DNA of 64,000 nucleotides, from assembly GCA_024404115.1 (NCBI GenBank), contig JAKSQM010000003.1, positions 1 to 64,000 of the forward strand, in the 5' to 3' direction. The DNA comes from Clostridia bacterium. GTDB lineage: Bacteria > Bacillota > Clostridia > Oscillospirales > Acutalibacteraceae. Numbering within the stretch: position 1 is the first letter of the stretch; every line of letters begins with the position of its first letter. The notes beneath the pieces are model-generated. The model was not told the DNA's origin. It saw nothing but the letters and a program-made list of their open reading frames with translations, and ran no database searches. A program made the translations under genes and the position numbers. This document shows, piece after piece, positions 1-64,000 of the stretch.

Positions 1-73
1 TTCCAATTACCCATTTCCTTCCATTACATCCCTTTGTTCAGTTTTGAAGGTGCGTAACGTACATAATGTTTAG

Positions 74-105
74 TCCGTAGTTTTTACTACGGATTTTTAT
101 TTTTT
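74..105 (+). terminator. Rho-independent terminator of an off-window rightward gene
   Basis: A perfect hairpin (TCCGTAG pairing with CTACGGA, loop TTTTTA) at 74-93 is followed by a T-rich run to 105. No coding sequence precedes it in the window, so it probably ends a gene lying to the left. Nothing else is seen in positions 1-73. Confidence 0.8.
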
Positions 106-113
106 AAACAATG

Positions 114-147
114 GAGCTGGTTGTTCAGACAATCAGCTCTTTTTTTG
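114..147 (+). terminator. Second tandem rightward terminator
   Basis: An 11-bp stem (114-124 with 129-139, one G-U pair, loop TCAG) is followed by seven T residues. It backs up the terminator at 74-105. The stem also covers the last codons of the leftward spoIVFB-like gene. Confidence 0.7.
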
Positions 148-715
148 TTATATTGATAACTGTCATATAAATTGCCATTGCCAACAGCGAAAAGTTGAGT
201 TTTGATTTAATCAAAATAATTATTCCAAGTGTATATAATAAAATCAGAAAAGTTCCGCTTATTTTTTTTAGAATTTTCTCTGCTTTTTGTCGTTCTGTGT
301 GCAAAATCAAGGTGTTTAAAAGTGCTGTTTGCCCATCTGTTGTACCTGTGGGCATCATATTAAAGATTCCAAGACACAAATTGATATTTATAAGTGATTG
401 TTTTTTTAATATTATTCCTAAAATAACCAGTGCAAAATTAACTATAGGCCCTGCAAGTGAAATGATTATCTCTTTTTTGGGTGATATTCTATAGCTTTGG
501 ATTGTGTCGATTCGCATACCGTATGCACCTAATGTTATACTTTTAATATTTCCTTTGAATATAGCAATTGCTGTCAGATGTCCGATTTCATGTAAAACAC
601 AGCACAACAGCGTTGTCAGTGCGTTGCCACTGGGAATGAAAAGCAGTGCGAATGTTATAACTGCGGCAAAATAGACACTGATATTGATTTTTATATTTTT
701 AATATGTATTGTCAT
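125..715 (-). CDS. spoIVFB: SpoIVFB-like site-2 protease (M50 metallopeptidase)
   Basis: A 196-residue integral membrane zinc protease. The HExxH motif lies in LHEIGHLTA near residues 42-50. The second conserved region is NMMPTGTTDG, where the Asp is the third zinc ligand of M50 proteases. Several hydrophobic segments surround the site. In sporulating Firmicutes, SpoIVFB cleaves pro-sigma-K in the outer forespore membrane. It is shorter than B. subtilis SpoIVFB (288 residues) and seems to lack the C-terminal CBS-type domain. It overlaps the upstream M23 gene by 4 nt (ATGA), the same partner arrangement as spoIVFA-spoIVFB. Family is certain; the sporulation role is inferred from the pairing. 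Confidence 0.8.
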   Translation of the reverse strand: MTIHIKNIKINISVYFAAVITFALLFIPSGNALTTLLCCVLHEIGHLTAIAIFKGNIKSITLGAYGMRIDTIQSYRISPKKEIIISLAGPIVNFALVILGIILKKQSLININLCLGIFNMMPTGTTDGQTALLNTLILHTERQKAEKILKKISGTFLILLYTLGIIILIKSKLNFSLLAMAIYMTVINITKKELIV

Positions 716-1518
716 ATTTTACCGTCTTTCAGCGGCAGATAATTTAGCGGGTCAATCATCTGACCCTCTTTTTTTATGCCAAAATGAAGATGCGGCCCTG
801 TGCTATAGCCTGTACTTCCCGAAAGTGCAATATATTCACCAGCACGGATAACATCGCCCTTGCTCACAAGCAGCTTCGAGCAGTGGCAATAAAGAGTCTC
901 GCAACCGTTTTTATGTACCATCCAAACATAATTGCCCGCTGTGTCGTCATAACCTGCTTTTGTAACAATGCCATCCCAAGCTGCTGATACTCTTGTACCT
1001 TCGTTGACAGCAATATCCACCGCTGAGTGAAGCTTGGTTATTCCACTGATTGGGTCGGTTCTGTAGCCAAATCGTGATGTGATTGCACCGTGAGCAGGGG
1101 AAATGATTGAATCGGAATCTGAAAAAATCGACATAACCTGTGAAACTGTTCGCTCGTCGCTTTTTTCGTAGGTATCCTCTTCTTTTTTCTCTGTTTCGGT
1201 TTCTTCTTTCACTTCCTCTTTTTCTTCGTCTGTTTCGTTTCTTTCAATTACTTCTATGGTGTTACTGGCACTTACTGGCTTCATAACAGATTCTGCAACC
1301 TCTTTGGCAGAGGATACAACCTGTGCAAAACTTACATTATCAGACATAATTTGTTTGTATTTCTCTTTAAGGTCTTTTGCTCCGCCCAGCTTGCACACAA
1401 GAAAAAGCAAAGCCACCATAAATGCACAGGCGAAAAATTGAATAAATATTATTTTGCAAAAGGGGTCAGACCCTTTTTTATTCTTATTATCAGTATTTTT
1501 TAAATCTTTGTTATCCAT
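712..1518 (-). CDS. spoIVFA: SpoIVFA-like membrane-anchored M23/LytM protein
   Basis: A 268-residue protein with a charged cytoplasmic start, one membrane segment (about residues 24-45), a Glu/Lys-rich linker (about 90-125) and a C-terminal M23 peptidase (LytM) domain (about 140-262). Zinc-binding elements are visible: LHSAVDIAV (H and D) and GPHLHFG (HxH). Its length matches B. subtilis SpoIVFA (264 residues), which tethers and restrains SpoIVFB. The domain looks catalytically complete, so it could also act on peptidoglycan like SpoIIQ-type proteins. The start ATG at 1518 is preceded by AAAGGGAGTG. It is cotranscribed with, and overlaps, the M50 gene. Confidence 0.75.
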   Translation of the reverse strand: MDNKDLKNTDNKNKKGSDPFCKIIFIQFFACAFMVALLFLVCKLGGAKDLKEKYKQIMSDNVSFAQVVSSAKEVAESVMKPVSASNTIEVIERNETDEEKEEVKEETETEKKEEDTYEKSDERTVSQVMSIFSDSDSIISPAHGAITSRFGYRTDPISGITKLHSAVDIAVNEGTRVSAAWDGIVTKAGYDDTAGNYVWMVHKNGCETLYCHCSKLLVSKGDVIRAGEYIALSGSTGYSTGPHLHFGIKKEGQMIDPLNYLPLKDGKI

Positions 1519-1586
1519 ATTTTCACTCCCTTTAAGAAATATATATGCATATATAAAAGAAAAATGAAATATATGGATTTAAAGCC

Positions 1587-1616
1587 TTGAAAAAGTTTGA
1601 GCGGTTGTGTTATAAT
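1587..1616 (+). promoter_or_regulatory. Sigma-A-type promoter for the HAD gene at 1647
   Basis: TTGAAA (1587-1592), an 18-bp spacer and TATAAT (1611-1616), with AAAGGAG just upstream of the ATG at 1647. Confidence 0.75.
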
Positions 1617-1646
1617 ACGCACTGTTGAAACAAAGGAGAGATAAAA

Positions 1647-2240
1647 ATGAACGTTTACGATTTTGACGAAACAATTTTCACAGGAGATGCAGAAGACCGT
1701 TTCTTTAAATTTATGTTTGCTAAAAAGGGCTTCCGTCATTTTAAAATTTCATGGCATATCTATGATATTATTCAGAAAATGCACTTTATCACAAAAACAA
1801 GAAGCCGTGAGTTACAGTATGGCTTCCTTAAAAAAATAGACAATATTGATGAAGTTGTTGCAGAGTATTGGTCAGAGGTTGAGAAGTATATGAAACCCTG
1901 GTACAATGACGCAAAACGCCCTGATGATGTTATTGCCAGCGGTACACCCAGATTTTTGCTTGAGCCAATCGTTGAAAAGCTCGGTATCGGCGGTCTTGTT
2001 GCAACTGAAATGGACACCAAAACAGGTAAGATTGATGGCGACTTCGCTATCGGCGAGTTTAAGGTAGTAAATTTCAGAAACCAGCTTGGACTTGACTGCA
2101 TTGATAATTTTTATTCAGATGCTTATTCAGACCATTTTATTGCAGAGTATGCAAAGAAAGCATTTATTATCCACGGTGAAAACGATGAATGCACCGAATG
2201 GAACGAATACTTCAAGGCACACCCTGAGCTGATGAAATAA
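1647..2240 (+). CDS. HAD-superfamily phosphatase, subfamily IB (phosphoserine-phosphatase-like)
   Basis: A 197-residue soluble protein. HAD motif I is YDFDETIF at residues 4-11 (nucleophile Asp). Motif II is IASGTP, the motif III Lys sits in GEFKVVNF, and motif IV is SDAYSD. The insert after motif I is helical, as in subfamily IB enzymes acting on small phosphorylated metabolites or phospholipid head groups. The substrate cannot be told from sequence. It is a single-gene unit with its own promoter (1587-1616) and a shared terminator (2246-2276). Confidence 0.8.
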   Translation: MNVYDFDETIFTGDAEDRFFKFMFAKKGFRHFKISWHIYDIIQKMHFITKTRSRELQYGFLKKIDNIDEVVAEYWSEVEKYMKPWYNDAKRPDDVIASGTPRFLLEPIVEKLGIGGLVATEMDTKTGKIDGDFAIGEFKVVNFRNQLGLDCIDNFYSDAYSDHFIAEYAKKAFIIHGENDECTEWNEYFKAHPELMK

Positions 2241-2245
2241 AAATT

Positions 2246-2276
2246 GACCGACTGACGATACGCTCATCAGTCGGTC
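2246..2276. terminator. Bidirectional terminator between two convergent HAD genes
   Basis: A perfect 10-bp stem (GACCGACTGA at 2246-2255 with TCAGTCGGTC at 2267-2276). T runs follow on both strands, so it can end the rightward gene at 2240 and the leftward gene at 2286. Confidence 0.85.
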
Positions 2277-2285
2277 TTTGCTTTT

Positions 2286-2942
2286 TTAAGAAAAGATAAT
2301 CTGTTTTAATTCTTCGGTGCTTTCTGCAATAAAATCTGCGTTGTGCTTTTTGAATTCCGCCTCACTGCCATAACCGTAAAGCACGGCGGCGCAGGGGATT
2401 CCAACACTGTGAGCGCCGTCAATGTCAAATTTTCTATCGCCAATCATAAGAATTTTTGCATTCTCTGGCAAATTGAAGCATTCAATGCACTTGCTGATAA
2501 TTTCAGTTTTGGTGCTTTCAACAGTTTTTGGGTCAGAGCCTACAATTGAATCAAAATATTTTTCAAGGTCAACCTTTTGAAGAATGATGTGAACAAAATC
2601 CTGCGGCTTGGAGCTACCAATGCCAACCTTGACACCTTCTTTGTTAAGAAGCGAAAGAAGCTCTTCAATGCCGTCATAAATATCAAATTCAAAAACACCG
2701 CCTGCGGAATAATTCTTTCTGAATTGCTTAACGAGCATATCGGCTTTTTCAAAATCAACACCACATTCTCTGATGTAGCTATCATGCAGGGGAGGACCGA
2801 TAAATGTGCGCAGACTCTCTTCACTGAGAGCAGGAAGTCCCATAAATTCAACAGATTCTCTTATGCAGCGAAATACGCCTTTGCCGGTGTCTGCAACAGT
2901 TCCGTCAAAGTCAAAAATCACTGCGTCAAAATTATTTTTCAT
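2286..2942 (-). CDS. HAD hydrolase, phosphoglycolate phosphatase-like (Gph/PGMB family)
   Basis: About 218 residues. Motif I is FDFDGTVADT, followed by a C1 helical cap, motif II GIGSSKP, a motif III Lys in ESTKTEII, and motif IV MIGDRKFDIDGA. This is the usual form of Gph-type phosphatases and beta-phosphoglucomutases, so substrate assignment is open. The start is set at the ATG at 2942 because GGTGAT sits about 6 nt upstream. An in-frame ATG nine codons further upstream has no such site. It is convergent with the preceding HAD gene. Confidence 0.8.
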   Translation of the reverse strand: MKNNFDAVIFDFDGTVADTGKGVFRCIRESVEFMGLPALSEESLRTFIGPPLHDSYIRECGVDFEKADMLVKQFRKNYSAGGVFEFDIYDGIEELLSLLNKEGVKVGIGSSKPQDFVHIILQKVDLEKYFDSIVGSDPKTVESTKTEIISKCIECFNLPENAKILMIGDRKFDIDGAHSVGIPCAAVLYGYGSEAEFKKHNADFIAESTEELKQIIFS

Positions 2943-2981
2943 ATAAATCACCGACGAATATAATAACATAAAACAGAATTG

Positions 2982-3010
2982 TTTACAACTGCATTTTTAT
3001 GTGTTATAAT
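2982..3010 (+). promoter_or_regulatory. trpS promoter
   Basis: TTTACA (2982-2987), a 17-bp spacer and TATAAT (3005-3010). The leader to the ATG is only about 45 nt, too short for a T-box. Confidence 0.8.
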
Positions 3011-3059
3011 TTGAGGTGGTTCAAATTTACATTTCCTTAGTAAAAGAGGTATATATATT

Positions 3060-4061
3060 ATGGAAAACGAAAAGAAAAAAATAGTACTTAGCTGTATTCA
3101 GCCCACATCAGTGCCAACAATCGGTAATTATCTTGGAGCACTTAAAAACTGGAAATATATGAGCGAGGATTATGATTGCTATTATGCAATTGCCGACCTC
3201 CACGCAATTACTGTCCGTCAGGAGCCTGCTAAGCTTAGAAAGCAGTCTATGGAGATGTATGCGCTTCTTCTTGCAGTTGGTCTTGACCCCGAAAAGAATG
3301 TTGTTTTTGTTCAGAGCCATGTTCCCGAACATTCACAGCTTTCATGGATTCTTAACTGCTACACACAGTTTGGTGAAGCATCAAGAATGACACAGTTTAA
3401 AGAAAAATCACTGAAGCATGCTGACAATATAAATGTTGGTCTGTTTGATTATCCAGTTCTCATGGCAGCAGATATTCTTCTTTATCAGGCAGATTTTGTT
3501 CCAATCGGTGCAGACCAGAAGCAGCACCTTGAGCTTGCAAGAAATATTGCAGAAAGATTTAATCAGGTTTATACACCTACTTTTGTTGTTCCTGAGCCTT
3601 TCTTTGGCAAGGTAGGCGCAAGGGTTATGTCTTTGCAGGACCCCACAAAGAAGATGTCAAAATCTGACCCCAATCCCAAGGCAAGCGTTAGTATGCTTGA
3701 TACACCTGATATGATTGCAAAGAAAATTAAGTCTGCTGTTACAGATTCAGAGGCAAAGGTTTATTATGGCGAGGGCAAAGATGGCATCAACAATCTTATG
3801 TCAATTTATTCAGCCTGCACAGGTCTTGATTTTGCACAGATTGAAAAAGATTTTGACGGCAAAGGCTACGGCGACTTTAAAGCTGCCGTTGCAGAAGCGG
3901 TTATTGAGTGCATAAAACCCATTCAGGATGAATATTCACACCTTATTGCTGATAAGAAATATCTTGAGGATTGCACACGCCTTGGCAAAGAAAAGGCATC
4001 ATATGCTGCACAGAAAACACTTCGCAAGGTTATGAAAAAGGTTGGTTTCTGGCAGGTTTAA
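3060..4061 (+). CDS. trpS: Tryptophan-tRNA ligase
   Basis: A 333-residue class I aminoacyl-tRNA synthetase that charges tRNA-Trp in the cytosol. The HIGH-equivalent motif is TIGNYLG near residue 21 and the KMSKS motif is KKMSKSDP near residue 200. Length and ending match bacterial TrpRS (330-350 residues). It has its own promoter and an AAGAGGT-type ribosome site. Unlike pheST further along, it has no room for a T-box leader. The downstream gap to argG holds a short palindrome (4065-4082) with no convincing T run. Confidence 0.95.
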   Translation: MENEKKKIVLSCIQPTSVPTIGNYLGALKNWKYMSEDYDCYYAIADLHAITVRQEPAKLRKQSMEMYALLLAVGLDPEKNVVFVQSHVPEHSQLSWILNCYTQFGEASRMTQFKEKSLKHADNINVGLFDYPVLMAADILLYQADFVPIGADQKQHLELARNIAERFNQVYTPTFVVPEPFFGKVGARVMSLQDPTKKMSKSDPNPKASVSMLDTPDMIAKKIKSAVTDSEAKVYYGEGKDGINNLMSIYSACTGLDFAQIEKDFDGKGYGDFKAAVAEAVIECIKPIQDEYSHLIADKKYLEDCTRLGKEKASYAAQKTLRKVMKKVGFWQV

Positions 4062-4101
4062 CAAAAAGCAAATGTTTGCTTTAACTAATTTGGTTATATA
4101 T

Positions 4102-4171
4102 ACAAATTTGCAAATTGCTGTATAAATATCCAGAATATTATTGACAAATATGCAAATTGGTGTATAATAAG
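4102..4171 (+). repeat. Two 28-bp direct repeats, 42 bp apart, overlapping the argG promoter
   Basis: Copy 1 (4102-4129) and copy 2 (4144-4171) agree at about 23 of 28 positions. Both share TGCAAATTG followed by TGTATAA. Copy 2 contains the argG -10 element. The 42-bp period is about four helical turns, which suits a regulator bound twice on one DNA face. Confidence 0.55.
4141..4168 (+). promoter_or_regulatory. argG promoter
   Basis: TTGACA (4141-4146), a 16-bp spacer and TATAAT (4163-4168). It lies inside the second copy of the direct repeat. Confidence 0.8.
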
Positions 4172-4210
4172 TGCATAAACAATGAATACACAGTTTCGGA
4201 GGAATAAAAA

Positions 4211-5443
4211 ATGAAAGACATTAAAAAAGTTGTTCTCGCATATTCAGGCGGTCTTGATACATCAATCATCATCCCCTGGCTTAAAGAAAATTATGACGGA
4301 TGTGAAGTAATTGCTGTTTCTGGTGATGTTGGTCAGGGTACTGAGCTTGACGGACTTGAAGAAAAAGCATTAAAGACAGGTGCATCAAAGCTCTACATTG
4401 AAGACCTTAAAGATGTATTTGTAAATGACTTCGTATTCCCCTCACTTAAAGCTGGCGCAGTTTACGAAGGTGAATACCTTCTCGGTACTGCATTTGCTCG
4501 TCCCATCATCGCAAAAAGACTTGTTGAAATCGCTAAGGCTGAGGGCGCAGACGCTATCTGCCACGGCTGCACAGGTAAGGGTAATGACCAGGTTCGTTTC
4601 GAGCTTGCTATTAAGGCATTTGCTCCTGAAATGAAAATCATCGCTCCCTGGAGAATCTGGGACATCAAATCTCGTGAAGAAGAGATTGAATATGCTGAGG
4701 CAAGAAATATTCCTCTTAAAATAAACAGAGAAACAAACTACTCAAAAGATAAGAACCTCTGGCATCTTTCACACGAAGGTCTTGACCTTGAAGATCCCGC
4801 AAACGAGCCTCAGTATAACAAGCCCGGCTTCCTTGAAATGGGCGTTTCACCTGAAATGGCTCCCGATAAGGCAACATATGTTACAATCAGCTTTGAAAAG
4901 GGCGTTCCCGTTGCTGTTGACGGCAAGAAGATGGGCGGCGTTGAGATGATCGAGCTCCTTAACGAAATCGGTGGTAAGAACGGTATCGGTCTTGCAGACA
5001 TCGTTGAGAACCGTCTTGTTGGTATGAAATCAAGAGGCGTTTATGAGAATCCCGCAGGTTCAATCCTCTACAAGGCTCACGAAGTTCTTGAAACAATCAC
5101 TCTTGACAGAGAAACTCAGCACTACAAAGCACTTATTGCTCAGAAGTTTGCAGAGGTTGTTTACTTCGGTCAGTGGTTCACTCCTCTCAGAGAAGCTCTT
5201 TCAGCTTTTGTTGATAAGACTCAGGAGAACGTTACTGGTGATGTTAAACTTAAACTTTATAAGGGCAACATGATCAATGCAGGTGTTACATCTCCCTATT
5301 CACTTTACAGTGAGGACTTCGCAACATTCGATAAGGATGAAGTTTATGATCAGAAAGATTCAGCTGGCTTCATCAACCTCTTCGGTCTTCCCCTCAAGGT
5401 TAGAGCTATCCTTGAGCAGCAGAGAGAAGCTAAGAAAGACTAA
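4211..5443 (+). CDS. argG: Argininosuccinate synthase
   Basis: A 410-residue enzyme that joins citrulline and aspartate with ATP in arginine synthesis. The ATP-binding PP-loop is AYSGGLDTS at residues 9-17. Further conserved blocks are [15 protein letters not shown] and the region around EPQYNKPGF. Length is typical (about 400). GGAGGA precedes the ATG at 4211. It is monocistronic: argH is not adjacent and a terminator follows at 5467. The direct repeats over its promoter suggest repression, perhaps by arginine. Confidence 0.95.
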
Positions 5444-5466
5444 TTACAGTTACGAATTATATAAAA

Positions 5467-5501
5467 AGGCGGCAGCAGAAATTGCTGTCGCTTTTGTTTT
5501 T
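5467..5501 (+). terminator. argG terminator
   Basis: A GC-rich stem (GCGGCAGCA with TGCTGTCGC, one wobble and one bulge) is followed by TTTTGTTTTT. Confidence 0.75.
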
Positions 5502-5510
5502 GAATTAAAA

Positions 5511-5542
5511 AACTCCCTTGCGCATTTCTGCACAGGGGAGTT
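5511..5542 (-). terminator. Terminator of the leftward acyltransferase-glycosyltransferase operon
   Basis: On the minus strand AACTCCC pairs with GGGAGTT across a long loop and is followed by a T run. It lies immediately downstream of the stop codon at 5547. Confidence 0.65.
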
Positions 5543-5546
5543 GATT

Positions 5547-6698
5547 TTATTTTCTCTTTTCTGCATTCAAAAAGAATTGGTTGATTGCTTCAATTCGTTT
5601 GGTGGCATCAAAAAAATTTGAACGCTTTTCTGCTTCCAAAGCAAATTCATTCAGAAGCGCTGGATTTTCAAGAACTTTTTTCAAAGCGAGGTAAAGCTCT
5701 TCTTCGTCATTTTTGCAGATTATTCCACATTTGCTGTCGCCAAAAATCTCTGCCATACCTGAACATTCTGTTGTGATAACAGGCTTGCCGAGGATGATTG
5801 ATTCGGAAACAACAGTGCTGTAGCCCTCCGCATGAGAGGAGCAGACAAAAGCATCAGCATTTTTAAAAATCGTATAAGGATTTTTTTGATATTCATAAAG
5901 GAAAATTCTGTCTTGAAGCTCATTTTCATCAATAAGCTTTTCAATAGAATCACGCTCATAGCCAATGCCCATAATCGCAGCGGAGAATTGGAATCCGTCA
6001 TCTCTCAATTTTGCAGCTGCTCTTACAAATCTGTCATAACCCTTAACCTTTAAAAAGCTGCCAGCAAGCACAAACACGGGCCTTTTCATTTCTTTAACGG
6101 GGATAGACGGCTCTTCCGCACCCATAGCCTTTATTTTTTTATCGTCAATGATATTATAAAGAACAACGGTCTTTTCAGCCATTCCGTATGTAGCCACAAA
6201 AGAATCTCTGATGCTTTCAGAAACGCAGATTATATAATCCAGCTTTTCATAGCAGGCTTTTTCCTCTTCAGCGTCCCTGTATGCTGTAACGCTCCAGTGG
6301 TTGTTCACAAAATCCGTGTGAATATATGCCATCTTAACGCTGTTTTTATAGGGGGAATTCGCAATGATTTTTGTTGCATAACCCTCGCAGGCGGCAACTT
6401 CAACATCATACTTTCCTCTTAAATAAAGCTTTCTGACAGTTGCTGGCGAAAGCCTTACAGAGCCTGTGAGAATGATTCGGTTAATGAGCTCACGAGCACG
6501 ATTGTTATTTATATTTTTGTGAATAAATGGATGATAATGGCTGTGCTCTTTCATAAAAGGCACACGCATTTCTCCGTCAGTTTCAGATACAACAGTAATA
6601 TCCCATTCTTTTGGGTCAAGATTGCCAACAAGCTTTTCAAGTGCACCTTCAGCTCCGCCGCCGTCAAGGGATTCTACAAAAAACAAAACGGATTTCAA
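5547..6698 (-). CDS. Glycosyltransferase family 4 (GT-B fold)
   Basis: A 383-residue cytosolic retaining glycosyltransferase. The N-terminal acceptor domain has the GGGAE motif (about residues 13-17). The C-terminal donor domain has the E-x7-E signature in AEGYSTVVSES and ends with helices typical of GT4. It is clearly similar to the gene at 22539: both share GGGAE near the start, NLDPK-x-(W/Y)DITV and an ECSGM/DCSGM block. It is the second gene of a two-gene leftward operon with the acyltransferase 24 nt upstream. It may act on a cell-envelope glycan; donor and acceptor are unknown. Confidence 0.8.
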   Translation of the reverse strand: MKSVLFFVESLDGGGAEGALEKLVGNLDPKEWDITVVSETDGEMRVPFMKEHSHYHPFIHKNINNNRARELINRIILTGSVRLSPATVRKLYLRGKYDVEVAACEGYATKIIANSPYKNSVKMAYIHTDFVNNHWSVTAYRDAEEEKACYEKLDYIICVSESIRDSFVATYGMAEKTVVLYNIIDDKKIKAMGAEEPSIPVKEMKRPVFVLAGSFLKVKGYDRFVRAAAKLRDDGFQFSAAIMGIGYERDSIEKLIDENELQDRIFLYEYQKNPYTIFKNADAFVCSSHAEGYSTVVSESIILGKPVITTECSGMAEIFGDSKCGIICKNDEEELYLALKKVLENPALLNEFALEAEKRSNFFDATKRIEAINQFFLNAEKRK

Positions 6699-6722
6699 TT
6701 CAGATACCGCCTTTCGTTATGC

Positions 6723-7790
6723 TCATTTATAAAACGAAAACTGTGAAGTGGTAATTTCCTTTGATTTAAGGTCGTATTTATATTTTTCGTTGCCTCTTGT
6801 CATATCAAGGAATTCAACATCGGGCTTGCCATTGCTGATTTCATTCTGGATAAAAGAAATCAGCTGAGTGATTCCTGGTGAATACCATTCGTATTTTTTA
6901 TCAACACCAGCAAGAAGCAGATAAACAGTTTTGTTTTCGGGTTTATATACGGAATAGAAAAATGCAGCTGTTTCGTTGTTACATTCTGCAAGGAAGCACC
7001 AGCAGTTATCAATCTCTTTCATAACATCAATAGGCTTTGATGTGAAATCAACAAGAGCATTTCTGCCTTTGGTGTAAAGCTTTGCCTGCATAGAGGATGA
7101 ATCCCAAACAGCGTCCTGCTTCTGTGTCAGTCGCTGAGCTCTGATAGCCATAAGCTCGTCCGCTTTTTCGTCTGTAATATGGTCAAGAATTCTGTAGGTG
7201 AATTTCAGCCCGTCCCTTGCAGAGCGGTTGTTTGCTGTTCTGATATTCTGACGCATACTTTTTGAAAGATTTTTAAGATAAAAATCAAAGTCATCCTCAA
7301 TTTTTAATGACATACAAAGAGAATCAACCTTGTCCACATTTTCCACATTTTCAAGGTAACTGTATGAAGTGCAGGTTGATGAAACATTTTCAAAGCAAAA
7401 ATAATTCATACCGTAGTTTTGGGTAAGATAAGAAATTATCTCGCCAAGGTATTCACCCTTGAATTCATCGTATATAAAGTTAAGATAATCAGAAAATCCC
7501 TGTCTGCCAATAAAATAAAAGCCTTTTTTCAGACCGATACCCTTAACATAAAAGCCGGTTTTAACAATCTGAATCGGTGCAATCATAAGTGGCTTGCCAT
7601 CATCATCAGACAATAAAACATATGTGCCCTTTCTGAAAGGAGCTTTTTTCTTTTCAGCCATAAAATGCTTATTTATAATTTTATACCATTCATATGTCTG
7701 AAACCATGTCATTTCTATGCCCTTTTCAAGTGTACGCCATGCTGATTCAAGCTGGCTGAAATCAGCGGGAGAAAATTCAGATATTTTCAT
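6723..7790 (-). CDS. FemAB/GNAT-like acyltransferase
   Basis: A 355-residue protein with two GNAT-type halves, like the FemAB/BioF2-like acyltransferases often found in cell-wall or polysaccharide clusters. Visible features are SMRQNIRTANNRS in the middle (about residue 175), AAFFYSVYKPENKTVYLLLAGVD, and a closing FLDMTRGNEKYKYDLKS block. Such proteins transfer aminoacyl or acyl groups to glycans or peptides. Its cotranscription with a GT4 gene points to envelope glycan decoration. A consensus promoter and GGGAGGTGAT precede the start. The substrate is unknown. Confidence 0.65.
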   Translation of the reverse strand: MKISEFSPADFSQLESAWRTLEKGIEMTWFQTYEWYKIINKHFMAEKKKAPFRKGTYVLLSDDDGKPLMIAPIQIVKTGFYVKGIGLKKGFYFIGRQGFSDYLNFIYDEFKGEYLGEIISYLTQNYGMNYFCFENVSSTCTSYSYLENVENVDKVDSLCMSLKIEDDFDFYLKNLSKSMRQNIRTANNRSARDGLKFTYRILDHITDEKADELMAIRAQRLTQKQDAVWDSSSMQAKLYTKGRNALVDFTSKPIDVMKEIDNCWCFLAECNNETAAFFYSVYKPENKTVYLLLAGVDKKYEWYSPGITQLISFIQNEISNGKPDVEFLDMTRGNEKYKYDLKSKEITTSQFSFYK

Positions 7791-7808
7791 TTATATCACC
7801 TCCCGTTT

Positions 7809-7837
7809 ATTATAATACGATTTAGAAATAGTGTCAA
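7809..7837 (-). promoter_or_regulatory. Promoter of the leftward acyltransferase-GT operon
   Basis: Minus strand: TTGACA (7832-7837), a 17-bp spacer and TATAAT (7809-7814). Full consensus. Confidence 0.85.
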
Positions 7838-7997
7838 CAATAAAGAGAGTTATGTGTATAGTTTTAAGGATATATAACAGTGCTTTTATAAGAATGAGAT
7901 TCATTTGTACGCAATATACAATAAACAAGATGGCGGTTTTGGTTATCTTGTATAAAAAAATTTTTTATTTCTGCAAGGAAATTTTTGCAAAATGGTA

Positions 7998-8027
7998 TAG
8001 ACTTTATATAAAAAAGTGTGTTATACT
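7998..8027 (+). promoter_or_regulatory. Candidate ppdK promoter
   Basis: TAGACT (7998-8003), an 18-bp spacer and TATACT (8022-8027). The -35 is weak. Confidence 0.4.
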
Positions 8028-8090
8028 AATATACGAATGTTAAGGGGTATTTATGCCCCATTCAAACATATTATATTGGAGGTAAACACA

Positions 8091-10730
<2,640 letters not shown>

Positions 10731-10755
10731 TTGTAAAATCGCATAATTGATTTTT

Positions 10756-10786
10756 CCCCAGTCTTGCAAAAGGCTGGGGATTTTTG
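10756..10786 (+). terminator. ppdK terminator
   Basis: CCCCAGTCTT pairs with AAGGCTGGGG (one wobble), followed by ATTTTTGCTTTTT. Confidence 0.85.
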
Positions 10787-11013
10787 CTTTTTATAAATCT
10801 GAATACCAATTAACCAAATTGCAACAATAAAAACGAAAAGTTTAATCCCAAACAGTATTGCCTTTCTCCCAAATTTATATAGAAATTGGGAGAAAGAAAA
10901 AAGAATTTTAAGAGCGTTGAATGTTCTTAATTCAAAAATATAATTTTTCTGTCGCAGATTGTATAAAAAACGGCTTTGTTTTAAGTTATTTTTGTTAAAA
11001 ACTAATTTGGTGG

Positions 11014-11042
11014 TTGACATTCAACTTGACAAAGTTTATAAT
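11014..11042 (+). promoter_or_regulatory. Promoter of the large secreted repeat protein
   Basis: TTGACA (11014-11019), a 17-bp spacer and TATAAT (11037-11042), the exact consensus. TAAGGAGGA precedes the ATG at 11110. Confidence 0.85.
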
Positions 11043-11109
11043 GGTAGGGTAAATATGTGTAGAAGTATATCTACGCTGTTTTATAAAAAATTTTTAAGGA
11101 GGATTTTTT

Positions 11110-14100
11110 ATGACTTTAGGCAAGCGTATTCTCAGTGTGCTTTTGGCTATGCTCATGGTTTTCTCTGTTTTACAGATGGGCGTTAGCGCTTTAAACATAG
11201 CTAATGGCGAAAACACTGATGGTACAATGACGATGGTTGATAACGGCGAAGGCAGATACATTTTGCCCGAGGCAACTGTTACAGCAACACCAACCATCCG
11301 TGTTGCTACAAAGAGAGCCGGTTACGGCGATTTCGTTGGCGGTTCAACAATCGTTAAAGCAACACCCTCTGGTGTACCTGCAATAACAGGTAATTACACC
11401 AAAGAAGCATATTCAGGCGAAAGCCCTGAATGGCCTACTGTTACTTTTGAGTGCGACCTTCCCCTTACTACTGATTCGGATAAGGCAAGCGTTCAGCTTA
11501 ACTGTAGCAGCATCTCAGGTCTTACCTATGAAGTCAGCAACCCCTCAAACAATAAGTGGGTTTGGACTATCACTGGCGGTACAATCGCAGCTGGTAACTA
11601 CGCTGATTTCACAGTAAGCTTCAATTACACACATACTGATAAACTTACTGGTAAGACAGAAACAAAAGCATACAAGGCATATGGCAGCTCATATGTTGAC
11701 ATTATTGCTCAGCCCGCTGGTGCTTATGTTCATTCCGAGAGAAAAAATGCATTTCATAGTAATACATACAATGAAATGGTTTACCGTATCCTTGGTAAAA
11801 ACACAAAGGGCAGCTACTATGAAACTGGCACAGATGTAGGTGAAGAAAACAAGGAAAAGAATGGCAGCTCTTATTTCTCTCATGGTTACTATGACTTCCA
11901 GTTAGCAGATGAGTTTGGCTGGAGCACCACAGCAGCTGCTTTCCCTCAGGGCGGTATGGTGCTTCTTCGCGCCCTCGGCGAGGGTAACATTTACTTCAAT
12001 ACAGGTATTGACAGACAGCGTCCTGTATCATCAACTTATATTGATATTTCAAAGGGTAAAGCTCTTGATGACGAGAGTATTAACCTTCGTTATTCAGCAT
12101 TTAACCAGGATGACGCAAGCGGTCATCATCATGACCATGATGGCGATTATTTAGACCAGATTAGCGGTATCAGAGTATTCCCTGGTGAAGTTGCTTGGGG
12201 TAGCGACACACCCAACATCACAACAGCAGAGAACGAAATTAACTTCGGTCTTAGTGCAGATGCTGCACTTCCTTTCCATAATAAGAGCACTTACAACACA
12301 AGCTCACCTTATGCTATTACAAATAGTGAGGAGCCTGGCAGAGTATATGGTCTTAATATTCCATTCACTGGCACAGCATATGCAAACTCTAAAGATATGA
12401 AGACTCTTGATAACGGCAACAAGTATATCGCATATACATTTAAGAACTGTGTATCAGCAAGATATTATTATAAAACTGATGATCGTTGCTCAGACAGCCA
12501 TACAGCAGTTAACCTTCGCTTCTATCTTTACAACAAAGCTCCTTTAAGAGGTGCTATTGAAGAAGCACTTGGTTCAGCTTCTCATATTCCACAGAATCCT
12601 TCATTCATTGATCCTCAGATCGGTCTTACTCCTCAGCAGTGGTATTATGACAACACAAACGGTTGCTGGGATAAATACTATTCAGCTCTCCAGACAGCTT
12701 TGCGTGTAAATGCTTGTTATATTACTGACCAGAATACAATCAACGCAGCAGCTGATGCTCTTGACGCAGCAGTTGCAGGCCTTGTTGTTAAAGGTGCTGA
12801 CTATTCATTAGCAGACGCAGCATACAAGCGTATTGCAAACCTTACACCTGCTAACTACACAGCAAGCTCATGGGCAGCTGTTGGTAAGGCATGGCGTGCA
12901 ATCGGTGTCAACGATTCAGAAAGAGATCTTACTGTTTTCTATCAGCCATACCTTAACAAGCTCATCGCAGATTTCAACACAGCAATTGATAACCTTGAGC
13001 TTGAAGATGCAGACTTCACTCTTGTTGACAGAGCAGAAGAAAAAGTTCCCGATGATCTTTCAGTTTACACAGATGAAACTGTAGCAGCTCTTCAGCAGCT
13101 TATTACTACTGCAGACAGCGACGCTTTCCGTGCAAAGAAGATCACAGAACAGGATTACATCGACAGCTTTGCTTATGCAATTGAAGATGCAATTATTGCT
13201 CTCCAGTACAAGGATGCTGACTATTCACAGGTTGATGCTCTTATCGCAGAGTACAACAGCACTTATGCTCCTAAAAAGGATACTTATACAGAGGAAACAT
13301 TCAACGCTTATAAAGCAGCTGTTTTATCAGTAATGCGTGGTCTTAAACTTGACAAACAGTCATTAGTTGATGATATGGCTGATAAGATCAGCACCGCACG
13401 TGATAACCTTGAGTTTAAGGAAGCTGATTACACAGCAGTTGAAGCAGCTATTGATGCAGCAGCTATGCTTGACAGCAAGCTTTACACAACAGCTTCATGG
13501 AAAGCACTTCAGGACGCAATCAACGGCGTTCAGTATGGTCTTACAGTTGATAAGCAGTCAACAGTTGACGGTTATGCTGCAAATATCAACGCAAAGATTA
13601 AGGCTCTTATATTCGCAGACGGCGATTACAGTGCAGTTCAGGAACAGGTTGCAAGATACAATGCTCTTGATAAGTCTTGGTATGAAGCAGCTGGTATCAG
13701 CAATGTTCAGTCAGTTATCAACGGCATTACTTACGGTCTCAAGAAAGATAAGCAGAGTCAGATCGATACATACGCTGCAAACCTCAAGGCAGCTATCGAC
13801 GCTCTCGTTCTTAAACCAGCTAACTACACAGAAGCAGATAAGCAGGTAGCAAGATTTGAATCTCTTGCATCAAATAAGAACCTCTACACATCAGCTTCTT
13901 ATTCAGCAGCTCTTGCTGCAAGCAACGTTATCAAGCAGAATCATGACCTCACAATCGACAAGCAGTCAACAGTTGACGGTTATGCAAACGACCTCAAGGC
14001 AGCTATTGATAACCTTAAATTCAAACCCGGTGATTACTCAGATGTTAACAGCGCAGTAAATACCGCAAACGAGATTATTGCAAAGGCTGACGCTTACTCA

Positions 14101-16140
14101 GCAGCATACAACAATAATCCTTATTACACACCTGCAACATTCAACGCTCTTAAATCAGCAGTTAACGCAGTTGTTTATGATCTTACAGTTGATAAGCAGT
14201 CTCAGATCGACGGCTACGCATCAGCTATCAACAAGGCAATTAACAACCTTGATAACAATGTTGCAGACTACACAGCAGTTAACGCAGCAAAGGCAAGTGT
14301 TCCCGCAGACCTTGACAGCGGCAGATATGTTGCTTCTAAGGTTGCAGCAGTTCACAACGCAGTTAACTCAGCAACAGCTGGTCTTCTTACAGACGAACAG
14401 GATATCGTTGACGGATTCGCAACATCAATCAATGCAGCAGTTGCAGCTCTTGCATTGAACGGCGCTGATTACACAAAGGTTACAGCAGCAATCAACTCTA
14501 AGCCTGCTGATCTTACTCCTTACACATCAGCATCAGTTGCAAACCTTAACAATAAGATCAACGCAGTTGTTTATGGCCTTTTAATCGATGAGCAGAGCAA
14601 GGTAGATGCTTTCGCAGCAGATATCGTTAAGGCTATCAAAGACCTTGAACTTGCTCTTGCAAGCTATGCAAAGGTTGAAGCAGCTAAGGCAGCAGCAAAT
14701 GCAGCTCTTAATGCAAGCGAAGCTCAGTATTACACAGCTGAAAGCAAGCAGGCAGTTAAGGACGCTATTGACGCAGTTGTTTATGATCTTCCCGCAGCAC
14801 AGCAGTCACAGGTTGACGGCTATGCAAAGGCAATCGACAGTGCTGTAGCAGCTCTTAAATATAACGGACTTAACACAGCTCCTTATGAAGCAGCAGTTAA
14901 GACATTCAACGGCATTGATAAGAGCATCTACACAGACGATTCTGTTAAGGCAGTTGAAGACGCTATCGCAGCAGCAGACGCTATCGTTAAGAAAGCAGAC
15001 GCAAGCGTTAAGGATCAGGCAGCTCTTGATTCAGCAGTAGAAGCTATCAACGCAGCAATTGACGCACTTACACTTAAAGGCGCTGATTACACAGATGTTG
15101 ATAAGGCAATCGACCTTGCAAACGCTTACGCAGTTAATAAAGAACTCTATACAAATTATGACGCAGTTGAGGCTGCTGTAGCAGCAGTTATCAGAGATCT
15201 TGCAATTGACAAGCAGACAGATGTTGACGCAATGGCTAAGGCTATTAACGATGCAATCGCTGCTCTTCAGTTCAAAGATATCGACAAAACTGGTTATGAA
15301 GCAACAAAGAGAACTATCCCCGCTGACCTTTCAATCTACACAGCAGATTCAGTTAAGGCAGTTAACGATCAGATTAAAGCTATCGACGAGTTCCTCGGCG
15401 CAGAAGTTGACATCAACGACCAGCCCGACCTCGACGAAATGGTAGCAGAGCTCAAAGTTAAGATTGACGAGCTTGCAAAGATTCCTGCAGATTACTCAGA
15501 ACTCAAGAAAGCTCTTGCAGATTTTGAGAGCCTCAACGAAGACGATTACTCAAACTTCTCAGAGAAGAAAGCAGTTTACAACGCAGCTAAAGACTGGATG
15601 TCAAACGGCACTGTAGATTTTGAGAATCAGGACGAAGTTGACGCTTGGACAGACGCAGTTAAGAAAGCTATGGCAGAGCTCGAAGCAGCATCAGCACCTG
15701 AAGCATACTTCGTAGCAAAAGCTGGCAGCACAACAATCATCAATGATGGTTCTAACTTCATCACTGGCCTCAAGACAGCTCTTACTCTTAAAGAGCTCAA
15801 GGAACAGTTCCTTGCTTATGACGGAGTTGAAGTTACATTCACAAAGGCAAGCAGATCAGCAAGATATTATGGTACAGGCTCAACAGTTAAGGTAACATAC
15901 GCTGACGGTAAGGTTGAAACATACACAATCGTTATCTATGGTGATCTTGACGGAAACGGCATCATTGACGTATCTGATACAGCAACAGCTCAGCTTGCAG
16001 CAGTTGGTTCACCTCTTACAGCAGCTCAGAGATTTGCAGCTAATGTTGACGGCGTATCCCGTGTAACAGAAAGCGACGCAGTTGTTATCTCAGCAGCAGC
16101 AGCAGGTAAAGAACTTAATCAGGTTGACCCCACAATGTAA
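11110..16140 (+). CDS. Large secreted protein with about 14 FIVAR-like modules and a dockerin-like C terminus
   Basis: A 1676-residue extracellular protein. Residues 1-27 form a Sec signal peptide (VSA-LN cleavage likely). Residues about 28-500 are a non-repetitive beta-rich region with a His-rich patch (HHHDHDGD). From about residue 563 to 1520 there are roughly 14 alanine-rich modules of about 68 residues. Each starts near ADY(S/T)-x-V and carries YT-x2-(S/T), DKQS-x-(V/I)D and AI-x-AL blocks, resembling FIVAR helical-bundle repeats. A small beta domain follows (about 1525-1610). The end (1611-1676) is a dockerin-like pair: loop 1, D1612-x-DGNG-x2-D-x2-D1623, is complete; loop 2 (N1645-D1656) is degenerate. 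A role in surface display, glycan binding or scaffold attachment is inferred. No catalytic domain is recognised. Confidence 0.75.
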   Translation: MTLGKRILSVLLAMLMVFSVLQMGVSALNIANGENTDGTMTMVDNGEGRYILPEATVTATPTIRVATKRAGYGDFVGGSTIVKATPSGVPAITGNYTKEAYSGESPEWPTVTFECDLPLTTDSDKASVQLNCSSISGLTYEVSNPSNNKWVWTITGGTIAAGNYADFTVSFNYTHTDKLTGKTETKAYKAYGSSYVDIIAQPAGAYVHSERKNAFHSNTYNEMVYRILGKNTKGSYYETGTDVGEENKEKNGSSYFSHGYYDFQLADEFGWSTTAAAFPQGGMVLLRALGEGNIYFNTGIDRQRPVSSTYIDISKGKALDDESINLRYSAFNQDDASGHHHDHDGDYLDQISGIRVFPGEVAWGSDTPNITTAENEINFGLSADAALPFHNKSTYNTSSPYAITNSEEPGRVYGLNIPFTGTAYANSKDMKTLDNGNKYIAYTFKNCVSARYYYKTDDRCSDSHTAVNLRFYLYNKAPLRGAIEEALGSASHIPQNPSFIDPQIGLTPQQWYYDNTNGCWDKYYSALQTALRVNACYITDQNTINAAADALDAAVAGLVVKGADYSLADAAYKRIANLTPANYTASSWAAVGKAWRAIGVNDSERDLTVFYQPYLNKLIADFNTAIDNLELEDADFTLVDRAEEKVPDDLSVYTDETVAALQQLITTADSDAFRAKKITEQDYIDSFAYAIEDAIIALQYKDADYSQVDALIAEYNSTYAPKKDTYTEETFNAYKAAVLSVMRGLKLDKQSLVDDMADKISTARDNLEFKEADYTAVEAAIDAAAMLDSKLYTTASWKALQDAINGVQYGLTVDKQSTVDGYAANINAKIKALIFADGDYSAVQEQVARYNALDKSWYEAAGISNVQSVINGITYGLKKDKQSQIDTYAANLKAAIDALVLKPANYTEADKQVARFESLASNKNLYTSASYSAALAASNVIKQNHDLTIDKQSTVDGYANDLKAAIDNLKFKPGDYSDVNSAVNTANEIIAKADAYSAAYNNNPYYTPATFNALKSAVNAVVYDLTVDKQSQIDGYASAINKAINNLDNNVADYTAVNAAKASVPADLDSGRYVASKVAAVHNAVNSATAGLLTDEQDIVDGFATSINAAVAALALNGADYTKVTAAINSKPADLTPYTSASVANLNNKINAVVYGLLIDEQSKVDAFAADIVKAIKDLELALASYAKVEAAKAAANAALNASEAQYYTAESKQAVKDAIDAVVYDLPAAQQSQVDGYAKAIDSAVAALKYNGLNTAPYEAAVKTFNGIDKSIYTDDSVKAVEDAIAAADAIVKKADASVKDQAALDSAVEAINAAIDALTLKGADYTDVDKAIDLANAYAVNKELYTNYDAVEAAVAAVIRDLAIDKQTDVDAMAKAINDAIAALQFKDIDKTGYEATKRTIPADLSIYTADSVKAVNDQIKAIDEFLGAEVDINDQPDLDEMVAELKVKIDELAKIPADYSELKKALADFESLNEDDYSNFSEKKAVYNAAKDWMSNGTVDFENQDEVDAWTDAVKKAMAELEAASAPEAYFVAKAGSTTIINDGSNFITGLKTALTLKELKEQFLAYDGVEVTFTKASRSARYYGTGSTVKVTYADGKVETYTIVIYGDLDGNGIIDVSDTATAQLAAVGSPLTAAQRFAANVDGVSRVTESDAVVISAAAAGKELNQVDPTM
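12796..15680 (+). repeat. Tandem coding repeats of about 205 bp (14 FIVAR-like modules)
   Basis: About fourteen units, each recognisable by ADY/ANY/GDY at its start and a DKQS-type block before its end. The units have diverged well beyond identity at DNA level, so the array is old and held by protein-level selection rather than recent expansion. Confidence 0.75.
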
Positions 16141-16159
16141 TCTGATGATTTAAATTTAA

Positions 16160-16193
16160 GAAGTCGCCTCTTTTGGGGCGGCTTCGTTTTTTC
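16160..16193 (+). terminator. First terminator after the repeat protein
   Basis: GAAGTCGCC pairs with GGCGGCTTC (one wobble), followed by GTTTTTTC. Confidence 0.85.
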
Positions 16194-16229
16194 TGCAAAT
16201 CTGATTTTTCAGGTTTGCAGATTTTTTTT
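16193..16229 (+). terminator. Second terminator after the repeat protein
   Basis: A 12-bp stem (16193-16204 with 16209-16220, one U-G pair, loop TTTT), followed by eight T residues. With the first terminator it isolates the exopolysaccharide operon from the upstream gene. Confidence 0.85.
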
Positions 16230-16278
16230 GCATTTTTTTCCAAATTCATTGTTCTTTAATTTTCATTTTAAGTAAGCG

Positions 16279-16287
16279 TGATATAGT
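16279..16287 (+). promoter_or_regulatory. Candidate extended -10 promoter for the exopolysaccharide operon (copy 1)
   Basis: TGATATAGT fits an extended -10 (TGn plus TATAGT). No good -35 is present. The same word recurs at 16416-16424. Confidence 0.35.
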
Positions 16288-16372
16288 GGATATACCAAAT
16301 CAAAAACTAATCAAAATACAAGCATATGTCTAATATTTCAATGAATTTTATGGAAAAGGAGGCAGAAAAAAG

Positions 16373-16390
16373 ATGACGGCTATTTTCTAA
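16373..16390 (+). CDS. Possible five-codon leader ORF upstream of the exopolysaccharide operon
   Basis: ATG at 16373 is followed by four codons and TAA (peptide MTAIF). AAAAGGAGG at 16354-16362 is one of the better ribosome sites in the region, with about 10 nt of spacing. The ORF runs through the left arm of an inverted repeat whose right arm is at 16432-16439, so translation could change folding of the leader. Coding status is unproven; it may be chance. Confidence 0.3.
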   Translation: MTAIF

Positions 16391-16415
16391 TTTAGAAATT
16401 ATTATATTTTATTTG

Positions 16416-16424
16416 TGATATAGT
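16416..16424 (+). promoter_or_regulatory. Candidate extended -10 promoter (copy 2)
   Basis: TGATATAGT again, between the arms of the ACGGCTAT inverted repeat and about 50 nt upstream of the first exopolysaccharide gene. No clear -35. Confidence 0.3.
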
Positions 16425-16474
16425 AAAAAACATAGCCGTAAATTAAAAGATTTGGTTGAGAAAGAAGGATATTT

Positions 16475-17794
16475 ATGAATTTGTATGAAAAGCTCCTTAG
16501 CGGAGAAGAGAAGCTCTCTTTAGTTGGTTTGGGATATGTAGGAATGCCTATTGCAGTTGCATTCTCAAAGGTATTGAATGTAATTGGTTTTGACCTTAAT
16601 TCAAAGAAAATTGATTTATACAAAAGTGGAATTGACCCCACAAAAGAAATCGGCGATGAAGCAATTTCAAAGTGCACAGTAGATTTCACATCAGACCCTG
16701 AAAAACTTAAAGAGGCAAAATTTCACATCGTTGCCGTTCCCACCCCTGTTAATGATGACCATTCGCCTGACCTTACACCTGTTGAGGGTGCAAGCAGAAT
16801 CCTTGGTCAGAATCTGACAAAGGGCAGCGTTGTAGTTTTTGAATCAACTGTTTATCCAGGGGTAACCGAAGAGGTATGCGTTCCCATTCTTGAAAAAGAA
16901 TCAGGACTTAAATGCGGAGTTGATTTCAAAATAGGCTATTCACCAGAAAGAATTAATCCCGGCGATAAAGTTCACCGCCTTGAAACTATCACAAAAATCG
17001 TTTCAGGCATGGATGAAGAAACACTCGATACAGTTGCAAAGGTTTATTCGCTTGTTGTTAAAGCAGGCGTTCACCGAGCAGAGTCAATTAAGGTTGCAGA
17101 AGCAGCCAAGGTTATAGAAAACAGTCAGCGTGATATTAACATCGCTTTTATGAATGAGCTTTCTATAATCTTTAATAAAATGGGTATTGATACAAAGTCA
17201 GTCCTTGAAGCCGCAGGAACAAAATGGAATTTCCTTAAATTTGCTCCCGGTCTTGTTGGCGGTCATTGTATCGGCGTTGACCCTTATTATCTGACATATA
17301 AAGCGGAAAAAATCGGCTATCTCAGTCAGGTTATCCTTGCAGGCAGAAGAATAAATGATGGCATGGGCAAATATGTTGCAGAGAATCTTGTGAAAAATCT
17401 CATTAAAGCAGGCTGCCACGTTAAGGGCGCAAAAGTCGCTCTTCTCGGCTTCACTTTTAAAGAGAATTGCCCCGATACTCGCAACACAAGAGTTATTGAT
17501 ATTTGCACAGAGCTTAGCGAATACGGTATTATTCCCGTTATTTCTGACCCCGTTGCAGATGCAGCTGAAGCAGAACGAGAATATGGCGTTGAGTTTGTTG
17601 ATATAAATGAAATAAAAGATGTTGACGCAGTTATTCTTGCCGTTGCGCATAATGAGTTTGCATCACTTTCAATGGAAGATTTCAACCGTATGTTTAAGAA
17701 AGCTCCCAATGAAGAGAAAGTTTTATTTGACATTAAAGGATTACTTGACAGAAAGACATATGAGCAGGCCGGTTACAATTACTGGAGATTGTGA
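16475..17794 (+). CDS. UDP-N-acetylhexosamine 6-dehydrogenase (TviB/WbpA/WecC family)
   Basis: A 439-residue NAD-dependent enzyme that oxidises C6 of a UDP-N-acetylhexosamine to a uronic acid. The Rossmann motif is GLGYVGMP (about residues 19-26). The family motif PTPVNDDHSPDLTPV is present. The catalytic Cys265 lies in GGHCIGVDPYYLT. Overall it looks closest to the TviB type that uses UDP-GlcNAc. The 4-epimerase at 38529 would complete a route to UDP-GalNAcA. It is the first structural gene of the exopolysaccharide operon, preceded by AGAAGGA. Confidence 0.85.
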   Translation: MNLYEKLLSGEEKLSLVGLGYVGMPIAVAFSKVLNVIGFDLNSKKIDLYKSGIDPTKEIGDEAISKCTVDFTSDPEKLKEAKFHIVAVPTPVNDDHSPDLTPVEGASRILGQNLTKGSVVVFESTVYPGVTEEVCVPILEKESGLKCGVDFKIGYSPERINPGDKVHRLETITKIVSGMDEETLDTVAKVYSLVVKAGVHRAESIKVAEAAKVIENSQRDINIAFMNELSIIFNKMGIDTKSVLEAAGTKWNFLKFAPGLVGGHCIGVDPYYLTYKAEKIGYLSQVILAGRRINDGMGKYVAENLVKNLIKAGCHVKGAKVALLGFTFKENCPDTRNTRVIDICTELSEYGIIPVISDPVADAAEAEREYGVEFVDINEIKDVDAVILAVAHNEFASLSMEDFNRMFKKAPNEEKVLFDIKGLLDRKTYEQAGYNYWRL

Positions 17795-17796
17795 TT

Positions 17797-18210
17797 ATGA
17801 AAAAATACAAAGTAGGATACACAACAGGCGTATTTGATATGTTCCATGTTGGTCATCTTAATATTATTGAAAAAGCAAAAGAGCAGTGCGATTACCTGAT
17901 TGTTGGTGTAAGCACAGATGAGGTTGTGCAGAAGTATAAAAATAAAACCCCTGTTATAACCTTTGCTCAGAGAATGAAAATTGTTGAAGCTATAAGATAT
18001 GTGGATAAGGTTGTTCCGCAGACCACTATGGATAAAACAGTTGCATGGCAGGAGCTTAAATTCGATGCCATATTCCACGGTGATGACTGGAAAGGAACAG
18101 GATACTATAACGAGTGTGAGGAGAAGCTGAAAGAACTGGGCGTGGATGTTGTATTCATTCCACACACACCAGGTATATCGTCAACAGAAATTGTTGAAAA
18201 AATTAAATAA
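17797..18210 (+). CDS. tagD: Cytidylyltransferase, glycerol-3-phosphate type (TagD-like)
   Basis: A 137-residue nucleotidyltransferase. The HxGH motif lies in GVFDMFHVGHLN and the C-terminal ISSTEIV matches the ISSTxI signature. TagD makes CDP-glycerol from CTP and glycerol-3-phosphate; close relatives use other polyol phosphates, so the polyol is not certain. The start is the ATG at 17797 with GGAGA 8 nt upstream. A GTG at 17791 lies too close to that site. It nearly abuts the dehydrogenase. No TagB/TagF-type polymerase is in the window, but a LicD enzyme (34556) could use the product. Confidence 0.8.
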   Translation: MKKYKVGYTTGVFDMFHVGHLNIIEKAKEQCDYLIVGVSTDEVVQKYKNKTPVITFAQRMKIVEAIRYVDKVVPQTTMDKTVAWQELKFDAIFHGDDWKGTGYYNECEEKLKELGVDVVFIPHTPGISSTEIVEKIK

Positions 18211-18228
18211 ATTCAAAGGAGAATCTTT

Positions 18229-19386
18229 GTGAAAATAATGGTTATTTCAAGCGAAACCAGCACAATGTTCTTTTACAGAAAAGACATGATGTGTGAGTTT
18301 ATGCGACAGGGTAATCAGGTTGTAGCAGTGGGAGATGCACCCGAGAATGAGTGGGCAGACGCATATGAACAGATCGGCATTAAATACCGACAGATATATG
18401 TGCGAAGAAACAGTCTGAAGCCCACAGACGATATAAAAACACTTAAATCCTTAATCAAAGTTATTGCGGAAGAAAAACCCGATAAAATATTTGCTTATCA
18501 CTCAAAGAGCGTTGTTTACGGAAGTATTGCGGCGCGTATAAACAAAATAAAAGATGTATATGCTCTTATTGCGGGCCTTGGCTCAATTATAAGAGGTACA
18601 GGCTTTAAAAACTCAATTGTCAGAGCAGTGCTTAAACTTGAATACAAATTTGCATTTAAGCTTTGCAAGGCGGTTATCACTCATAATTCAGAGGACCGTC
18701 AGCTGCTCATTGATGAAAAATTCATTAAAAACCCTGAAAAAGTCAAGACAGTTAACGGCTCAGGCGTTAATCTTGATGTATTCAAATATTCAAAAACCAA
18801 AAAGACAGATACATTCCTTTTCATCGCACGACTTATTGGCGATAAAGGAATAAGAGAGTATATGGAAGCGGCTCGAATTGTTAAAAGAACTCATCCAGAG
18901 GCAATATTCAGAGTTGTCGGTCCATATGACACTAACCCTTCGGCAATCAAGCCCGAAGAAATTGAAAAGGGCGTTGCAGACGGCGCAATTGAATATATTG
19001 GCGAGCTTAAAGATGTAACACCTCAGCTTAATGCGTGCATGGTGTTTGTGCTCCCGTCATATCATGAGGGCACACCAAAAACTGTCCTTGAGGCTATGGC
19101 AACAGGCAGACCTGTTATAACAACAGATGTTCCAGGCTGCAGAGCCGCCGTTCAGGATGGCGAAAACGGATACCTTGTTCCTGCAAAGAATGCAGAGGCT
19201 CTTGCGGATAAAATGATTTATATGCTGGAGCATTATGACAAGGTTGTGGAGCTTGGCAACAACGGCAGAATCCTTGCCGAAGAAAAATATGACGCTGTTA
19301 AGGTCAACCGCTCAATTCTTGATATTATGGAAATACCGTATAAATTGGATAAGCCTATGCCTTACAAGGAGGACATTGCAGTATGA
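18229..19386 (+). CDS. Glycosyltransferase family 4
   Basis: A 385-residue GT-B enzyme starting at GTG 18229 with AAGGAGA upstream. The N-terminal half carries AYHSKSVVYGSIAAR and an AGLGSI-RGTG region seen in CapM/PglA-like transferases. The C-terminal half has FIARLIGDKGI, a donor-binding E-x7-E in HEGTPKTVLEA, and TTDVPGCR. It should add an early sugar to the lipid-linked repeat unit. The next gene overlaps its end by 4 nt. Confidence 0.85.
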   Translation: MKIMVISSETSTMFFYRKDMMCEFMRQGNQVVAVGDAPENEWADAYEQIGIKYRQIYVRRNSLKPTDDIKTLKSLIKVIAEEKPDKIFAYHSKSVVYGSIAARINKIKDVYALIAGLGSIIRGTGFKNSIVRAVLKLEYKFAFKLCKAVITHNSEDRQLLIDEKFIKNPEKVKTVNGSGVNLDVFKYSKTKKTDTFLFIARLIGDKGIREYMEAARIVKRTHPEAIFRVVGPYDTNPSAIKPEEIEKGVADGAIEYIGELKDVTPQLNACMVFVLPSYHEGTPKTVLEAMATGRPVITTDVPGCRAAVQDGENGYLVPAKNAEALADKMIYMLEHYDKVVELGNNGRILAEEKYDAVKVNRSILDIMEIPYKLDKPMPYKEDIAV

Positions 19387-20495
19387 GCGCCACAAGAGTG
19401 CTTCAGGTGCTGGGATGCCTTGACAGAGGCGGTGCAGAGAATATGATAATGTCAATTTACAGAAACATTGACAGAGAAAAATTTCAGTTCGATTTTATTC
19501 TGCACCTTGACAGGCACGGAGATTTTGACGACGAAGTCAAGGCTCTTGGAGGCAAAATTTTCTATGCTCCGAGATACACTGGCAAAAACCATTTTGAATA
19601 TAAAAAATGGTGGCACAGCTTCTTTAAATCTCATCCAGAGTATAGATTGCTTCATTCCCATATACGCTCAACAGCGTCGATTTATACGGAAATTGCAAAG
19701 CATTACGGCGTTAAATCAATTGTCCACAGCCACAGCACAATGACGGCTGGCAGCGGGCTTGGTGCTTTTGTGAAAGAGCTGATGCAAAAGAATATTACCC
19801 GTTATGCTGATGAATGTCTTGCCTGCTCGGACGCAGCAGGGCAGTGGCTTTTTAAAAACCATAGCTACACAGTTTTGCCCAATGCGATTGATGCAAAGCT
19901 TTACACTTTTAATAAAAATAGCCGAGAAAAAATCAGAGAAAAACATAACCTTAGGGACAACTTTGTTGTGGGTCATGTTGGCAGATTTCATAAGATAAAA
20001 AACCAAACATTCCTTATGAAAATCTTTGCAGAAATTCTCAAAGAAAAGCCTGATGCAAGGCTTGTTCTGGTTGGAGAAAAAATCGGCAGTGAGGGAATGG
20101 AAAGAGAAGAGCTTTTAAGCTTTGCAGAGAGCCTTGGCATTAAAGATAAAGTAATTTTTGCAGGCAATGTTTCAAATGTAAATGAATATCTCAGTGCATT
20201 TGATGTGTTTGTTTTTCCGTCCCTATACGAGGGCTTGCCTGTAACGCTTGTTGAGGCGCAGGCGGCGGGACTTCACTGCTTTATCAGTGATTCTGTATCA
20301 CATGACAGCAAAATCACAGAAAACGCAGAGTTTGTTTCGCTTGAAAAATCTCCCGCCCAGTGGGCAGAGAAAATCCTTGCTCTGAATTACAGCGAGCGCA
20401 AAGATTGCTACAGTCAGATTTATAATGCAGGCTATGACATAGAGGCAGGTGTTGAAAAAATCCAAAAGATTTATAACTCCCTGCTTTCAGATTAA
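19383..20495 (+). CDS. Glycosyltransferase family 4
   Basis: A 370-residue GT-B enzyme. Near the N terminus is LDRGGAENMIM (the GGAE motif). The donor domain has GRFHKIKNQ, YEGLPVTLVEAQA (E-x7-E) and SDSVSHDSKI. It resembles EpsF/EpsD-type enzymes of Firmicute exopolysaccharide clusters. The ATG overlaps the previous stop, with AAGGAGGA upstream inside the preceding gene. Sugar specificity is unknown. Confidence 0.85.
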   Translation: MSATRVLQVLGCLDRGGAENMIMSIYRNIDREKFQFDFILHLDRHGDFDDEVKALGGKIFYAPRYTGKNHFEYKKWWHSFFKSHPEYRLLHSHIRSTASIYTEIAKHYGVKSIVHSHSTMTAGSGLGAFVKELMQKNITRYADECLACSDAAGQWLFKNHSYTVLPNAIDAKLYTFNKNSREKIREKHNLRDNFVVGHVGRFHKIKNQTFLMKIFAEILKEKPDARLVLVGEKIGSEGMEREELLSFAESLGIKDKVIFAGNVSNVNEYLSAFDVFVFPSLYEGLPVTLVEAQAAGLHCFISDSVSHDSKITENAEFVSLEKSPAQWAEKILALNYSERKDCYSQIYNAGYDIEAGVEKIQKIYNSLLSD

Positions 20496-20519
20496 AAAAA
20501 TAAGGAGCAAAATACAAAG

Positions 20520-21416
20520 ATGAACAAACCCTTAATTACAGTTTTTACTCCGACTTTTAATAGAAAAAATCTCCTTATAACCCTTTACAAAAGCCTTTGT
20601 GCACAGATTAACCGCAACTTCATCTGGCTTATTATAGATGATGGCTCGTCTGACGGCACAGAGGCTCTTGTGAAAGGATGGCAGAAAGAAAACGTCATTC
20701 GTATCAACTATTTTTATAAAGCGAATGGCGGTATGCACACGGCTCATAATGCGGCATACAGGTTAATTGAAACAGAGCTGAATGTGTGTATTGATTCTGA
20801 TGATTCAATGCCACCCGATGCAATTGAAAAAATCACTTCTTTCTGGAATTCTTTTGAAAGAAAAAATGAAGTTGCAGGCATAATGGCACTTGATTTTGAT
20901 ATAAACAAAAAGCATATTATCGGCGGCGAGCTCCCCGAAACAGGCACAGTAATTTCCTGTCAGGATATTGTAAAAAAATATCAGGCTTACGGCGATAAAA
21001 AGTTTGTTTACAGAACAGATGTTATCAACTCTGTAAATGAATACCCCGAATATGAGGGCGAGAGAATTGTGCCGCTGAGCTACAAATATTGGCTGATAGA
21101 CAGAAAAATGCCCATTGTAACTTTTAACGAAATTATCTGCCTTGTGGATTATCAGGAGAATGGCTCAACAAACACAATTAAAAAGCAATATTTCAGAAGT
21201 CCAAAGGGATTTTTAATTGCAAAAAAAGAGCAAATGATTTATCCGAAAATCTTAAAAAGTCAGATGAAATCCGCTATACATTATGTTTTTTTCAGCAAGC
21301 TTTCTGGGGAGAAAAATTATATTAAAAATTCACCTAAAAAGCTTCTTACTCTTTTGGCAACACCTGCGGGACTTTTATACTATAAAAAAATGATTAAAAG
21401 AAAGACCGATTTATGA
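20520..21416 (+). CDS. Glycosyltransferase family 2
   Basis: A 298-residue GT-A enzyme. The N-terminal ITVFTPTFNRKNLL and IIDDGSSDGT motifs bind the nucleotide sugar. The metal-binding DxD-type motif is CIDSDDSMP near residue 82. It probably adds a sugar with inversion at the cytosolic membrane face. AAGGAG precedes the start at slightly long spacing. It overlaps the EpsG-type gene by 4 nt. Confidence 0.85.
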   Translation: MNKPLITVFTPTFNRKNLLITLYKSLCAQINRNFIWLIIDDGSSDGTEALVKGWQKENVIRINYFYKANGGMHTAHNAAYRLIETELNVCIDSDDSMPPDAIEKITSFWNSFERKNEVAGIMALDFDINKKHIIGGELPETGTVISCQDIVKKYQAYGDKKFVYRTDVINSVNEYPEYEGERIVPLSYKYWLIDRKMPIVTFNEIICLVDYQENGSTNTIKKQYFRSPKGFLIAKKEQMIYPKILKSQMKSAIHYVFFSKLSGEKNYIKNSPKKLLTLLATPAGLLYYKKMIKRKTDL

Positions 21417-22537
21417 TAGTTCATTACATCCTGTTTTTTGTAACAGTTCTGCTTTCAAAATTAGTTGAAAAAGATCAGAAAAATTTAAAAACTTCAGAGC
21501 AGCAACAGCAGGAAACAAGAGCCTCTTTTATAGCGGCAATTATCGTTTACCTGCCTGTTATAATTATGTATGGGTTAAGAGATAATATTGGCGATACAGG
21601 CGGTTATATTGACACATTTAATGCGGTAAATGTTCAGAGCGTTTTTGACGGACTTTCAGACAGAAACCCCGGCTATAACATTCTTCAGAATTTTATTAAG
21701 CTTTATATAACCAAAGACCCTAATATTTTTCTTTTGATTTTTGCAGCGATTTCTGTTATTCTTATGGTGAGCACTCACAGCAGATTTTCGCCCATGTTTG
21801 CGCTGTCATCATTTATCTTTTTCGGCTCAACAGAGGTTTCGTATGTTTTCAACGGCGCGCGTCAGTTTTTGTCAGTTGCAATAATGTTTTATACACTGAA
21901 ATATGTTGAAGAAAAAAAGCTGTGGAAATACATTCTGCTAAGCATAGTTGCAGCTTCAATTCATCAGACGGCAGTTATTGTTATCCCTGCGTATTTTCTT
22001 GCAAAGGGAAAGTATCTGAATGTTAAAATAATCATCACAGGTGTGGTAACTGTCATTGCCACAGCGTTCTCATCACTGTTTATTGATTACCTCAATCAGA
22101 TGTTCATTTCAGAAAGCGTTTATGCTCATTATTATGACAGAATCGTTGAAACTGAAGGACTTAATATTTTCAGAGTTCTTGTTGCGGCGGTGCCGTTTGC
22201 ACTTTGTATGATTTACAAAAAACGAATAGACGAGCTTGATGACGGTGTGCTGAATTATTGCGCAAATATGTCAACGCTTGCGCTGGCAATTTCAATCTTT
22301 TCTGCTGCGTCAGGCGGCGAGCTTCTGGGCAGACTTGCAGAGTATTATCTGATTTATAACACGCTCACTTATCCGATGCTTTTTAAGCGTGTTGCAACAA
22401 AAAGCGTTGGCAAAATTTTAACAGTCGGTCTTATGGTGAGTTATTTCATCTTCTTCTGGTATCAGTTCACCGTTGTTTGGGGACAGGGTTATCAGAGCGA
22501 TACATTAGGCATTTCAATTGGTATGGAGGGTATATGA
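21413..22537 (+). CDS. EpsG/Wzy-type polysaccharide polymerase
   Basis: A 374-residue polytopic membrane protein with about ten hydrophobic segments. EpsG-family landmarks are visible: YGLRDNIGDTGGYIDTF in the first loop, and FNGARQFLSVAIMFYTLKY followed by SIHQTAVIVIPAYF. EpsG proteins polymerise lipid-linked repeat units on the outer membrane face. It is embedded between glycosyltransferases with overlapping ends, so it is cotranslated with them. Confidence 0.85.
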   Translation: MIVHYILFFVTVLLSKLVEKDQKNLKTSEQQQQETRASFIAAIIVYLPVIIMYGLRDNIGDTGGYIDTFNAVNVQSVFDGLSDRNPGYNILQNFIKLYITKDPNIFLLIFAAISVILMVSTHSRFSPMFALSSFIFFGSTEVSYVFNGARQFLSVAIMFYTLKYVEEKKLWKYILLSIVAASIHQTAVIVIPAYFLAKGKYLNVKIIITGVVTVIATAFSSLFIDYLNQMFISESVYAHYYDRIVETEGLNIFRVLVAAVPFALCMIYKKRIDELDDGVLNYCANMSTLALAISIFSAASGGELLGRLAEYYLIYNTLTYPMLFKRVATKSVGKILTVGLMVSYFIFFWYQFTVVWGQGYQSDTLGISIGMEGI

Positions 22538-22538
22538 T

Positions 22539-23645
22539 ATGAAAAAAATAGTTTTTCTTATTCATGATTTAATGGGCGGCGGCGCCGAAAAGGTACTTGT
22601 TAATATGGTCAATAACCTTGACCCGAAGCAGTATGATATTACCGTTGCAACTCTTTTTGACGAGGGCGTTTATAAAGAAAGCCTTGCCCCTCATATCCAT
22701 TACAAAGCTTTTATGAAAAATTCTTTTAACGGAAACAAATATATTTTCAGATGCTTCTCTCCCGAATTCTGGTATCAGAAAGTTTTTGGAAAAGAAAAGT
22801 TTGACATAGTTGTTTCTTACCTTGAGGGTACCTGCGCACGAGTTGCTGCAGGCTGCAAAAATGCAAAAAAAATCGCTTGGATTCACTCAAGGCAAAGCTT
22901 AGAAAAATATGCCGAATGTTTTAAAAGCAAAGCAGAGGCGGACAAGCTTTATTCCTCCTTTGATAAGGTTGTTTTTGTGGCGCAGAGCCTTAAAGATTAT
23001 TTTTCAGAAATCTGCCCCGCATTCAAAAACGGCGAGGTTGTTTATAATGTGAACGAAACAGATGACATTATAAATCTTTCAAAAGAGGATGTTGAAGAAA
23101 AAGAAATTTTCAGCGACGATGTTCCCGTTATTTCGTTCCTTGGCAAAATAACCGAGAATAAGGGCGTTGCAAGGCTTGTTAATATCCACGCAAGGCTTAA
23201 AAGTGAGGGGATTCCTCACCGCTTTATGCTCCTTGGTGATGGGGAAGAGAAAGAGAAAGCACAAAAGGCTCTTGAAGAAAAGGGAGCTGCTGACGATTTT
23301 ATTTTCTTAGGCTTTCAGAGTAACCCCTATAAATATGTTGCAAAATCAGATATGTTTGTATGCGCATCATTTTCTGAGGGATTCAGCACAGCCACAACAG
23401 AGGCGCTTCTTTTAGGTGTACCCGTTGTTGTTACCGATTGCTCAGGCATGAAAGAAATGCTGGGCGATAATGAATACGGAATTATCACAGAAAATAACGA
23501 GGACGCACTTTATGAGGGAATCAAAAAATTCCTTACAGATAAAAAACTTTTGAGCGATTATAAAGCGAAAGCAGCAGAGCGTGGAAAAGAATTTTCCAAG
23601 CAAAAAAGAATGGCAGAAATTGAAAAATTTTTAGAGCAGTTTTAA
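22539..23645 (+). CDS. Glycosyltransferase family 4, paralogue of the 5547 gene
   Basis: About 368 residues. The start is the ATG at 22539 with GGAGGG 8 nt upstream; it immediately follows the polymerase stop. DLMGGGAEKVL is at the N terminus and FSEGFSTATTEALLLG (E-x7-E) plus TDCSGMKEM in the donor domain. It is clearly related to the glycosyltransferase at 5547-6698, so one probably arose by duplication. Sugar and linkage are unknown. Confidence 0.85.
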   Translation: MKKIVFLIHDLMGGGAEKVLVNMVNNLDPKQYDITVATLFDEGVYKESLAPHIHYKAFMKNSFNGNKYIFRCFSPEFWYQKVFGKEKFDIVVSYLEGTCARVAAGCKNAKKIAWIHSRQSLEKYAECFKSKAEADKLYSSFDKVVFVAQSLKDYFSEICPAFKNGEVVYNVNETDDIINLSKEDVEEKEIFSDDVPVISFLGKITENKGVARLVNIHARLKSEGIPHRFMLLGDGEEKEKAQKALEEKGAADDFIFLGFQSNPYKYVAKSDMFVCASFSEGFSTATTEALLLGVPVVVTDCSGMKEMLGDNEYGIITENNEDALYEGIKKFLTDKKLLSDYKAKAAERGKEFSKQKRMAEIEKFLEQF

Positions 23646-23654
23646 GGTGATTTT

Positions 23655-24269
23655 GTGAAAAAAATTATTCATATTTTCTATAAATTTTCGGGACATTTTC
23701 TTTGTAAAATTCACGGCGTTTTATGGGATGCAAATAAAAAAATAAATCCCGTAAAAAACAAAAGCATTTTGTTCGTTTCACATCCCGATGACGATGTTCT
23801 CTTTTTTAACAGAGTGATGAAAAATGAAAAACCATATGTTGTTCTTCTCACAACAGGCTTTTCAATTATCAGAATAAAAGAGTTCAAAAACGCAATGAAA
23901 TATTACGGTCTGCCATATAATTTTTATGACCTTGAAACGGCAGACGAAAGAGAAGAAAAATTAGCTTCAATTATTAAAAAAGAACTTGCAAAAGGCGACT
24001 TCAAAAAGTGCTTCACTCATTCACCATCTGGCGAATACGGTCATCAGATGCACAAAAGAATCGGCAGGGTTGTTTCGGAGAATGTTGATATTCCTCTTTA
24101 TACCACAGTATCGGCGGATGAAATTTCTGACGAAAAAAATCGTCTTTCTGATGAAGAGATAAAAGAGAAAACAAACATTTTCAAAACCATTTACCGTTCG
24201 CAGGAATTTGTGCTTGACCATTACCCACAGTGGGTCGAAAACGAAAAAATAACGGAGGTATTAAGATGA
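23655..24269 (+). CDS. PIG-L/LmbE-family deacetylase
   Basis: A 204-residue protein starting at GTG 23655 with AAGGTGA upstream. The zinc motif is SHPDDDVLFF (AHPDD(E/D) type) near residues 39-48, and a later THSPSGEYGHQMH block supplies further ligands. PIG-L enzymes remove N-acetyl groups from GlcNAc-containing lipids or glycosides. In this operon it may de-N-acetylate a lipid-linked sugar. The canonical Glu after PDD is replaced by Asp. Confidence 0.75.
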   Translation: MKKIIHIFYKFSGHFLCKIHGVLWDANKKINPVKNKSILFVSHPDDDVLFFNRVMKNEKPYVVLLTTGFSIIRIKEFKNAMKYYGLPYNFYDLETADEREEKLASIIKKELAKGDFKKCFTHSPSGEYGHQMHKRIGRVVSENVDIPLYTTVSADEISDEKNRLSDEEIKEKTNIFKTIYRSQEFVLDHYPQWVENEKITEVLR

Positions 24270-25345
24270 AAGAAAGATGCCTTCTTATTTCAAGCTTTAT
24301 GGCAGAGTATAAAGGCTGCTACATCAACAACATAATGGTTCTTATAAAAAAATTCCACGAAAACGGAGATGAAATTGTTTTCATTTTTCCAAAGGCAAAA
24401 GAGAAAGTTTCGTGGCTTGATGAGATAGCAGACCTCGGCTGTAAAGTGTATCTTTTAGAGTACAAACCTTACTCACTTGACAATATAAAATTCATAAGAA
24501 AAATTGTAAAAGAAGAAAAAATAAATCTTATTTATTCCGACTTCACAGGGTGGGATAACACGGTTAAATTTGCAAAGCCTTTTATGCCTGCAATCTGGCA
24601 CGAAAGGATGAGAGTAAACGATAAAGACACCGTAAAAAAAATCTATAATTTATTTAAGTATCGTGTTATCGGCGGAATTAAAACTTACCCTGTTGGAATT
24701 TCAGATGATGTTTATAATGCGGTCAATCGCCTTGCAGGCAGAAACCGTTCATCAAAAATTTATGATGCCGTTTCGGTTGACAGATTTGATATGACAATCC
24801 CCCGAAGCGAAAATAAAATTAAAAAATATCTTATGTTCAGCTACACTCCTTTTGTTAAAGGCGTTGACATTGCCTTTGACGCATTTGAAAAGCTGAATGA
24901 AAGCGAAATAAAAGCAAAGCTCGTTCTTGTTTCACACGGCGCTTGTGATGATTATGTAAAAGAAAGGTATCCTGTTCTTCCCCAGTGGCTCACAGTTGAA
25001 AAGCCAAGAGAAGATGTTGAGCATTACTATTTTGACTGCGACACATTTATTTCTGCCAGCAGAAGCGAGGGGTTTTCAATGTCCCTTATGGAAGCACTTT
25101 ACACAGGCATGGATGCAATTGTGTCAGATATTCCAGGCACTTCATGGTCGCAAAATTTCAAAGGTACATCATTTTTTAAAAGTGAAAGCGCAGAATCCCT
25201 TTTAAAAGCATTAAATAACAGCCAAAATAAAAAAATATGTGCAAACGATATTGCATTTAATCGCAAAAAGGTGGATAATGAATATTCACCAGATAGTTGG
25301 GCGGAAAATGTAATCGAGCTTCACAAAAAAGTTCTGGAAGGTTGA
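24266..25345 (+). CDS. Glycosyltransferase family 4
   Basis: About 359 residues. The start is the ATG at 24266 overlapping the deacetylase stop, with GGAGGT 6 nt upstream. An in-frame ATG 36 nt earlier lacks a site. The donor domain has FSYTPFVKGVDIA, SRSEGFSMSLMEALYTG (E-x7-E) and SDIPGTSW. It is the last of the five operon glycosyltransferases. Confidence 0.8.
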   Translation: MKERCLLISSFMAEYKGCYINNIMVLIKKFHENGDEIVFIFPKAKEKVSWLDEIADLGCKVYLLEYKPYSLDNIKFIRKIVKEEKINLIYSDFTGWDNTVKFAKPFMPAIWHERMRVNDKDTVKKIYNLFKYRVIGGIKTYPVGISDDVYNAVNRLAGRNRSSKIYDAVSVDRFDMTIPRSENKIKKYLMFSYTPFVKGVDIAFDAFEKLNESEIKAKLVLVSHGACDDYVKERYPVLPQWLTVEKPREDVEHYYFDCDTFISASRSEGFSMSLMEALYTGMDAIVSDIPGTSWSQNFKGTSFFKSESAESLLKALNNSQNKKICANDIAFNRKKVDNEYSPDSWAENVIELHKKVLEG

Positions 25346-25349
25346 TTTT

Positions 25350-26504
25350 ATGCCCTCTTTTCTGAAAGATAATTTAAAACAGCATTGCTCAGGCTGCGGT
25401 TCCTGCGTGCAGGCTTGCACTAAAAAAGCAATCACTTTTAAAACCGATGATGATGGCTTCACATACCCTCTTGTCGATAAAGATAAGTGCATAAGCTGCG
25501 GCAGATGTTACGCTGTCTGCCCCTTTGACGGTGCAGATAAAATTTCTCAGAATCAGAAGTTTTATGCCGTTAAAAGTAAGAGCAGTTCTGTTATAAAAGA
25601 CAGCTCATCCGGTGGAGCGTTTTATGAAATTGCCAAAGCCTTTTGCGATGAAAATTACGTTGTTTTCGGTGCAGAGATGTGCGATAATTTAAAGGTAAGG
25701 CACAGTTTTATTGATGATTTTTCTCACATTTCAAAATTGCAGAAATCCAAATATGTTCAGAGTGATATAAATAATTCTTTTGAAAAAGTAAAAGAGTTTT
25801 TGAAAGAAAATAAAAAGGTTCTCTTTTCGGGAACTCCCTGTCAGATAGCTGGATTGAGAAAATTTCTTGGTAAAGATTATGACAATCTTTTAGCAGTTGA
25901 TATTGTGTGCCACGGCGTGCCAAATCAACAGCTTTTTGATAAATATATTAAGGAACTTTCTGAATCGTTAGGGCAGGAAATTTCATCATTTACATTCAGA
26001 AACAAAAAGAATTTTGAAAAGAAAAGCTGTAATCAGAAAACTGTTTTAATAAAAACAAATAAAGGCAAAAGTATTGTTAAAGAGGTGCTTCAGTGCGAAT
26101 ACCTTGCGGCATTTCACGAGGCAATGTTTTATCGACCTTCGTGCTATGAATGCCCATTTGCCAGCACAGAAAGAGTGGGGGATATTACCCTTGCAGATTT
26201 CTGGGGAGCAGAAAAATTTTATTCGTCTTTTGACGATGGCAAGGGCGTTTCGCTGGTTATTGCCAACACAGAAAAGGGCAGCGAACTCCTCACAAAAACA
26301 GAGATACTTTTTGTTGAAACAGATAAAGAAAGAGCAGTGGCAAATAATGCGCAGCTTAAAAGACCTGTTGAGCTTCACAAAAACAGAGATAAATTTTTTG
26401 AACTTAACAGAGAAAAAAGCTTTTGCGAAAGCGTAAAAGAATGTATGGATTTTCCATCACCATTGCACTATAAACTTTATAAAATAAAAAGATTATTAAA
26501 GTAG
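25350..26504 (+). CDS. FrhB-like iron-sulfur/flavin protein (F420 hydrogenase beta-subunit family)
   Basis: A 384-residue protein with two 4Fe-4S ferredoxin motifs at the N terminus (CSGCGSCVQAC and CISCGRCYAVCPF). The FrhB N- and C-terminal domains follow: SSGGAFYEIA, SGTPCQIAGL, DIVCHGVP, and ECPFASTERVGDITLADFWG. Such proteins occur in many exopolysaccharide clusters, commonly beside polysaccharide pyruvyltransferases, with an undefined redox role. No pyruvyltransferase is in this window. It follows the glycosyltransferase by 4 nt. Confidence 0.8.
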   Translation: MPSFLKDNLKQHCSGCGSCVQACTKKAITFKTDDDGFTYPLVDKDKCISCGRCYAVCPFDGADKISQNQKFYAVKSKSSSVIKDSSSGGAFYEIAKAFCDENYVVFGAEMCDNLKVRHSFIDDFSHISKLQKSKYVQSDINNSFEKVKEFLKENKKVLFSGTPCQIAGLRKFLGKDYDNLLAVDIVCHGVPNQQLFDKYIKELSESLGQEISSFTFRNKKNFEKKSCNQKTVLIKTNKGKSIVKEVLQCEYLAAFHEAMFYRPSCYECPFASTERVGDITLADFWGAEKFYSSFDDGKGVSLVIANTEKGSELLTKTEILFVETDKERAVANNAQLKRPVELHKNRDKFFELNREKSFCESVKECMDFPSPLHYKLYKIKRLLK

Positions 26505-26520
26505 AGAGGAGTGGAGTTAG

Positions 26521-28242
26521 TTGAAAGAAAAGCTGTTAAAGCTTCTTAAAGCAAACTCACTTTCTGAAGTCGTTGAAGAAATAAAATGGGTGTGCAAATA
26601 CCTGAAAAGATACAAGGGTATAATTGCAATTTATTTTGTTTTAGGTTTGTTCTCGTCTGTTTTCAGTATGGGCGGTTCTGTGCTTTCAAAGCATATGATT
26701 GATACTGTAACAGGTGAGGATCATTCGCCTATTTTGCTTATTGCGCTGATGTATATTTTGTTCGGCATTTCAAGCATAATTTTCTCCGCAGTTTCTTCAA
26801 GAATTTCAACTAAATATTCCACCCTTGTTACTAATGAAATTCAGTATGAAATTTATCAGATTTCTCTGGATGTTCAGTGGAAATATATTCAGAAATTTCA
26901 CACAGGCGATCTGATAAACAGAATCAACGGTGATGTTGGCACCGTTTCAAATTCAATTCTTACATGGGTGCCAAACTTCATCATCAAAGCGTTTCAGGCA
27001 ATCTGCTGCATTGCAATCATTCTTTATTACGATCCAATAATGGCACTGATTTCAGTTATCAGCACCCCCGTTGTTGTGCTTCTTTCAAAAACGCTGATGT
27101 ATAAAATGCGCACATTCAGCAAAAAGAGCCGTGAGGTCAGCAGCCGCATAATGTCTTTTATTCAGGAATCCTACAGCAATGTTCAGTCCATAAAAGCATT
27201 CGGAATTATTGATGATTTCAATATAAAATTCAAGATGATTCAGCAGGATTTTTATAACGTGATTATGCAGCAGAATAAGTTCTCTGTTCTCACAGGCATA
27301 CTTATGTCTTTCATCGGTATGATTGTTTCATATTCCTGCTACGGCTGGGGAGTTTACCGCCTTTGGACTCACTTCATTTCATTCGGCACAATGACAATGT
27401 TCCTCCAGCTTTCAAGCTACCTTTCAAATTCTTTTTCAAGCCTTGTTTCAATGGTGCCATCTGCAATCAACACCCTCACTGCTGTGAGAAGACTTATTGA
27501 CATTGTGGAGCTTCCAAAAGAGGCAAAAGACGAAACAATTGATATTGAAAAAATCAAAAAAGAGTCTGAAAAAAGCGGCATCAGCATCAACATCAAAAAT
27601 GCAAGATTTTGCTATGACGATGCAGAGGAGGTTTTCAACTGCCTCACATTTGACGCTCACCCAGGCGAGGTTGTGGCTCTTATGGGCCCATCAGGTTCGG
27701 GCAAAACAACAATATTCAGAATCCTCCTTGGCATTTCAGATATTGCAGACGGTGTAAGCCAGCTTGAATATGGCAGCAGCACCTGCAAAATCTCTGCCTC
27801 AACAAGAGGATTATTTGCATATGTGCCGCAGGGCAACGCAATTTTTTATGGCACAATTGCAGAGAATATGCGCCTGTTTAACAGGGACGCAACAGATGAA
27901 GAAATTATCACCGCTCTTAAAGCCGCCTGTGCATACAGCTTTGTTGAAAAGTTAGAGGACGGTATAAACTCAGTTATTGAAGAGAGCGGAACAAATATAT
28001 CAGAGGGTCAGAAGCAAAGGCTCTGCATTGCAAGGGCACTTGTTAGCAAAGCACCTGTTATTCTTATTGACGAGGGAACATCTGCCCTTGATAAAGAAAC
28101 AGAAATGCAGGTTCTTAAAAATCTGACGGAGTTTAAGAAAACTAAAACATTCGTGGTTTCAACTCACCGCACAGGTGTTCTTGAAATTTGCGACAGAACA
28201 TACGTTATTGAGGATAAAGCACTGACAGTTGCAGAAAGCTGA
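26521..28242 (+). CDS. ABC exporter, fused permease and ATPase (MsbA-like)
   Basis: A 573-residue half-transporter starting at TTG 26521. Six membrane segments lie in residues about 35-325. The ATPase has Walker A GPSGSGKTT, a YVPQGNAIFYGTI Q-loop region, signature ISEGQKQRL, Walker B VILIDEGTSALD, and the switch His in STHR. The dimer may flip a glycolipid or export a peptide or small glycan. The operon also has a Wzx flippase, so this is a second export route. The CpsB-like gene starts 17 nt after its end. Confidence 0.85.
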   Translation: MKEKLLKLLKANSLSEVVEEIKWVCKYLKRYKGIIAIYFVLGLFSSVFSMGGSVLSKHMIDTVTGEDHSPILLIALMYILFGISSIIFSAVSSRISTKYSTLVTNEIQYEIYQISLDVQWKYIQKFHTGDLINRINGDVGTVSNSILTWVPNFIIKAFQAICCIAIILYYDPIMALISVISTPVVVLLSKTLMYKMRTFSKKSREVSSRIMSFIQESYSNVQSIKAFGIIDDFNIKFKMIQQDFYNVIMQQNKFSVLTGILMSFIGMIVSYSCYGWGVYRLWTHFISFGTMTMFLQLSSYLSNSFSSLVSMVPSAINTLTAVRRLIDIVELPKEAKDETIDIEKIKKESEKSGISINIKNARFCYDDAEEVFNCLTFDAHPGEVVALMGPSGSGKTTIFRILLGISDIADGVSQLEYGSSTCKISASTRGLFAYVPQGNAIFYGTIAENMRLFNRDATDEEIITALKAACAYSFVEKLEDGINSVIEESGTNISEGQKQRLCIARALVSKAPVILIDEGTSALDKETEMQVLKNLTEFKKTKTFVVSTHRTGVLEICDRTYVIEDKALTVAES

Positions 28243-28258
28243 AAAAGGAGAAAAGATT

Positions 28259-28987
28259 TTGATAGATTTGCATTGCCATATTCTGCACGGGATTGATGAC
28301 GGCTCACTTTCCCTTTCAGAGTCGCTGATAATGGCTCAATCGGCATTGAGCGGAGGCACAAGAAAAATTGTTGCAACTCCCCATTATTTTAATAGCTATC
28401 AGAACCCTGAGCCTGTTTCAAAAGCTCAGGTTAAGCGCACCTTTAACGAGCTTAAAAGCTTTCTGAAGCAAAACAGATGCCCCGTTGAGCTTTACCTTGG
28501 GGCAGAGCAATACGGCGTCAGCGATATATCTGATATTATTGAAAATGATGACCTTATCACAATAAACGATTCCCGTTATCTCCTTATTGAATTCAGCCTT
28601 GACGATGACGTTGAGCGTGCAAAATATGTTATCTCTCAGCTTGAGGAATATGACATTGTGCCTGTTCTTGCGCACCCTGAGCGTTATGAATTTATTCAGG
28701 AGGAGCCTTCAAAGGCTTTCTGGTTCTTAAAGCACGGATGCCTTTTGCAGGTGAATAAGGGCAGCATAACAGGTCGCTTCGGCAGTGAACCAGAGGGCAT
28801 TTCTCATTGGCTTTTAAGGGAGCATATGGCTCATGTTGTGGCAAGCGACAGCCACGGTCCTTATCAGCGCACAGCAAATATGTCAGAGGCTTTTCAATAC
28901 ACCTGCTATAGCTGTGGTGAGCGATATGCCTACGATGTGTTTGAGGGCAATCCGCAGAGGATTCTTAACGATGAACCAATAGATTAA
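28259..28987 (+). CDS. CpsB/YwqE-type PHP phosphotyrosine phosphatase
   Basis: About 242 residues. The start is set at TTG 28259 with AAGGAG 8 nt upstream, giving MIDLHCHILHGIDDGS, the usual CpsB beginning. The PHP metal ligands are visible: HCH at the N terminus, ATPHYF, LAHPERYEF, and ASDSHGP near the end. CpsB dephosphorylates the tyrosine tail of the BY-kinase that controls capsule chain length. Two such kinases lie just downstream. Confidence 0.85.
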   Translation: MIDLHCHILHGIDDGSLSLSESLIMAQSALSGGTRKIVATPHYFNSYQNPEPVSKAQVKRTFNELKSFLKQNRCPVELYLGAEQYGVSDISDIIENDDLITINDSRYLLIEFSLDDDVERAKYVISQLEEYDIVPVLAHPERYEFIQEEPSKAFWFLKHGCLLQVNKGSITGRFGSEPEGISHWLLREHMAHVVASDSHGPYQRTANMSEAFQYTCYSCGERYAYDVFEGNPQRILNDEPID

Positions 28988-29006
28988 ATTATTTACGGTG
29001 AGTTTT

Positions 29007-29822
29007 ATGAGAGTTATAAGAATAGTTGTCAGCATAATTTTTATTATTGTTCTGGGAGCATTTGTATTCTTCCATTTTACAAAAAGCACAGATAACACTG
29101 TGCCCCATATAAAGTGTGATGTGCCTGTTATTGAGGCATCTGTTAAAGATACCGATGCGGATCTTTTAAAGCATATCACAGCAGTTGATGAAAAAGACGG
29201 CGATATTTCAAAGAATGTTATTATCGAAAAATCATCTGCTTTTGTGGATTTCGGCAAGGTGATTGTTACCTTTGCCGTTTGCGATAATGACAACAATGTT
29301 TCAAAAATAAATGTACCTGTTACCTACACAGATTACAGCAACCCAAGATTTGAACTGACAGACGACCTTGTTTTCAGAACAGGCGGTGCTGTTAATGTTG
29401 AAGATTGCATTAAGGTCAAGGATTCTTTTGACGGTGATATTACAGACAGGCTTGTTGTTATTGCTAACGATGCCGATATTGAGGAAAACGGAAAATATCC
29501 GCTGACCCTTAAAATCACCAACAGCAAAAGCTACACCAGCACAATGAATATTGACCTTATTATGAGCGATAAATTCACAAACGGATATTCAGTTGAATTA
29601 AGCGATTATCTGATTTATAAAAAGGTTGGCGAAAAGGTTGATTATAAAGACATGATAAAGTCTGTTGCAACTCCGCCAAACAGTATGGACAACACCAAAG
29701 TTACCGTTGATTCTTCAAAGGTCAACAAAGATGAAGCGGGCATTTATAATGTTTATTACTATCAGAAGCTTGCCGGAGAAACCATGTCCATGACAAGACT
29801 TGTGATTTGCTATGAGGATTAA
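29007..29822 (+). CDS. Membrane-anchored protein with Ig-like (DUF5011/HYR-like) domains
   Basis: About 271 residues with an N-terminal membrane anchor (about residues 5-24) and a long extracellular part. AVDEKDGDIS and KDSFDGDIT mark two Ig-like units of the DUF5011 type seen in surface proteins. A third, less clear unit follows. ACGGTGA precedes the ATG at 29007, favoured over a GTG three codons earlier. It sits between the phosphatase and the first Wzz kinase. It may contact the growing polysaccharide outside the membrane; no direct evidence. Confidence 0.65.
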   Translation: MRVIRIVVSIIFIIVLGAFVFFHFTKSTDNTVPHIKCDVPVIEASVKDTDADLLKHITAVDEKDGDISKNVIIEKSSAFVDFGKVIVTFAVCDNDNNVSKINVPVTYTDYSNPRFELTDDLVFRTGGAVNVEDCIKVKDSFDGDITDRLVVIANDADIEENGKYPLTLKITNSKSYTSTMNIDLIMSDKFTNGYSVELSDYLIYKKVGEKVDYKDMIKSVATPPNSMDNTKVTVDSSKVNKDEAGIYNVYYYQKLAGETMSMTRLVICYED

Positions 29823-29825
29823 AGA

Positions 29826-31289
29826 ATGAAAGAATTTAAGTTATCAAACATAAATTTATATACCCTTGCAAGCGACTTTTTAAGGAATGCAGTCGTTTAT
29901 GTTCTTGCGTTTATGATTGGTGTGCTGGGTGTAAAGGTTTATTCTGATGCTATTTATGTTCCTGAATATACAAGCACAATGACCGTGTCTGTCAGCACAG
30001 AAACAAAATACAGCCACTTTTACGCAGACCTTGTAAACACAATTGAGGTTGCAGAAGTGCTTAAAAATGTTTTTGACAGTGAGGTTCTTAAAATAAAGGT
30101 TGAAGAAGAAACAGGCAAGCCTTTCACCGCCAAAATCACATCTTCAACAATTTCAGAAACAAACCTTATCACAATTTCTGTTACAGATACTTCACCTAAA
30201 AAGGCATACGATACACTTGTTGCCGTTTATAAAAATTATGATAAGGTTTTCAATAACAGCATTTTTGAAAACACAAGAACAAATATAATGAGCGCACCCA
30301 CTGTTCCCGTTGCCCCCAGCAATGCGAAGCTTGACAGTGGATTCGGCAAAAAGTTAGGCCTTGTTCTTGCAGCTCTTACAATGATGCTCGTTCTGTTCCT
30401 TTCTTTTATCAGAGATACTGTTAAGCAGGCGGCAGATGTTGAGAATTTCATTGACGGCGAGCTTCTGGCTGTTGTTTATCACGATTCAATTAAAAAGAAA
30501 AGAAAAATCAATACATCCAGCAGAACGGACAAGCTTCTTGTTTCAAACCCCAATATCAGCTACGGCTTTGTGGAATCAATTAAAAGACTGGCTATCAAGG
30601 TGCTTTATAAGCTCAAGGGCAAGCAGGCAAAAACTGTTATGTTCACAAGCTATGACCAGCATGAGGGTAAATCAACAATTTCATCATCGGTTGCAATTCA
30701 GCTTGCAAAAGAGGGCGCAAACGTTTTGCTTATTGACGCCGATTTAAGAAAGCCCACTGTTCCAACTCTTTTCACTGAAATGGAGTTTGAAAAAGAAAAG
30801 AGCCTTTACGCTTTTCTTAAAGGTGAAGCAGAGGCGGAGGAGATTATTCAGCGCAACACAATTGATAATATTGATGTTGCTTCATCACCAAAGGGTCATA
30901 TGCAGACAGCCGAGGTGCTTCATAAGGGCAGACTGAAAGAATTGCTTGACTATGCAAGGGATAAATACGATGTTATCGTTCTTGATACTCCGCCTGTTTC
31001 AATGGTTGCAGATACAGAGCAGATAGCAGACCTTGTTGACCTTTCTGTTCTTGTTGTGATACAGGATAGAATTACTATCCCCGAAATCAACGAAACAATT
31101 GATATGCTTGAGGCGGCAAATTCAGAGTTTTACGGCTGTGTGCTTAATAATGTTAAAACTCTTGGCGGCTTCATTACAAAAGACCACAATGTTAATCTTG
31201 CAGAAAAATACGGCTATGGCAAAAGCTACGGTTACGGCTATGGCTATGGATATGGCTACGGTTACGGCTACGGAAACGATAAAAAATAA
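29826..31289 (+). CDS. Fused Wzz chain-length regulator and BY tyrosine kinase (first copy)
   Basis: A 487-residue protein. Residues about 15-205 form a Wzz region with two membrane segments and an extracellular loop. The kinase domain has Walker A (YDQHEGKST, Lys282), Walker A' [10 protein letters not shown] (Asp304, Asp306, Arg308) and Walker B VIVLDTPP. The C-terminal tail carries ten tyrosines in YG repeats for autophosphorylation. Such kinases cycle with CpsB and set polymer length. In many Firmicutes the Wzz and kinase parts are separate (CpsC/CpsD); here they are fused. Confidence 0.85.
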
Positions 31290-31303
31290 GAGGAGGTATT
31301 CTG

Positions 31304-33148
31304 ATGGCAGAAAACGATAAAAAAACTGAATATTCCTCAAAAGAAAGCACTTCATCAAAAATAGCCGATGCCTTTGAATTTAACCTGCTTATTTTTGCAG
31401 GGGATTTCCTCAGCTACCTTAAAAAGCTCTGGCATTTTGTGATTATTGCGGCGGTTATTGCGGCATCTGTATCTTTTGTATTTGCCAAAAAGAATTTTGT
31501 GCCCGAATATAAATCGTCAGTGTCATTCGCTGTTTCGGCACTTAACGCCAGCAGCTCAGAAATAAACGGTGCCAGCGAATATTCCACAACATTCGGCGGT
31601 GCTACTCTTTCGGCTCAGCTTGGCAACACATTCCAGTATGTTGTGCAGAGCGATATGATGGCAGAGGTTATCAAGGCAGATTTAGGTAAGCCTTTCATTA
31701 ACGGAATGATAAGAACTAAGGTTGTTGAATCAACCAATATTTTTAAAATAGCTGTTTACAGTAATAACGCACAGGATGCTTATGATATTGTAAATTCAAT
31801 TGTTAAAAATTATCCCCGTGTTGCAGATTATGTTATCGGCGATACAGAGATGGAAATTTATGTTAAGCCAAAGCTTCCGCAGGAGCCTGAAAACGCAATG
31901 TCATGGCGCAGAAAGACAGTTTTCGGTGCTGGCATCGGTGCTGTTGCGGCACTTGGCTTCATTGCAGTTCTTGCTCTTATGAGAAGAACTATCAAAAATA
32001 AAAAAGACATCAAGCTTAAATTCAACAAGGATGCCCTTGTGGAAATTCCGTATGTTGACATTAAAAAGCGCAGTAAGGGCAAGAGAGTTTCACTTGTTAT
32101 TTCTCCAAGGCTTCCTGCCTTTGCAGAGGCTTACAGAACCCTTAAAAAGCGAATAATAGATAAACCCGAAAATAAAATTATTGCCACCACCAGCACAATG
32201 GCAGGCGAGGGTAAAACAACAGTTGCGTTTAACCTTGCATATACCCTTTCAATGAACGGCATCAATGTTGCTCTTGTGGATTTTGACTTCCAGAAAAACA
32301 CAGTGGCTTCGTTTATCAATGATCAGGATATTGTACCAGGTATGACCGACATTGATTTTGACCTTGAAAGACTTGACAGCATTGCATATGTGAACGAAAC
32401 AGACAAGTATCTTACAATTTACCCTGCGGGCAATATAAAACGTTCTGTTTCAGTTGATAAATTAAGTGATATTTTAAAGTTCATTTCAGATAAGTATGAT
32501 TATATAATAGTAGACATGCCGCCATGCGGTCTTGTTGCCGAAGCTGGCATTATGACATCGCTGGCAGACGAAACACTTTTCGTTATCAGAATGGACTATG
32601 CACGCACAAGAAAAATCAGAAATTCAATAAATTATATGAATCTCTGCAACACCAATTTTGAAATTGTCTTTAACGGTGTTATGGCAGGTAAGCTTTCAGG
32701 CAGCGGAAAATCATACAGCAGCGGTTACGCCAGCAAATATGGCTATCACCGCTATGGCTACGGCAAAAAGTATGGTTACGGCAAGAGCTATGGCAAAGGT
32801 TATGGCAAAGGCTACGGCAAGGGCTACGGCTACGGTAAAGGCTATGGCTATGGCGAGGGTTATGGCTACGGCTACGGCAGTGGTTACGGCAGCGGTTATG
32901 GCTATGGATACGGTTACGGCTACGGCAAAGGCTATGGTGAGGGCTACGGATACGGCTATGGAAGCGGTTACGGAAGTGGCTACGGAAGTGGATATGGCAG
33001 TGGTTACGGTTATGGATATGGCTACGGTCAGAAGCATAAGAAAAAGAAAAGCTCCAAACATTCAAAACACTCATCAAAGTCAACTAAGTCAAAAAAGACA
33101 TTAACAGGTTCTGAATCTGTTGGAGGTTCCGAATCTGCTGAAAGTTAA
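31304..33148 (+). CDS. Fused Wzz and BY kinase (second copy) with a very long Tyr-Gly tail
   Basis: A 614-residue protein. The Wzz region (about 25-230) has two membrane segments. The kinase has Walker A MAGEGKTT (Lys304), Walker B IIVDMPP, and an altered Walker A', LVDFDFQKN, where the usual Arg of DxDxR is Gln. Residues 471-574 hold about 35 tyrosines in [12 protein letters not shown] and YGEG units. A Lys/His/Ser tail of about 40 residues follows. It is much longer than ordinary BY-kinase tyrosine clusters. AGGAGGT precedes the ATG 14 nt after the first kinase. Signalling output, activity and partner are unknown. Confidence 0.85.
32712..33030 (+). repeat. Low-complexity coding repeat for the Tyr-Gly tail
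   Basis: The repeat encodes alternating Tyr and Gly with Lys, Ser or Glu spacers. Synonymous codons are mixed (TAT/TAC, GGT/GGC/GGA), so it is not a fresh microsatellite expansion. The protein sequence appears to be what is kept. Confidence 0.75.
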
Positions 33149-33168
33149 ATTTTGCGGAGGTTATGAAT

Positions 33169-34554
33169 ATGAAGAAAATGAAAAGAAGAACATTGGAAAA
33201 TGTAATGATTACAGTGTTTATGGTGCTGCAGGGTCTTGCATTTTATTTCATCTGGAAGTTTTACTATAACCATGAGCTTAAAAATGAGTACCTCTTTAAA
33301 GGTAACGCTCTTATGGTTGTGGTTTATGTTGCAATTGCATACTTCATATACAAATCTCTTGACGGACTCAGAGTAAGCGTAAACAGTATGTATGCGTTGG
33401 CGGTTTCGCATTTTATATCGGCTGTTATAACGGATATGCTGTTCTACCTCATTCTGATAATCATCTTCAGAGGTATCACAGGTGTTGGCCCTCTTGCAAG
33501 ACTTCTTCTTATAAACTGGATTATTTCAGCATTGTGGGTTTATATCTGCAAGCGTACTATGCAGGCAAAAACTGGCAGACATTGCATCCTCTTTTATATT
33601 GATGATGACCCCGAATACCTCAAGCAGAAATTTGAGGATAGAAAAGACCAGTTCACAATTGTTAAAATGGTTAAGGTTACAAGCCTTGAAAATATAGAAA
33701 ATGAGTTTACAGACGGCATAGACAGCGCAGTTATTGCCTATATGCCAAGTGATTACAGAAATGAAATTGTAAAAATCTGCTTCCGTAAGGACATCGAGGT
33801 TATTGTTACACCAAAGGTTTCAGATGTTCTTATCCGTGGCGCAGAGGAGCTTAATATTCTTGACGGCCCTCTTTTTGTTATTGAAACAGCAAACTCAAAA
33901 TCTTTTCAGATTGCAGTTAAGCGTGCGTTTGATGTTTGCTTCTCAGCCTTTGCGCTTCTTATTGCAAGCCCTATTATGGCAGCAACTGCCCTTGCAATTA
34001 AATTAGAAGACCGTGGTCCTGTTTTTTATAAGCAGAAAAGATGCACAATTGACGGCAAAGAATTTGAAATTTATAAATTCAGAAGCATGATTGTTAATGC
34101 AGAGAAAAACAACAAGGCTGTTCTTGCATCAAAGAATGACAGCCGAATCACAAAAGTGGGCAAGTTTATCAGAGCTACAAGAATAGACGAAATTCCTCAG
34201 CTTATCAATATTATGAAGGGCGATATGTCTGTTGTTGGCCCCCGCCCTGAAAGAAAGGCACTTATTGACCAGTATTCTGATATTGTTGAAGCATTCCCTT
34301 ACAGAATGAAGGTTAAGGCTGGCCTTACAGGCTATGCTCAGCTTATGGGCAAATACAATTCAAATCCTTATAACAAGCTTCTTTTTGACCTTATGTATGT
34401 TCAGAAGTTCTCACTTCTTCTTGATTTAAGGCTTATTCTTCTCACCCTTAAAATCGTGTTTATGAAAGAGAGCACAGAGGGTGTTGACGAGGAATTTGAA
34501 AGATTTATAGAAAGCTTTAACAGAACTAAAGGAAAAAACACAGATGAGGAATAA
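33169..34554 (+). CDS. Priming polyprenyl-phosphate sugar-phosphate transferase (WbaP/EpsE-like)
   Basis: About 461 residues. N-terminal membrane segments (about residues 10-125) and a cytoplasmic CoA-binding-like region precede the catalytic bacterial sugar-transferase domain (about 245-440). That domain shows RAFDVCFSAFALL, DRGPVFYKQKR, KFRSM, IDEIPQLINI and SVVGPRPE. It starts repeat-unit assembly by transferring a sugar-1-phosphate to undecaprenyl phosphate. The ATG at 33169 is chosen because GGAGG lies 8 nt upstream; the ATG at 33163 is too close. Confidence 0.85.
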   Translation: MKKMKRRTLENVMITVFMVLQGLAFYFIWKFYYNHELKNEYLFKGNALMVVVYVAIAYFIYKSLDGLRVSVNSMYALAVSHFISAVITDMLFYLILIIIFRGITGVGPLARLLLINWIISALWVYICKRTMQAKTGRHCILFYIDDDPEYLKQKFEDRKDQFTIVKMVKVTSLENIENEFTDGIDSAVIAYMPSDYRNEIVKICFRKDIEVIVTPKVSDVLIRGAEELNILDGPLFVIETANSKSFQIAVKRAFDVCFSAFALLIASPIMAATALAIKLEDRGPVFYKQKRCTIDGKEFEIYKFRSMIVNAEKNNKAVLASKNDSRITKVGKFIRATRIDEIPQLINIMKGDMSVVGPRPERKALIDQYSDIVEAFPYRMKVKAGLTGYAQLMGKYNSNPYNKLLFDLMYVQKFSLLLDLRLILLTLKIVFMKESTEGVDEEFERFIESFNRTKGKNTDEE

Positions 34555-34555
34555 T

Positions 34556-35416
34556 ATGGAAACACAACTTTCAAAACATGATGCGCAGGTGCTTTTGCTT
34601 GATTTGTTTATTGAGCTTCAGGAGCAGTGCAAGGCGGCAGGAGTTCATTATTATGCCGTTGCAGGCACTCTTTTAGGCTCGCTTCGCCACGGCGGATTCA
34701 TCCCGTGGGATGATGATATTGATGTTGTCATTATGCGTGAGGATTACGACAAACTTGTATCTCACCTCGAAAAGAATTTAAGCGAAGATTACTGCGTTGT
34801 TACAAGAGAGAATTCACCTTATTATTATCAGGAATATCCAAAGCTTTGCCGCAAAAATAAGGCTGGCACACCCAGCGAGCTTGCTGTTGACATCTTTGTT
34901 TATGATGCAACAGATATTGATAAAAAGGCACTGAGAGCTTTTCAGGATAAAGCACTTCATCTCCTTTATGCTCTTAAAAGATACAAGGTACAGAAAATCA
35001 ACGGTGATGAAATGAGCATCAGCAACAAGGCGGAGCGATTCCTTGTTGGCACTCTTGCAGGTGCAATGTCTTTAAAATCAATTGATAAATTATTTAATAA
35101 AGTTATCACCATGAGCGGCAAAAATAATAAGGAATATATCACCAACTGGGGCTCACATTATCATTATAAAAAATCAACCTACAGCCGTTCAGTTTATGGC
35201 ACACCCCGTCAGCTTATGTTTGAGGGTATTGAAATGGATGTTCCCGAAAAATATGAAACATTCCTTTTGCAGACCTACGGCAAAAATTATATGGAGCTTC
35301 CCCCCGAAGAAAAAAGAATCTGCCACGGCAATTCTTCAATCGGCTGTGAAGACGCTGATATAAATAAAGCAGAGGAAAGAGTGGCTCTTCGCAGAGCAAT
35401 GTTTGGGAGGAACTGA
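34556..35416 (+). CDS. LicD-family phosphotransferase
   Basis: About 286 residues. The LicD/fukutin nucleotidyltransferase core is visible: AGTLLGSLRHGGFIPWDDDI with the metal-binding DDDID, then YPKLCRKN. LicD-type enzymes transfer phosphocholine or polyol-phosphate from CDP donors to glycans. With a TagD-like gene in the same operon, glycerol-phosphate transfer is a reasonable guess. The start is the ATG at 34556, just after the previous stop; an upstream in-frame ATG at 34544 is also possible. Confidence 0.8.
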   Translation: METQLSKHDAQVLLLDLFIELQEQCKAAGVHYYAVAGTLLGSLRHGGFIPWDDDIDVVIMREDYDKLVSHLEKNLSEDYCVVTRENSPYYYQEYPKLCRKNKAGTPSELAVDIFVYDATDIDKKALRAFQDKALHLLYALKRYKVQKINGDEMSISNKAERFLVGTLAGAMSLKSIDKLFNKVITMSGKNNKEYITNWGSHYHYKKSTYSRSVYGTPRQLMFEGIEMDVPEKYETFLLQTYGKNYMELPPEEKRICHGNSSIGCEDADINKAEERVALRRAMFGRN

Positions 35417-35418
35417 TT

Positions 35419-36987
35419 TTGTCAGAATCAAGAACTAAAAACAGTGCAAGGAATGCTATTGTTTCGCTGAGCTTCTATGCCGTATATACAATTGCAGGCT
35501 TTGTGCTGAGAAAGGTTTTTATAGATACTCTCGGCAACGATTACCTGAGCGTAAGCGGATTGTTCACAAACATTCTCACAGTGCTTTCTTTTGCAGAAAT
35601 GGGAATCGGCAATGCGATTATTTTTAACCTTTATAAGCCCATTGCAACAGGGGATACAGAAAAAATAAAATCCCTTATGAAGCTTTATAAAAAAGCTTAT
35701 AATGTTGTCGGCTTGTGCGTTTTAGGTGTAGGACTTTTGCTCATACCGTTCCTCGGCTCACTTATTGCAGGCGAAGCACCCGATATTAAAGAAAATCTTA
35801 TTTTTCTTTATGTGCTGTATCTTATAAACACTTCAATTTCATATTTCTTCAGCTTTAAGCAGTCAATTATCACTGCCCATCAGAAGAATTATATTGTTTC
35901 TGCATACACAAACACATTTAAAATTCTTCAGCTTGTGCTTCAGGGAGTTTTCCTTGTAATGACACACAATTTTGTTGTGTACCTGTTAATACAGGTTGGC
36001 TGCACAGTGATGAATAATGTGCTTCTTGCAAGAAGAGCGGGCAAGCTTTATCCGTATATTAACGATAAAGAATATACACCTGTTACTAAAACAGAAAAGA
36101 AAAGCATTTTTAAAAATGTTCGTGCCCTGTTCCTTTACAAAATGGCATCAACCATCCTTAACGGAACAGATAATATTATTATGACAAAGGTTATCGCCCT
36201 TGCGTCAGTTGGTCTTGTTTCAAATTTCAATCTGATAATTCAGGCGATTTCATCTGTTGTTGACCAGATACCCAATGCCGTTGTGGCAAGTGTAGGCAAT
36301 CTTAACGCTTCTGAAAGCAAAGAAAAGAAAAATCAGATTTTTGATGTTATGTTTTTTGCCTGCGTGTGGATTTACGGATTCTGCGCATCGGGAGTGTTCT
36401 TCTTTTCAAACGAATTTGTTTCAATCGTTTTCGGTCCTAAGTGGCAGATTGACCCGATAGTTATTTTTGCCCTTGCACTTCACTTTTATGTCAGCAGCGT
36501 AATGTCCCCGTCATATACTTACAGAACAACCCTTGGCTACTTCGTTCAGGGCAAATACGCACCCGTTGCGGCATCAATTATCAACATCGTTCTTTCAATT
36601 GTTCTTGGCAAATGGATAGGTCTTTCAGGCGTATTTTTTGCCACATCAATTTCAAGATTTTTCACTATGGGATTAGTTGACCCCATTCTGATTTATAAAA
36701 ACTGCTTCCAGAAAAATCCAGTAATTTATTATATAAGATATTTTGGATTTTTTGCGGTGGTTGCGGCAATATCTTTTGCATCAAAAACTGTGATGTCTTT
36801 CATCACAATTGACGGCATTGCGGGCTTTATTTTAAGAGTTGCAGTTTATGCTGTTGTGTTTAATGCACTTGCACTGCTTGTGTCATTTAAAACAAAAGAA
36901 TTCAGTTACATCAAAACAACTGTTTATGAAAAATTTATCAAAAAAATCTTAATTAAACTGGGCAGGGTTAAGCCCGAAAAGGAGTAA
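35419..36987 (+). CDS. Wzx-type polysaccharide flippase (MOP superfamily)
   Basis: A 522-residue polytopic membrane protein with about 12-14 hydrophobic segments. The start at TTG 35419 has GGGAGG 8 nt upstream. A landmark is FVLRKVFIDTLGNDYLSVSGLF near the N terminus, and a MATE/Wzx fold is likely. It should flip the lipid-linked repeat unit to the outer face for the EpsG-type polymerase. It follows LicD by 2 nt. Confidence 0.85.
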   Translation: MSESRTKNSARNAIVSLSFYAVYTIAGFVLRKVFIDTLGNDYLSVSGLFTNILTVLSFAEMGIGNAIIFNLYKPIATGDTEKIKSLMKLYKKAYNVVGLCVLGVGLLLIPFLGSLIAGEAPDIKENLIFLYVLYLINTSISYFFSFKQSIITAHQKNYIVSAYTNTFKILQLVLQGVFLVMTHNFVVYLLIQVGCTVMNNVLLARRAGKLYPYINDKEYTPVTKTEKKSIFKNVRALFLYKMASTILNGTDNIIMTKVIALASVGLVSNFNLIIQAISSVVDQIPNAVVASVGNLNASESKEKKNQIFDVMFFACVWIYGFCASGVFFFSNEFVSIVFGPKWQIDPIVIFALALHFYVSSVMSPSYTYRTTLGYFVQGKYAPVAASIINIVLSIVLGKWIGLSGVFFATSISRFFTMGLVDPILIYKNCFQKNPVIYYIRYFGFFAVVAAISFASKTVMSFITIDGIAGFILRVAVYAVVFNALALLVSFKTKEFSYIKTTVYEKFIKKILIKLGRVKPEKE

Positions 36988-36990
36988 AAT

Positions 36991-37620
36991 TTGAGCTATT
37001 CTGTTTTTACGGAAGTGCTGTTTCTGCTGGTGCTTGGCATATTCTTTTTGTGGCTGAATACCAAAACAAAAAATTCAGCATCATTTAATAAAACAAAAAT
37101 TCTGTGGGCGGTTATGCTTGCCTTTTATGTTGCCATTCTCTTGTGGGCGGCACTTGGCAGCAGGTCAGAGGGATATAAAGATTCACTTAACCTTAAACCG
37201 CTGTCATCATATTTTATTGTTTTAAAAATTTACAATACATTTGATGTTTTCAAACAAATTGTAGATAATATTCTTGTATTCATTCCTTTGGGATTGTTGT
37301 TGCCTGCAACATTCGGCATAAAGTATAAAAATAAAAATTATTTTCTTGTTGTGCTTACAGGCTTTTTACTTAGCTTTTTTATCGAAGCTATGCAGTATAT
37401 TTTTTCAATGGGATTCTCAGAGCTGGACGATATAATCAACAACACATGGGGTTGTATGGTTGGTTGCGGAATATATGCTCTGTCAGATAAAATCGGAATG
37501 CAGGGAAGTGATGTGCTTTTAAAAAAAGGCTGGCAAAAATGCCTTTATCCGCTGGCATCTTTTGTTCTGATTATTGGTGCTGTCTGGTGTTACAGGGAGC
37601 TTTGGCTGTGCCGAATGTAA
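36991..37620 (+). CDS. VanZ-like membrane protein
   Basis: A 209-residue protein starting at TTG 36991 with AAAGGAG upstream. Five or six hydrophobic segments with the VanZ landmarks NILVFIPLGLLLP, FIEAMQYIF and FSELDDIINNTWG. VanZ-like proteins are linked to glycopeptide resistance and envelope functions; the biochemical role is not settled. It is the last gene of the main operon. Confidence 0.75.
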   Translation: MSYSVFTEVLFLLVLGIFFLWLNTKTKNSASFNKTKILWAVMLAFYVAILLWAALGSRSEGYKDSLNLKPLSSYFIVLKIYNTFDVFKQIVDNILVFIPLGLLLPATFGIKYKNKNYFLVVLTGFLLSFFIEAMQYIFSMGFSELDDIINNTWGCMVGCGIYALSDKIGMQGSDVLLKKGWQKCLYPLASFVLIIGAVWCYRELWLCRM

Positions 37621-37691
37621 CTTTTCAGAAATAATCATTTTCAGGAAATATGTTGGTTTTTTAACGCTTGTTTGCAAATAAAAAACAAATA

Positions 37692-37709
37692 ATCCAAAAT
37701 ATTTTGGAT
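37692..37709. promoter_or_regulatory. Perfect 18-bp palindrome upstream of the DivIVA-like gene
   Basis: ATCCAAAAT followed directly by ATTTTGGAT, fully self-complementary, about 55 bp upstream of the -35 element at 37764. Likely a dimeric regulator site; no T run, so not a terminator. Confidence 0.5.
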
Positions 37710-37763
37710 ACCGACAAAATGTTTGTGCAATTAAATAAAATTCTGTCAAATTGAATCTAAATG

Positions 37764-37792
37764 TTGACTTTGTGAAAAAAATATAATATAAT
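37764..37792 (+). promoter_or_regulatory. Promoter of the DivIVA-like gene
   Basis: TTGACT (37764-37769), a 17-bp spacer and TATAAT (37787-37792). Confidence 0.8.
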
Positions 37793-37838
37793 CTTATGAT
37801 GTAGAGTAGTCTGACTTAATATGAAGGGAGGCAATAAG

Positions 37839-38465
37839 ATGAATTATGATTTTGGAATAAAGAAAAAAGTTTTCGGCGGTCTTGATGCTGATTCTGTTAC
37901 TGAATATATCACAAAAATCAAGGCTGAAAACAACCTTCTCAAAAAAGAGCTTGTTGCCAGACCGGTGGCTGAAGCAGAAAATACTGAAGCTGAAAAGCTC
38001 AGCCAGACTATTGAGGAGCTTAAAGACACAATTGCTGATTATAAAGAGCAGGTTAAGTCCCTTAATAAGAGGATTGCAGAGCTTGAACTTGAAGCTTCTG
38101 TTAACCGTCAGCCTGTAAAAGCGAGCGATTCAAAAATTGCAATTGAATCCCTTAATTTTGCAAATCACTATTTCACACAGGCAGTTAAAATGGCAGGCGA
38201 GGTTTCAACCTCAACTATCCAGAAGGCTGCACAGACTAAAGGTTCATTAACAGCTTCACTTGCTTCTTTGGCAGATTTTGAGCACTACATCACCAGCTTT
38301 AAAAAGCAGATAAACAGTGTTATCGAAACACTTGATGATGTTTCAGATAATTTTGAGAGAATAAAACAATTTGAAAGCCGTCAGATAAATCCTGTTGATT
38401 CAACCGACAGCGTTGATGATATAGACGCAGGGGACATCGGAACGACATTCTCATTGGTTGACTGA
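37839..38465 (+). CDS. DivIVA-like coiled-coil protein
   Basis: About 208 residues. The N-terminal YDFGIKKKVFGGLDADSVTEYI resembles the DivIVA/GpsB membrane-binding start. A coiled coil follows (about residues 27-90) and a second helical region runs to about 185. DivIVA-like proteins recruit partners to curved membranes at poles and septa. GGGAGG lies 8 nt before the ATG at 37839. Its placement between the exopolysaccharide genes and the epimerase suggests a spatial role in envelope synthesis; this is inference. Confidence 0.6.
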   Translation: MNYDFGIKKKVFGGLDADSVTEYITKIKAENNLLKKELVARPVAEAENTEAEKLSQTIEELKDTIADYKEQVKSLNKRIAELELEASVNRQPVKASDSKIAIESLNFANHYFTQAVKMAGEVSTSTIQKAAQTKGSLTASLASLADFEHYITSFKKQINSVIETLDDVSDNFERIKQFESRQINPVDSTDSVDDIDAGDIGTTFSLVD

Positions 38466-38479
38466 TAAATAAAATACAA

Positions 38480-38514
38480 AACAGCCAGTTTTTTAAGCTG
38501 GCTGTTATTTTTTT
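38480..38514 (+). terminator. Terminator directly abutting the epimerase ribosome site
   Basis: AACAGCCAG pairs with CTGGCTGTT, followed by TTATTTTTTTT. The AGGAGGAG ribosome site of the next gene starts immediately afterwards, leaving no room for a promoter in between. It may be a partial terminator or attenuator. Confidence 0.8.
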
Positions 38515-38528
38515 AGGAGGAGTTAAAT

Positions 38529-39503
38529 ATGTCATACAGTGAAGTTAATTTTGACAAAAACACCCAGTTCCTTGTAACAGGCGGTGCAGGCTTCATCGGC
38601 TCAAACCTTTGCGAAGCAATTCTTAAAAAAGGATGCAAAGTAAGGTGCCTTGATGATTTATCAACAGGAAGTATGAAAAATGTTGAGATTTTTCTCGATA
38701 ATCCCAACTACACATTTATAAAGGGCGATATAAAAGATTTGGATACCTGCCTTAAAGCCACAGAGGGCGTTGATTTTGTGCTTAATCAGGCAGCATGGGG
38801 CAGTGTTCCAAGAAGCATTGAAATGCCACTTTTCTATGAAAAAAATAATATTATGGGCACACTTAATATGATGGAAGCTGCAAGACAGAATAAGGTTAAA
38901 AAGTTTGTTTACGCAAGCTCATCATCTGTTTATGGTGATGAACCAAACCTGCCAAAAACCGAGGGCAGAGAGGGCAGACTTCTTTCACCCTATGCCTTAA
39001 CAAAGGCTGTTGACGAGCTTTACGGCAGAATGTACACTGACATTTACGGTCTTGATACTTACGGACTTCGCTACTTCAATGTATTCGGCAGACGACAGAA
39101 TCCCGACGGAGCATATGCGGCAGTTATTCCGAAATTCATCCGTCAGCTTATGAATGATGAAGCACCCACAATCAACGGCAACGGCAGACAGAGCAGAGAT
39201 TTCACATATATTGAAAATGTAATCGAAGCCAATCTGAAAGCGTGCCTTGCCCCCCACGAGTGCGCAGGTGAAGCGTTCAATATTGCTTATGGCGGAAGAG
39301 AGTATCTTATAGATATTTATTATGCCCTCACCAACGCTTTGGATAAAAAAATCGAGCCCATTTTCGGACCCGACAGAAAAGGCGATATAAAGCATAGCAA
39401 TGCCGATATTTCAAAGGCAAAGGAGCTTTTAGGGTATTCACCCGATTATGACTTCCAGCGTGGACTCAAAGAAGCCATCGAATGGTACAAAGCAAATCTT
39501 TAA
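38529..39503 (+). CDS. UDP-N-acetylhexosamine 4-epimerase (WbpP/TviC-like SDR)
   Basis: A 324-residue extended short-chain dehydrogenase. The NAD motif is TGGAGFIGS (about residues 14-22). The catalytic SSS and YxxxK are in YASSSSVYGD and SPYALTKAVDE. LNQAAWGSVPRSI, RYFNVFGRRQNPDG and GRQSRDFTYIENV follow the WbpP/TviC pattern. It would interconvert UDP-GlcNAc and UDP-GalNAc, or their uronic acids. It pairs functionally with the dehydrogenase at 16475, 21 kb away. Confidence 0.85.
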   Translation: MSYSEVNFDKNTQFLVTGGAGFIGSNLCEAILKKGCKVRCLDDLSTGSMKNVEIFLDNPNYTFIKGDIKDLDTCLKATEGVDFVLNQAAWGSVPRSIEMPLFYEKNNIMGTLNMMEAARQNKVKKFVYASSSSVYGDEPNLPKTEGREGRLLSPYALTKAVDELYGRMYTDIYGLDTYGLRYFNVFGRRQNPDGAYAAVIPKFIRQLMNDEAPTINGNGRQSRDFTYIENVIEANLKACLAPHECAGEAFNIAYGGREYLIDIYYALTNALDKKIEPIFGPDRKGDIKHSNADISKAKELLGYSPDYDFQRGLKEAIEWYKANL

Positions 39504-39518
39504 TAAACAAACAAAAAG

Positions 39519-39550
39519 AACTCTGAACTTTCAACGGTTCAGAGTTTATT
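39519..39550. terminator. Bidirectional terminator between the epimerase and XRE genes
   Basis: AACTCTGAAC (39519-39528) pairs with GTTCAGAGTT (39537-39546). T-rich runs follow on both strands. It serves both convergent genes and touches the XRE stop codon. Confidence 0.8.
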
Positions 39551-39752
39551 TTTTGTCCTCAATATATTGCATAACATCTTCTACATTGCAATTCAGTATT
39601 CGGCAAAACATCTCAATTGTATGCGTGCTGACGCTTTCATTTCGCTTTAAACGGGTTATCTGTGAGGGACTGACATTATATTGTTTGATAAGTGCATATT
39701 GCGTAATGCCTTTTTCTTTCATTGTCTGCCATAATCTGTCATAGGAAATCAT
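39546..39752 (-). CDS. Small XRE-family HTH regulator
   Basis: A 68-residue protein consisting of one helix-turn-helix domain: ITQYALIKQYNVSPSQITRLKRN. The fold fills the chain, leaving no sensor domain. The ATG at 39752 has AGGAGG about 10 nt upstream; a TTG three codons earlier is too close to it. A large palindrome covers its own promoter (39769-39802), so autorepression is likely. It may also control neighbouring genes. No toxin partner is adjacent. Confidence 0.8.
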   Translation of the reverse strand: MISYDRLWQTMKEKGITQYALIKQYNVSPSQITRLKRNESVSTHTIEMFCRILNCNVEDVMQYIEDKK

Positions 39753-39768
39753 ATTTTTCAACCTCCTG

Positions 39769-39802
39769 TTGACATATTAACCGATTTTGGTCAATGTGTC
39801 AA
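39769..39802. promoter_or_regulatory. Palindromic operator over the XRE promoter
   Basis: Arms TTGACATATTAACC (39769-39782) and GGTCAATGTGTCAA (39789-39802) are complementary at 12 of 14 positions around a 6-bp centre. The arms overlap both the -35 and -10 of the XRE promoter, so a bound dimer would block RNA polymerase. Confidence 0.7.
39774..39802 (-). promoter_or_regulatory. XRE regulator promoter
   Basis: Minus strand: TTGACA (39797-39802), a 17-bp spacer and TAATAT (39774-39779). The leader is very short. Confidence 0.75.
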
Positions 39803-39805
39803 TAG

Positions 39806-39853
39806 AAATAAAAAGATGGCTATGAAGAGCGGTGCCTATCATAACCATCTTTT
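39806..39853 (-). terminator. pheST operon terminator
   Basis: A 15-bp stem with one mismatch (39811-39825 with 39839-39853), followed on the minus strand by TTTTTATTT. The arm AAAGATGGTTATGA recurs in the terminator at 46111. Confidence 0.75.
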
Positions 39854-39869
39854 GCTATATTATTGTGTT

Positions 39870-42305
39870 TTATCTCAACTTAATTCCAAGCTTGAATTCA
39901 AGTGCTTTAAGGATTTTTGAGATGTGCTTGTCTGCTTCTTCGGGCATAAGCTCTGATGCACCAGAAGCCAGTGTCAGCTTAAATGCCATGCTCTTTTTGC
40001 TCTCGCCGATTGCCGCACTTCTGTAAATATCAAAGAGCTTAATATCGGTAACAGCCTTGCAAGCGTCATAAATAACCTTTTCAATTTCGCCACATTCCAT
40101 TGCCTCGTCAGTAACAAGTGCAAGGTCTCTCTTAACGCTTCTGAAAGGTGAAACTGCTGTGTATTTACAGCTCTGTGCCGCTTTCTTCATGAAAAGACCG
40201 AAGTCGATTTCGCCAACGAAGCAGTTCTTTGTGATTTCAGCATCCTCTGCAACCTCGTATGAAAGCTGACCGATAAAGCCCAGCTTTGTGCCGCCACAAT
40301 AAACAGATGCGCTGATGCCCGGGTGCAGGAATGTGTAAGCATCCTTTTTGTATGTGAAGCTTACGCCAAATTCCTCAGCCGCAGCGTCAAGAACACCCTT
40401 TGCTGTGAAGAAATCTTCATCATCACCGTAAACGCCGAATGCAAATTTCTGCTTCTCTTCGGGGATTGTAGCAACAGGAATTTCGTTTGGAACAAATGCG
40501 TTTGCAAGCTCATAAATTCTTGCGCCGTCATTGCCTCTTTTCATGTTGTGTGAAAGAATTCTGATAATTGAGGGAGCGAGAATTGAACGCATAATGCCGT
40601 AGTTTTCACTGAGGGGATTATCAATCTTAACATAGTTTCTTTCGGGAGCATCTTCGGGAAGTCTGAGCAGGTCAATTTCATCTGTTGAATAGAATGAGTA
40701 ATTGATAAGCTCGCAGAATCCCTCGTTTACAAGGCAATCCTTAAACTTGTTAATGTCTTTCTGCTTCTTGTTAAGTCCACCGCTTGTTACAGATGCGCTT
40801 GTCATAAATTTAGGCACGATATGATCGTAGCCGTAAACCTTGATAACATCCTCTGCAAGGTCATTTGCATAACCCTCAATATCTGTTCTGTATGCAGGTG
40901 CAACAGCAGTAATGTTGTCGCCATCAACTGTGATTTCATAATTCTGACGGCGAAGAATGTCAACAACAGTATCTTTCGGTACTTCAATGCCAAGAACGCC
41001 GTTGATTTTTGAGAATGTTGTTTCAACTTTCTGATTCTCTCTTGAGGGGTTAGCGTCAATATCAATGTGAGTTGCAGAAACAGTACCGCAGCCTAATTCC
41101 TCAACAAGGTGAAGCGCACGCTCCATAGCCATGCCTGTTGTGTATTCATCAACACCCTTTTCAAAGCGGCGTGAAGAATCACTGCTCTGACCGAGAGCTC
41201 TTGATGTGCGGCGGATGTTGCCTCTTTCAAACTTTGCAGATTCAAAAAGAACATTCTCTGTTGTGTCTTTGATTTCTGAATTAAGACCGCCCATGATGCC
41301 TGCAAGTGCAACGGGCTTTTCACCGTCGCAGATAACAAGATTTTCGCTTGTAAGTGTGAACTCTTTTTCATCAAGAGTGATGATTTTTTCGCCATTCTCT
41401 GCACGGCGAACTATAATAGAATCCTTTGCAACATTTGACATATCAAATGCGTGCATTGGCTGACCCATTTCAACAAGAACATAGTTTGTAATGTCAACAA
41501 ATGTGCTGATTGCGTTGATACCGCACATCTTCAGTCTGCGGCGCATCCAAAGGGGAGATTTTTCAATCTTAACATCCTTAACGAAATGTGCAATATATCT
41601 GGGGCAAAGGTCGGGAGCAAGAACGTTAACAGTAACATTTTCGTTGTTTGCATCCTCAACTGCTGTGTAATCAAGTGCAGGGGGAGTAATCTTTCTGTCA
41701 AGCAAAGCGGCAAGCTCTCTTGCAATACCGTAAACATACTGGCAGTGGGGCAGGTTTGCTGTAACTGAAATATCCCATACTTCATCGTCAAGACCAAGAT
41801 ATTTTTTAACATCCATACCGGGGACAGCGTCATCGCCCAGCATCATAATGCCGTAAACCTCTGCGCCCTCATACCAGTTGTCATCAATACCAAGCTCTTC
41901 GCCAGAGCAAAGCATACCGTCTGATTCAACGCCACGAAGCTTACCTTTTTTAATCTGCATAACTTCAGCAGGAGCGTTTGAATCGCCTTTCTTTCTGCCA
42001 TAAACCTTAGCACCGGGAAGTGCAACAGGAACAATGTCGCCCACGTTTACATTTGGTGCGCCTGTAACAATCTGAATGTCGCTGCCAAATTCACCGCAGT
42101 CAACCTTGCAGATAACCATGTGGTCAGAATCGGGATGAGCAGTGATTTCTTTAATAACACCAACATATACGCCCTCAATATCGGGTGCAACGGGATTTTT
42201 CTCTTCAACCTCAAGACCGCATGAGAATAAACTGTCTTCAATAACCTGTGAGGAAACGCCCTCAAGGTCAACCATATCTTTTAACCAGCTAATTGGTAAG
42301 TACAT
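39870..42305 (-). CDS. pheT: Phenylalanine-tRNA ligase beta subunit
   Basis: An 811-residue beta subunit of the (alpha-beta)2 enzyme that charges tRNA-Phe. The N-terminal tRNA-binding domain (about 40-155), the B3/B4 editing domain, B5, the core and the C-terminal FDX-ACB domain (about 715-811) are all recognisable. MYLPISWLKDMVDLE is the usual start, with AGAGGTGAT before it. It lies 15 nt after pheS in one operon under the T-box. Confidence 0.95.
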   Translation of the reverse strand: MYLPISWLKDMVDLEGVSSQVIEDSLFSCGLEVEEKNPVAPDIEGVYVGVIKEITAHPDSDHMVICKVDCGEFGSDIQIVTGAPNVNVGDIVPVALPGAKVYGRKKGDSNAPAEVMQIKKGKLRGVESDGMLCSGEELGIDDNWYEGAEVYGIMMLGDDAVPGMDVKKYLGLDDEVWDISVTANLPHCQYVYGIARELAALLDRKITPPALDYTAVEDANNENVTVNVLAPDLCPRYIAHFVKDVKIEKSPLWMRRRLKMCGINAISTFVDITNYVLVEMGQPMHAFDMSNVAKDSIIVRRAENGEKIITLDEKEFTLTSENLVICDGEKPVALAGIMGGLNSEIKDTTENVLFESAKFERGNIRRTSRALGQSSDSSRRFEKGVDEYTTGMAMERALHLVEELGCGTVSATHIDIDANPSRENQKVETTFSKINGVLGIEVPKDTVVDILRRQNYEITVDGDNITAVAPAYRTDIEGYANDLAEDVIKVYGYDHIVPKFMTSASVTSGGLNKKQKDINKFKDCLVNEGFCELINYSFYSTDEIDLLRLPEDAPERNYVKIDNPLSENYGIMRSILAPSIIRILSHNMKRGNDGARIYELANAFVPNEIPVATIPEEKQKFAFGVYGDDEDFFTAKGVLDAAAEEFGVSFTYKKDAYTFLHPGISASVYCGGTKLGFIGQLSYEVAEDAEITKNCFVGEIDFGLFMKKAAQSCKYTAVSPFRSVKRDLALVTDEAMECGEIEKVIYDACKAVTDIKLFDIYRSAAIGESKKSMAFKLTLASGASELMPEEADKHISKILKALEFKLGIKLR

Positions 42306-42320
42306 AAAAAATCACCTCTC

Positions 42321-43343
42321 TCACTTTCTGAACTGACTGAGTATTCTTACATCACCGTCATAAAGAAGGTGAATGTTGTTTACGCCGTATTTAAGCATTG
42401 CAATTCTGTCAAGACCTGTGCCGAATGCAAGACCTGTCCATTCGTCTGGGTCAAGACCGCAGTTTTTAATAACATTTCTGTTTACAACGCCGCCGCCGAG
42501 AATTTCAATCCAGCCTGTGCCCTTGCAAAGTGAGCAGCCTGCGCCGTGGCATTCACAGCATGTAACGTCAACCTCAACGCTTGGTTCTGTGAACGGGAAG
42601 AATGAGGGACGGAAACGGGTTTTTGTATCTTTATCAAAAACAGTTTTTGCAAGTGTATCAAGAAGTCCCTGTAAATCGCAAAGAGAAAGATTCTTGTCAA
42701 TAACAAGACCCTCCATCTGATGAAACATAGGTGCGTGAGTTCCGTCATCATCACAGCGGAAAACTCGACCTGGGGATACAATCTTGAACGGTGGCTTCAT
42801 TGTTTCCATAGCTCTTACCTGACCGGGTGAGGTGTGAGTGCGGAGAAGCAAATCGTCGTTGATATAGAAAGTGTCCTGCTTATCTCTTGCAGGGTGGTCT
42901 GCTGAAACATTAAGAGCGGTGAAGTTGTGGAAATCATCCTCAATTTCGGGACCTTCAAAAACTGTGAAGCCCATGCCTGTGAAAGCGTCAATCAGCTCGT
43001 TTCTTACAAGAGTAACAGGGTGAAGATGACCAGCCTTTGATTTCTTTGAGGGCATTGTAACATCAACAGCCTCTTTGATATATCTCATTTCAAGAGCTTT
43101 CTTTCCAAGCTCCTCCTCTTTTTTGTCAAAAAGCTCTGTTGCCCATACTTTAAACTCGTTGATGATTTTACCTGCGGCAGGTCTTTCCTCTTTTGAAAGA
43201 GAGCCTAACTGCTTCATAAGTGCAGGGATTGCGCCGTTTTTGCTGAGATATTTGAATCTGACATCTTTAAGCTCGTCAATCTGAGCAACCTTGCCTGCCA
43301 GTTCTTCAATCTGAGCGCGTAATTCTTTGATTTTTCCTTCCAA
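42321..43343 (-). CDS. pheS: Phenylalanine-tRNA ligase alpha subunit
   Basis: About 340 residues; the catalytic subunit that activates Phe. Class II motifs are visible: GPEIEDDFHNF, motif 2 RVFRCDDDGTHAPMFHQMEG, and the C-terminal GTGLDRIAMLKYG. A CxxC pair sits in CCECHGAGCSLCKGTG. The start is set at TTG 43343 because AAGGAG lies 8 nt upstream; the GTG three codons earlier overlaps that site. It is controlled by the T-box leader. Confidence 0.93.
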   Translation of the reverse strand: MEGKIKELRAQIEELAGKVAQIDELKDVRFKYLSKNGAIPALMKQLGSLSKEERPAAGKIINEFKVWATELFDKKEEELGKKALEMRYIKEAVDVTMPSKKSKAGHLHPVTLVRNELIDAFTGMGFTVFEGPEIEDDFHNFTALNVSADHPARDKQDTFYINDDLLLRTHTSPGQVRAMETMKPPFKIVSPGRVFRCDDDGTHAPMFHQMEGLVIDKNLSLCDLQGLLDTLAKTVFDKDTKTRFRPSFFPFTEPSVEVDVTCCECHGAGCSLCKGTGWIEILGGGVVNRNVIKNCGLDPDEWTGLAFGTGLDRIAMLKYGVNNIHLLYDGDVRILSQFRK

Positions 43344-43380
43344 AAATAACACTCCTTATTTTTTATTAGGACGGAACGGA

Positions 43381-43645
43381 TAAAAATAAAATAATCCCGT
43401 CCTGCTAAAGGACGGGATACCCGTGTTACCACCTTTATTCACTGCCTGCTCACACAGACAGCCTTATGAAGTACATTCATACTCCTGCACCTGTTACGGT
43501 GTGCCTCCGTCGCATCCTACTGTAATTTCAGTGCGCAGCTCCAAGATGAATTCACAAAAACTATTCTTATGCCTCGCATCAAACGGCAATTTTCTGAAAG
43601 AAATCGTAATTGCTACTGCTTCTCTTCACAGCCTTTTGTTAAGTT
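43381..43645 (-). ncRNA. T-box riboswitch for tRNA-Phe, leader of pheST
   Basis: Transcribed leftward from the promoter at 43652-43680. A stem I region of about 130 nt carries a Phe specifier TTC followed by A at 43548-43550, inside GAATTCATC. Near its end is the T-box sequence GGTGGTAACACGG (43421-43433). There UGGU can pair with the ACCA end of uncharged tRNA-Phe. The terminator (ATCCCGTCC with GGACGGGAT, 43394-43418, then a T-rich run) would form when tRNA-Phe is charged. The specifier assignment is by eye; the T-box class is secure. Confidence 0.88.
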
Positions 43646-43651
43646 TTTAAT

Positions 43652-43680
43652 ATTTTATCACAGCTAAAAACCGTTGTCAA
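43652..43680 (-). promoter_or_regulatory. pheST promoter
   Basis: Minus strand: TTGACA (43675-43680), a 17-bp spacer and TAAAAT (43652-43657), just upstream of the T-box. Confidence 0.8.
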
Positions 43681-43775
43681 TACGCAAAAATCTATACCTT
43701 TAAACAAATCTGTATTGAAATTTATAAAAAAATGTGTAAATATCAATAAATATATTTATTATGCTTAAAAAAGTG

Positions 43776-43804
43776 TTTAAAAATTGAAAGAATTGTTATA
43801 TAAT
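43776..43804 (+). promoter_or_regulatory. nfnAB promoter
   Basis: TTTAAA (43776-43781), a 17-bp spacer and TATAAT (43799-43804). AGAGGTGA precedes the ATG at 43840. Confidence 0.6.
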
Positions 43805-43839
43805 AACTTTTATAAAACTCAATTCAGAGGTGAATTGTA

Positions 43840-44694
43840 ATGTACAGAATCGTTAAAAAGGAATCTTTAAACAGTACCGTTACACTTATGAAGATAGAAG
43901 CTCCATTTGTTGCGGCAAAGGCTCAGCCAGGTCAGTTTATTATTTTGCGTGTTGATGACGAGGGCGAAAGAATTCCCCTTACCATTGCAGGATACGACAG
44001 GGAAGAGGGTACAGTAACAATTATTTTTCAGATAGTTGGTGCAACCACCGAGGCTCTTAACCATAAAAATGAGGGCGAATATATCTGCGATTTTGCAGGC
44101 CCTTTAGGCACAGCTACAGAAATTGACGGGCTTAAAAATGTCTGCATCGTTGGCGGCGGTGTTGGATGTGCAATTGCATACCCCATTGCTAAAAAGCTTC
44201 ACGAAATGGGTTGCCGTGTTACAAGCGTTATCGGCTTCCGCACAAAAGACCTTGTTATTCTTGAGGACGAATTCAAGGCTGTTTCAGACGAACTTTTTGT
44301 TATGACAGATGACGGAAGCTATGGCACACAGGGCAATGTGTGCGCTCCTTTAAATGATATGTTTTCACAGGGCAAAACCTTTGATAAGGTCATTACAATC
44401 GGCCCTCTTATTATGATGAAATTTGTTGTGGGTGCAGTGAAGCCAACAGGAATCCCCTGTGTTGTTTCAATGAATCCCATTATGATAGACGGCACAGGAA
44501 TGTGCGGCGGCTGCCGACTGACACTTAATCAGGACGGCAAAAAGGTTGTCAAATTTGCTTGCGTTGACGGACCCGATTTTAACGGCTACGAGGTTGATTT
44601 TGACGAAGCAATGAGCAGAGGCACAATGTACCGTGGCTTTGAAAGACAGGCTCACGAAGCGACCTGCAATCTTTTCAAAAAGGAGGCTGAATAA
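43840..44694 (+). CDS. nfnA: NfnA-like ferredoxin-NADP+ oxidoreductase small subunit
   Basis: A 284-residue flavoprotein. An N-terminal FAD domain has PGQFIILRVDDEGERIPLTI. An NAD-binding region follows with IVGGGVGCAIAYPIAKKL. A 2Fe-2S site lies near the C terminus (MCGGCR and FACVDGPDF). The family also includes dihydroorotate dehydrogenase PyrK and sulfide dehydrogenase subunits. Adjacency to the large NfnB-type subunit points to the NADH-dependent reduced ferredoxin:NADP+ oxidoreductase, an electron-bifurcating complex of Clostridia. Confidence 0.85.
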   Translation: MYRIVKKESLNSTVTLMKIEAPFVAAKAQPGQFIILRVDDEGERIPLTIAGYDREEGTVTIIFQIVGATTEALNHKNEGEYICDFAGPLGTATEIDGLKNVCIVGGGVGCAIAYPIAKKLHEMGCRVTSVIGFRTKDLVILEDEFKAVSDELFVMTDDGSYGTQGNVCAPLNDMFSQGKTFDKVITIGPLIMMKFVVGAVKPTGIPCVVSMNPIMIDGTGMCGGCRLTLNQDGKKVVKFACVDGPDFNGYEVDFDEAMSRGTMYRGFERQAHEATCNLFKKEAE

Positions 44695-44696
44695 TC

Positions 44697-46106
44697 ATGG
44701 CAAATATGAATCCTAAAAAGAATCCTATGCCTTCACAGGCTCCCGAAGTAAGAGCGCACAACTTTAAAGAGGTTGCATACGGATACAGCGAAGAAATGGC
44801 TCTTGACGAGGCAATGCGCTGCCTTAACTGCAAAAATCATCCCTGCGTTGCAGGCTGCCCTGTTAATATTCACATCCCTGCTTTTATTGAAAAAATAAGA
44901 GAGGGCGATTTTGAGGGCGCATATAAAATTATCACAAAAACTTCAACTCTCCCTGCTGTCTGCGGCAGAGTTTGTCCGCAGGAATCACAGTGTGAATCAA
45001 AATGTGTCCGTGGCTTAAAGGGCGAGCCTGTTGGTATCGGCAGACTTGAACGCTTTGTTGCTGACTGGCACAACGCTCATTCAGATGAAATCCCCGAAAC
45101 AGCAGAGCCAAACGGTCATAAGGTTGCAGTTGTAGGCTCAGGTCCCTCCGGTCTTACCTGCGCAGGCGACCTTGCAAAAAAAGGCTACAGCGTAACTGTT
45201 TTTGAGGCGCTTCACAAAGCAGGCGGCGTTCTGGTTTACGGTATTCCCGAATTCAGACTTCCCAAAACTATAGTTCAGAAAGAGATTGATACTCTTAAAG
45301 CTATGGGTGTGGATATAGAAACAAATATGATTATCGGCAAAACTCTCACTGTTGACGAGCTTTTCCATATGGGCTATGAGGCTGTTTTCATCGGCTCTGG
45401 TGCAGGACTTCCCATGTTTATGGGTATCCCCGGTGAATCCTGCAAGGGTGTTTACTCTGCCAATGAATTCCTCACTCGCTCAAACCTTATGAAGGCTTAT
45501 AAAGATGATTCTGCAACTCCCATTATGAAAGGCGGCAAGGTTGCCGTTGTTGGTGGCGGTAATGTTGCAATGGATGCCGCAAGAACAGCACTTCGCCTTG
45601 GCGCAGAGAAAGTTTATATCGTTTACCGCCGTTCTCTTGAGGAGCTTCCTGCAAGAAAAGAAGAGGTTGAGCACGCAATGGAAGAGGGCATTGAGTTCAG
45701 ACTTCTGTGCAATCCTCTTGAAATTCACGGCTATAAAAACCCCGAAGATCCGAGAGACCCCAAAAACGGCTTTGTTACAGGTATGCGCTGCATAAAAATG
45801 GAGCTTGGCGAGCCTGACGAAAGAGGCAGAAGACGCCCAGTTCCCGTTGAGGGCAGTGAGTTTGACATTGATGTTGACTGCGTAATTATTTCAATCGGCA
45901 CTTCACCAAATCCGCTGATTAAATCCACCACCGCAGGACTTGAAACAAACAAGCGTGGCGGAATTATCGTTACAGAAAACGGCGAAACCACCAAGGCAAA
46001 TGTATTTGCAGGCGGCGACGCTGTAACAGGTGCGGCAACGGTTATCTCTGCCATGGGTGCAGGCAAAATCGCCGCAAAGGCAATTGACGAAAGCTTTAAT
46101 AAATAA
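44697..46106 (+). CDS. nfnB: NfnB-like ferredoxin-NADP+ oxidoreductase large subunit (GltA/GltD-type)
   Basis: A 469-residue iron-sulfur flavoprotein. An N-terminal cysteine-rich domain (CLNCKNHPCVAGCP, then CGRVCPQESQCESKC) binds 4Fe-4S clusters. Two dinucleotide sites follow: VVGSGPSGLTCAGDLA and VVGGGNVAMDAART. The end carries FAGGDAVTGAATVISAMGAG. It is often annotated as homotetrameric NADPH glutamate synthase (gltA), but pairing with NfnA 2 nt upstream favours NfnB. AGGAGG lies inside the end of nfnA. Confidence 0.87.
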   Translation: MANMNPKKNPMPSQAPEVRAHNFKEVAYGYSEEMALDEAMRCLNCKNHPCVAGCPVNIHIPAFIEKIREGDFEGAYKIITKTSTLPAVCGRVCPQESQCESKCVRGLKGEPVGIGRLERFVADWHNAHSDEIPETAEPNGHKVAVVGSGPSGLTCAGDLAKKGYSVTVFEALHKAGGVLVYGIPEFRLPKTIVQKEIDTLKAMGVDIETNMIIGKTLTVDELFHMGYEAVFIGSGAGLPMFMGIPGESCKGVYSANEFLTRSNLMKAYKDDSATPIMKGGKVAVVGGGNVAMDAARTALRLGAEKVYIVYRRSLEELPARKEEVEHAMEEGIEFRLLCNPLEIHGYKNPEDPRDPKNGFVTGMRCIKMELGEPDERGRRRPVPVEGSEFDIDVDCVIISIGTSPNPLIKSTTAGLETNKRGGIIVTENGETTKANVFAGGDAVTGAATVISAMGAGKIAAKAIDESFNK

Positions 46107-46110
46107 TTTT

Positions 46111-46151
46111 AAAGATGGTTATGATTTTTACTTGTCATAATCATCTTTTTT
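46111..46151 (+). terminator. nfnAB terminator
   Basis: AAAGATGGTTATGA (46111-46124) pairs with TCATAATCATCTTT (46135-46148), with one wobble and a T run. The left arm is identical to an arm of the pheST terminator. Confidence 0.8.
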
Positions 46152-46187
46152 ATGCTTTTAATCATGTAATCAAAAGGCTTTGCTTTA

Positions 46188-46216
46188 TTGACAAACCGCA
46201 AAAAATTGTATAGAAT
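46188..46216 (+). promoter_or_regulatory. Promoter of the TetR-family gene
   Basis: TTGACA (46188-46193), a 17-bp spacer and TAGAAT (46211-46216). CAGGAGGTG precedes the ATG at 46250. Confidence 0.7.
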
Positions 46217-46249
46217 ATAAGAAAACAGAAAAAAGACAGGAGGTGCATC

Positions 46250-46807
46250 ATGGCGCTGTTCACCCAAAAGGCAATAACCGATACTTTTGTGGGGCTTCTT
46301 AACGAGAAAAGGCTTGATAAAATCACCGTTAAGGATATTGTGGAAAAATGCGGGGTCAGCAGAAAAACCTTTTATTATTATTTTGACGATATTTATGACC
46401 TTCTTGAAAAATCACTGGAGGATTTAAAGCGTGAATCTGTCAGCAGAATAGATGACATTGATTCTTTTGAAGCGGAGCTTCTGAATCTTGCCGATTTTGT
46501 TATAAAAAATAAAAAGGCGGTTTATCATATTTATAACTCTGTCAGCCGTGAAAAGTTAGAGGATTATCTTTATGAAAGCGCACTGCCTGTTATCAGCAAA
46601 ACAATCGATGCAAGGCTTAAAGGCACAACCTATTCAAAAGAAGATGCTGACATTGTTTCAATGGTTTGCACCAACGCTTTCACAAGCTGTGCGCTTCGGT
46701 GGATAAAAGAGGGGATGACCTCTGATTTTGAATATATCCTTAAAAGAATAGCCGCAATTTTTGACGGTGCGCTGGAATCTGCCGCCTCAAAAGCAAAAAA
46801 TCAATAA
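46250..46807 (+). CDS. TetR/AcrR-family transcriptional regulator
   Basis: A 185-residue protein. The N-terminal helix-turn-helix shows ITVKDIVEKCGVSRKTFYYYFDDIYDLL at residues about 24-51. The C-terminal half is helical and resembles the DhaS-like TetR_C type. It is followed by its own terminator, so it is a separate unit. It is a likely controller of the adjacent membrane operon starting at 46941. Confidence 0.87.
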   Translation: MALFTQKAITDTFVGLLNEKRLDKITVKDIVEKCGVSRKTFYYYFDDIYDLLEKSLEDLKRESVSRIDDIDSFEAELLNLADFVIKNKKAVYHIYNSVSREKLEDYLYESALPVISKTIDARLKGTTYSKEDADIVSMVCTNAFTSCALRWIKEGMTSDFEYILKRIAAIFDGALESAASKAKNQ

Positions 46808-46825
46808 TAAAATGGTAACACTTTT

Positions 46826-46862
46826 GCCGTTGTGTGTAGTTTTTACACACAGCGGTTTTTTT
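46826..46862 (+). terminator. TetR gene terminator
   Basis: CCGTTGTGTGT pairs with ACACACAGCGG (one wobble), followed by seven T residues. Confidence 0.85.
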
Positions 46863-46875
46863 GACCGTTTTTTTC

Positions 46876-46904
46876 TTGCAGAAAATGTATAAAATATATA
46901 TTGT
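46876..46904 (+). promoter_or_regulatory. Candidate promoter of the DUF308-MMPL operon
   Basis: TTGCAG (46876-46881), a 17-bp spacer and TATTGT (46899-46904). Both elements deviate from consensus, as might suit a regulated promoter. Confidence 0.35.
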
Positions 46905-46940
46905 AAAGTGATTTTGGAACATTCGGAAGAAGGATTTATT

Positions 46941-47546
46941 GTGAAACTTGTGAGATGTGCAAAAACAGGGAATATTGTCAGCGGAGCAGCATTTTTTATA
47001 TTAGGTGTTATTCTTGTGATTTTTCCCAAAACATCGCTTATTCTTTTAAGCCGAGTGGCAGGTGCGGTTATGCTTGCCAGCGGAATTATAAGAATTTTAG
47101 GTTACTTTTCAAAGGATTTATATTACCTTGCATTTCAGTTTGATTTTGCATTGGGAATTTTAAGTGTACTTTTTGGTGCAATATTTTTCTTTAAGCCAAC
47201 GGCGGTTATATCTGCTATTCAGGTGCTTATGGGAGTTTTCGTTTTAATCAACGGACTTTTCGCACTTCAGACCGCTATGGATTCAAAAAAATTCGGAATG
47301 AAATACTGGTGGATTCTTCTTATTTTTTCAGTGCTTTCATCAGTTTTCGGTCTTGCGTTAATTGTGAATCCATTCAGCACAGCATCTGCCATTGCAAAGA
47401 TGATTGGCATGACGCTTCTCTTTGTTGGTGCAGAGAAAATTTTTGTTTCAATTTACACAATCGTAACTAAAAAAGGCAAGGCAGAGGAAACATATTCTCC
47501 TGTTGATTTATCAGATTTTAAAGACTACACAGAAAGGACTGAATGA
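46941..47546 (+). CDS. DUF308 (HdeD-like) membrane protein
   Basis: About 201 residues with six hydrophobic segments arranged as repeated hairpins, the HdeD/DUF308 pattern. GAAGGA lies 6-7 nt before GTG 46941; an upstream in-frame GTG at 46908 has no site. Function in Firmicutes is not defined. It lies 1 nt before the MMPL gene, so the two are cotranslated. Confidence 0.7.
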   Translation: MKLVRCAKTGNIVSGAAFFILGVILVIFPKTSLILLSRVAGAVMLASGIIRILGYFSKDLYYLAFQFDFALGILSVLFGAIFFFKPTAVISAIQVLMGVFVLINGLFALQTAMDSKKFGMKYWWILLIFSVLSSVFGLALIVNPFSTASAIAKMIGMTLLFVGAEKIFVSIYTIVTKKGKAEETYSPVDLSDFKDYTERTE

Positions 47547-47547
47547 T

Positions 47548-49638
47548 TTGAACGAACCGAATAGAATGGCAAAATGGATAACAAAGCACCCTAAGACAGT
47601 TATATTTTTTGCCCTTATTTTGCTTATTCCATCTATTATTGGTTTCCTGTTTACTGGTGTAAATTATGATATTCTTTCATATCTGCCGTCTGATATAAAC
47701 TCTGTTGAGGGCGAGCAGATTCTTGACGAAACATTTCAGAGTGCATCAAGCGTCATTCTTGTTATTGAGGATTTTAATGCAAAAGAGGTTCAGCAGGTAA
47801 AGCAGCAGATTTTAGGTGTTGAGGGCGTAACAAAGGTTATATGGAGCGATAATATTCTTGATACAACCGTTCCTCAAAGTGCAATGCCCTCAGCTTTGAG
47901 AAGAATCTTTTATTCTAATGACGGCACTGCAACGCTTCTTTTAATAAATCTTGATTGTAACTGCTCATCTGAAAGGGCAACAGAGGCTATAAAAAGCATC
48001 CGTTCGCTTATGAATAAAAAGTGCTTCGTCAGTGGTATGTCTGCAATTATGGCAGATACAAAAGCATTGACAATTTCAGAAGCTCCCATTTACATTTCTT
48101 TTGCAATTGCACTGGCACTTATTGTTATGTCTTTCACCATGGATTCATGGGTTCTGCCCTTTGTGCTTCTGGCTTCACTTGGTATGGCGGTTCTTTACAA
48201 TATGGGCACCAACTTTATGTTCGGTGAAATTTCATTTATTACACAGAGCATTGCCGCCATTCTTCAGCTTGGCGTTACTATGGATTACTCCGTATTTCTT
48301 ATGGACAGATTTGATGAAGAGATGGAGCATACAGACGATAGAGCAGATGCAATGGCAAGGGCGATTTCAAAGACCTTTATTTCACTTGCGGGCAGCTCAC
48401 TTACAACGGTGTTCGGTTTTCTTGCAATGTGCTTTATGACACTGACCCTTGGCTTCGATATAGGCATTGTTATGGCAAAGGGTGTTTTATTCGGCGTTAT
48501 AACTGTTGTTACTGTTCTCCCTGCAATGGTGCTTCTCCTTTATAAGCCGATTTATAAATTCCGCCATAAAAGATTTGTGCCTAAGTTTGGCGGACTTGCA
48601 AAATTCTCTTTTAATAACAGAAAGAAGCTTCTTGCACTTTTCCTGATTCTTCTTGTTCCTATGTATCTTGCCCAGTCATCTGTAACCCGTTATTACAACA
48701 TTGTTCAGGGCTTGCCGCAGGATATGGAGTCGGTGGAATCCCTTAATAAAATAAAGACAGATTTTAATATGTCCAACTCACATTTTGTGATAATTGATAA
48801 GGACACTCCAAAGGGTAAGGTTAACTCAATGATTCAGGAAATGAAAAAGGTTGACGGCATTGAAAATGTTGTGGCTCTTGGTGAGTATATCGGTGCAGGC
48901 ATCCCTGCAAGTATCCTCCCTGACAGCATAAAGCTGACGGCGGAGTCGGGAGATTATCAGATGATGATGATAAATTCCACCTACGGAACGGGCACAGATG
49001 AGCTTAATGCACAGATAGATTCTCTTAATGAGATACTTCACAAGTATACAGATAAAGGCTACCTGACAGGTGAGGGTATTATGACGAAAGATCTTATTAC
49101 CGTAGCCGACAACGACTTTGTTCTCACAAGTGCAATTTCAATTGCGGCAATTTTTATTTTGATTGCCATATGCTTCAAGTCCATTTCAATTCCCTTTATT
49201 CTTGTGCTGATGATTGAGCTTTCTATCTGGATAAATATTGGCATTTCTTACTTTGCAGGTAAAGGCATTTCGTTTATTACGCCAACGGTTATTAACTGCG
49301 TTCAGCTTGGCGCAACGGTGGATTACGCTATTCTTATGACCACCCGTTTTCAGGAAGAGCTTAAAACAGGCAAAGACAAAAAAACAGCTATTCTTGATGC
49401 GGCGGCATCATCCTGCACATCAATGTTCCAGAGTGCACTTGTATTTTTCAGTGCAACAATCGGTGTATATTTCATATGCAATATTACAATGATAAAAGAA
49501 ATCTGTTCCCTTCTTGCAAGAGGCTCAGCAATAAGTGCGATTGTGATTATGACAATGCTTCCACCTGTGCTTTATTTGTTTGAGGGCGTTATAGATAAAA
49601 CAACTTATAAATGGAAAAATTCTGGAGGAAAAGCCTGA
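47548..49638 (+). CDS. MMPL/RND-family membrane transporter
   Basis: About 696 residues. Two repeats, each with one membrane helix, an extracellular loop and a five-helix bundle, give about 12 helices. MMPL landmarks are QLGVTMDYSVFLMDRFDEE in the first half and QLGATVDYAILMTTRFQEE in the second. SLAGSSLTTVFGFLAM is also present. Related proteins export lipids or glycolipids using proton motive force. The start is TTG 47548 with AAAGGA upstream; an internal ATG at 47566 is an alternative. The next gene overlaps by 1 nt. Confidence 0.85.
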   Translation: MNEPNRMAKWITKHPKTVIFFALILLIPSIIGFLFTGVNYDILSYLPSDINSVEGEQILDETFQSASSVILVIEDFNAKEVQQVKQQILGVEGVTKVIWSDNILDTTVPQSAMPSALRRIFYSNDGTATLLLINLDCNCSSERATEAIKSIRSLMNKKCFVSGMSAIMADTKALTISEAPIYISFAIALALIVMSFTMDSWVLPFVLLASLGMAVLYNMGTNFMFGEISFITQSIAAILQLGVTMDYSVFLMDRFDEEMEHTDDRADAMARAISKTFISLAGSSLTTVFGFLAMCFMTLTLGFDIGIVMAKGVLFGVITVVTVLPAMVLLLYKPIYKFRHKRFVPKFGGLAKFSFNNRKKLLALFLILLVPMYLAQSSVTRYYNIVQGLPQDMESVESLNKIKTDFNMSNSHFVIIDKDTPKGKVNSMIQEMKKVDGIENVVALGEYIGAGIPASILPDSIKLTAESGDYQMMMINSTYGTGTDELNAQIDSLNEILHKYTDKGYLTGEGIMTKDLITVADNDFVLTSAISIAAIFILIAICFKSISIPFILVLMIELSIWINIGISYFAGKGISFITPTVINCVQLGATVDYAILMTTRFQEELKTGKDKKTAILDAAASSCTSMFQSALVFFSATIGVYFICNITMIKEICSLLARGSAISAIVIMTMLPPVLYLFEGVIDKTTYKWKNSGGKA

Positions 49639-51509
49639 TGAAAATGATGAAAAAAATAATCAGTTTTGTGCTTTGCTTTGTGATGATTTTCTGCCTGTGT
49701 TCCTGCGGAAAAAAGGACGAAAAAATTCCGCAAAAAAATGAGACTCAGCAGGAAACAGATACAGTAAGATTTACAGAGGAAGCACCAAGCGTTTCAAAAT
49801 CAGAAACAGTTTTTGTTTCAATAGATAACAGCGGCAAGGTGCAGGGAACAACTGTAACCGACTGGATTCACACAGATAAAACAGGGGTGCGTGTAACAGA
49901 TGTCAGCGACCTTCAGAATATAACAAATGTTAAAACAAGTCAGTTCCCTGCAAAGGAGGGCGACAACCTTGTCTGGAATATGGATTCAACTGATGTTTAT
50001 TACAGCGGCACAACTGAAAAGGAAGCTCCTGTAAGCCTTGACATTTCATATTATCTTGACGGCAAAAAGATGACTGCAAAAGAGATTGCAGGCAAAGAGG
50101 GTCATGCTGAAATCAAAATCAAGGTTGAAAATAACTGCTTTAAAACAGTTAAGGTAAACGGCAAAAACAAAAAGATTTATCTGCCCGTCCTTGTGGCAGG
50201 CGGAACAATTTTGCAGGAAAATGAATTTTCAAATATCAATGTTGAAAGCGGCTTTGCTTTAGGCGACGGCACAAAGCAGATTGCCGCCGCAGCCTGCGCC
50301 CCTGGTATGTGCGAAAGCCTTGGACTTAAACAGGAAGAGCTCAACGACCTTATCGGCATAAAGCTCAGCGATACATTTGTTATTTCAGCAGATACAACCT
50401 CTTTTGAAACAACAGATTTCTATTTTGCGGCAATTCCTTTCTGCTCACTTGATGTTCAGCTTATTGCTCCTAAGTCCGCTTCAGGGCTTGTGGAAAACCT
50501 TGGCGAGATTAAAAAAATATTTTCTTCTCTTGAAAATATTGACATTAGTAGTATAATAGAGTTATTATCGGGGGCGAATGGCTCAACGGAAGAAATCATT
50601 TCTTCTGTTAATTCTGCCATAGAGCTTTATAGCGAAAATGAGGCACTTTTGTCCCTTGGCTCAAAGTATTTCACAGAGGATAATATCAAAACTCTTTCCT
50701 CTGCGGCAAAGCTTCTTGACGATAAAGATTTTGTAAAAGGACTTTCAATTTTAAGTAAGTCAGACATCGGCAGCGTGGCGGCAGACCTCCCCGATGTTGC
50801 CAAAAACCTTGAAAGCCTTACACCGATTTTGCAGACAGATGCTTTCAAAAAAGCACTTGAAATTCTCAGCAGTCCTGTGATGATAAAATTCTTTGAGCAG
50901 CTGCCCGAGCTTGCAAAAAGTCTTTCTGCAATTCAAAATATTATCGGCAACGAAAAATTCCTTAATGCGCTGAATACTTTAAGCGACCCGTCTGTTTCAG
51001 CAGTGTTCCAGAAAATGCCTGAGCTTATGAAAAGCTTTGAGGCTCTTGAACCGCTTTTCGGCAGTATTCAGAAGGACTTGTCAGACCCGCAGGTTCAGAA
51101 ATGTATTGATAACCTGCCCGAAACAATTGAAACCATCAACAAGCTTATTAACACTGTGAATAAGCACAGCGGAATGATAAATAAACTTATTGACTTTGCA
51201 TCAGATAAAAATGTAAAGGAGATTATCGAAACTCTCAAGGCTTCTGATATTGACACAACAGAGCTTGAAAAGAAGTTAGAGGGTATTGTAAAAAGTGCCG
51301 ATATTGTTGCCGCCAACGCAAAGGAATGGATAGCTTTCGGCAAAAGCTATGGCGTTTTCACCGCCAACACAGATAAACAAAAAACCAACGTTGTCTTTGT
51401 CTATAACACCCCGCCTATTGAAAAAATAGCAGAGCACAAAAAGGATGTTGTAGAGGAAAAGGAACATTGGTACGATAGAGTAATAAATCTATTCAGAAAG
51501 GATAAGTAA
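49638..51509 (+). CDS. Lipoprotein with 38-residue helical repeats, paired with the MMPL transporter
   Basis: About 623 residues. The signal peptide ends in a lipobox, CLCSC, so the Cys near residue 23 is probably lipidated and the protein sits on the outer membrane face. The first half is beta-rich. Residues about 346-492 hold four units of 38, 38, 38 and 33 residues. Three of them start with (L/M)P(D/E)-type motifs; later units are less regular. I recognise no family. It overlaps the MMPL gene by 1 nt with GGAGG at good spacing, so a joint complex is likely. Confidence 0.7.
   Translation: MKMMKKIISFVLCFVMIFCLCSCGKKDEKIPQKNETQQETDTVRFTEEAPSVSKSETVFVSIDNSGKVQGTTVTDWIHTDKTGVRVTDVSDLQNITNVKTSQFPAKEGDNLVWNMDSTDVYYSGTTEKEAPVSLDISYYLDGKKMTAKEIAGKEGHAEIKIKVENNCFKTVKVNGKNKKIYLPVLVAGGTILQENEFSNINVESGFALGDGTKQIAAAACAPGMCESLGLKQEELNDLIGIKLSDTFVISADTTSFETTDFYFAAIPFCSLDVQLIAPKSASGLVENLGEIKKIFSSLENIDISSIIELLSGANGSTEEIISSVNSAIELYSENEALLSLGSKYFTEDNIKTLSSAAKLLDDKDFVKGLSILSKSDIGSVAADLPDVAKNLESLTPILQTDAFKKALEILSSPVMIKFFEQLPELAKSLSAIQNIIGNEKFLNALNTLSDPSVSAVFQKMPELMKSFEALEPLFGSIQKDLSDPQVQKCIDNLPETIETINKLINTVNKHSGMINKLIDFASDKNVKEIIETLKASDIDTTELEKKLEGIVKSADIVAANAKEWIAFGKSYGVFTANTDKQKTNVVFVYNTPPIEKIAEHKKDVVEEKEHWYDRVINLFRKDK
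50673..51113 (+). repeat. Four tandem coding repeats (38-residue unit)
   Basis: Units begin at codons 50673, 50787, 50901 and 51015. Shared pattern: (L/M)PxxxKxxxxL, then about 10 residues, a LxxLS(S/D)P-type turn and a basic/aromatic end. The first unit has a diverged start but keeps the spacing exactly. Confidence 0.65.
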
Positions 51510-51512
51510 ATT

Positions 51513-53000
51513 ATGAGCGAATTGATTTCAAAGGCAGAGCTTGCCGAGGGTATTGAAAAAATGAATTCTTTCGGCACCCGAATTACAGGAAGTGAGGGTC
51601 AGCTTGGCTTTATCAAATACCTTAAAGACAGCATCAGAGATATGGGTCTTGAGGTTTATTCAGATCCCTTCTATTTTAAAAAGTGGGAGAAGAAAGAGGC
51701 TTCACTTAAAATCTTTGGCTATAACGGACCAGAAGATATTGAAATCTCATCAGTTTTCCCTTATTCAGGCGAAACAAAAGAATCAGGCATCACCAGCGAG
51801 CTTTATTATGTAGAGGATAAAATCAGAGGCTACGCAGGTATCAAAGATAAAATTGCAGTTATTCCTGTTTCTGAGCTTGACGGACTTCCCAGTGAACTTG
51901 CTTTTGATAAGCGTTCATCATATCCCTCAGATGTTCAGCTCCCCGTGAATTACAGTGGTCCTGTTGCCACAACATTCGTTAAATTTACTTATGCAAAAAT
52001 CGCAAAGCTCCGTGGCGCAAGAGCTGTTATCTTTGTATGGAAAGGTCTTAATGACGATCTTGCAAAGGGTCAGTATCTTCCCTTTATTCTTGAGTATCAG
52101 GGAATCCCTGCTATCTGGATTAGCGAAACAGAGGGCAAAAAGGTTAAAGAAGCTGCTCTTGAGCACAGAACAGCCACAATCACCCTCACAGCAGATACAA
52201 AACGCCACGCTTATACAGAAACATTTTATTGTATGCTCAAGGGCGAGAGCGATAAAGAAAGCGTTATTATAAATACACATACAGACGGCACAAACTGCGT
52301 TGAAGAAAACGGACCTATTGCAATGCTTCAGCTTATAAAATCTCTTAAAGATAAAAAGCTCAGCAGAAATCATATTTTCGTTTTCGTAACAGGTCATTTC
52401 AGACTTCCTGTTTTCAAGGATATTGCAGGCGGCGGAGTTCAGGCAACATCAAAATGGCTTGCAATGCACCCCGATTTGTGGGATGGCAAGCACGGTCATC
52501 TTAAAGCTGTTGCAGGTGTTTCAGTTGAGCATCTTGGCTGTATGGAATGGATTGACGATAACGGTGAATACAAGCCCACTGGCGAAATTCAGACCGAGCT
52601 TGTTTACACTGGCAATAACGCTATGGACGACATTTTTATGGAGTTCGCAAGAGAAAGAGAGAATGTTAAGGTTATGACTTTAAGAGGTCATAATTTCCTC
52701 CACTTCGGCGAAGGACAGCCTCTTTTCAATGTTGGAATCCCTGAGATTGCACTTGTTACCGCACCTGATTATCTTTGCGTTGAAAGTGAAAATCATCAGA
52801 TGGATAAATTCAGCATTGACCTTATGTATGACCAGACCGAAACATTCGAAAAGGTTATTGCAAAAATTGAGGAAACTCCCACAAAAGAAATCGGCTCTTG
52901 TGATGATTATTCAATCGTTGCAGGCAAAAGCGTATCGGGCAGAACCGATATCAATGTTAAATCTTTAGGAAGAAAGGTTATGTCGGTTATTAAAAAATAA
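51513..53000 (+). CDS. M28-like metallopeptidase fold protein with altered ligand positions
   Basis: A 495-residue cytoplasmic protein without a signal peptide. The N-terminal part and an inserted PA-like region (about 95-215) precede an M28-like core. INTHTDGTN matches the HxD ligand pair and NHQMD fits the final His. By eye alignment, however, the bridging Asp region reads EENG, and the catalytic Glu-Glu motif (usually GAEE) reads TGHF. It may use a different metal arrangement or lack peptidase activity. It lies 3 nt after the lipoprotein. Confidence 0.6.
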   Translation: MSELISKAELAEGIEKMNSFGTRITGSEGQLGFIKYLKDSIRDMGLEVYSDPFYFKKWEKKEASLKIFGYNGPEDIEISSVFPYSGETKESGITSELYYVEDKIRGYAGIKDKIAVIPVSELDGLPSELAFDKRSSYPSDVQLPVNYSGPVATTFVKFTYAKIAKLRGARAVIFVWKGLNDDLAKGQYLPFILEYQGIPAIWISETEGKKVKEAALEHRTATITLTADTKRHAYTETFYCMLKGESDKESVIINTHTDGTNCVEENGPIAMLQLIKSLKDKKLSRNHIFVFVTGHFRLPVFKDIAGGGVQATSKWLAMHPDLWDGKHGHLKAVAGVSVEHLGCMEWIDDNGEYKPTGEIQTELVYTGNNAMDDIFMEFARERENVKVMTLRGHNFLHFGEGQPLFNVGIPEIALVTAPDYLCVESENHQMDKFSIDLMYDQTETFEKVIAKIEETPTKEIGSCDDYSIVAGKSVSGRTDINVKSLGRKVMSVIKK

Positions 53001-53019
53001 TCACATAATGTGAAAAAGT

Positions 53020-53820
53020 ATGTTTAAAAGAGTTATATCAGCATTAGTTTTGCTGGCGTTGTCTGCATTCTGCTTTATCGCCTGCAAAGAAACAGCAGTT
53101 GTTTTTGTTACAGCATGTGCTTGCATCAGCTTTTATGAAATGACAAATTGCCTTAAAAAACTTGGCAAAAATCCGCTTATGGTAATCCCCTGCGTTTTTG
53201 CCGTTGCCTGCGCCGCAGTGCTTTATTTCAAGCAGTTACATACCATGTGGCTCGGTGCAGTGGTTATGCTCCTTTTCCTCATAACATTTGTTTTCTGTAT
53301 GAAGAGTAAAGAGCATAAGGCACAGGACGCACTTGCCACCCTTGAAATGATGCTTTATCCTGGTCTTGCAATTATCGGCATATTGTTTGTATGCTGCCTG
53401 CCGAGAAAAGAGTTTGGTGTGATTTTCACCACAGGCTTTTTAAGTGCAATTTCGTGTGATACCTTTGCACTTTTCGGCGGTATGGCATTCGGCAAGCATA
53501 AGCTCGCCCCAACAGTCAGCCCCAAAAAGACCATTGAAGGCTCAATTTCTGGCACACTTGTAACAGTTGGTATCGGTGTGGGCGCATGGTTCCTGTTTAA
53601 GGATTATATGCTGGTAAGCCTTTTGAAATATATTATCATCGTATTCATCTGCACAATTGTTTCGCAGATAGGCGACCTTAGTGCTTCATTCATCAAAAGA
53701 GAAGCTGGCATCAAGGATTACGGTAATCTTATCCCTGGTCATGGCGGAATGATGGATAGAATTGACAGCCTTATGATGTCAATTCCCGCAGCATATATTC
53801 TCACAGAACTTCTCAGATAA
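53020..53820 (+). CDS. cdsA: Phosphatidate cytidylyltransferase
   Basis: A 266-residue membrane enzyme that makes CDP-diacylglycerol from CTP and phosphatidic acid. About eight hydrophobic segments are present. The CDS signature near the end, SFIKREAGIKDYGNLIPGHG followed by GMMDRID, is intact, and SPKKTIEG lies before it. The ribosome site is weak, so translation may be coupled to the upstream gene. Here it is not in the common uppS-cdsA-dxr context. Confidence 0.92.
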   Translation: MFKRVISALVLLALSAFCFIACKETAVVFVTACACISFYEMTNCLKKLGKNPLMVIPCVFAVACAAVLYFKQLHTMWLGAVVMLLFLITFVFCMKSKEHKAQDALATLEMMLYPGLAIIGILFVCCLPRKEFGVIFTTGFLSAISCDTFALFGGMAFGKHKLAPTVSPKKTIEGSISGTLVTVGIGVGAWFLFKDYMLVSLLKYIIIVFICTIVSQIGDLSASFIKREAGIKDYGNLIPGHGGMMDRIDSLMMSIPAAYILTELLR

Positions 53821-53844
53821 CTTTGGCGAAAAGGAAATATTATT

Positions 53845-54831
53845 ATGAAAAAAGTTTTAATAATTTTCAATCCCCGTGCTGGCAAAAACAGCTCAAGAAA
53901 AACACAGGATGATATAATCAGAACATTTAAGGATTACGGCTTTTTTGTTACAGAAAAAGTTACAACCTGCGTTGGTGATGCAACAGAAATTGTAAAGCAC
54001 AATGTTGACAGTCATGACCTTGTTGTGTGCTGCGGCGGAGACGGCACATTCAACGAGGCTGTAAACGGAATGGTAAGTGCAGAAACAACTGTACCCCTTA
54101 TGTATCTGCCAATGGGCACAACAAACGACCTTGCAAACACAATCGGTGTTACAAAAGACCTTAAATCACAGATTGAGCTTTATTTAAAGGGCAGCATCCA
54201 CAGCTATGATATAGGTAAGTTTAATGACAGACATTTTACCTATGTTGCATCATTCGGTGTTGGTGCAGATGCTTCATATAACACATCACAGAAGTGGAAA
54301 AACAGATTAGGCTACCTTGCATATCTCCTTAACGGATTTGTTTTCGGTCTGCCTCATCAGATTAAAAATCTTAAACCTCATCATATGATTGTTGAAACAG
54401 ATGAGGGCATCATAGATGATAATTTCTATTTCGGTGCAGTTTCAAACTCAAACGAGGTTGGCGGAATTTTCAAATTCAATAAAAAAGAAATCAAGCTCAA
54501 TGACGGTGTTTTTGAAGTTATCTTTGTTAAAAAAGTCAGAGGCGTTCTTGACGCATTCAGACTTCTTAAAAAAATCAAAGATGAAAATTATGACGGCTCA
54601 CAGATAATCAACTTCAAAACAACATGGGCAAAGATTACATCTGACGAAGAACTTCCATGGACTCTTGACGGTGAATTTGGCGGTGCACATAATAATGTTG
54701 AAATCGGCTTGCTTCACGATAGAGTAAACCTTGTTTCACCTCCCAGCAAATACTTCGTCTCTGAAGAAAAGGAAGAAAAAGAAGAGGAAACAGAAGAAGT
54801 TTTTGCAGAAGAAATGGCGGAAATAAAATAA
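53845..54831 (+). CDS. Diacylglycerol/lipid kinase (DgkB/YegS-like)
   Basis: A 328-residue soluble kinase. The start has IFNPRAGKNSS, and the catalytic GGDGTFNEAVNGM lies near residues 64-76. The C-terminal two-thirds forms the lipid-kinase beta domain. An acidic Glu-rich tail (about residues 309-325) is unusual. It makes phosphatidic acid, the substrate of CdsA encoded just upstream, so the pair recycles diacylglycerol into phospholipid synthesis. Confidence 0.88.
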   Translation: MKKVLIIFNPRAGKNSSRKTQDDIIRTFKDYGFFVTEKVTTCVGDATEIVKHNVDSHDLVVCCGGDGTFNEAVNGMVSAETTVPLMYLPMGTTNDLANTIGVTKDLKSQIELYLKGSIHSYDIGKFNDRHFTYVASFGVGADASYNTSQKWKNRLGYLAYLLNGFVFGLPHQIKNLKPHHMIVETDEGIIDDNFYFGAVSNSNEVGGIFKFNKKEIKLNDGVFEVIFVKKVRGVLDAFRLLKKIKDENYDGSQIINFKTTWAKITSDEELPWTLDGEFGGAHNNVEIGLLHDRVNLVSPPSKYFVSEEKEEKEEETEEVFAEEMAEIK

Positions 54832-54909
54832 ATTGAGTTGTAAATAGGATGAATGGGTGAGTCCAATGTACACTTATTGCGGAAATAAAATTCTATGGAG
54901 GTTATACCT

Positions 54910-55695
54910 ATGAAAAAGTTCTTAGCGATTTTATTTTCAATGACAATAGCGTTTACATTTTGCCTTGTGGGCTGCAAAAAAGAGAGCAAAACCTCGGGCA
55001 ATATTCAGCAGGAAAAATTAAAGATAACAGCCTTTGATATTACTGCATCTGTTCCTGCAAAGAATTCAGATTCACAGAAAAGTGCAGGCGGAACAGCAAG
55101 CCTTTCTTCACCTTATAAAACAGATAAAGATAAGCTTTCTGTCAGCGGATTGTGCGTTATCAGAGGCAAGGTTATTAAATCTGATTATGTTCTCATAGGA
55201 AGCACTGTTCTGACTAAATCCGTAGTAAAAATTGAGGAATCTTTTAAAGGAAATCTCAAAGAGGGCGAAACAGTTTGCGTGCGTGAATTAGGCGGATTTG
55301 TACCCACAAATATCCTCAGCAATGCCATAAATAATGAAAAAAATTCATTGAATAATCCTGCTCCAAAGCCATCATCAGATATTACAGATGAAAGAATCAA
55401 TGATTTCAAGGTTATGGAAAAAGATGAAGAAGTAATTCTGTTCATTACTCCAATTGAAAACGCTCCGAAAGAGTTTGAGGGTTGTTATGATTTGTTGAGA
55501 ATGTGGCAGGGCAAGTTACTTTATAATGAAGATTGTGGTGCGTATATTCCCTATGTCCCTGCGGAGGAGCTTTGCACTAATCAGACATCTTCTTTAAAAA
55601 TGAAGGTTGAAGAAAAGGGACAGGACCCAGACGGCATTCAGGCAAGCATATATACGCTTGATGAATTCAGAAGCTTTATTAACAATAACAAATAA
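54910..55695 (+). CDS. Lipoprotein of unknown function
   Basis: About 261 residues. A signal peptide ends in the lipobox LVGC, giving a lipidated Cys near residue 20. A Ser/Thr-rich linker and a globular domain follow (about 75-255) with KIEESFKGNLKEGETVCVRELGG as a landmark. No family is recognised. TGGAGGT lies before the ATG at 54910. The 78-nt gap after the kinase shows no clear terminator or promoter, so it may be cotranscribed. A terminator follows. Confidence 0.65.
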   Translation: MKKFLAILFSMTIAFTFCLVGCKKESKTSGNIQQEKLKITAFDITASVPAKNSDSQKSAGGTASLSSPYKTDKDKLSVSGLCVIRGKVIKSDYVLIGSTVLTKSVVKIEESFKGNLKEGETVCVRELGGFVPTNILSNAINNEKNSLNNPAPKPSSDITDERINDFKVMEKDEEVILFITPIENAPKEFEGCYDLLRMWQGKLLYNEDCGAYIPYVPAEELCTNQTSSLKMKVEEKGQDPDGIQASIYTLDEFRSFINNNK

Positions 55696-55709
55696 TTAAA
55701 TATACGATG

Positions 55710-55742
55710 AGGGATTTGCTTTAAAAGTGAATCCCTTTTTTA
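55710..55742 (+). terminator. Terminator after the lipoprotein gene
   Basis: AGGGATT pairs with AATCCCT, followed by a T run. Confidence 0.8.
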
Positions 55743-55744
55743 TG

Positions 55745-55773
55745 TTGACGAAACGGCGTTTAGATGTTAAAAT
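55745..55773 (+). promoter_or_regulatory. rarA-radC promoter
   Basis: TTGACG (55745-55750), a 17-bp spacer and TAAAAT (55768-55773). Confidence 0.75.
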
Positions 55774-55807
55774 ATGCTGTGAGAGTTTTGCAGAACGGAG
55801 TGATTTT

Positions 55808-57073
55808 ATGTATGAACCGCTGGCACAGCGAATCAGACCCCAGACAATAGACGAGGTTGTGGGTCAGCGTCATCTGATAGGCGAGGGCAAACCTTTGCGA
55901 AATATTATTGAATCGGGCGAGCTTCCAAATCTTGTTTTTTACGGTCCGTCAGGCGTGGGCAAAACAACTGTTGCCAATATAATCGCCAAAACCACCAACC
56001 GCAAATTCTGCAAATTAAACGGCACAACCGCTGGCACTGCCGATATTAAGGCTATCGTTAATCAGCTTGATACTTTTGAAGCTATAAACGGCGTGCTTCT
56101 TTACCTTGACGAAATTCAGTATTTCAATAAAAAACAGCAGCAGACACTTCTTGAATACATCGAAAACGGCAAAATCACTCTCATTGCTTCCACAACAGAG
56201 AATCCCTATTTTTATGTTTATAATGCAATTCTCAGCCGTTCAACTGTTTTTGAATTTAAAACCGTCAGCGCAGATGATATTGTTCCTGCGGTGAAGCGTG
56301 CGTTCAACTTTATGTCAGAAGAAAAGGGCATAGAAATTTCTGTTCCCGATGAAGCAGTAAAATATATTTCAACAGCCTGTGGCGGTGATGTGCGCAAGGC
56401 TATGAATGCCGCCGAGCTGTGCGTTCTTTCAACTAAAGAAGCGGACGGAAAAATTGAAATTTCAGAGGAAACCGCCCGTGCTCTTACACAGCGCAGTGCA
56501 ATGAAATATGATAAAGACGGCGACGAGCATTACGACATTGTTTCTGCCTATCAGAAAAGTATGCGTGGCTCAGACCCCGATGCCGCAATTCACTACCTTG
56601 CAAGGCTTCTTGAAGCTGGCGATTTACCCTCTGCCTGCCGCAGACTTATGGTTTGCGCCTGTGAGGATGTGGGACTTGCTTACCCCATGATTATCCCCAT
56701 AGTCAAGGCGGCTGTTGACACCGCCATGATGGTAGGTTTGCCCGAAGCCAGAATCCCATTGGCAGATGCAGTTATTCTTGTGTGCAATTCGCCAAAGTCT
56801 GTTTCTGCATATAACGCAATAAATGCCGCCATGGCAGATGTTGCAAAGGGCAAAACAGGGCCTATTCCAAGAACGCTTCAGAATAAACATTTTGACGGCG
56901 AGGATGCAGTGGTTAAGGGTCAGTTTTATGAATACCCTCATATGTACCCGAATCACTGGATAAAACAGCAGTATCTGCCAGACGAAATTAAAAACAGACG
57001 CTATTATGAATATGGCGACAATAAAAATGAGCAGGCGGCAAAGGATTACTGGGATAAAATAAAGAAAAAATAA
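55808..57073 (+). CDS. rarA: Replication-associated recombination protein A (AAA+ ATPase, MgsA/RarA)
   Basis: About 421 residues. Clamp-loader-like AAA+ ATPase that acts at stalled replication forks. Walker A is GPSGVGKTT, Walker B is LYLDEIQYF and sensor 1 is ASTTENPYF. The helical C-terminal domain (about 180-415) contains the MRGSDPDAAIHYLARLL and YPMIIPIVKAAVDTA blocks. The ATG at 55808 is used because GGAG lies 7 nt upstream; a longer in-frame start would add a non-conserved 27 residues. It is followed by radC. Confidence 0.92.
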   Translation: MYEPLAQRIRPQTIDEVVGQRHLIGEGKPLRNIIESGELPNLVFYGPSGVGKTTVANIIAKTTNRKFCKLNGTTAGTADIKAIVNQLDTFEAINGVLLYLDEIQYFNKKQQQTLLEYIENGKITLIASTTENPYFYVYNAILSRSTVFEFKTVSADDIVPAVKRAFNFMSEEKGIEISVPDEAVKYISTACGGDVRKAMNAAELCVLSTKEADGKIEISEETARALTQRSAMKYDKDGDEHYDIVSAYQKSMRGSDPDAAIHYLARLLEAGDLPSACRRLMVCACEDVGLAYPMIIPIVKAAVDTAMMVGLPEARIPLADAVILVCNSPKSVSAYNAINAAMADVAKGKTGPIPRTLQNKHFDGEDAVVKGQFYEYPHMYPNHWIKQQYLPDEIKNRRYYEYGDNKNEQAAKDYWDKIKKK

Positions 57074-57085
57074 GGAGGCATATGT

Positions 57086-57775
57086 ATGGAAGAAAAAGGA
57101 CTCCATGACGGGCACAGAAAAAGAGTAAGACAATCCTTTCTTGATCGAAATATTGACTCTATGCCTGACCACGAAATTCTTGAAATGATTCTTTTTTATG
57201 CCTACCCGAGAAGAGATACAAACGAAATTGCCCACAGGCTCATAAATACATTTGGCAACCTTGAAGCGGTGATGAATGCCGCATATGAGGATTTATTGCA
57301 GGTCAAGGATGTTGGCGAAAATGCCGCCACGCTGATTGTGCTTTTTTCACGCTATGCCAAAAGGTATATGATGAAATCCAACGAGCTTAAAAAGGAATTC
57401 ACCGAAGAGGAAATAATGAACTTCCTTAAATCAAGGCTCAGCCATGAGCGCAACGAGGTTGTTGTTTCAATTTTTTGCGATAATAAAGGTCAGTTCATAA
57501 AAACAGCAGAGATTGACAGAGGCACATCCACCGAAACAGCATTCAGAACAAGGGAGCTGGTTGAGGCGGCTATCAGGTGCGGTGCGTCAAAGGTGATTAT
57601 ATCTCACAATCACCCAAAAGGCTTTGCGGTGCCGTCGCAGGCAGATGTTAACGCAACTGTTGATTTAAAAGATATATTCGCTCAGCTTGATATTGAGCTG
57701 ATTGACCACATAATCGTTGCAGACGACGACTGCTTCTCAATGAGAATGCACAAAAAATATAACAGCATTTTTTGA
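57086..57775 (+). CDS. radC: RadC/JAB-domain protein
   Basis: A 229-residue protein with an N-terminal helix-hairpin-helix region (about residues 40-80) and a C-terminal JAB metalloprotease-like domain. The metal motif SHNHPKGFAVPSQAD matches HxH-x(n)-D. Originally linked to DNA repair, its true function remains unclear. AAGGAGG lies 6 nt upstream. It shares an operon with rarA. Confidence 0.9.
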   Translation: MEEKGLHDGHRKRVRQSFLDRNIDSMPDHEILEMILFYAYPRRDTNEIAHRLINTFGNLEAVMNAAYEDLLQVKDVGENAATLIVLFSRYAKRYMMKSNELKKEFTEEEIMNFLKSRLSHERNEVVVSIFCDNKGQFIKTAEIDRGTSTETAFRTRELVEAAIRCGASKVIISHNHPKGFAVPSQADVNATVDLKDIFAQLDIELIDHIIVADDDCFSMRMHKKYNSIF

Positions 57776-57805
57776 AAAATTTATGAGATAATAAAATAAA
57801 ACTAC

Positions 57806-57833
57806 TTTACAAATTCAAAATTTGTGGTATAAT
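57806..57833 (+). promoter_or_regulatory. rpsO promoter
   Basis: TTTACA (57806-57811), a 16-bp spacer and TATAAT (57828-57833). Confidence 0.75.
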
Positions 57834-57839
57834 AATTTG

Positions 57840-57939
57840 CGTATGTTCCGCTTCTCGGATTTTGGTTTAAACCGCTCGTCGGTGTTCACCTGCCTTAACC
57901 TGAGATGACGGGCAAAAATAAATAATGAGGTGAATAATC
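57840..57939 (+). ncRNA. Structured rpsO leader, possible S15 autoregulatory site
   Basis: GCTCGTC (57874-57880) can pair with GACGGGC (57907-57913) around a small GGTG-TT-CACC hairpin (57881-57890), close upstream of the start codon. S15 represses its own mRNA through leader structures in several bacteria, by differing folds. Match to a known Firmicute S15 leader family was not tested. Confidence 0.45.
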
Positions 57940-58203
57940 ATGACAAAAGAAGAAAAGACCGCTATAATGCAGGCATATGCTACTCATGAGGGCGACACAG
58001 GTTCTCCCGAAGTACAGATCGCTGTTCTCACAAAGAGAATCAATGACCTTACTGAGCATCTTAAGGTTCATAAGAAGGACCATCACTCACGCCGTGGTCT
58101 TCTCAAGATGGTTGGTCACAGACGTAACCTCCTTGCATACCTTCAGAAGGTTGACATTGAGAGATATCGTGCAATCATCGCAAAACTCGGCATCCGTAAA
58201 TAA
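57940..58203 (+). CDS. rpsO: 30S ribosomal protein S15
   Basis: An 87-residue small-subunit protein binding the central domain of 16S r[22 protein letters not shown], the core [21 protein letters not shown] and the C-terminal [13 protein letters not shown] are characteristic. GAGGTGA precedes the ATG. It lies upstream of pnp, as in many bacteria, with a terminator in between. Confidence 0.97.
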
Positions 58204-58213
58204 TGCCCCAAAG

Positions 58214-58247
58214 AGGCAGGCAGCCACACCGTTGCCTGCCTTGTTTT
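58214..58247 (+). terminator. rpsO terminator
   Basis: AGGCAGGCA pairs perfectly with TGCCTGCCT, followed by TTGTTTT. Confidence 0.8.
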
Positions 58248-58283
58248 ACATCCTGTAAGGATGATGATTTATTTTTGAATCTA

Positions 58284-58372
58284 TCGTCGGGGTGCCTTAA
58301 TGGGCGGTTTTAGCAGTGAATCGACATTTTAAATTTTGAAGTGTGGATTTATTGCTAAACCTGCCTCGACGA
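58284..58372 (+). ncRNA. Long hairpin leader of pnp
   Basis: TCGTCG (58284-58289) pairs with CGACGA (58367-58372). Inside, a 13-bp stem with one mismatch (about 58303-58315 with 58353-58365) continues into TGAATC/GATTTA and ACA/TGT steps. The result is one long imperfect hairpin just before the ribosome site. E. coli pnp carries an analogous leader hairpin processed by RNase III and used for autoregulation. Equivalence here is inferred from structure only. Confidence 0.55.
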
Positions 58373-58401
58373 AGAAATATATTAAAAAAGAGGTAAAAGT
58401 T

Positions 58402-60591
58402 ATGTTTTTTAAGGATTTCAAAACATTTGAAACCACATTGGCAGGCCGTCCCCTCGTTGTTGAGGTCGGCAAAATGGCTCAGCTTGCTGGCGGCTCATGC
58501 CTTATTCGCTATGGCGAAACAGAAGTTCTCTGCACAGCTACTATGGCAGACAAGCCCAGAGAAGGCGTTGATTTCTTCCCTCTCTCTGTTGATTATGAAG
58601 AGAAGCTTTATTCAGTAGGCAGAATCCCCGGCTCTTTCCAGCGCCGTGAGGGCAAGGCAAGCGAAAAGGCAACTCTCGCTTCCCGTGTTATTGACAGACC
58701 CATCCGTCCTCTTTTCCCCAAGGATATGAGAAACGATGTTGGCGTTGTTGCAACAGTTATGTCTGTTGATCAGGATTGCTCACCTGAAATCACAGCTATG
58801 ATCGGCGTTTCAGTTGCTCTTTCAATTTCAGAAATTCCGTGGGATGGCCCCATTTCTGGTGTTTCAGTTGGTCTTGTTGACGGCAAGTTCGTTATCAACC
58901 CCACAGAGGCACAGCGTGAGGTTTCTCAGATGGCTGTTACAGTTGCTTCAACATCAGACCTCGTTGCTATGATCGAGGCTGGCGCAAACGAAGTATCAAA
59001 TGACGATATGTATGACGGCATCATGTATGCCCACAAAGTAAATCAGGAAATCGTTGAGTTCATCAAAGGCATTCAGGCTGAGGTTGGCAAAGAGAAGATT
59101 GACTTCCCCTCAAATGACCCCGCACCCGAAATGTTCGAAGCAATCAAAGAGTTTGCTATTGATGATGTTAAGTTTGCTCTTGATACAGACGACAAGCGTA
59201 TCCGTGATGAAAGACTTAAACCTATCTATGACGCAGTTCATGAGAAGTTTGATGAAGTTTATCCCGAAGAAATCGCAAAGATTGACGATTGCATGTACAA
59301 GCTTCAGAAGTTCATCGTAAGACGCTGGCTCCTTGACGAGGGCAAGCGTGTTGACGGCAGAGCTATTGACGAAATTCGTCCTCTTAACGCAGAGGTTGAC
59401 CTTATCAGCCGTGCACACGGTTCAGGTATGTTTACCCGTGGTCAGACTCAGGTTCTCACAGTTACAACTCTTGGACCTATGAGCGATGTTCAGCTTCTTG
59501 ACGGTCTTGATAACGAAACAGAGAAGAGATATATCCATCACTACAACTTCCCCTCATACTCAGTTGGCGAAACAAAGCCATCAAGAGGACCTGGCCGTCG
59601 TGAAATCGGTCATGGCGCACTTGCAGAAAGAGCTCTTCTTCCTGTTATCCCCTCAGTTCAGGAGTTCCCCTACTGCATCAGACTTGTTTCAGAAGTTCTT
59701 TCTTCAAACGGTTCAACATCACAGGGTTCAGTTTGCGGTTCAACACTTTCACTTATGGCTGCTGGTGTTCCCATTAAGGCTCCCGTTGCAGGTATCTCAT
59801 GCGGACTTGTTACAGAGGGCGACCGCTTCATGACAATGGTTGATATTCAGGGCGTTGAAGACTTCTTCGGTGATATGGACTTCAAAGTTGCTGGTACTAA
59901 GAAAGGTATCACAGCAATTCAGATGGACCTTAAAGTTCACGGTCTTACTCCCGCAATCATTCGTGAAGCTCTTGATAAAACTTATAAGGCTCGCTGCTAT
60001 ATCCTTGACGAGATTATGCTTCCCGTTATTGCAGAGCCCAGAAAAGAGCTTTCAAAATATGCTCCCAAGATGCTCACAACAAAGATTGACCCCTCAAAGA
60101 TTGGCGATGTTATCGGCAAGCAGGGCAAGGTTATTCAGAAGATTTGTGAGGAATGTGATTGTAAGGTTGATGTTGAAGAGGATGGCAACATCTTTGTCAG
60201 CGCAATTGACCTTGAGAATGCACAGCGTGCTCTCTTTATGATCGAAACAATCGCTAATGACCCCGAAACAGGTGCAATCTACAAGGGCGTTGTAACAAGA
60301 CTTATGTCTTTCGGCGCATTTGTTGAAATCGCTCCTGGTAAAGAGGGCATGGTTCACATCAGCCACCTTGATGTTAAGAGAACAGAAAAGGTTGAGGATG
60401 TTGTAAATGTTGGCGACGAAGTTATCGTTAAGGTTCTTGGCATTGACGAGCAGGGCAGACTTAACCTTTCACGCCGTGAGGCGCTTATTGAGGTTGAGGG
60501 TCTTGTTCCCGAAAACGAGCTTTCAGACGCTCCCAGACGCCCCCGCAACAATAACGGTCGCAGAGATGGCGGCAGACGCAACAACAAATAA
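58402..60591 (+). CDS. pnp: Polyribonucleotide nucleotidyltransferase
   Basis: About 729 residues; the 3'-5' phosphorolytic exoribonuclease of RNA decay. Two RNase PH domains are separated by a helical domain; EFPYCIRLVSEVLSSNGSTS and FFGDMDFKVAGT mark the second, catalytic one. KH and S1 RNA-binding domains follow (IGDVIGKQGKVIQKI; GAIYKGVVTRLMSFGAFVEI). An Arg/Asn/Gly-rich tail closes it. The ATG at 58402 with AGAGGT 7 nt upstream gives the standard N terminus. Confidence 0.97.
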   Translation: MFFKDFKTFETTLAGRPLVVEVGKMAQLAGGSCLIRYGETEVLCTATMADKPREGVDFFPLSVDYEEKLYSVGRIPGSFQRREGKASEKATLASRVIDRPIRPLFPKDMRNDVGVVATVMSVDQDCSPEITAMIGVSVALSISEIPWDGPISGVSVGLVDGKFVINPTEAQREVSQMAVTVASTSDLVAMIEAGANEVSNDDMYDGIMYAHKVNQEIVEFIKGIQAEVGKEKIDFPSNDPAPEMFEAIKEFAIDDVKFALDTDDKRIRDERLKPIYDAVHEKFDEVYPEEIAKIDDCMYKLQKFIVRRWLLDEGKRVDGRAIDEIRPLNAEVDLISRAHGSGMFTRGQTQVLTVTTLGPMSDVQLLDGLDNETEKRYIHHYNFPSYSVGETKPSRGPGRREIGHGALAERALLPVIPSVQEFPYCIRLVSEVLSSNGSTSQGSVCGSTLSLMAAGVPIKAPVAGISCGLVTEGDRFMTMVDIQGVEDFFGDMDFKVAGTKKGITAIQMDLKVHGLTPAIIREALDKTYKARCYILDEIMLPVIAEPRKELSKYAPKMLTTKIDPSKIGDVIGKQGKVIQKICEECDCKVDVEEDGNIFVSAIDLENAQRALFMIETIANDPETGAIYKGVVTRLMSFGAFVEIAPGKEGMVHISHLDVKRTEKVEDVVNVGDEVIVKVLGIDEQGRLNLSRREALIEVEGLVPENELSDAPRRPRNNNGRRDGGRRNNK

Positions 60592-60604
60592 GATAAAATA
60601 ATTT

Positions 60605-60633
60605 AAGGGACAGCTTATGTTGTCCCTTTTTAT
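60605..60633 (+). terminator. pnp terminator
   Basis: AAGGGACA (60605-60612) pairs with TGTCCCTT (60621-60628), followed by a T run. The next ribosome site follows within 10 nt. Confidence 0.8.
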
Positions 60634-60649
60634 TTAAGGAGGTTCAGCT

Positions 60650-60829
60650 ATGCAGGCAACCAACTGCGAGGAATGTTCAAACTATATCTATGATGACGAG
60701 TGCGAATGTTACTGCTGTGATATAAACCTTGATGAAGATGAAATGTATAAATTCATGAGCGGCACATATTATAATTGCCCTTATTATGACCGCTATGATG
60801 AATACAAAATCGTCAGAAAACAGAATTAA
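60650..60829 (+). CDS. 59-residue cysteine-rich protein (DUF6472-like)
   Basis: A small acidic protein with AAGGAGG before the ATG at 60650. Seven cysteines occur at residues 6, 9, 18, 20, 22, 23 and 43, including CEEC and CECYCC. An LDEDEM patch and the ending DEYKIVRKQN follow. The layout matches my recollection of the DUF6472 family of Clostridia, for which no function is known. A zinc ribbon or metal-binding role is plausible. It lies between two terminators and has no obvious own promoter, so expression may need read-through from pnp. Confidence 0.75.
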   Translation: MQATNCEECSNYIYDDECECYCCDINLDEDEMYKFMSGTYYNCPYYDRYDEYKIVRKQN

Positions 60830-60834
60830 AAAAC

Positions 60835-60868
60835 AAGCACTGCTAACTTTTAGTCGGCAGTGCTTTTT
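60835..60868. terminator. Bidirectional terminator between the small protein and the AraC operon
   Basis: AAGCACTGC (60835-60843) pairs with GCAGTGCTT (60857-60865). T runs occur on both strands. It serves two convergent units. Confidence 0.8.
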
Positions 60869-60875
60869 AAATATT

Positions 60876-61688
60876 TTATTGATTTTTCTTCGATTCTTGT
60901 TTTTCTTCTTTTCTCAACTCTGTGGGGGATTGAAAGAAATGCTCTTTAAATTTGCGGTTGAATGTGCGTATGTTTGAATAGCCTGCGCTTTTGGCAATGT
61001 CGGCAATTTTCATATCCGTTGTGCGCAAAAGCATCTGCGCATATGATATTCTTAATTCGTCAAGATAACCCGAAAAACCAAGGCTGTTTGACTGGCTGAG
61101 AACTCGGCTGAGATAGCTTGCAGATGTTCCCACCGCTCTTGCAACCTGCGGCAGTGTCAGCTTCTCTTTATAATGATTTCTCATATACTTTGCGGCGTTG
61201 ATGGCAATGGTGCTGTCAGCGCCGTTTTTTTCACTCTTTTTAGGCTGCGGATTATTCTTTAAAAAATCATCACAAATCAAATTTGCACAGGCGCAAAGGG
61301 CAATTATGCTGGAACATTTCTGCTCCACCAGCTGAGAAATAACAGTGTCATTCACATTCCTGTTTGGAATGTACGGCTTCGTGGAGCAGTTGTCAATATC
61401 AATATGCTCATCAAAAAAAGCAATAGCTTCATTTGAAAAAGTAACGATATACATTTCGCTGCCCTTTTGCCCCTCAATGGAGTGAAGTTGCCACGGAATT
61501 ATAAAAAACGCTTCGCCCTCAGAGAGCGTTATCAGCTCCGAATTAACATATAAAAAGCAGGTTCCTTTTTTCACAAAAATATATTCGCACTGATCGTGCA
61601 TATGAGGCGAAAAAACATAGTCCGCAACCTGCTCGCCAATGACTCTGTATTTGTTGTGAAAAGATGTTTTATTGCTCGAAATCAGCAT
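60876..61688 (-). CDS. AraC-family transcriptional regulator
   Basis: A 270-residue protein with an N-terminal cupin sensor (about residues 15-105; SPHMHDQCEYIFVKKG and a metal-site-like HSIEGQ) and a C-terminal double helix-turn-helix (about 168-265). The HTH shows LPQVARAVGTSASYLSRVL and IADIAKSAGYSNIRTFNRKFK. Such proteins activate sugar-use genes on binding a carbohydrate. It is the third gene of a leftward operon with two glycosidase-type genes, 3 nt downstream of the GH63-like gene. Confidence 0.88.
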   Translation of the reverse strand: MLISSNKTSFHNKYRVIGEQVADYVFSPHMHDQCEYIFVKKGTCFLYVNSELITLSEGEAFFIIPWQLHSIEGQKGSEMYIVTFSNEAIAFFDEHIDIDNCSTKPYIPNRNVNDTVISQLVEQKCSSIIALCACANLICDDFLKNNPQPKKSEKNGADSTIAINAAKYMRNHYKEKLTLPQVARAVGTSASYLSRVLSQSNSLGFSGYLDELRISYAQMLLRTTDMKIADIAKSAGYSNIRTFNRKFKEHFFQSPTELRKEEKQESKKNQ

Positions 61689-61691
61689 GGC

Positions 61692-63458
61692 TTAACCTCT
61701 GTTTATTTTGTCGCAAAGTTTAATGAAAATTGCGTTAGTCCAACCCTGCTCTGATGCACCAAGACCTGCACCAGTTTCTGAGTCAAACAGCTCGTGCATT
61801 TCCCTGTCTTTCAGCATCACATCAAAGAGTCTTTCCTCTGCGATTTTTTCTTCTTCAGTGTAACCAAATTTTGAAAGCGTTTCAAGCATAAGGTAAGCGT
61901 TGGGCATCCATGTTGGACCTCGCCACCATTTATCACTGCCGTAATTTACATCATTATACGCAACACTGGGGAACGGAACTGAGCCGAAAAGATACTGAGA
62001 ATTAAGAAGATATTTTTTAATTGTTTCATCCAGTTTTTCTTTTGGAAGCTCAATGCCTGCCCACAAAGGCAGAAAAGAAACAGGCGAAACAATCTTTACA
62101 AATTCATTTGTTTCTGGCAGAACATCATAAAAAATTCCGTCCTCTTCGCACCATAAATTTTCAATGATTTTTTGCGAAAGTTTCTGTGCTTTTTCTTCCC
62201 ACATTTTTGCTTTATTTTCATCACCGCAAATCCTGTTAAGCTCTGCGGCGCAGTGAAGCTGATGAAGCACATATGCGTTCATATCGCAGGCATAAGTTGT
62301 GCCGTTGTCAAATCGGGGAGAGTCATCCTGCCCCGTTTCAAGTCCGTGAGGGCAGCTGATAAGTCCCTTTTCGCACCCACGGGAATTGAGCCACCAATCG
62401 TTATTCTTTTCAATGGCAGCGAGCATTTTCTTAATAAAATCAGCGTCATTATCCACCTTAGCTATCCTCATTGTTGCCCAGCCAACAAGCGCAGGCTGTG
62501 AATAGTGGGGACGCTCCCATGTTGAGCACATAAACTGCGGAAATTTGCCGTCGGCACGCTGAAACTCTGCAATCTGCAAAAGAAATTCCTTTGCAAGTGA
62601 AAGCGAAAATTTCTCATATGCAAGATTCTGAAAACAGGTGTCCCACAAAAAGTGAGTGGGGTATGAGCCTCGACTTGGAAAAGATGAAATGTGTTTGTTA
62701 AGCTTGCCTGGAGCTTTTGCAAGATTTGCCGTCAAACCGTAAGCGGCTTTTGCAACAATTTTTTCTTCCAACTCTGATTTAATTTCAAGGTCAAAATCTT
62801 CGAAGCATTGAAGATAAAATTCCCTGCATTTTTCTTTTGCTTTAGAAAAATTTTCTGGAGAATTTTTTATTTTTTCTTTTGCATTTTTTCTGTCGATTTC
62901 TAAAGCTTTAACTGAAAAAGTGAATGCGATTTTTCTACTTTCTGCATTGGCAAAAATATTATTTTCTTCAACAAAAAATTTTCCGCAAACGGCTTTTAAA
63001 TAAATATAAAAAGGAACTGTTTCGTCGGGATCTCTGTCGTCTGTGTTAAAAGAATATCCGCAGATTTCAATTTCTTTTTCGTTGTGATTTTCAATCCAGC
63101 ACGAATGAAGCTTTTCAGATTTTTCTGAAAATAATTTTACTGAATCGAGATTTTCTGAGGCGAAATATATTGTGTCTGTGTCAGTAAAGGTCAGCTGTGC
63201 ATTCTGCTCCTTTTCACCAAAAAATATTGAAAAAGCAGATGAAAGATTTTTGTTTTGCTTCAAATTAAAATCAATAAAGTTATCCCACAATATTCTTGAA
63301 GAACGGTTGTAGTGAAGCCACAAGCTTCCTGCACCTTTTTTATTTTCAGAAACCTCAATACCGATGTTGGAACACCATGGGCTGAAAGTTTTTTGCATAG
63401 AAGAAAAATCGTTGATTGAACTGAATTTTTCTATTAAATTTTCTTTATTTAAAATCAT
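61692..63458 (-). CDS. GH63-like glycoside hydrolase (six-hairpin barrel)
   Basis: A 588-residue intracellular enzyme without a signal peptide. An N-terminal beta domain (about 1-210) precedes an (alpha/alpha)6 barrel. GQDDSPRF likely holds the general acid Asp and HELFDSETGAG the base Glu, as in GH63 mannosylglycerate hydrolases and related alpha-glucosidases. WDTCFQNLAY, GKFPQF, WWRGPTW and GASEQGWTNA are family landmarks. It overlaps the upstream gene by 4 nt. The true substrate is not known. Confidence 0.75.
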   Translation of the reverse strand: MILNKENLIEKFSSINDFSSMQKTFSPWCSNIGIEVSENKKGAGSLWLHYNRSSRILWDNFIDFNLKQNKNLSSAFSIFFGEKEQNAQLTFTDTDTIYFASENLDSVKLFSEKSEKLHSCWIENHNEKEIEICGYSFNTDDRDPDETVPFYIYLKAVCGKFFVEENNIFANAESRKIAFTFSVKALEIDRKNAKEKIKNSPENFSKAKEKCREFYLQCFEDFDLEIKSELEEKIVAKAAYGLTANLAKAPGKLNKHISSFPSRGSYPTHFLWDTCFQNLAYEKFSLSLAKEFLLQIAEFQRADGKFPQFMCSTWERPHYSQPALVGWATMRIAKVDNDADFIKKMLAAIEKNNDWWLNSRGCEKGLISCPHGLETGQDDSPRFDNGTTYACDMNAYVLHQLHCAAELNRICGDENKAKMWEEKAQKLSQKIIENLWCEEDGIFYDVLPETNEFVKIVSPVSFLPLWAGIELPKEKLDETIKKYLLNSQYLFGSVPFPSVAYNDVNYGSDKWWRGPTWMPNAYLMLETLSKFGYTEEEKIAEERLFDVMLKDREMHELFDSETGAGLGASEQGWTNAIFIKLCDKINRG

Positions 63459-64000
63459 TTTATAATAAGCTCTCTTTCACCGATTTTGCTTTCAAATGAA
63501 ACAAGAACGGTCTGTGTCTTTTCGTCATAAATGCACTGTGTCTTTTCACCGTCAATTGTGGCTTCGTTGACGCTGAACGGAACTTTAAGTCTGATATTTG
63601 CATTAAGGGGGCTTGCACCACGAAGCTTAACAGTGATTTCTTTGCCGTTTTCTTTCAGCTCATAAACTCTTGCAGATGTGCCGATAACGCACAGCTTTTC
63701 ATTCTTGATTTTATCAAGGTCAAGGAGCATACATTTATCGTTTTCGTGAAGTGTAACCTTTTCTGTCAACGCAAAATCTGGTGTAAACATATCAACAAAA
63801 TTGCCCTCAAATGTGAGCGGTTCGTCGTTTACACTTTCGTCCATAACAGCGGCAATAATGTAGTTGCCACGCTCAATTGAAAGGTAGTTTTTGTATTCGG
63901 GAACAATGCCTTTTTCTTTAAGAACAGTGCATACAAATTCACGAAGCTTCTCTGCATTTTCTTTTGAATAACTGAAAATGCAGGGGTTAATATCCCACAC
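63455..64000 (-). CDS. C-terminal part of a carbohydrate-active protein, cut by the window edge
   Basis: 181 residues of a gene that continues beyond position 64000. The visible part is a beta-rich C-terminal region typical of glycosidases, with NYIIAAVMDES, DLDKIKNEKL and a closing SFESKIGERELIIK. The catalytic domain must lie outside the window, so no family is assigned. It overlaps the GH63-like gene by 4 nt, so they are cotranslated. Confidence 0.6.
   Translation of the reverse strand: MWDINPCIFSYSKENAEKLREFVCTVLKEKGIVPEYKNYLSIERGNYIIAAVMDESVNDEPLTFEGNFVDMFTPDFALTEKVTLHENDKCMLLDLDKIKNEKLCVIGTSARVYELKENGKEITVKLRGASPLNANIRLKVPFSVNEATIDGEKTQCIYDEKTQTVLVSFESKIGERELIIK

Follow-up and report, generated by a model that had tools for sequence, protein, structure and literature searches.

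One published definition of a BY-kinase includes a C-terminal tyrosine cluster of 10-20 residues (PMC5260027), and the manner in which phosphorylation of such a tail controls polymerisation has been argued from Wzc, that is, from about five target tyrosines in a single protein (PMC11986026). Cryo-EM studies of Wzc described a tyrosine pocket that takes the tyrosine located two places before the target tyrosine, an arrangement that served as the basis of a proposed ratchet, and further described a glutamate (E675) that hydrogen-bonds with the pocket tyrosine and was proposed to be incompatible with phosphotyrosine (PMC11986026; PMC8285477). Couples consisting of an active and an inactive BY-kinase, namely CapB2/CapB1 and PtkA/PtkB, have also been reported, in which the tyrosine cluster of CapB2 contains four tyrosines and for which the authors proposed that the pseudokinase acts as a helper (PMC3795738). 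In addition, a hetero-octamer of PtkA and SalA has been modelled (PMC5035731). Tyrosine tails, tyrosine-glycine repeats, inactive partners and a modelled mixed ring are, accordingly, already in print (PMC11986026; PMC4574921; PMC3795738; PMC12004946; PMC5035731).

The locus described here encodes two adjacent proteins of this general type (K1 and K2), within a stretch of DNA of 64 kb (hereafter ‘the window’). Like Wzc, a PCP-2a protein of E. coli, they display two membrane segments, a BY-kinase-type domain, and a C-terminal tyrosine tail with spacings of two, and are encoded in a polysaccharide locus; unlike Wzc, which comprises one chain type with Glu675 and about five phosphorylated tail tyrosines, they are two paralogues, and K2 has a lysine at the pocket position and 35 tail tyrosines, half of whose spacings are four (PMC11986026; PMC8285477). 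The CpsD protein of Streptococcus pneumoniae resembles K2 in its tyrosine-glycine tail and its association with a CpsB-type phosphatase, but is a chain separate from CpsC and carries three phosphorylated tyrosines (PMC4574921). The tyrosines of CpsD follow a period of three, which is not the period of K2 and is that of many upstream (‘U’) members of the pairs described below. The CapB1/CapB2 proteins of Staphylococcus aureus and the PtkB/PtkA proteins of Bacillus subtilis again represent two BY-kinase paralogues, one of them inactive; unlike K1 and K2, these kinases are separate from their membrane modulator, the CapB2 cluster has its four tyrosines, and the paralogues are not known to form one mixed ring (PMC3795738).

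Two further comparisons are relevant. The BY pseudokinase EcpK, which has kept the kinase fold but lost its catalytic residues, is also paired with a PCP-2 protein; it is without phosphorylated tyrosines and is thought to act independently of phosphorylation, whereas K2 has its long tyrosine tail and keeps Walker A (PMC12004946). In the modelled PtkA-SalA ring, some of the kinase subunits give way to a related P-loop protein. This corresponds to the arrangement that K2 may adopt, except that SalA is no membrane co-polymerase, and the mixed ring is a model in that case and a proposal in this one (PMC5035731). Among 19 open-licence papers that contain the string YGYGYG, none is by its title a BY-kinase paper, and none of the best matches in the open-licence literature has a title describing paired or hyper-tyrosine tails; similarly, no description of a fused U/D pair, of a split in tail register or of a pocket reversal was found among the best matches in that literature.

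Organisation of the locus

The window contains a polysaccharide locus, harboring genes for an EpsG-family protein (position 21413), for glycosyl transfer and for ABC proteins, together with the phosphatase, Ig-like, kinase and sugar transferase genes collected in Table 1. The phosphatase matches the NCBIfam Cps4B model at 139 bits, below the cut-off of 400 for that model, and the sugar transferase matches TIGR03025 at 312.6 bits, above the cut-off of 295.55. Upstream of these genes are found an open reading frame of 1676 residues (11110-16140) with no Pfam match at E 0.001, and a gene of the UDP-glucose/GDP-mannose dehydrogenase family (16475-17794); a UDP-glucose dehydrogenase of E. coli has been reported to be tyrosine-phosphorylated (PMC2516531).

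The source assembly is a draft that is 83.8% complete, with 2.43 Mb distributed over 44 contigs, and the contig that contains the window encodes two more kinases of the K1/K2 type, at 193 and 221 kb. Beyond the window, kinases of the same genome at L074:7222-8694 and L075:11547-13286 carry 12 and 24 tail tyrosines and belong to a third branch of the kinase tree.

Table 1. Coordinates of the genes and protein features discussed in the text (positions are those of the window)
Feature	Position	Strand	Basis or remark
CpsB/CapC-type PHP phosphatase, 252 aa	28229..28987	+	Pfam PF19567, E 1.2e-57
Ig-like protein, one N-terminal hydrophobic segment, 274 aa	28998..29822	+	Pfam PF16403, E 2.7e-08; hydropathy
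K1, upstream kinase (U), 487 aa	29826..31289	+	NCBIfam TIGR01007; DADLR; pocket Glu
K1 tail, 10 Tyr	31203..31286	+	8 spacings of two, 1 of four
K2, downstream kinase-like protein (D), 614 aa, ATG start	31304..33148	+	Pfam AAA_31, E 8.1e-15; TIGR01007, 82.5 bits
K2 hydrophobic segment 1, aa 42-60, likely membrane helix	31427..31483	+	Kyte-Doolittle 2.32
K2 hydrophobic segment 2, aa 206-224, likely membrane helix	31919..31975	+	Kyte-Doolittle 2.32
K2 Walker A, Lys present, aa 297-306	32192..32221	+	Motif reading
K2 Walker A' DFDFQ, aa 326-330, usual Arg replaced by Gln	32279..32293	+	Motif reading
K2 Walker B IIVDMPP, aa 401-407 (fits hhhDxxP)	32504..32524	+	Motif reading
K2 Lys437, aligned position of Wzc Glu675 (tyrosine pocket)	32612..32614	+	Aligns with Glu of CapB1, CapB2 and BceF
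K2 Tyr-Gly tail, aa 471-574, 35 Tyr	32714..33025	+	Residue count
K2 strict two-residue register, aa 493-576	32780..33031	+	Gly at 41/42 alternate places
K2 tail, Lys/His/Ser-rich basic stretch, aa 576-598	33029..33097	+	Sequence
Bacterial sugar transferase (initiating phosphoglycosyltransferase type), gene after K2	33163..34554	+	Pfam PF02397, E 5.2e-63

In both K1 and K2, a single chain combines a P-loop domain of the kinase type with a pair of hydrophobic segments, and thus has the layout of PCP-2a proteins (two membrane segments flanking an outer domain, with the kinase domain in the same chain); the kinase domain and tail of K2 are probably cytoplasmic. The first-pass annotation had read K2 as a protein of the Wzz/BY-kinase type, which its Pfam and NCBIfam matches bear out, although only K1 (136.9 bits) exceeds the TIGR01007 autokinase cut-off of 108.05, and K2 falls below it. 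The Walker A' motif (DxDxR) is intact in K1 but not in K2, where glutamine replaces the arginine, as it also does in the nearest K2 orthologue (G150). K2 may nevertheless be active, since the Walker A lysine and both Walker A' aspartates are retained, and it possesses the C-terminal tyrosine cluster of BY-kinases, though one that is 104 residues long.

The tyrosine-glycine tail of K2

The reading frame of K2 and the approximately 35 tyrosines that had been assigned to residues 471-574, followed by a Lys/His/Ser tail, proved exact: this stretch contains 35 tyrosines and 45 glycines, every tyrosine beyond residue 461 falls within it, and the last is residue 574. Within the strict two-residue register, the places that alternate with glycine are occupied by tyrosine (27), lysine (6), serine (6), glutamate (2) and glutamine (1), and the Lys/His/Ser stretch is followed by a Ser/Glu terminus (residues 599-614). 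The 34 tyrosine spacings consist of 16 of two, 17 of four and one of three, such that 33 are even, as compared to a fraction of 0.40 expected from composition, and none of 1000 shuffles reached that value. The tail of S. pneumoniae CpsD is a (YGX)4 repeat, and this period of three is represented by one of the 34 spacings in K2 and is displayed by many U tails. All nine spacings in the tail of K1 are even, and K1 therefore departs from the usual U pattern.

Tyrosine and glycine codons are mixed throughout the K2 tail (TAC 19 and TAT 16; GGC 27, GGT 16 and GGA 9), and copy-to-copy comparison of the glycine register yields 0.024 differences per site at codon positions 1 and 2, versus 0.59 at position 3. 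Because the copies differ almost solely at third positions, the pattern has been held at the protein level while its codons drifted, as the first-pass annotation had concluded from the mixed synonymous codons; fresh slippage as a complete explanation is ruled out for K2 by the same codon pattern, yet is true in part for G150, whose tail was partly expanded recently. Exact matches to TAYGGNTAYGGNTAYGGN occur 14 times in the source genome, all of them in BY-kinase tails (13 in the K1/K2 pair and one in the kinase at C23:193 kb), and the reversed control pattern has two matches in that genome, with positions not given. Long open reading frames in other frames overlie the tail (32658-33104 on the forward strand, 32679-33083 and 32711-33061 on the reverse strand); these are expected from a stop-poor repeat, and display no sign of being genes.

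Tyrosine number among related kinases

The discovery set, made up of 60 loci and the window, contains 97 kinases of at least 320 residues and 35 pairs in which the two genes adjoin on one strand. From 37 held-out loci came 72 kinases and 34 pairs (none of them from L249, L295 or L306), with kinases shorter than 320 residues dropped from both sets. The loci were chosen as best matches to K2, and the resulting pair counts are therefore not prevalences. Of the held-out downstream (‘D’) bodies, 11 of 34 are at least 70% identical to some discovery D body (up to 96%), and the tail of one held-out D protein (L305) is cut short by the end of its contig.

Across the 169 kinases of both sets the median number of tail tyrosines is 11; one fifth of the tails contain at least 20, and six exceed the 35 of K2 (36, 39, 45, 45, 66 and 77). 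The 69 D proteins range from 2 to 77, and tails of 0-10 tyrosines occupy the equivalent position in operons of this type. A wider scan of 80 loci, mostly from other groups, demonstrated that tyrosine-glycine tails recur, reaching 15-18 tyrosines in several loci of Bacteroidota and as many as 37 in those of Clostridia. Long tyrosine-glycine tails are, in short, a family trait that is not unique to K2, and the statement that known BY-kinases have far fewer tail tyrosines is correct for those that have been described and does not extend to the family as a whole. Several of the full-length matches to K2 come from Clostridia or Oscillospiraceae metagenome assemblies, and a plasmid collection returned 470 weak matches, none of which covers 80% of K2. 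Stand-alone CpsD-like kinases in Clostridia assemblies (L163, L176 and L188) carry 26-37 tail tyrosines in GGYGGYG units, and the D proteins with 77 and 66 tyrosines (L304:1186-4326 and L054:5698-8652) have period-three YGN/YGD units, followed by long extensions containing Pro, Glu and Thr.

The absence of the tail from close relatives had been named as evidence against a functional role; the closest orthologue and the other examined relatives in fact keep tyrosine-rich tails. That orthologue, G150 (locus L105, 8723-10594), is 61% identical to K2 in its body and has a tail of 167 residues with 39 tyrosines. Identical aligned residues share the same codon in 33 of 97 cases in the tail (where alignment of the repeats is loose) versus 138 of 279 in the body. 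The G150 tail also contains a unit of 13 residues, present five times with nearly identical codons, which represents a fresh expansion of part of that tail and indicates that such tails grow by tandem duplication. Tyrosine number tracks the distance between kinase bodies (Mantel r 0.39 for D, with 0 of 5000 permutations reaching that value, and 0.30 for U, with 12 of 5000; L073 excluded).

An ancient pair of paralogues

In a tree of the 97 discovery bodies, U and D proteins fall in two old branches, with 34 of 35 in each and L073 as the exception; K2 is the downstream member of an ancient paralogue pair. The U and D distances mirror one another closely (r 0.93 over the 34 pairs without L073; 0 of 2000 permutations), although mirrored trees can also arise from joint inheritance without contact. 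The gene for the Ig-like protein precedes U in 31 of 35 discovery pairs and 32 of 34 held-out pairs (63 of 69 loci), mostly directly adjoining it, and three of the four discovery pairs that are missing it begin no more than 330 bases from a contig end; its product is likely an extra subunit. A CpsB gene accompanies the pair, in the same orientation, at 24 of the 35 discovery loci, 23 times upstream and once downstream.

The members of a pair differ in several respects. D has more tail tyrosines than U in 29 of 35 discovery and 28 of 34 held-out pairs, while tail length does not differ between them (p 0.41, 35 pairs) and the tyrosine numbers of partners are not correlated (Spearman 0.14, p 0.43). 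Discovery D tails are predominantly even in register (30 even, 2 with a period of three, 3 ties) and discovery U tails more often have a period of three (15, versus 7 even, 4 ties and 9 too short to assign), and in the held-out pairs 22 D tails are even, 7 have a period of three, 3 are ties and 2 are too short, as against 4 even, 18 with a period of three, 4 ties and 8 too short among the U tails. Four residues before the Walker A lysine, at the place of Wzc Pro536, a glutamate is found in 66 of 69 U proteins and a proline in 48 of 69 D proteins, K2 itself having alanine. The Fisher and Wilcoxon tests applied to these comparisons treat pairs as independent, which they are not, and since U and D form two old branches, much of the contrast between them may reflect a few old changes that have been kept.

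Across the 69 pairs, the Walker A' arginine is kept in 31 U and 55 D proteins, and lost from 38 U and 14 D proteins. As U loses it more often, its loss from D is an unusual feature of the branch to which the window belongs. Reciprocal loss between partners was considered and found not to be significant (p 0.25 for 35 pairs, p 0.14 for 69), so that D could be called ‘the pseudokinase’ at most within the window’s own branch.

Charge reversal at the tyrosine pocket

The position equivalent to Wzc Glu675, with numbering counted from the alignment of K1 with Wzc, is occupied by glutamate in K1 and by Lys437 in K2, the side chain of which would point toward the pocket. Glutamate is not universal there among BY-kinases, since VpsO has valine. 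Lysine or arginine is found at this place in 44 of 69 D proteins and one of 69 U proteins; among the 35 discovery pairs, 20 D proteins and a single U protein have a basic pocket, and 3 D proteins and 19 U proteins an acidic one, and in the 34 held-out pairs, which were collected after the rule had been formed, the pocket is basic in 24 D and no U and acidic in no D and 14 U. The 23 held-out pairs with D bodies less than 70% identical to any discovery D behave similarly (basic in 16 D and no U; acidic in 10 U and no D), while outside the K1/K2 family the held-out rule is weaker, D being basic in 2 of 6 pairs. The pocket column could not be safely aligned in the Bacteroidota loci.

This reversal, like the even tyrosine register, the ancient pair and the missing Walker A' arginine of K2, goes beyond the first-pass annotation. 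Because lysine or arginine mostly replaces the glutamate by which Wzc has been proposed to exclude phosphotyrosine, the D pocket could hold phosphorylated tails. One could speculate, with little confidence, that D proteins of the K2 type are phosphotyrosine-reading subunits, with U acting as the writer, D as both reader and tail carrier, CpsB as the eraser, and tyrosine number as the setting of the device.

A proposed mechanism and its alternatives

The reading that is favored here, with a probability of roughly 45%, is that K1 and K2 are two kinase-type subunits of one co-polymerase similar to Wzc or CapAB, in which K1 would serve as the main kinase, K2 as a diverged partner with a tail that accepts phosphates in many steps, and CpsB as the means of resetting it. 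The kinase-type fold, and a locus that includes a phosphatase, a sugar transferase and an EpsG-family protein, are consistent with that assignment. The same reading draws on the even register, the constraint on the tail sequence, the 39 tyrosines kept in G150, the phylogenetic signal in tyrosine number, the mirrored U and D trees, the surplus of tyrosines in D, the lost arginine and low TIGR01007 score of K2, and the precedents of active and inactive couples and of the modelled PtkA-SalA ring. The K2 tail is a putative phosphorylation substrate on the basis of its homology to known tails, and the fact that relatives keep both the pair and similar tails suggests that it represents an enlarged form of such a tail rather than an accident.

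In the proposed scheme K1, with its intact motifs, would be the main writer, and the long tail of K2 the main acceptor of phosphates transferred from K1 within a mixed oligomer. The placement of tyrosine (or lysine, serine or glutamate) at every second residue, with glycine between, would permit an active site to work along the tail in steps of two residues, in the manner of the YxY ratchet proposed for Wzc, with up to 35 phosphorylation events in place of four or five; CpsB, which is likely the eraser of tail phosphates, would then strip them. The number of tyrosines might thereby set the amount of phosphorylation needed before the oligomer lets go, as a threshold or a timer. The match to the ratchet is partial, because the 17 spacings of four put lysine, serine or glutamate where the ratchet wants tyrosine, and a strict two-step register is evidently not needed for long tails, since the D tails with 66 and 77 tyrosines have a period of three.

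Among the alternatives, K2 might instead be an ordinary, self-contained BY-kinase that builds a ring of K2 alone and autophosphorylates its tail, in which only the first few tyrosines matter and the remaining repeats are tolerated slippage of a GC-rich six-base repeat. The retained Walker A lysine and Walker A' aspartates, the recent 13-residue expansion in G150 and the wide range of tyrosine number among D proteins are all compatible with that possibility. It is nonetheless considered unlikely, though by no means negligible, given that the glycine-register codons of K2 vary 25-fold less at their first two positions than at the third, that close relatives are similar in tyrosine number, which tracks phylogeny, and that the Walker A' arginine is replaced by glutamine in both the window and G150.

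A cross-docking arrangement, in which each paralogue inserts its tails into the active sites of the other (D into U, and U into D) around an alternating ring, would explain the basic and acidic contrast of D and U pockets and tails. It accords with pocket charge, which is more positive in D than in U in 61 of the 69 pairs, the same in 7 and reversed in 1, and with tail charge, which is likewise more positive in D in 30 of the 35 discovery pairs. The corresponding difference in held-out tails is weak (22 of 34 pairs versus 11, p 0.044), and within pairs an acidic U pocket accompanies a non-basic D pocket (p 6e-5, a value confounded by phylogeny), which is not what paired docking sites would simply lead one to expect. 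These two observations weaken a simple electrostatic form of cross-docking, which is retained as a rival but appears improbable.

Finally, that the tail is a low-complexity sticker, clustering the complex through tyrosine-tyrosine contacts or cross-beta stacking until phosphorylation dissolves it, is very doubtful: GYGYGYG peptides do self-assemble into amyloid-like fibrils (PMC10510724), and the tail is rich in glycine and tyrosine with lysine, but a plain sticker requires neither an even register nor differing U and D periods, operons of this type also carry tails of 0 to 10 tyrosines at the equivalent position, no BY-kinase paper on a condensate or fibril theme was found among the best-matching open-licence literature, and nothing computed here favors the condensate scaffold that had been suggested from the sequence, possible though it is.

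Implications

If D pockets do act as readers, phosphorylation would keep or re-form the oligomer rather than dissolve it, and a bacterial writer-reader-eraser phosphotyrosine circuit would be contained inside one co-polymerase; if the pocket reversal corresponds to phosphotyrosine binding, then this branch would be an exception to the usual rule, by which the ring is dissolved through phosphorylation. The Clostridia-type families comprise a natural series, with 0 to 77 tail tyrosines, two registers, paired paralogues and opposite pocket charge, and that series makes both the ratchet and the idea that tyrosine number sets the response testable by comparison.
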